A stretch of DNA of 9,964 nt from an uncultured Chitinophagaceae bacterium. GTDB lineage: Bacteria > Bacteroidota > Bacteroidia > Chitinophagales > Chitinophagaceae. The notes under the pieces are model-generated. The model made no database searches. It saw only the letters and a list, made by a program, of their open reading frames with translations, and was not told where the DNA came from. Made by a program: the position numbers and the translations under genes. Below, in pieces: positions 1 to 9,964 of this stretch. The stretch spans positions 1 through 9,964 of the forward strand of contig CAMPGT010000146.1 in NCBI GenBank assembly GCA_946885665.1, read 5' to 3'. Positions within the stretch are counted from its first letter, which is position 1. The number at the start of each line of letters is the position of its first letter.

Positions 1-43
1 CCCCCGGTCCCTCCTTCGTCGGGACCACCCCCGCCAGCGGGGG
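1..43 (-). repeat. REP-like two-hairpin element, copy A
   Basis: Read on the minus strand, this unit has a first hairpin CCCCCGC-TG-GCGGGGG (28-43), a TGG junction, then a second hairpin made by GGTCCC (6-11) and GGGACC (21-26), and ends in GGGGG (1-5). The architecture matches copy C, which lies in the opposite orientation. The element may continue beyond the window edge. It resembles REP/BIME intergenic palindromes; the family assignment is inference, the hairpins are seen directly. Confidence 0.7.
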
Positions 44-64
44 ATAGTAGCACGACCTCAGTTT

Positions 65-80
65 CCTCCGCCAGCGGGGG
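65..80 (-). repeat. REP-like element, copy B (first hairpin only)
   Basis: CCTCCGCCAGCGGGGG repeats the first hairpin of copy A with one C-to-T change in the stem, and is again followed by ATA on the plus strand. No second hairpin is seen beside it, so it is a partial or degenerate copy. Confidence 0.6.
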
Positions 81-100
81 ATACTTGGATGACATCATTT

Positions 101-135
101 CCCCCGCTGGCGGGGGTGGCGCGCAGCGCCGGGGG
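101..135 (+). repeat. REP-like two-hairpin element, copy C
   Basis: CCCCCGCTGGCGGGGG (101-116) is the exact reverse complement of the first hairpin of copy A. It is followed by TGG, a second hairpin GGCGC-GCA-GCGCC (118-130) and GGGGG (131-135). The second hairpin differs completely in sequence from that of copy A but keeps its pairing. It lies 23 bp beyond the leuB stop codon, so its folded RNA could protect or end the leu transcript. There is no U-run after the stem in the leu direction, so I do not call it an intrinsic terminator. Confidence 0.7.
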
Positions 136-157
136 TGGACAATCGGCAAATTGCGTA

Positions 158-1273
158 TCAGATTATCGTACTCTTACTCAGCGACATATTCAACATGTTC
201 ACATCCGAAGGGATCCTGTTTTCAATAATATCCCTCACCAGGTCGCCGATGGTTGATGTACTGTAACTGTTTACCGGATCAATATCCCTGCTCACAAATC
301 CGTGCGCCAATGTCCACTCCACTGCCGATCTTACCAATGCTGCCTCTTCCTTCATATTAAAATGATCCAGCAACATCGCCGCCGATAATATCGAACCCAG
401 CGGGTTCGCAATATCCTTTCCGGCAGCCTGCGGGTATGATCCATGTATCGGCTCGAACAATGCCGAATGATTACCGACAGATGCCGATGGCAACAACCCC
501 AGCGAACCACTGATAACACTTGCCTCGTCACTGATAATATCTCCAAACATGTTTTCCGTGAGCACCACATCAAACTGCCGCGGGTTGATGATCAACTGCA
601 TCGCCGCATTGTCAACAAACATGTAATCAACAGTCACATCACTGTACCGGGCGGCTATATCCTGCACCACCTTTCTCCATAATCTCGATGTTTCCAGCAC
701 ATTCGCCTTATCCACCAGCGTCAGCTTCCTGCTTCTGCTTTGCGCATAAGCAAAGGCGATATGCGCCACCCGTTCAATTTCCTCCCTGCTGTAGGTACAT
801 TCGTCGAGCGCCCACGTTTTTTCTTCATTCACCTCTTTCTTTCCAAAATATATTCCGCCGGTAAGCTCCCGGATAATAATAAAATTGACATCTTCCAACT
901 GCTTGTTCTTCAATGGCGACAGGTAATGCAGAGAAGGATAAGAGCTGACGGGGCGTATGTTCGCAAACAATCCCAAAGTTTTTCTCAGTTTCAGCAACCC
1001 CTGCTCCGGCCGCACTTTCGCCTCGGGATCGTTGTCGTATTTCGGGTGACCGATTGCGCCGAACAGGATCGCATCGCTTTCGAGGCACGCCCGAATGGTT
1101 TCATCAGGTAAAGGATTTCCGGTTTTATCTATCGCGTCGGCACCCATGAGGCAATAATCGTAATGAAACTGGTGACCGAACTGCTGCGCTATGGCATCTA
1201 AAATTTTTACAGACTGCTGTGTTACCTCAGGGCCAATCCCATCTCCCGGTATTACAGCGATGTTCTTCTGCAT
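158..1273 (-). CDS. leuB: 3-isopropylmalate dehydrogenase
   Basis: This cytosolic enzyme oxidises and decarboxylates (2R,3S)-3-isopropylmalate to 2-ketoisocaproate with NAD+, the third step of leucine synthesis. The 371-residue length is normal for the family. The N-terminus has the dinucleotide-fold start VIPGDGIGPEV (7-17). Substrate arginines fit Arg97 and Arg107 (RKTLGLFANIRP) and Arg135. The catalytic pair fits Tyr142 (GGIYFGKK) and Lys189 (LVDKANVL). Metal-binding aspartates fit Asp221, Asp245 and Asp249 (ENMFGDIISDE). The NAD-binding loop reads HGSYPQAAGKDIANP, with Gln282 where the Thermus and E. coli enzymes carry an Asp (HGSAPD / GGSAPD). I recall this as usual in Bacteroidota. The gene is last in the operon, 9 bp after the leuD stop. 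The ATG at 1271-1273 gives the expected family N-terminus. Confidence 0.98.
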   Translation of the reverse strand: MQKNIAVIPGDGIGPEVTQQSVKILDAIAQQFGHQFHYDYCLMGADAIDKTGNPLPDETIRACLESDAILFGAIGHPKYDNDPEAKVRPEQGLLKLRKTLGLFANIRPVSSYPSLHYLSPLKNKQLEDVNFIIIRELTGGIYFGKKEVNEEKTWALDECTYSREEIERVAHIAFAYAQSRSRKLTLVDKANVLETSRLWRKVVQDIAARYSDVTVDYMFVDNAAMQLIINPRQFDVVLTENMFGDIISDEASVISGSLGLLPSASVGNHSALFEPIHGSYPQAAGKDIANPLGSILSAAMLLDHFNMKEEAALVRSAVEWTLAHGFVSRDIDPVNSYSTSTIGDLVRDIIENRIPSDVNMLNMSLSKSTII

Positions 1274-1282
1274 GATATTTGG

Positions 1283-1870
1283 TTATTGTTGATGTGCTTC
1301 TTCATATTTCTGAATGTCACCTTTTATGCTCAACAGGAAATCGATGTCATCATAACCATTCAGCAAGCATGTTTTTTTGTATTCACTGATGTCAAAATGC
1401 TCGCTTTTTCCCGTCCTGTCGATTGTTATTGTTTGTTCTTTCAGATTGATCGTTAATGTTGATTCGCTGCCTTCACGAAATATTTCCTCCAAAAACTCAT
1501 CCGACACCTGCACCGGCAGTACCCCGTTGTTCAATGCGTTGTTCTTAAAAATATCCGCAAAAAAGCTGGACACAACCGCACGAAATCCATAATCGAGCAG
1601 CGACCATGCCGCATGTTCCCTTGAAGAGCCGCAACCAAAATTTTTACCCGCCACCAAAATATCTCCTTTAAACTGCGGCTGGTTCAGTGCGAAATCTTTT
1701 TTCGGCTGTGCTTCATCGTTATTTACATATCGCCAGTCGCGAAACAGGTTTTTTCCAAACCCTTCCTTTGTGGTCGCTTTCAAAAAGCGCGCGGGTATGA
1801 TCTGGTCCGTATCTATATTCTCAATAGCCATCGGAACGAATGTCGAAGTCAATATGGTGAATGCTTTCAT
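1283..1870 (-). CDS. leuD: 3-isopropylmalate dehydratase, small subunit
   Basis: This is the swivel-domain subunit of the LeuCD isomerase, which converts 2-isopropylmalate to 3-isopropylmalate through isopropylmaleate. At 195 residues it has the usual length for a bacterial LeuD. Visible family motifs are [13 protein letters not shown] (18-30), the segment [15 protein letters not shown] (73-87), whose GSSREHA contacts the substrate, and NNGVLPV (114-120). Its ATG (1868-1870) directly abuts the leuC TAA (1871-1873) with no gap, which suggests translational coupling and equal dosage of the two subunits. No Shine-Dalgarno sequence stands out, as is common in Bacteroidota. Confidence 0.98.
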
Positions 1871-3280
1871 TTATGCTTGTTTTGTCAGTTCCCGCACATC
1901 TGTTACCACCCCTGTTATCGCAGACGCCGCAGCCGTGAGCGGGCTCGCCAGCAACGTGCGCGCACCGGCGCCCTGCCTGCCTTCGAAGTTCCTGTTTGAA
2001 GTGGAGATGCAATACTCTCCTGCAGGTATCTTGTCTTCATTCATACCCAGGCAGGCGCTGCATCCTGGCTGCCTGATCCGGAAACCGGCAGCTTCAAATA
2101 TTTTATCGAGTCCTTCTTCCCTCACCTGTGCGGCCACCTGCTGTGAACCGGGTACGATCATCACGTCTACATTGTCGGACTTTTTCCTTCCTTTTATAAT
2201 CGACGCCACCAGCCGCAGATCTTCGATCCTCGAATTGGTACAACTGCCGATGAAAATATGCTGAACGGGCATGCCCAGCAACTGCCTGCCCGGTTGAAGC
2301 CCCATGTAATCGAGCGCCTTCTTAATGTTCCTTCTTTCATTTTCATCGGGAATGGAATCGGTTTCGGGTATTGAACCTTTAACCGGTATTCCCAGGCCAG
2401 GGTTGGTGCCGTAGGTGATCATCGGTTCGATGTCGCCCGCGTTGATATACATCTCCCTGTCGAATGTTGCATCCGCATCCGAATGCAACGCTTTCCATTC
2501 AGCAATCTTCCTGTCCCATTCTTCACCTTTCGGTGCGTACAATCTACCCTTGATGTAGTTGAACGTGGTTTCGTCGGGGGCAATCAATCCACCCCTCGCT
2601 CCCATTTCAATGCTCATGTTGCAAATGGTCATTCTCGCTTCCATGCTCAGGTTGCGGATGGCCGAGCCTGCATACTCCACAAAATATCCCGTTGCGCCAC
2701 TGGCGGAAATCCGGGAGATGATGTAGAGGATAATATCTTTCGATACAACACCATCGTTGAGGTTGCCCTCGATGTTGATGCGCATCTGCTTCGGTTTGCT
2801 TTGCAGCAGGCACTGGCTCGCAAATACCATTTCGACTTCGCTTGTGCCGATGCCGAAGGCAATCGACCCAAATGCGCCGTGCGTCGAAGTATGACTGTCG
2901 CCGCACACGATCGTCATGCCGGGTTGTGTAATGCCGAGTTCGGGACCGATCACGTGAACGATTCCCTGGAAGGGATGCCCGAGTCCGAAGAGTTCAATAT
3001 TGTGCCGCTTGCAGTTCTCTACCAGCTTGCTCACCTGGTTACGCGAAAGTTCATCGCGGATTGGCAGGTGCTGGTTGATGGTGGGCACGTTGTGATCGGC
3101 AGTGGCCACCACCTGCTTTGGCCTGAATAGCGGCACGCCCCGGTTCTCGATGCCTTTGAAGGCCTGGGGGCTCGTTACTTCATGAATAAAGTGTTTGTCT
3201 ATGTACAGCACCGAAGGACCATTGGGGATGGTTTTTACGATGTGCCTGTTCCATATTTTATCGAATAATGTGTTAGGCAT
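1871..3280 (-). CDS. leuC: 3-isopropylmalate dehydratase, large subunit
   Basis: This aconitase-superfamily subunit carries the [4Fe-4S] cluster of the LeuCD isomerase. At 469 residues it has the usual bacterial LeuC length. The cluster ligands fit Cys347 (IGSCTNSR, 344-351) and Cys407 plus Cys410 ([10 protein letters not shown]). Other family landmarks are VTSPQAF (35-41), ATADHNVPT (59-67), [13 protein letters not shown] (126-138) and the [10 protein letters not shown] stretch (428-437). It starts 21 bp after the leuA stop. The leader just before the ATG is A-rich on the coding strand (AAAAAAACAAAAA), a typical Bacteroidota translation-initiation context. It forms a unit with leuD, whose start abuts its stop. 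Confidence 0.98.
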
Positions 3281-3301
3281 TTTTTGTTTTTTTACACTGC
3301 A

Positions 3302-4462
3302 TCATACAGCTACCGACTTATAGCCCTTCGCCATTTTATGCAGATCTTCTTCTACCACTTCTTTCTTCTGATCGGCGATCTTTAGAAACTGGTCGTACAA
3401 AACGTCTATGTCGTTCCTGTCATAATTATAACCAAGCTTCGACAAGCGGTGTGCCAATGCACTGCGGCCGCTTCGTGCTGTCAGCACAATCTTCGAAAGT
3501 TCGGCGCCCACTTCTTCGGGGTTGATGATCTCGTAGTTGATGGCATCTTTGAGGAACCCGTCCTGGTGGATGCCCGAAGAATGGGAGAACGCATTGGCGC
3601 CCACAATGGCTTTGTTCGGCTGTACCGGCATCCTCATGGTATCACTCACGATCCTGCTCATGGGGTTGAGCATTTTTGTGTTGATACTGGTATAAAATCC
3701 CATGCTTTGATGTTGCCTGATGACCATCACCACCTCTTCGAGCGAAGTGTTTCCGGCTCTTTCTCCGAGGCCGTTGATAGTGCATTCGATTTGCCTGGCG
3801 CCATTCATAATGCCGGCAATGGAGTTGGCAGTTGCCAAGCCAAGGTCGTTGTGACAGTGACAGGAGATCACTGCTTTATCGATATTGGGAACGTTGTTTT
3901 TGAGATAGGCTATTTTTTCGCCGTACTGGTGCGGAAGGCAATACCCGGTTGTGTCGGGGATGTTGACCGTTGTGGCGCCGGCGGCAATTACCGCTTCAAC
4001 TACGCGCGCCAGATATTCATTATCGGCGCGGCCCGCATCTTCACCATAAAATTCTACATCGTCGGTGTAGTTGCGCGCCCACTTCACGCATTGGACGGCG
4101 CGTTGCAGTATTTCTTCGCGGGTTGAATTAAACTTTCCTTTAATGTGGAAATCGGATGTGCCGATACCGGTATGTATGCGTGGCCTTTTGGCATCTTTTA
4201 TTGCTTCGGCAGCCACCTCGATGTCTTTTTGCACCGCCCTGGTGAGGGCACAAACTGTGGCGTTCCTGATGACCCGTGAAATTTCCTGGACGGATTTGAA
4301 GTCGCCCGGGCTCGAAACAGGAAAGCCAGCTTCGAGTATGTCCACTCCCAGCTCTTCCAGCTTCAGTGCCAGTTCAAGTTTTTCGCCGGAGTTGAGTTTG
4401 CATCCGGGAACCTGTTCGCCATCACGGAGGGTAGTATCGAAGATGAAAATTTTTTCAGCCAT
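3302..4462 (-). CDS. leuA: 2-isopropylmalate synthase, short form without regulatory domain
   Basis: The enzyme condenses acetyl-CoA with 2-ketoisovalerate to 2-isopropylmalate, the committed step of leucine synthesis. A DRE-TIM barrel begins with [10 protein letters not shown] (8-17), where Arg13 and Asp14 fit the catalytic base-assisting and metal positions. The metal-binding HCHND is at 202-206 and [13 protein letters not shown] at 231-243. The linker subdomain has SGIHQDG (296-302, His299) and Tyr310 before NPEEVG, which fit the active-site His and Tyr of the Mycobacterium tuberculosis enzyme. The protein stops at 386 residues, whereas forms with the C-terminal leucine-binding dimer domain are about 500-570, so that domain is absent. 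Homocitrate synthase has a similar size, but the neighbouring leuCDB argue for LeuA. The gene heads the operon. Confidence 0.95.
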
Positions 4463-4616
4463 AGGTGCGTGTTTAATAGTCTGTTTTTATCGAAATCGAA
4501 AATATCTATAGTTCTTTGCCCTTCGAAATCAATTTTGTACCTATTTTACATTCCTGAAATGCTTTAAACCACCTTGAAAAGCAGTCCAGGTAAGGATTTA
4601 AAGATTCTTAACTACG
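4463..4616. promoter_or_regulatory. Divergent promoter region between leuA and the TPR-like gene
   Basis: Both flanking genes must start transcription here unless they are read from further away. For leuA, the minus strand of 4497-4504 reads TATTTTCG, one base off the Bacteroidota -7 consensus TAnnTTTG, but without a clear TTG at the right distance. For the plus strand, TTTG (4515-4518), 19 bp, then TACCTATT (4538-4545) is a weak match. The octamer TCGAAATC occurs at 4490-4497 and 4523-4530, 33 bp apart, about three helical turns, and could be an operator. The leuA leader would be only about 30 nt, too short for a leader-peptide attenuator. Confidence 0.35.
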
Positions 4617-6194
4617 ATGCCCAACAAATCTACAGATGCCCTGTTCCAGCTTGTAAAATCTCTCGAAAAGGCCGAAAAACGCAATTTTAAGTTGTACATC
4701 AACAGGAATTCCGGAGGTGAGGATCTAAAAATCGTGCAGTTATTCGACGCGTTGGATAAAATGCAGGAGTATGATGAAACCCAGCTTCTGAAGAACAAGA
4801 GCATCAGAAAACAGCAACTCTCTAATATCAAATCCCATCTTTACCGTGAAATTCTTGCGAGTCTACGGATCATCAAATATACAGATAATATTGATTTGCA
4901 GCTTCATGAGCAGATGGCGTATGCCCGTATCCTCTACAATAAGGGCCTTTACCACCAGTCTCTCCGCATCCTCGACAAAATGAAGGAAACGGCCCGCGAC
5001 AACAACCAGTATTCGTACCTCATGCAGGCGCTTTTCTTCGAAAAGAAGATAGAGGCCCTTCACATTACGCGCAGTATGCAGGACCGTGCCGACACCCTCA
5101 CGGAGGAGGCCGAGGCAACCAATCAAAAACTGGTGAGGATCAGCCGGTTATCCAACCTTTCGCTGCAACTGTATAGCTGGTACATCCGCCACGGCAATAC
5201 CCGGAACGCAGAAGATGAAGCGGCGATCAAAACGTTTTTCGAGGACCATATGCCCCGCAGCGGCACCTCGGTTCAGGGCTTTTACGAGCGCCTCTACCTG
5301 TACCAATCGTATTGCTGGTACACCTTTATCCGGCAGGACTGGCTGAAGTATTACCGGTACACCAATAAGTGGGTAGAGCTGTTTCGCAGTTATCCCGATA
5401 TGATCCCCATCGAAACGGCCCACTACATCAAGGGTATGCACAACCTCCTCAACGCGCATTTCGGGTTGAGGAACTATCCCAGGTTCAACCGAACACTGCG
5501 TGAGTTTGAGGATTTTTCGAAGTCGGAGCTGGTCGATCTCAATCCCAACAACCGTATTCAGACCTTTGTTTACCTGCACATCGCGCTCATCAATAAACAC
5601 TTCCTTGAGGGCACTTTTACCGAAGGACTAAAGCTGGTCGAATACATTAATGAAAAGCTTGATGAGTACCACCTGTATTTAGACCGCCACCGCGTGCTGG
5701 TGTTCCATTATAAGATCGCGTCCCTGTATTTTGGCAGTGGCGACTACGAGCAGGCGATCGACCACCTCAACCTGATCATCAACCGCAAGGTGGATCTGCG
5801 CACCGATTTGCAGTGCTATTCGCGGCTGCTGCACCTGATTGCGCATTATGAGCTGGGCAACTACCAGTTGGTGGAGTACCTGGCGAGATCGGTGTACCGG
5901 TTCATGGCGAAAATGGAGCACCTGAGCGGGGTAGAAGAAAAGATACTGGAGTTCCTGAGAAATTCTTTCAGGATCAGGAAATCGGAGTTGAAGGGTGCTT
6001 TCCGGACGCTGCTCGACGAGTTGAAGAAGTTGGAGAATAACCCGCTTGAAACGCGGGCGTTCAGTTATCTCGACATCGTGTCGTGGCTGGAGAGCAAGAT
6101 TTACGGCGTTCCTGTGCAGGAAGTGATCAGGAAGAAGTATTTAGAGAGGAAGGGAGCGCGGGAGACGGGAGAGCGGAAAGGCAAAGGGCAATAG
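4617..6194 (+). CDS. TPR-like helical-repeat protein of unknown function
   Basis: I do not recognise a named family. The 525-residue protein is almost wholly alpha-helical, rich in Tyr, Leu, Arg and Lys, with no signal peptide or membrane segment, so it is probably cytoplasmic. TPR-like helix pairs are visible at about 101-126 (AYARILYNKGLYHQSLRILD) and 363-389 (YKIASLYFGSGDYEQAIDHL), and similar spacing of aromatic and small residues between them suggests an alpha-solenoid scaffold for protein binding. The start ATG is preceded by an A/T-rich leader. It is divergent from leuA, but nothing in the sequence links it to leucine synthesis. The last 15 residues (511-525, basic, Gly/Arg/Lys/Glu) are encoded by purine-rich repeat DNA, and the TAG stop (6192-6194) lies within the heptamer array, so the tail is probably not part of the conserved fold. 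Confidence 0.88.
   Translation: MPNKSTDALFQLVKSLEKAEKRNFKLYINRNSGGEDLKIVQLFDALDKMQEYDETQLLKNKSIRKQQLSNIKSHLYREILASLRIIKYTDNIDLQLHEQMAYARILYNKGLYHQSLRILDKMKETARDNNQYSYLMQALFFEKKIEALHITRSMQDRADTLTEEAEATNQKLVRISRLSNLSLQLYSWYIRHGNTRNAEDEAAIKTFFEDHMPRSGTSVQGFYERLYLYQSYCWYTFIRQDWLKYYRYTNKWVELFRSYPDMIPIETAHYIKGMHNLLNAHFGLRNYPRFNRTLREFEDFSKSELVDLNPNNRIQTFVYLHIALINKHFLEGTFTEGLKLVEYINEKLDEYHLYLDRHRVLVFHYKIASLYFGSGDYEQAIDHLNLIINRKVDLRTDLQCYSRLLHLIAHYELGNYQLVEYLARSVYRFMAKMEHLSGVEEKILEFLRNSFRIRKSELKGAFRTLLDELKKLENNPLETRAFSYLDIVSWLESKIYGVPVQEVIRKKYLERKGARETGERKGKGQ
6152..6179 (+). repeat. Purine-rich GGGAG(A/C)(G)C repeat inside the 3' end of the TPR-like gene
   Basis: Three imperfect units, GGGAGCGC (6152-6159), GGGAGAC (6160-6166) and GGGAGAGC (6167-6174), followed by GGAAA, lead straight into the GGCAATA array. 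They encode part of the basic C-terminal tail. The base composition differs sharply from the upstream coding sequence, which suggests repeat DNA that has become coding. Confidence 0.6.
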
Positions 6195-6221
6195 GCAATG
6201 GGCAATAGGCAATAGGCAAAA
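6180..6221 (+). repeat. Six tandem GGCAATA-type heptamers
   Basis: Six units follow each other in perfect 7-bp register: GGCAAAG, GGCAATA, GGCAATG, GGCAATA, GGCAATA, GGCAAAA. The TPR-like gene enters the array and stops at TAG formed at the junction of units two and three. Arrays of degenerate heptamers recall the STRR heptamers described in cyanobacteria. Slippage by one unit would shift the frame of the gene end. Confidence 0.85.
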
Positions 6222-6261
6222 CATTGATGTGAGTTGTACTTTTAACTTTTAACTTAAAATC

Positions 6262-6294
6262 AAAAAGCCCTCTCATCTTTCAGAAAGGGCCTTT
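6262..6294. terminator. Probable bidirectional intrinsic terminator
   Basis: An 8-bp stem with one mismatch is formed by 6267-6274 (GCCCTCTC) and 6283-6290 (GAAAGGGC), with an 8-nt loop. On the minus strand the stem is followed by TTTTTGATTTT, a good U-rich tail; on the plus strand only by CTTTGCTT. It can serve the TPR-like gene, which ends about 70 bp before it, and transcripts arriving from the kinase gene about 300 bp away on the other strand. Confidence 0.65.
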
Positions 6295-6322
6295 GCTTAA
6301 AGGGTTTAGTCACGCCTGGGGC

Positions 6323-6350
6323 GGGTTTAGGGGTTAGGGTTCAGAGGTTA
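6323..6350 (+). repeat. Four tandem GGGGTTA-type heptamers
   Basis: GGGTTTA, GGGGTTA, GGGTTCA and GAGGTTA follow one another in exact 7-bp register. The motif looks telomere-like, but this is a bacterial intergenic repeat. It belongs to the same family as the units at 6435-6463. Confidence 0.75.
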
Positions 6351-6434
6351 GCAGGATGTAGGGAATAAGGGTCAATGGGCTCATTAATTTTTCATCTCGT
6401 AGTTCAGGGTAAGCGTTGCTTCCAAAAGGGTTTT

Positions 6435-6463
6435 GAGCTTAGGGGTTAAGAGCTCAGGGGTTA
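6435..6463 (+). repeat. Second GGGGTTA-type heptamer array
   Basis: The units are GAGCTTA (6435-6441), GGGGTTA (6442-6448), AGAGCTCA (6449-6456, one base longer) and GGGGTTA (6457-6463). Two GGGGTTA copies are exact and match one unit of the 6323-6350 array. The stretch between the two arrays (6351-6434) has no ORF or other structure that I can identify. Confidence 0.65.
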
Positions 6464-6533
6464 CAGTTCTTTTTGGTAGAACAAAGATGCACCCTCACAC
6501 ACCCTGTTTCAAACTTTTTCAGGTCCTTCCTTT

Positions 6534-6555
6534 TTAAAATAACGGTTTATTTTAA
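6534..6555. other. AT-rich perfect hairpin downstream of the kinase gene
   Basis: TTAAAATAA (6534-6542) and TTATTTTAA (6547-6555) form a perfect 9-bp stem with loop CGGT, flanked by partial CC/GG pairing on the outside. It lies about 37 bp beyond the kinase stop in the kinase direction. It lacks a following U-run on the minus strand, so its role as a terminator or 3'-end stabiliser is unproven. Confidence 0.5.
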
Positions 6556-6591
6556 GGCCGATATACATAAACCCTTATTCGCGTTTTGCCT

Positions 6592-8394
6592 TTACGCGCG
6601 CCGCTCCATGATCAATGCTGCGATCTTATTGTGCAGGTCCTCCGGCCGGAAAGGCTTGTGTATATAATCAACAAAACCCTTCCTGATTAAATCGCTTTGC
6701 ATATTCTCATAAACGGCAGCAGTGAACGCCATGGCGGGCACTGTGTCGTTGAATCGCCTTATCTCCTTCAGCGCGGTGGGCCCATCCATTTCCGGCATCT
6801 CGAGGTCTATCAACATTAAGTCGTAATGATCTTTTTTGAATTTCTCCACTGCCTCTCTCCCGTTCGTCGCCTCTCCCACCTGTATGCCCCACTTATTCAT
6901 GAACCGCTTCGCGATGGTAAGGTTCACTTTGTTATCTTCTGCCAGCAACACTTTAACACCGTTGAGCGGCACGAGCTGCTGCGAATGATTTTCTTCCGCA
7001 TACAACCTGCTCTCCTGGTTTACTTTCAATTCTATGGTGAAAAAGAATTCACTGCCCTTGCCCTCCTGGCTCTTCAGCATCAGCTCGCTGTTGAACATGT
7101 TGATGAGGCGCTTGCTGATGGTGAGTCCCAACCCTGTGCCGCCAAATTTTCGCGTGGTATCTATATCTCCCTGCGAAAAGCTCCTGAAGATTTCGCGATG
7201 CTTATTTTCGGGTATGCCGATGCCGGTATCTTTCACCACGAATTGAACGGTGGCCCTTTCACTCGTAGAAAAAAGCTGCTTGGCAGTGAGACTGATACTG
7301 CCCCTGTCGGTGAACTTTATCGCGTTCGACAACAAGTTGCTCAGTACCTGGTTCAGCCGCGTTTCATCGGTGTACATTTCATTGTCGAGATGAATATCTA
7401 TCGCGGTATGAAATCTCAGCCCTTTCGCGTGCACCTGGCCCGAAAACTGGCTGATGATCCTGTTCAGGAACTGCATGATGTTGACGGGCCTTACTTCCAG
7501 TTCCAGCTTGCCGGCTTCTATTTTATGGTAGTCGAGAATGTCGTTGATCAGCACCATCATGTGGTCCGACGAATATTTCAGCACATCGAGATTAGGCTTT
7601 TGATGAGGCAGGTAATTTTCCTGCAGCAACAAATTCGACGCGCCGATGATACCATTGAGCGGCGTGCGCAATTCGTGACTCATGTTCGAAAGAAAGCGCG
7701 ACTTCGTATTTGCCGCCACTTCGGCTTTTTTCTTCGCTTTCAGCAATTCGAGCTCCGCCTTTTTCAGCGCGGCATTTTCCTTCAGTATCGCTTCTTCATT
7801 GTCTTTGTTCACTCGTAAAATTGCATAGGAAAACATGAGCGTAAGCGCCATCGACATCACCAGGTTGCCCGAATATATCCTGTGATATAACGCTTCCGGA
7901 ATGATCTGGAGCGTACCGTGCACAAGCGGACTGAAATTAAGACACACCAGCGCCGACACTACCGTTATTGAATAAACGATGATCCACGAATGAAAGCTTT
8001 TGCCAATGCTCACCACAAACGTGAGTACAAGAAAATAAGGGAAATAAAATAAATAGGCGCCCGCGTTCAATCCCTCAACATAACTGATAATGATGAGGTA
8101 AAGATTAAGGTTGACGACCGATATAATGCGGGCCACCTCCAGCTTTTTTCTTGAATTGAAATAATAGGCAAGAAGAAATAAATACGCGGAGGTGATATTA
8201 ATTAATGCACTGATGTAGAGGCTAATCAGAAAGTAGTTGATAACGGAAACGAAGTTGACCAGCAGCGCCAACACCACGAACTGGTTGAGGCGGATGATCT
8301 TCTTGACCTGCTCCTTTGAAGTTTCGTTACCGATGCCAGAATACAGGATATCCCGGTAAATTAACCACCCCAGATATACTATTTTCTGTTTCAT
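6592..8394 (-). CDS. Membrane-bound hybrid histidine kinase with C-terminal receiver domain
   Basis: This sensor kinase starts a phosphorelay. The N-terminal part holds about six hydrophobic segments (near 37-60, 62-79, 88-106, 113-131, 136-153 and 175-193) with almost no periplasmic domain, so the signal may be sensed in or at the membrane. A charged helix (about 195-230) leads to the HisKA box SNMSHELRTPLNG with His240 as phosphorylation site. The ATPase domain shows the N box (SNLLSNAIKF, Asn353 and Asn357), DTGIGI (389-394) and GGTGLGL (418-424). The receiver (about 479-596) has the acidic pair Glu486/Asp487, phospho-acceptor Asp530 in LIDLEMPEMDG, Thr558 and Lys580. No output domain follows, so phosphate should pass to an HPt protein. 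The gene diverges from an HPt gene only 59 bp away, the obvious partner. The stimulus cannot be read from the sequence. Confidence 0.95.
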   Translation of the reverse strand: MKQKIVYLGWLIYRDILYSGIGNETSKEQVKKIIRLNQFVVLALLVNFVSVINYFLISLYISALINITSAYLFLLAYYFNSRKKLEVARIISVVNLNLYLIIISYVEGLNAGAYLFYFPYFLVLTFVVSIGKSFHSWIIVYSITVVSALVCLNFSPLVHGTLQIIPEALYHRIYSGNLVMSMALTLMFSYAILRVNKDNEEAILKENAALKKAELELLKAKKKAEVAANTKSRFLSNMSHELRTPLNGIIGASNLLLQENYLPHQKPNLDVLKYSSDHMMVLINDILDYHKIEAGKLELEVRPVNIMQFLNRIISQFSGQVHAKGLRFHTAIDIHLDNEMYTDETRLNQVLSNLLSNAIKFTDRGSISLTAKQLFSTSERATVQFVVKDTGIGIPENKHREIFRSFSQGDIDTTRKFGGTGLGLTISKRLINMFNSELMLKSQEGKGSEFFFTIELKVNQESRLYAEENHSQQLVPLNGVKVLLAEDNKVNLTIAKRFMNKWGIQVGEATNGREAVEKFKKDHYDLMLIDLEMPEMDGPTALKEIRRFNDTVPAMAFTAAVYENMQSDLIRKGFVDYIHKPFRPEDLHNKIAALIMERRA

Positions 8395-8453
8395 AGAGTT
8401 ATTGGAAAGGCAGGATCCGTGATGTAAACGGAAAAATCCAAAATCTATTACCT
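8395..8453. promoter_or_regulatory. Short divergent region between kinase and HPt genes
   Basis: Only 59 bp separate the two start codons, so the two promoters must overlap each other or extend into the coding regions, which favours joint control. I find no full match to TTG / TAnnTTTG on either strand. The minus strand of 8439-8447 has TAGATTTTG, which fits only with one extra base. The TCACC direct-repeat pattern found at 9542-9588 is not present here. Confidence 0.35.
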
Positions 8454-8849
8454 ATGAACCGGACCAATGGTCATAAAAAGTTCAAATTCAACGAAAAAAT
8501 AGACGAGAACTGGCTCCACAGTCTCTATGAAGACGATTACGCGTACATCGCCGAAGTGTTCAACTCGGGCATAGAATCGTTCCGCGAGGACCTGCCGGCG
8601 CTTACCACCGCCTTTGAATCGTCCGACATCCAGGCTCTCAAAAGATCGACCCATAAACTGAAACCTGTTTTCGGCTATGCCGGCCTCCTCTTTCACCAGG
8701 AAATGATGGCACGTTTTGAGAACGCCTGCGCCAACACCAGCGACACCTCTAACCTCACCCTGCAATACATCGAACTGCTCGACCTGATCCGCGACGGTAA
8801 GAATATTTTAATGGAAGATTACAAACGGCTAACGGATTTTACCTCATGA
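8454..8849 (+). CDS. Free-standing histidine phosphotransfer (HPt) protein
   Basis: This small cytosolic protein of 131 residues is expected to shuttle phosphate from the receiver of a hybrid kinase to a response regulator. The HPt signature is THKLKPVFGYAGL (66-78), with His67 as the phosphorylatable residue and Lys68/Lys70 beside it. The rest is helical, as expected for a four-helix HPt bundle, and the length is typical. It has no kinase or receiver domain. Its TGA overlaps the ATG of the next gene by 4 bp (ATGA), so translation of the two is likely coupled. The neighbouring hybrid kinase and LytTR regulator supply the donor and acceptor. The start at 8454 leaves a short N-terminal basic extension before the domain. 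Confidence 0.9.
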   Translation: MNRTNGHKKFKFNEKIDENWLHSLYEDDYAYIAEVFNSGIESFREDLPALTTAFESSDIQALKRSTHKLKPVFGYAGLLFHQEMMARFENACANTSDTSNLTLQYIELLDLIRDGKNILMEDYKRLTDFTS

Positions 8850-9538
8850 AACTCGACTGCGTAATAATAGAGGATCTTAAAGTGGCCGCCGACTACCTGA
8901 TGCGTTGCTGTGAAAAAAGCGGCCGGCTGGAGGTAAAGGGACATTTTCCGGATGTTGCCAGGGCCCTTGAATTCCTCAACGAAAACACAGTTGATCTTTT
9001 GTTCCTCGACGTGGAGATGCCCGGCGCCACCGGTTTCGACCTGCTCGACAAGATCGCCTATAAGCCGAACGTAATACTCACCACATCAAAAGAAAAGTAC
9101 GCGTACAATGCGTTTGAATATCATGTGTCCGACTTTTTGAAGAAGCCGTTCACGTATAACCGCTTCATCGAAGCGCTGAATAAAGTGGAACAGGCAATGC
9201 AGCATAACGGTGCGGATGCAGAACAGGCCGACCATATTTTTATCAGGTCGGAAGGAAAATTAATTCGTGTGAATAATGATGACATCCTCTACATCGAAGC
9301 CGCCGACGATTATGTTTGGTTCATCACGGCGGGAAAGAAATATATCACGAAGAATACCATCAGGGGCCTCGAAGAAAAGCTGAACGGCGACCAGTTCATA
9401 AAAATTCATCGCAGTTATATCATCAACATCGCTAAAATTGAAGACATCCTTGAAAAAGAGGTGATTGTGAACGGCACAAACCTGCCATTGAGCAAAAATG
9501 CGCGTAGCGACGTGATGAAAAAAATGACCATCCTCTAA
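8846..9538 (+). CDS. LytTR-family response regulator
   Basis: This is a two-domain DNA-binding regulator of 230 residues, normal for the family. The receiver (about 3-118) has Glu9/Asp10 in the acidic pocket, phospho-acceptor Asp55 (LFLDVEMPG), Thr79 and Lys100 (LKKPF). The LytTR domain (about 130-228) shows the family pattern: IFIRSEGKLIRV, then DILYIEAADDYV, then FIKIHRSYIINIAKI (184-198). In LytTR proteins this beta-strand domain binds direct repeats about 21 bp apart, usually upstream of the regulated promoter. Its start overlaps the HPt stop by 4 bp. Family members in Bacteroidota are often paired with LytS-type kinases; here the neighbours point to a hybrid kinase/HPt relay instead. Direct repeats with a 21-bp period follow the gene immediately. 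Confidence 0.95.
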   Translation: MKLDCVIIEDLKVAADYLMRCCEKSGRLEVKGHFPDVARALEFLNENTVDLLFLDVEMPGATGFDLLDKIAYKPNVILTTSKEKYAYNAFEYHVSDFLKKPFTYNRFIEALNKVEQAMQHNGADAEQADHIFIRSEGKLIRVNNDDILYIEAADDYVWFITAGKKYITKNTIRGLEEKLNGDQFIKIHRSYIINIAKIEDILEKEVIVNGTNLPLSKNARSDVMKKMTIL

Positions 9539-9541
9539 CTT

Positions 9542-9599
9542 TCACCGACGATTTTCGCCCTCTCACCCCCGATTTTCCCTTCCTCACCGAATAAATTGG
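9542..9599 (+). promoter_or_regulatory. Three 21-bp-period direct repeats, candidate LytTR operator
   Basis: TCACC begins at 9542, 9563 and 9584, exactly 21 bp apart. Copies one and two share TCACC and CGATTTTC (about 15 of 21 positions); copies one and three share TCACCGA and then diverge. LytTR proteins bind paired short direct repeats about two helical turns apart, so the spacing fits. The third copy reaches the TTG at 9596-9598, a good position for activation. Binding by the neighbouring regulator is inference. Confidence 0.55.
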
Positions 9600-9634
9600 C
9601 ATAGACAAAAACTATTTTTCACTTTTGTATTCGG
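9596..9634 (+). promoter_or_regulatory. Bacteroidota-type promoter candidate
   Basis: TTG (9596-9598), a 21-bp spacer, then CACTTTTG (9620-9627), one mismatch from TAnnTTTG. Transcription would start near 9631-9634. This is the best promoter match that I see in the window, and it faces a region without an ORF. Confidence 0.5.
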
Positions 9635-9701
9635 ATGTGAGAGACACGAAGGGAAAACGGAAATAACACAACAGACGAACAGAAGAAACAACAAAAACGC
9701 T

Positions 9702-9718
9702 TAAACCCCTAAACCCTA
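9702..9718 (-). repeat. Inverted GGGGTTTA / GGGTTTA repeat units
   Basis: On the minus strand this reads GGGTTTA then GGGGTTTA, related to the heptamers at 6323-6350 but in the opposite orientation and about 3.4 kb away. It lies inside the putative small RNA. Confidence 0.4.
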
Positions 9719-9805
9719 TAATTGCTCTTTTAAAAAATGAAAAAGTACTGAAGGAACAGCACATTTTCATGATGTTTTGATTTATTTAGGATTTCGATTT
9801 CGGAT

Positions 9806-9835
9806 CCGGACCTCTTCGCGGGGTCCGGTTTTTTT
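9806..9835 (+). terminator. Strong intrinsic terminator
   Basis: CCGGACC (9806-9812) pairs perfectly with GGTCCGG (9822-9828). The stem can be extended by a T-G and a C-G pair to a TTCGC loop, and is followed by seven T residues (9829-9835). It is the clearest terminator in the window. It lies about 270 bp after the LytTR gene stop, further than a usual operon terminator, with a promoter candidate in between. Confidence 0.9.
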
Positions 9836-9875
9836 CAACTTTGGCTCGTTTTGATTCGTACCCATAAAAATCCAA

Positions 9876-9905
9876 TACTATCAGAAATAACCGGCTCTGA
9901 TTGTA
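9876..9905. other. Hairpin in the final non-coding stretch
   Basis: TAC-T-ATCAGA (9876-9885) and TCTGAT-T-GTA (9896-9905) form a 10-position stem with one T-T mismatch and a 10-nt loop. ACCAATT follows twice, at 9914-9920 and 9933-9939, 19 bp apart. No ORF is visible from 9836 to 9964. The role is unknown; it may belong to the control region of a gene beyond the window. Confidence 0.4.
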
Positions 9906-9964
9906 CCAAGAAAACCAATTCCCTTGAAAAGAACCAATTAATCTCCTCGAGAAGAACCCTAGAC

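Follow-up and report, generated by a model that had tools for sequence, protein, structure and literature searches.

A conserved triple box and promoter behind a LytTR phosphorelay gene of an uncultured Chitinophagaceae bacterium suggest a small-RNA output

The locus described here raises the question of whether a LytTR phosphorelay could act through a regulatory RNA, as had been proposed from the sequence alone for the repeats, promoter and terminator that follow its regulator gene. The window, that is, the whole stretch of DNA analysed, comprises 9,964 nucleotides. To our knowledge, how phosphorelays of Bacteroidota reach post-transcriptional control is an open question, and no LytTR-driven set of small RNAs in this phylum appeared in the open-access literature among the matches listed, most subscription-journal papers and bioRxiv preprints lying outside this scope.

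A hybrid histidine kinase is encoded on the minus strand at 6592..8394 (HisKA, HATPase_c and receiver domains; Pfam PF00512, PF02518, and PF00072), divergent from a plus-strand pair of genes for a stand-alone HPt phosphotransfer protein (8454..8849; PF01627) and a LytTR response regulator (8846..9538; PF00072 and PF04397). Pfam domains and gene order were those of a hybrid kinase/HPt relay feeding one response regulator, with phosphotransfer predicted, and the three proteins would constitute one phosphorelay. Protein searches scored the best seven candidates per genome, so that genome counts are lower bounds; of 394 genomes belonging to a single family, at least 48 carried the LytTR gene (E 1e-80), as did at least 3 of 395 genomes of a phylum sample (E 1e-60), similar proteins bearing the names Chitinophagaceae bacterium, Flavitalea sp., and Sphingobacteriales bacterium. 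Relatives at 70-79% (P0003-P0010) occur on metagenome contigs. A separate genome scan with the LytTR protein returned only a 27% relative, and the viral contigs searched gave no match. We read 50 relative loci (L004-L053), which together with the window make up 51 LytTR loci; three LytTR relatives at 27-37% (L001-L003), with no HPt or kinase relative there, were excluded from all counts. HPt preceded LytTR in all 50 relative loci and a kinase relative, in some cases weak (E up to 8e-5), divergently adjoined the pair in 48 of them by tblastn, being missed at L006 and L037 (contig end).

Behind the LytTR gene, TCACC repeats at an exact 21-bp period had been reported, and the starts at 9542, 9563, and 9584 were confirmed. 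The three putative LytTR-type boxes lie on the plus strand at 9542..9562 (box 1, beginning with TCACCGACG), 9563..9583 (box 2, TCACCCCCG) and 9584..9604 (box 3, TCACCGAATAAATTGG), the 21-bp register of boxes 1 and 2 being kept in relatives. Units 1 and 2 are identical at 15/21 positions, 1 and 3 at 12/21, and 2 and 3 at 10/21. The promoter TTG-N21-CACTTTTG had also been described with the right coordinates and spacing: its -33 TTG (9596-9598) falls within the third 21-nt unit, the spacer covers 9599-9619 (21 nt) and the -7 element, CACTTTTG in the window and CATCTTTG in most relatives, occupies 9620..9627 of the plus strand, 81 nt past the LytTR stop, a distance that was identical in several relatives. 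A sigma-70 promoter scan called no promoter at the box/-7 site. Part of this pattern could have arisen by chance or from simple intergenic sequence, as 21 of 500 dinucleotide shuffles of 9539-9964 contained a 5-mer in three evenly spaced copies (lags 15-39 considered), and 1 of 500 did so at lag 21. Judged from the window alone, the triplet was thus suggestive and only marginally or moderately beyond chance, and relatives had to decide whether the box pattern was real.

The comparison was made on a -7-anchored, ungapped set of 43 loci including the window, 30 of them non-redundant. Self-identity at lag 21 reached 0.396 in the 30 non-redundant loci (z 11.8) and, among lags 8-39, only lag 21 exceeded all 300 shuffles; in box 3, two columns had A in 30 of 30 (a conserved AA). 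The -7 position was set by hand in six loci (L023, L025, L032, L049, L052, and L053), and outside the set were L030 and L031 (one base short of the rule), L039 and L043 (wrong -7 assigned), and L040, L041, L047, and L050 (no -7 found). A 90-nt position model, built leaving out the scored locus and its close relatives, recognized the 21-bp boxes and the -7 element at a fixed distance in 44 of the 51 LytTR loci including the window, 0 of 200 shuffles being as good in each. The window scored 44.6 bits at 9538 vs. a shuffle maximum of 5.0, and the next best position on either of its strands reached -7.0. By this model the adjacent layout was missing in seven loci (L028, L039, L040, L041, L043, L047, and L050); six of these genomes had box sites elsewhere and G668 had none. 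Loss of the 21-bp period beside LytTR orthologues had been set as a refuting test; the period was kept, and the terminator, proposed for the same comparison, recurred in that a terminated unit followed the boxes in most of the relative loci. Given the lag-21 signal and the 44 loci, together with the counts of strict and relaxed promoter patterns against their controls reported below, an origin of the boxes by chance is hardly credible. Conserved spacing and terminated units support the reading of a LytTR-activated small RNA, in which the regulator would bind, a transcript would be made and the RNA would have a regulatory role.

The small RNA predicted in the window (RNA1) spans 9634..9836 of the plus strand, its start being deduced from the -7 element. 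A strong terminator about 200 bp on, with no ORF between, had been seen correctly: the intrinsic terminator at 9806..9835 (plus strand) consists of a 9-pair stem (9806-9828) followed by T7, and the longest plus-strand ORF (ATG/GTG/TTG) starting in 9634-9838 has 25 aa, begins at a TTG at 9777 and runs through the terminator. Its only matched relative was found at L007, the locus of the genome nearest to the window, where LytTR is 68-70% identical. From about 9694 on, RNA1 was homologous to L007 (local score 116 vs. a maximum of 31 in 500 shuffles), and the alignment contained 36 identical nucleotides, TTGATTTATTTAGGATTTCGATTTCGGATCCGGACC, at 9777..9812 of the plus strand, which include GGAUUUCGAUUUC. 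A hairpin, AUGAAAAAGUACUG/CAGCACAUUUUCAU, is predicted at 9737..9770 (plus strand), and a similar one was legible by eye in L007 from the two-sequence alignment. The folding stability of RNA1 was no more than expected (z -0.24). The suggested Rfam check of the 9634-9835 region was run, with no gathering-score match in the window and none in 11 relative loci.

Units behind the boxes in relatives fell into three classes, for which we coined the labels A, B, and C. Class A units contain GACGGTTATC and an 8-bp helix, UGAAAUCC/GGAUUUCA. A terminator comes next, with its stem ending about 170-245 nt past the -7 element (349 in L011). Across 16 sequences the helix was intact bar one cell, with both-sided changes at 2 of 8 pairs, and the terminator had both-sided changes at five pairs, besides broken cells. 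A covariance model built from 13 sequences matched at least 17 of 20 genomes, with one match each among the candidates scored (146 of several hundred to about 2000, counts being lower bounds); 11 of these 17 genomes had supplied model sequences and match by construction, and at least 6 of the other 9 matched as well. All but one of the 17 matches lay at most 400 bp behind LytTR, that of G413 being about 3 kb behind it. Class B units measure about 140-410 nt, L029 being longer according to the script, and carry 2-12 copies of a CAATCC-TTTGAAAAC-like unit spaced 15-79 nt apart. With a profile of this 16-nt unit trained on 9 RNAs and tested on 10, the counts in 9 of the 10 held-out RNAs were reached by at most 2 of 200 shuffles, the repeats in most test units having already been seen by eye; the profile was used in place of a plain repeat regex, whose results were mixed, with enrichment seen for some repeat-type units and not for others. 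The G content of class B was 10-17% (14 units), most of these 14 were about as structured as their shuffles (z -1.2 to 3.3), and the top enriched 6-mers in 17 repeat-type units were ATCCTT, AATCCT, TTGAAA, TGAAAA, and AAACCA. Class C units have a -7 element ending in TTTA and no repeats, with the stem end 133-182 nt after the -7 in 14 of 17. Class borders were not sharp, since the class A model weakly matched the repeat-type locus L033 (27.2 bits).

RNA1 was expected to be a class A or a repeat-type RNA, and it failed on both the covariance model and the repeat count. The model of class A, the commonest of the RNA classes, gave no plus-strand match in the window or in L007, the window containing only an antisense match of 12.9 bits (E 0.62), and the 16-nt repeat profile counted one site in RNA1, a number reached by 118 of 200 shuffles. 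Judged by its place and by partly shared letters (GGATTTC and the terminator), RNA1 appears to be a positional counterpart of class A rather than a proved member. Past the terminator, a second RNA-like stretch on the plus strand (9866..9958, cut by the window end), which the sequence-only reading did not include, showed homology to L007, scoring 75 vs. at most 34 for shuffles; a class B RNA may begin here, and the repeat enrichment of 9838-9964 was not significant (two sites, reached by 37 of 200 shuffles).

The occurrence of the same promoter before further RNA-like units was invisible from the window alone. A strict pattern had 21 matches in 17 of the 394 family genomes, with one match for the reversed control. 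The LytTR gene was present in all 17, of which 15 belong to the 48 genomes found at 1e-80, and G492 and G526 carry LytTR at 56 and 54% identity, respectively. Allowing at most three mismatches, 62 matches were obtained in 21 of 31 LytTR-bearing genomes (reversed control 1). With at most one mismatch in 26 genomes, the correct spacer gave 17 matches in 12 genomes vs. none with a spacer 2 nt shorter. We examined 42 distinct sites of the 62 matches (in L083-L123, some of them LytTR-adjacent); part of the other matches lie in loci read individually or next to LytTR. The third upstream box, which was outside the search pattern, read [TC]CG at exactly -21 in 34 of the 42 sites, and a terminator was called within 450 nt at 40 sites, vs. 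5 of 42 mononucleotide-shuffled ones, leaving two sites with no terminator called in that range. The last letter of the -7 element separated these sites, under thresholds chosen after the table had been inspected: where it was G, 24 of 25 sites preceded G-poor repeat RNAs whose count was reached by no more than 2 of 100 shuffles, and where it was A, 0 of 17 sites did, the count being reached by over 5 of 100 shuffles at each of them. Three of the 25 G sites (L085, L092, and L100) either overlap training units or are very similar to them, and three others (L083, L086, and L087) come from the held-out set.

At 8 of the 42 sites (L083, L085, L090, L091, L098, one of L103, L117, and L119), which could be something other than small-RNA units, an ORF of at least 60 aa (ATG/GTG/TTG) had already begun where the called terminator ends. 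Such ORFs would suit a unit that serves a downstream gene as 5' leader or attenuator instead of a free small RNA, as would the second RNA-like stretch past the terminator in the window and L007, for which no box set of its own was seen and where read-through could matter. Against this stand the terminators within 450 nt at 40 sites, with regions further downstream viewed by eye only, and the finding that in several genomes (L068-L075; L068 and L070 read) boxes and a promoter of its own precede the second unit after LytTR; we regard the leader as improbable, and a free small RNA as the better description of the unit. Ten of the 31 LytTR-bearing genomes had no match at up to three mismatches. 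One of them is G466, the closest genome to the window, and it likewise lacked a class A match among the 146 candidates scored of several hundred to about 2000. The third box of G466 deviates from the search pattern, so that further units of the window's type could be missed, and in the window's own lineage such units can at most be surmised. The eight ORF-bearing sites and the lack of sites in G466 slightly lowered our confidence in the overall explanation given below.

Several arrangements were observed among these loci. RNA-like units stand behind a -7 element CATCTTTA in L084, L096, L097, L098, L104, L108-L110, L113, L116, and L117 (CATTTTTA in L117); part of these units share words such as GATAGGTAACGATAG, ATCCGTACACTATG, and GAGGTTGTT, and sometimes two occur in tandem. 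L021, L093, and L103 (G413:C36) belong to a single LytTR locus in which box-driven units follow one another, the class A match at about 3 kb being one of them. In L044 (G767:C36), the RNA unit behind LytTR occurs twice, around an N run, and is followed by another box-driven unit of the repeat type.

VirR of Clostridium perfringens is a LytTR-type regulator. According to the accessible part of the source, it binds imperfect direct repeats (VirR boxes) before three small-RNA genes, VR-RNA, VirT, and VirU (PMC4877802); direct repeats before small-RNA genes, in our case predicted ones, are common to both systems, whereas VirR uses two boxes instead of three, belongs to another phylum and has its boxes also before the protein genes pfoA and ccp. 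In Staphylococcus, the LytTR regulator AgrA acts through direct repeats on RNAIII, a regulatory RNA from its own operon region whose promoter has a suboptimal long spacer (PMC4227749, partial text). On its side, the window has a LytTR regulator in the same system, direct repeats about 21 bp apart upstream of or over the -33 element and a predicted terminated unit without a long ORF; unlike this unit, RNAIII is divergent from the agr operon, encodes delta-haemolysin, depends on two repeats and is a single RNA. As far as the available text goes, CoxC is a LytTR protein with established binding to a set of three direct repeats at two-turn distances (18-21 bp), and the LytTR operator of RcoM1 has three direct repeats with 12-13 bp gaps at the promoter (PMC11347149). 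The triple arrangement at two-turn intervals at a promoter is shared with the window, but CoxC and RcoM1 control cox protein genes and CoxC represses.

In the explanation that we favour, phosphorylated LytTR would bind the three direct repeats two helical turns apart and, with the last box overlapping the weak -33 element, the bound protein would activate the Bacteroidota-type promoter, whose output would be a terminated small RNA of about 200 nt. The boxes might instead serve another LytTR paralogue or mediate repression. Paralogues exist (four more at 33-39% in G492) and could bind, and CoxC represses via three repeats over the -35 element (PMC11347149, in the part available). Nevertheless, box sets track this LytTR gene, which is present in 17 of 17 strict-site genomes and directly followed by boxes in 44 of 51 loci, and the weak -33 element would fit activation, so both variants seem unlikely to us beside activation by the adjacent LytTR protein. 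We conclude that small RNAs are very probably the output of this LytTR relay.

Further RNA-like units, either short and repeat-free or longer and G-poor with CAATCC-TTTGAAAAC-like repeats, are preceded by this operator-promoter in many relatives. The class B RNAs hold one unit in several degenerate copies and are little structured, and we consider sequestration of an RNA-binding protein their most likely function, in which they would act as sponges. CsrA (PF02599) was found in 0 of 12 related genomes, the control detecting it in 3 of 14 named genomes, and RRM proteins occurred in 12 of 12 (3 to 12 matches per genome), which makes an RRM protein the candidate partner; through its sequestration the relay would act after transcription. 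RbpB of Bacteroides is an RRM protein. It is the RNA-binding partner of the FopS/GibS small RNAs, a multicopy family (PMC11697453, partial text). The likeness to the units described here lies in a multicopy Bacteroidota family with an RNA-binding protein partner, in our case a candidate one; the difference is that FopS/GibS RNAs have about 65-70 nt and pairing seeds, with a LytTR operator not mentioned in the accessible text.

Since the FopS RNAs, multicopy and RbpB-bound, pair near start codons (PMC11697453, accessible part), RNA1 and the repeat RNAs could also act on mRNAs by pairing, seeded by the AUCC repeats or by the conserved GGAUUUC, instead of being protein sponges. The 36 identical nucleotides with GGAUUUCGAUUUC in the window and L007 could be such a kept seed, and it is a guess that the GGAUUUC stretch of RNA1 pairs with mRNAs or with the repeat RNAs. 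Two to 12 degenerate sites per RNA, counted in the ten held-out units, and a mostly shuffle-like structure fit repeated protein contacts better than a single seed; pairing in place of protein titration is a serious possibility, albeit one that we would sooner doubt than accept, and sequestration by the repeat RNAs is retained as the preferred function.

The closest functional parallel is Gac/Rsm, in which, as described in the available part of the source, the GacS-GacA phosphorelay switches on RsmY and RsmZ, small RNAs whose protein-binding motifs recur along the molecule and which titrate a translational regulator (PMC5812540). Both lead from a relay and its response regulator to repeat-motif small RNAs, relay and output being predicted ones in our case. 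They differ in that LytTR and box triplets are employed here, and in the CAATCC-TTTGAAAAC-like repeats as opposed to the GGA in stem-loops of Gac/Rsm; the proposed relay would work like Gac/Rsm and is not classed as a member because CsrA was not found in the 12 related genomes. A Bacteroidota switch equivalent to Gac/Rsm, with a LytTR relay targeting mostly small RNAs, multicopy repeat RNAs titrating an RRM-class protein and a structured RNA beside the regulator, perhaps pairing through GGAUUUC with the repeats, is put forward tentatively, at somewhat short of an even chance. The less specific explanation, a phosphorelay acting on a triple box to produce a small RNA of about 200 nt, with further units in relatives and an action after transcription, is in our judgement probable as a whole. 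In sequence terms it is carried by gene order, boxes, fixed promoter geometry, terminators, repeats, and co-occurrence with the LytTR gene, from which we infer binding, activation, transcripts, sponge function, and a target of RNA1. With its exact promoter geometry and repeat motif, the compact module of kinase, HPt, LytTR, triple box, and RNA makes the RNAs, their protein partner and the regulon testable together.

The remainder of the window holds other features. A minus-strand row at 158-4462 comprises leuB-, leuD-, and leuC-like genes and an HMGL/homocitrate-synthase-like (leuA-like) gene, the names being read from Pfam domains, and behind leuB, at 1-116, lies a GC-rich tandem repeat of 37-bp period (CCCCCGCCAGCGGGGGATA...). 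The plus-strand gene at 4617-6194 encodes a 525-aa protein with a weak TPR match only. Between this gene and that of the kinase, at 6179-6463, there are tandem arrays of 7, 14, and 15 bp (AGGCAAT/GGGCAAT and GGGGTTA). Visual inspection also showed arrays of short units after the LytTR gene of some relatives (L008, L019, and L047).
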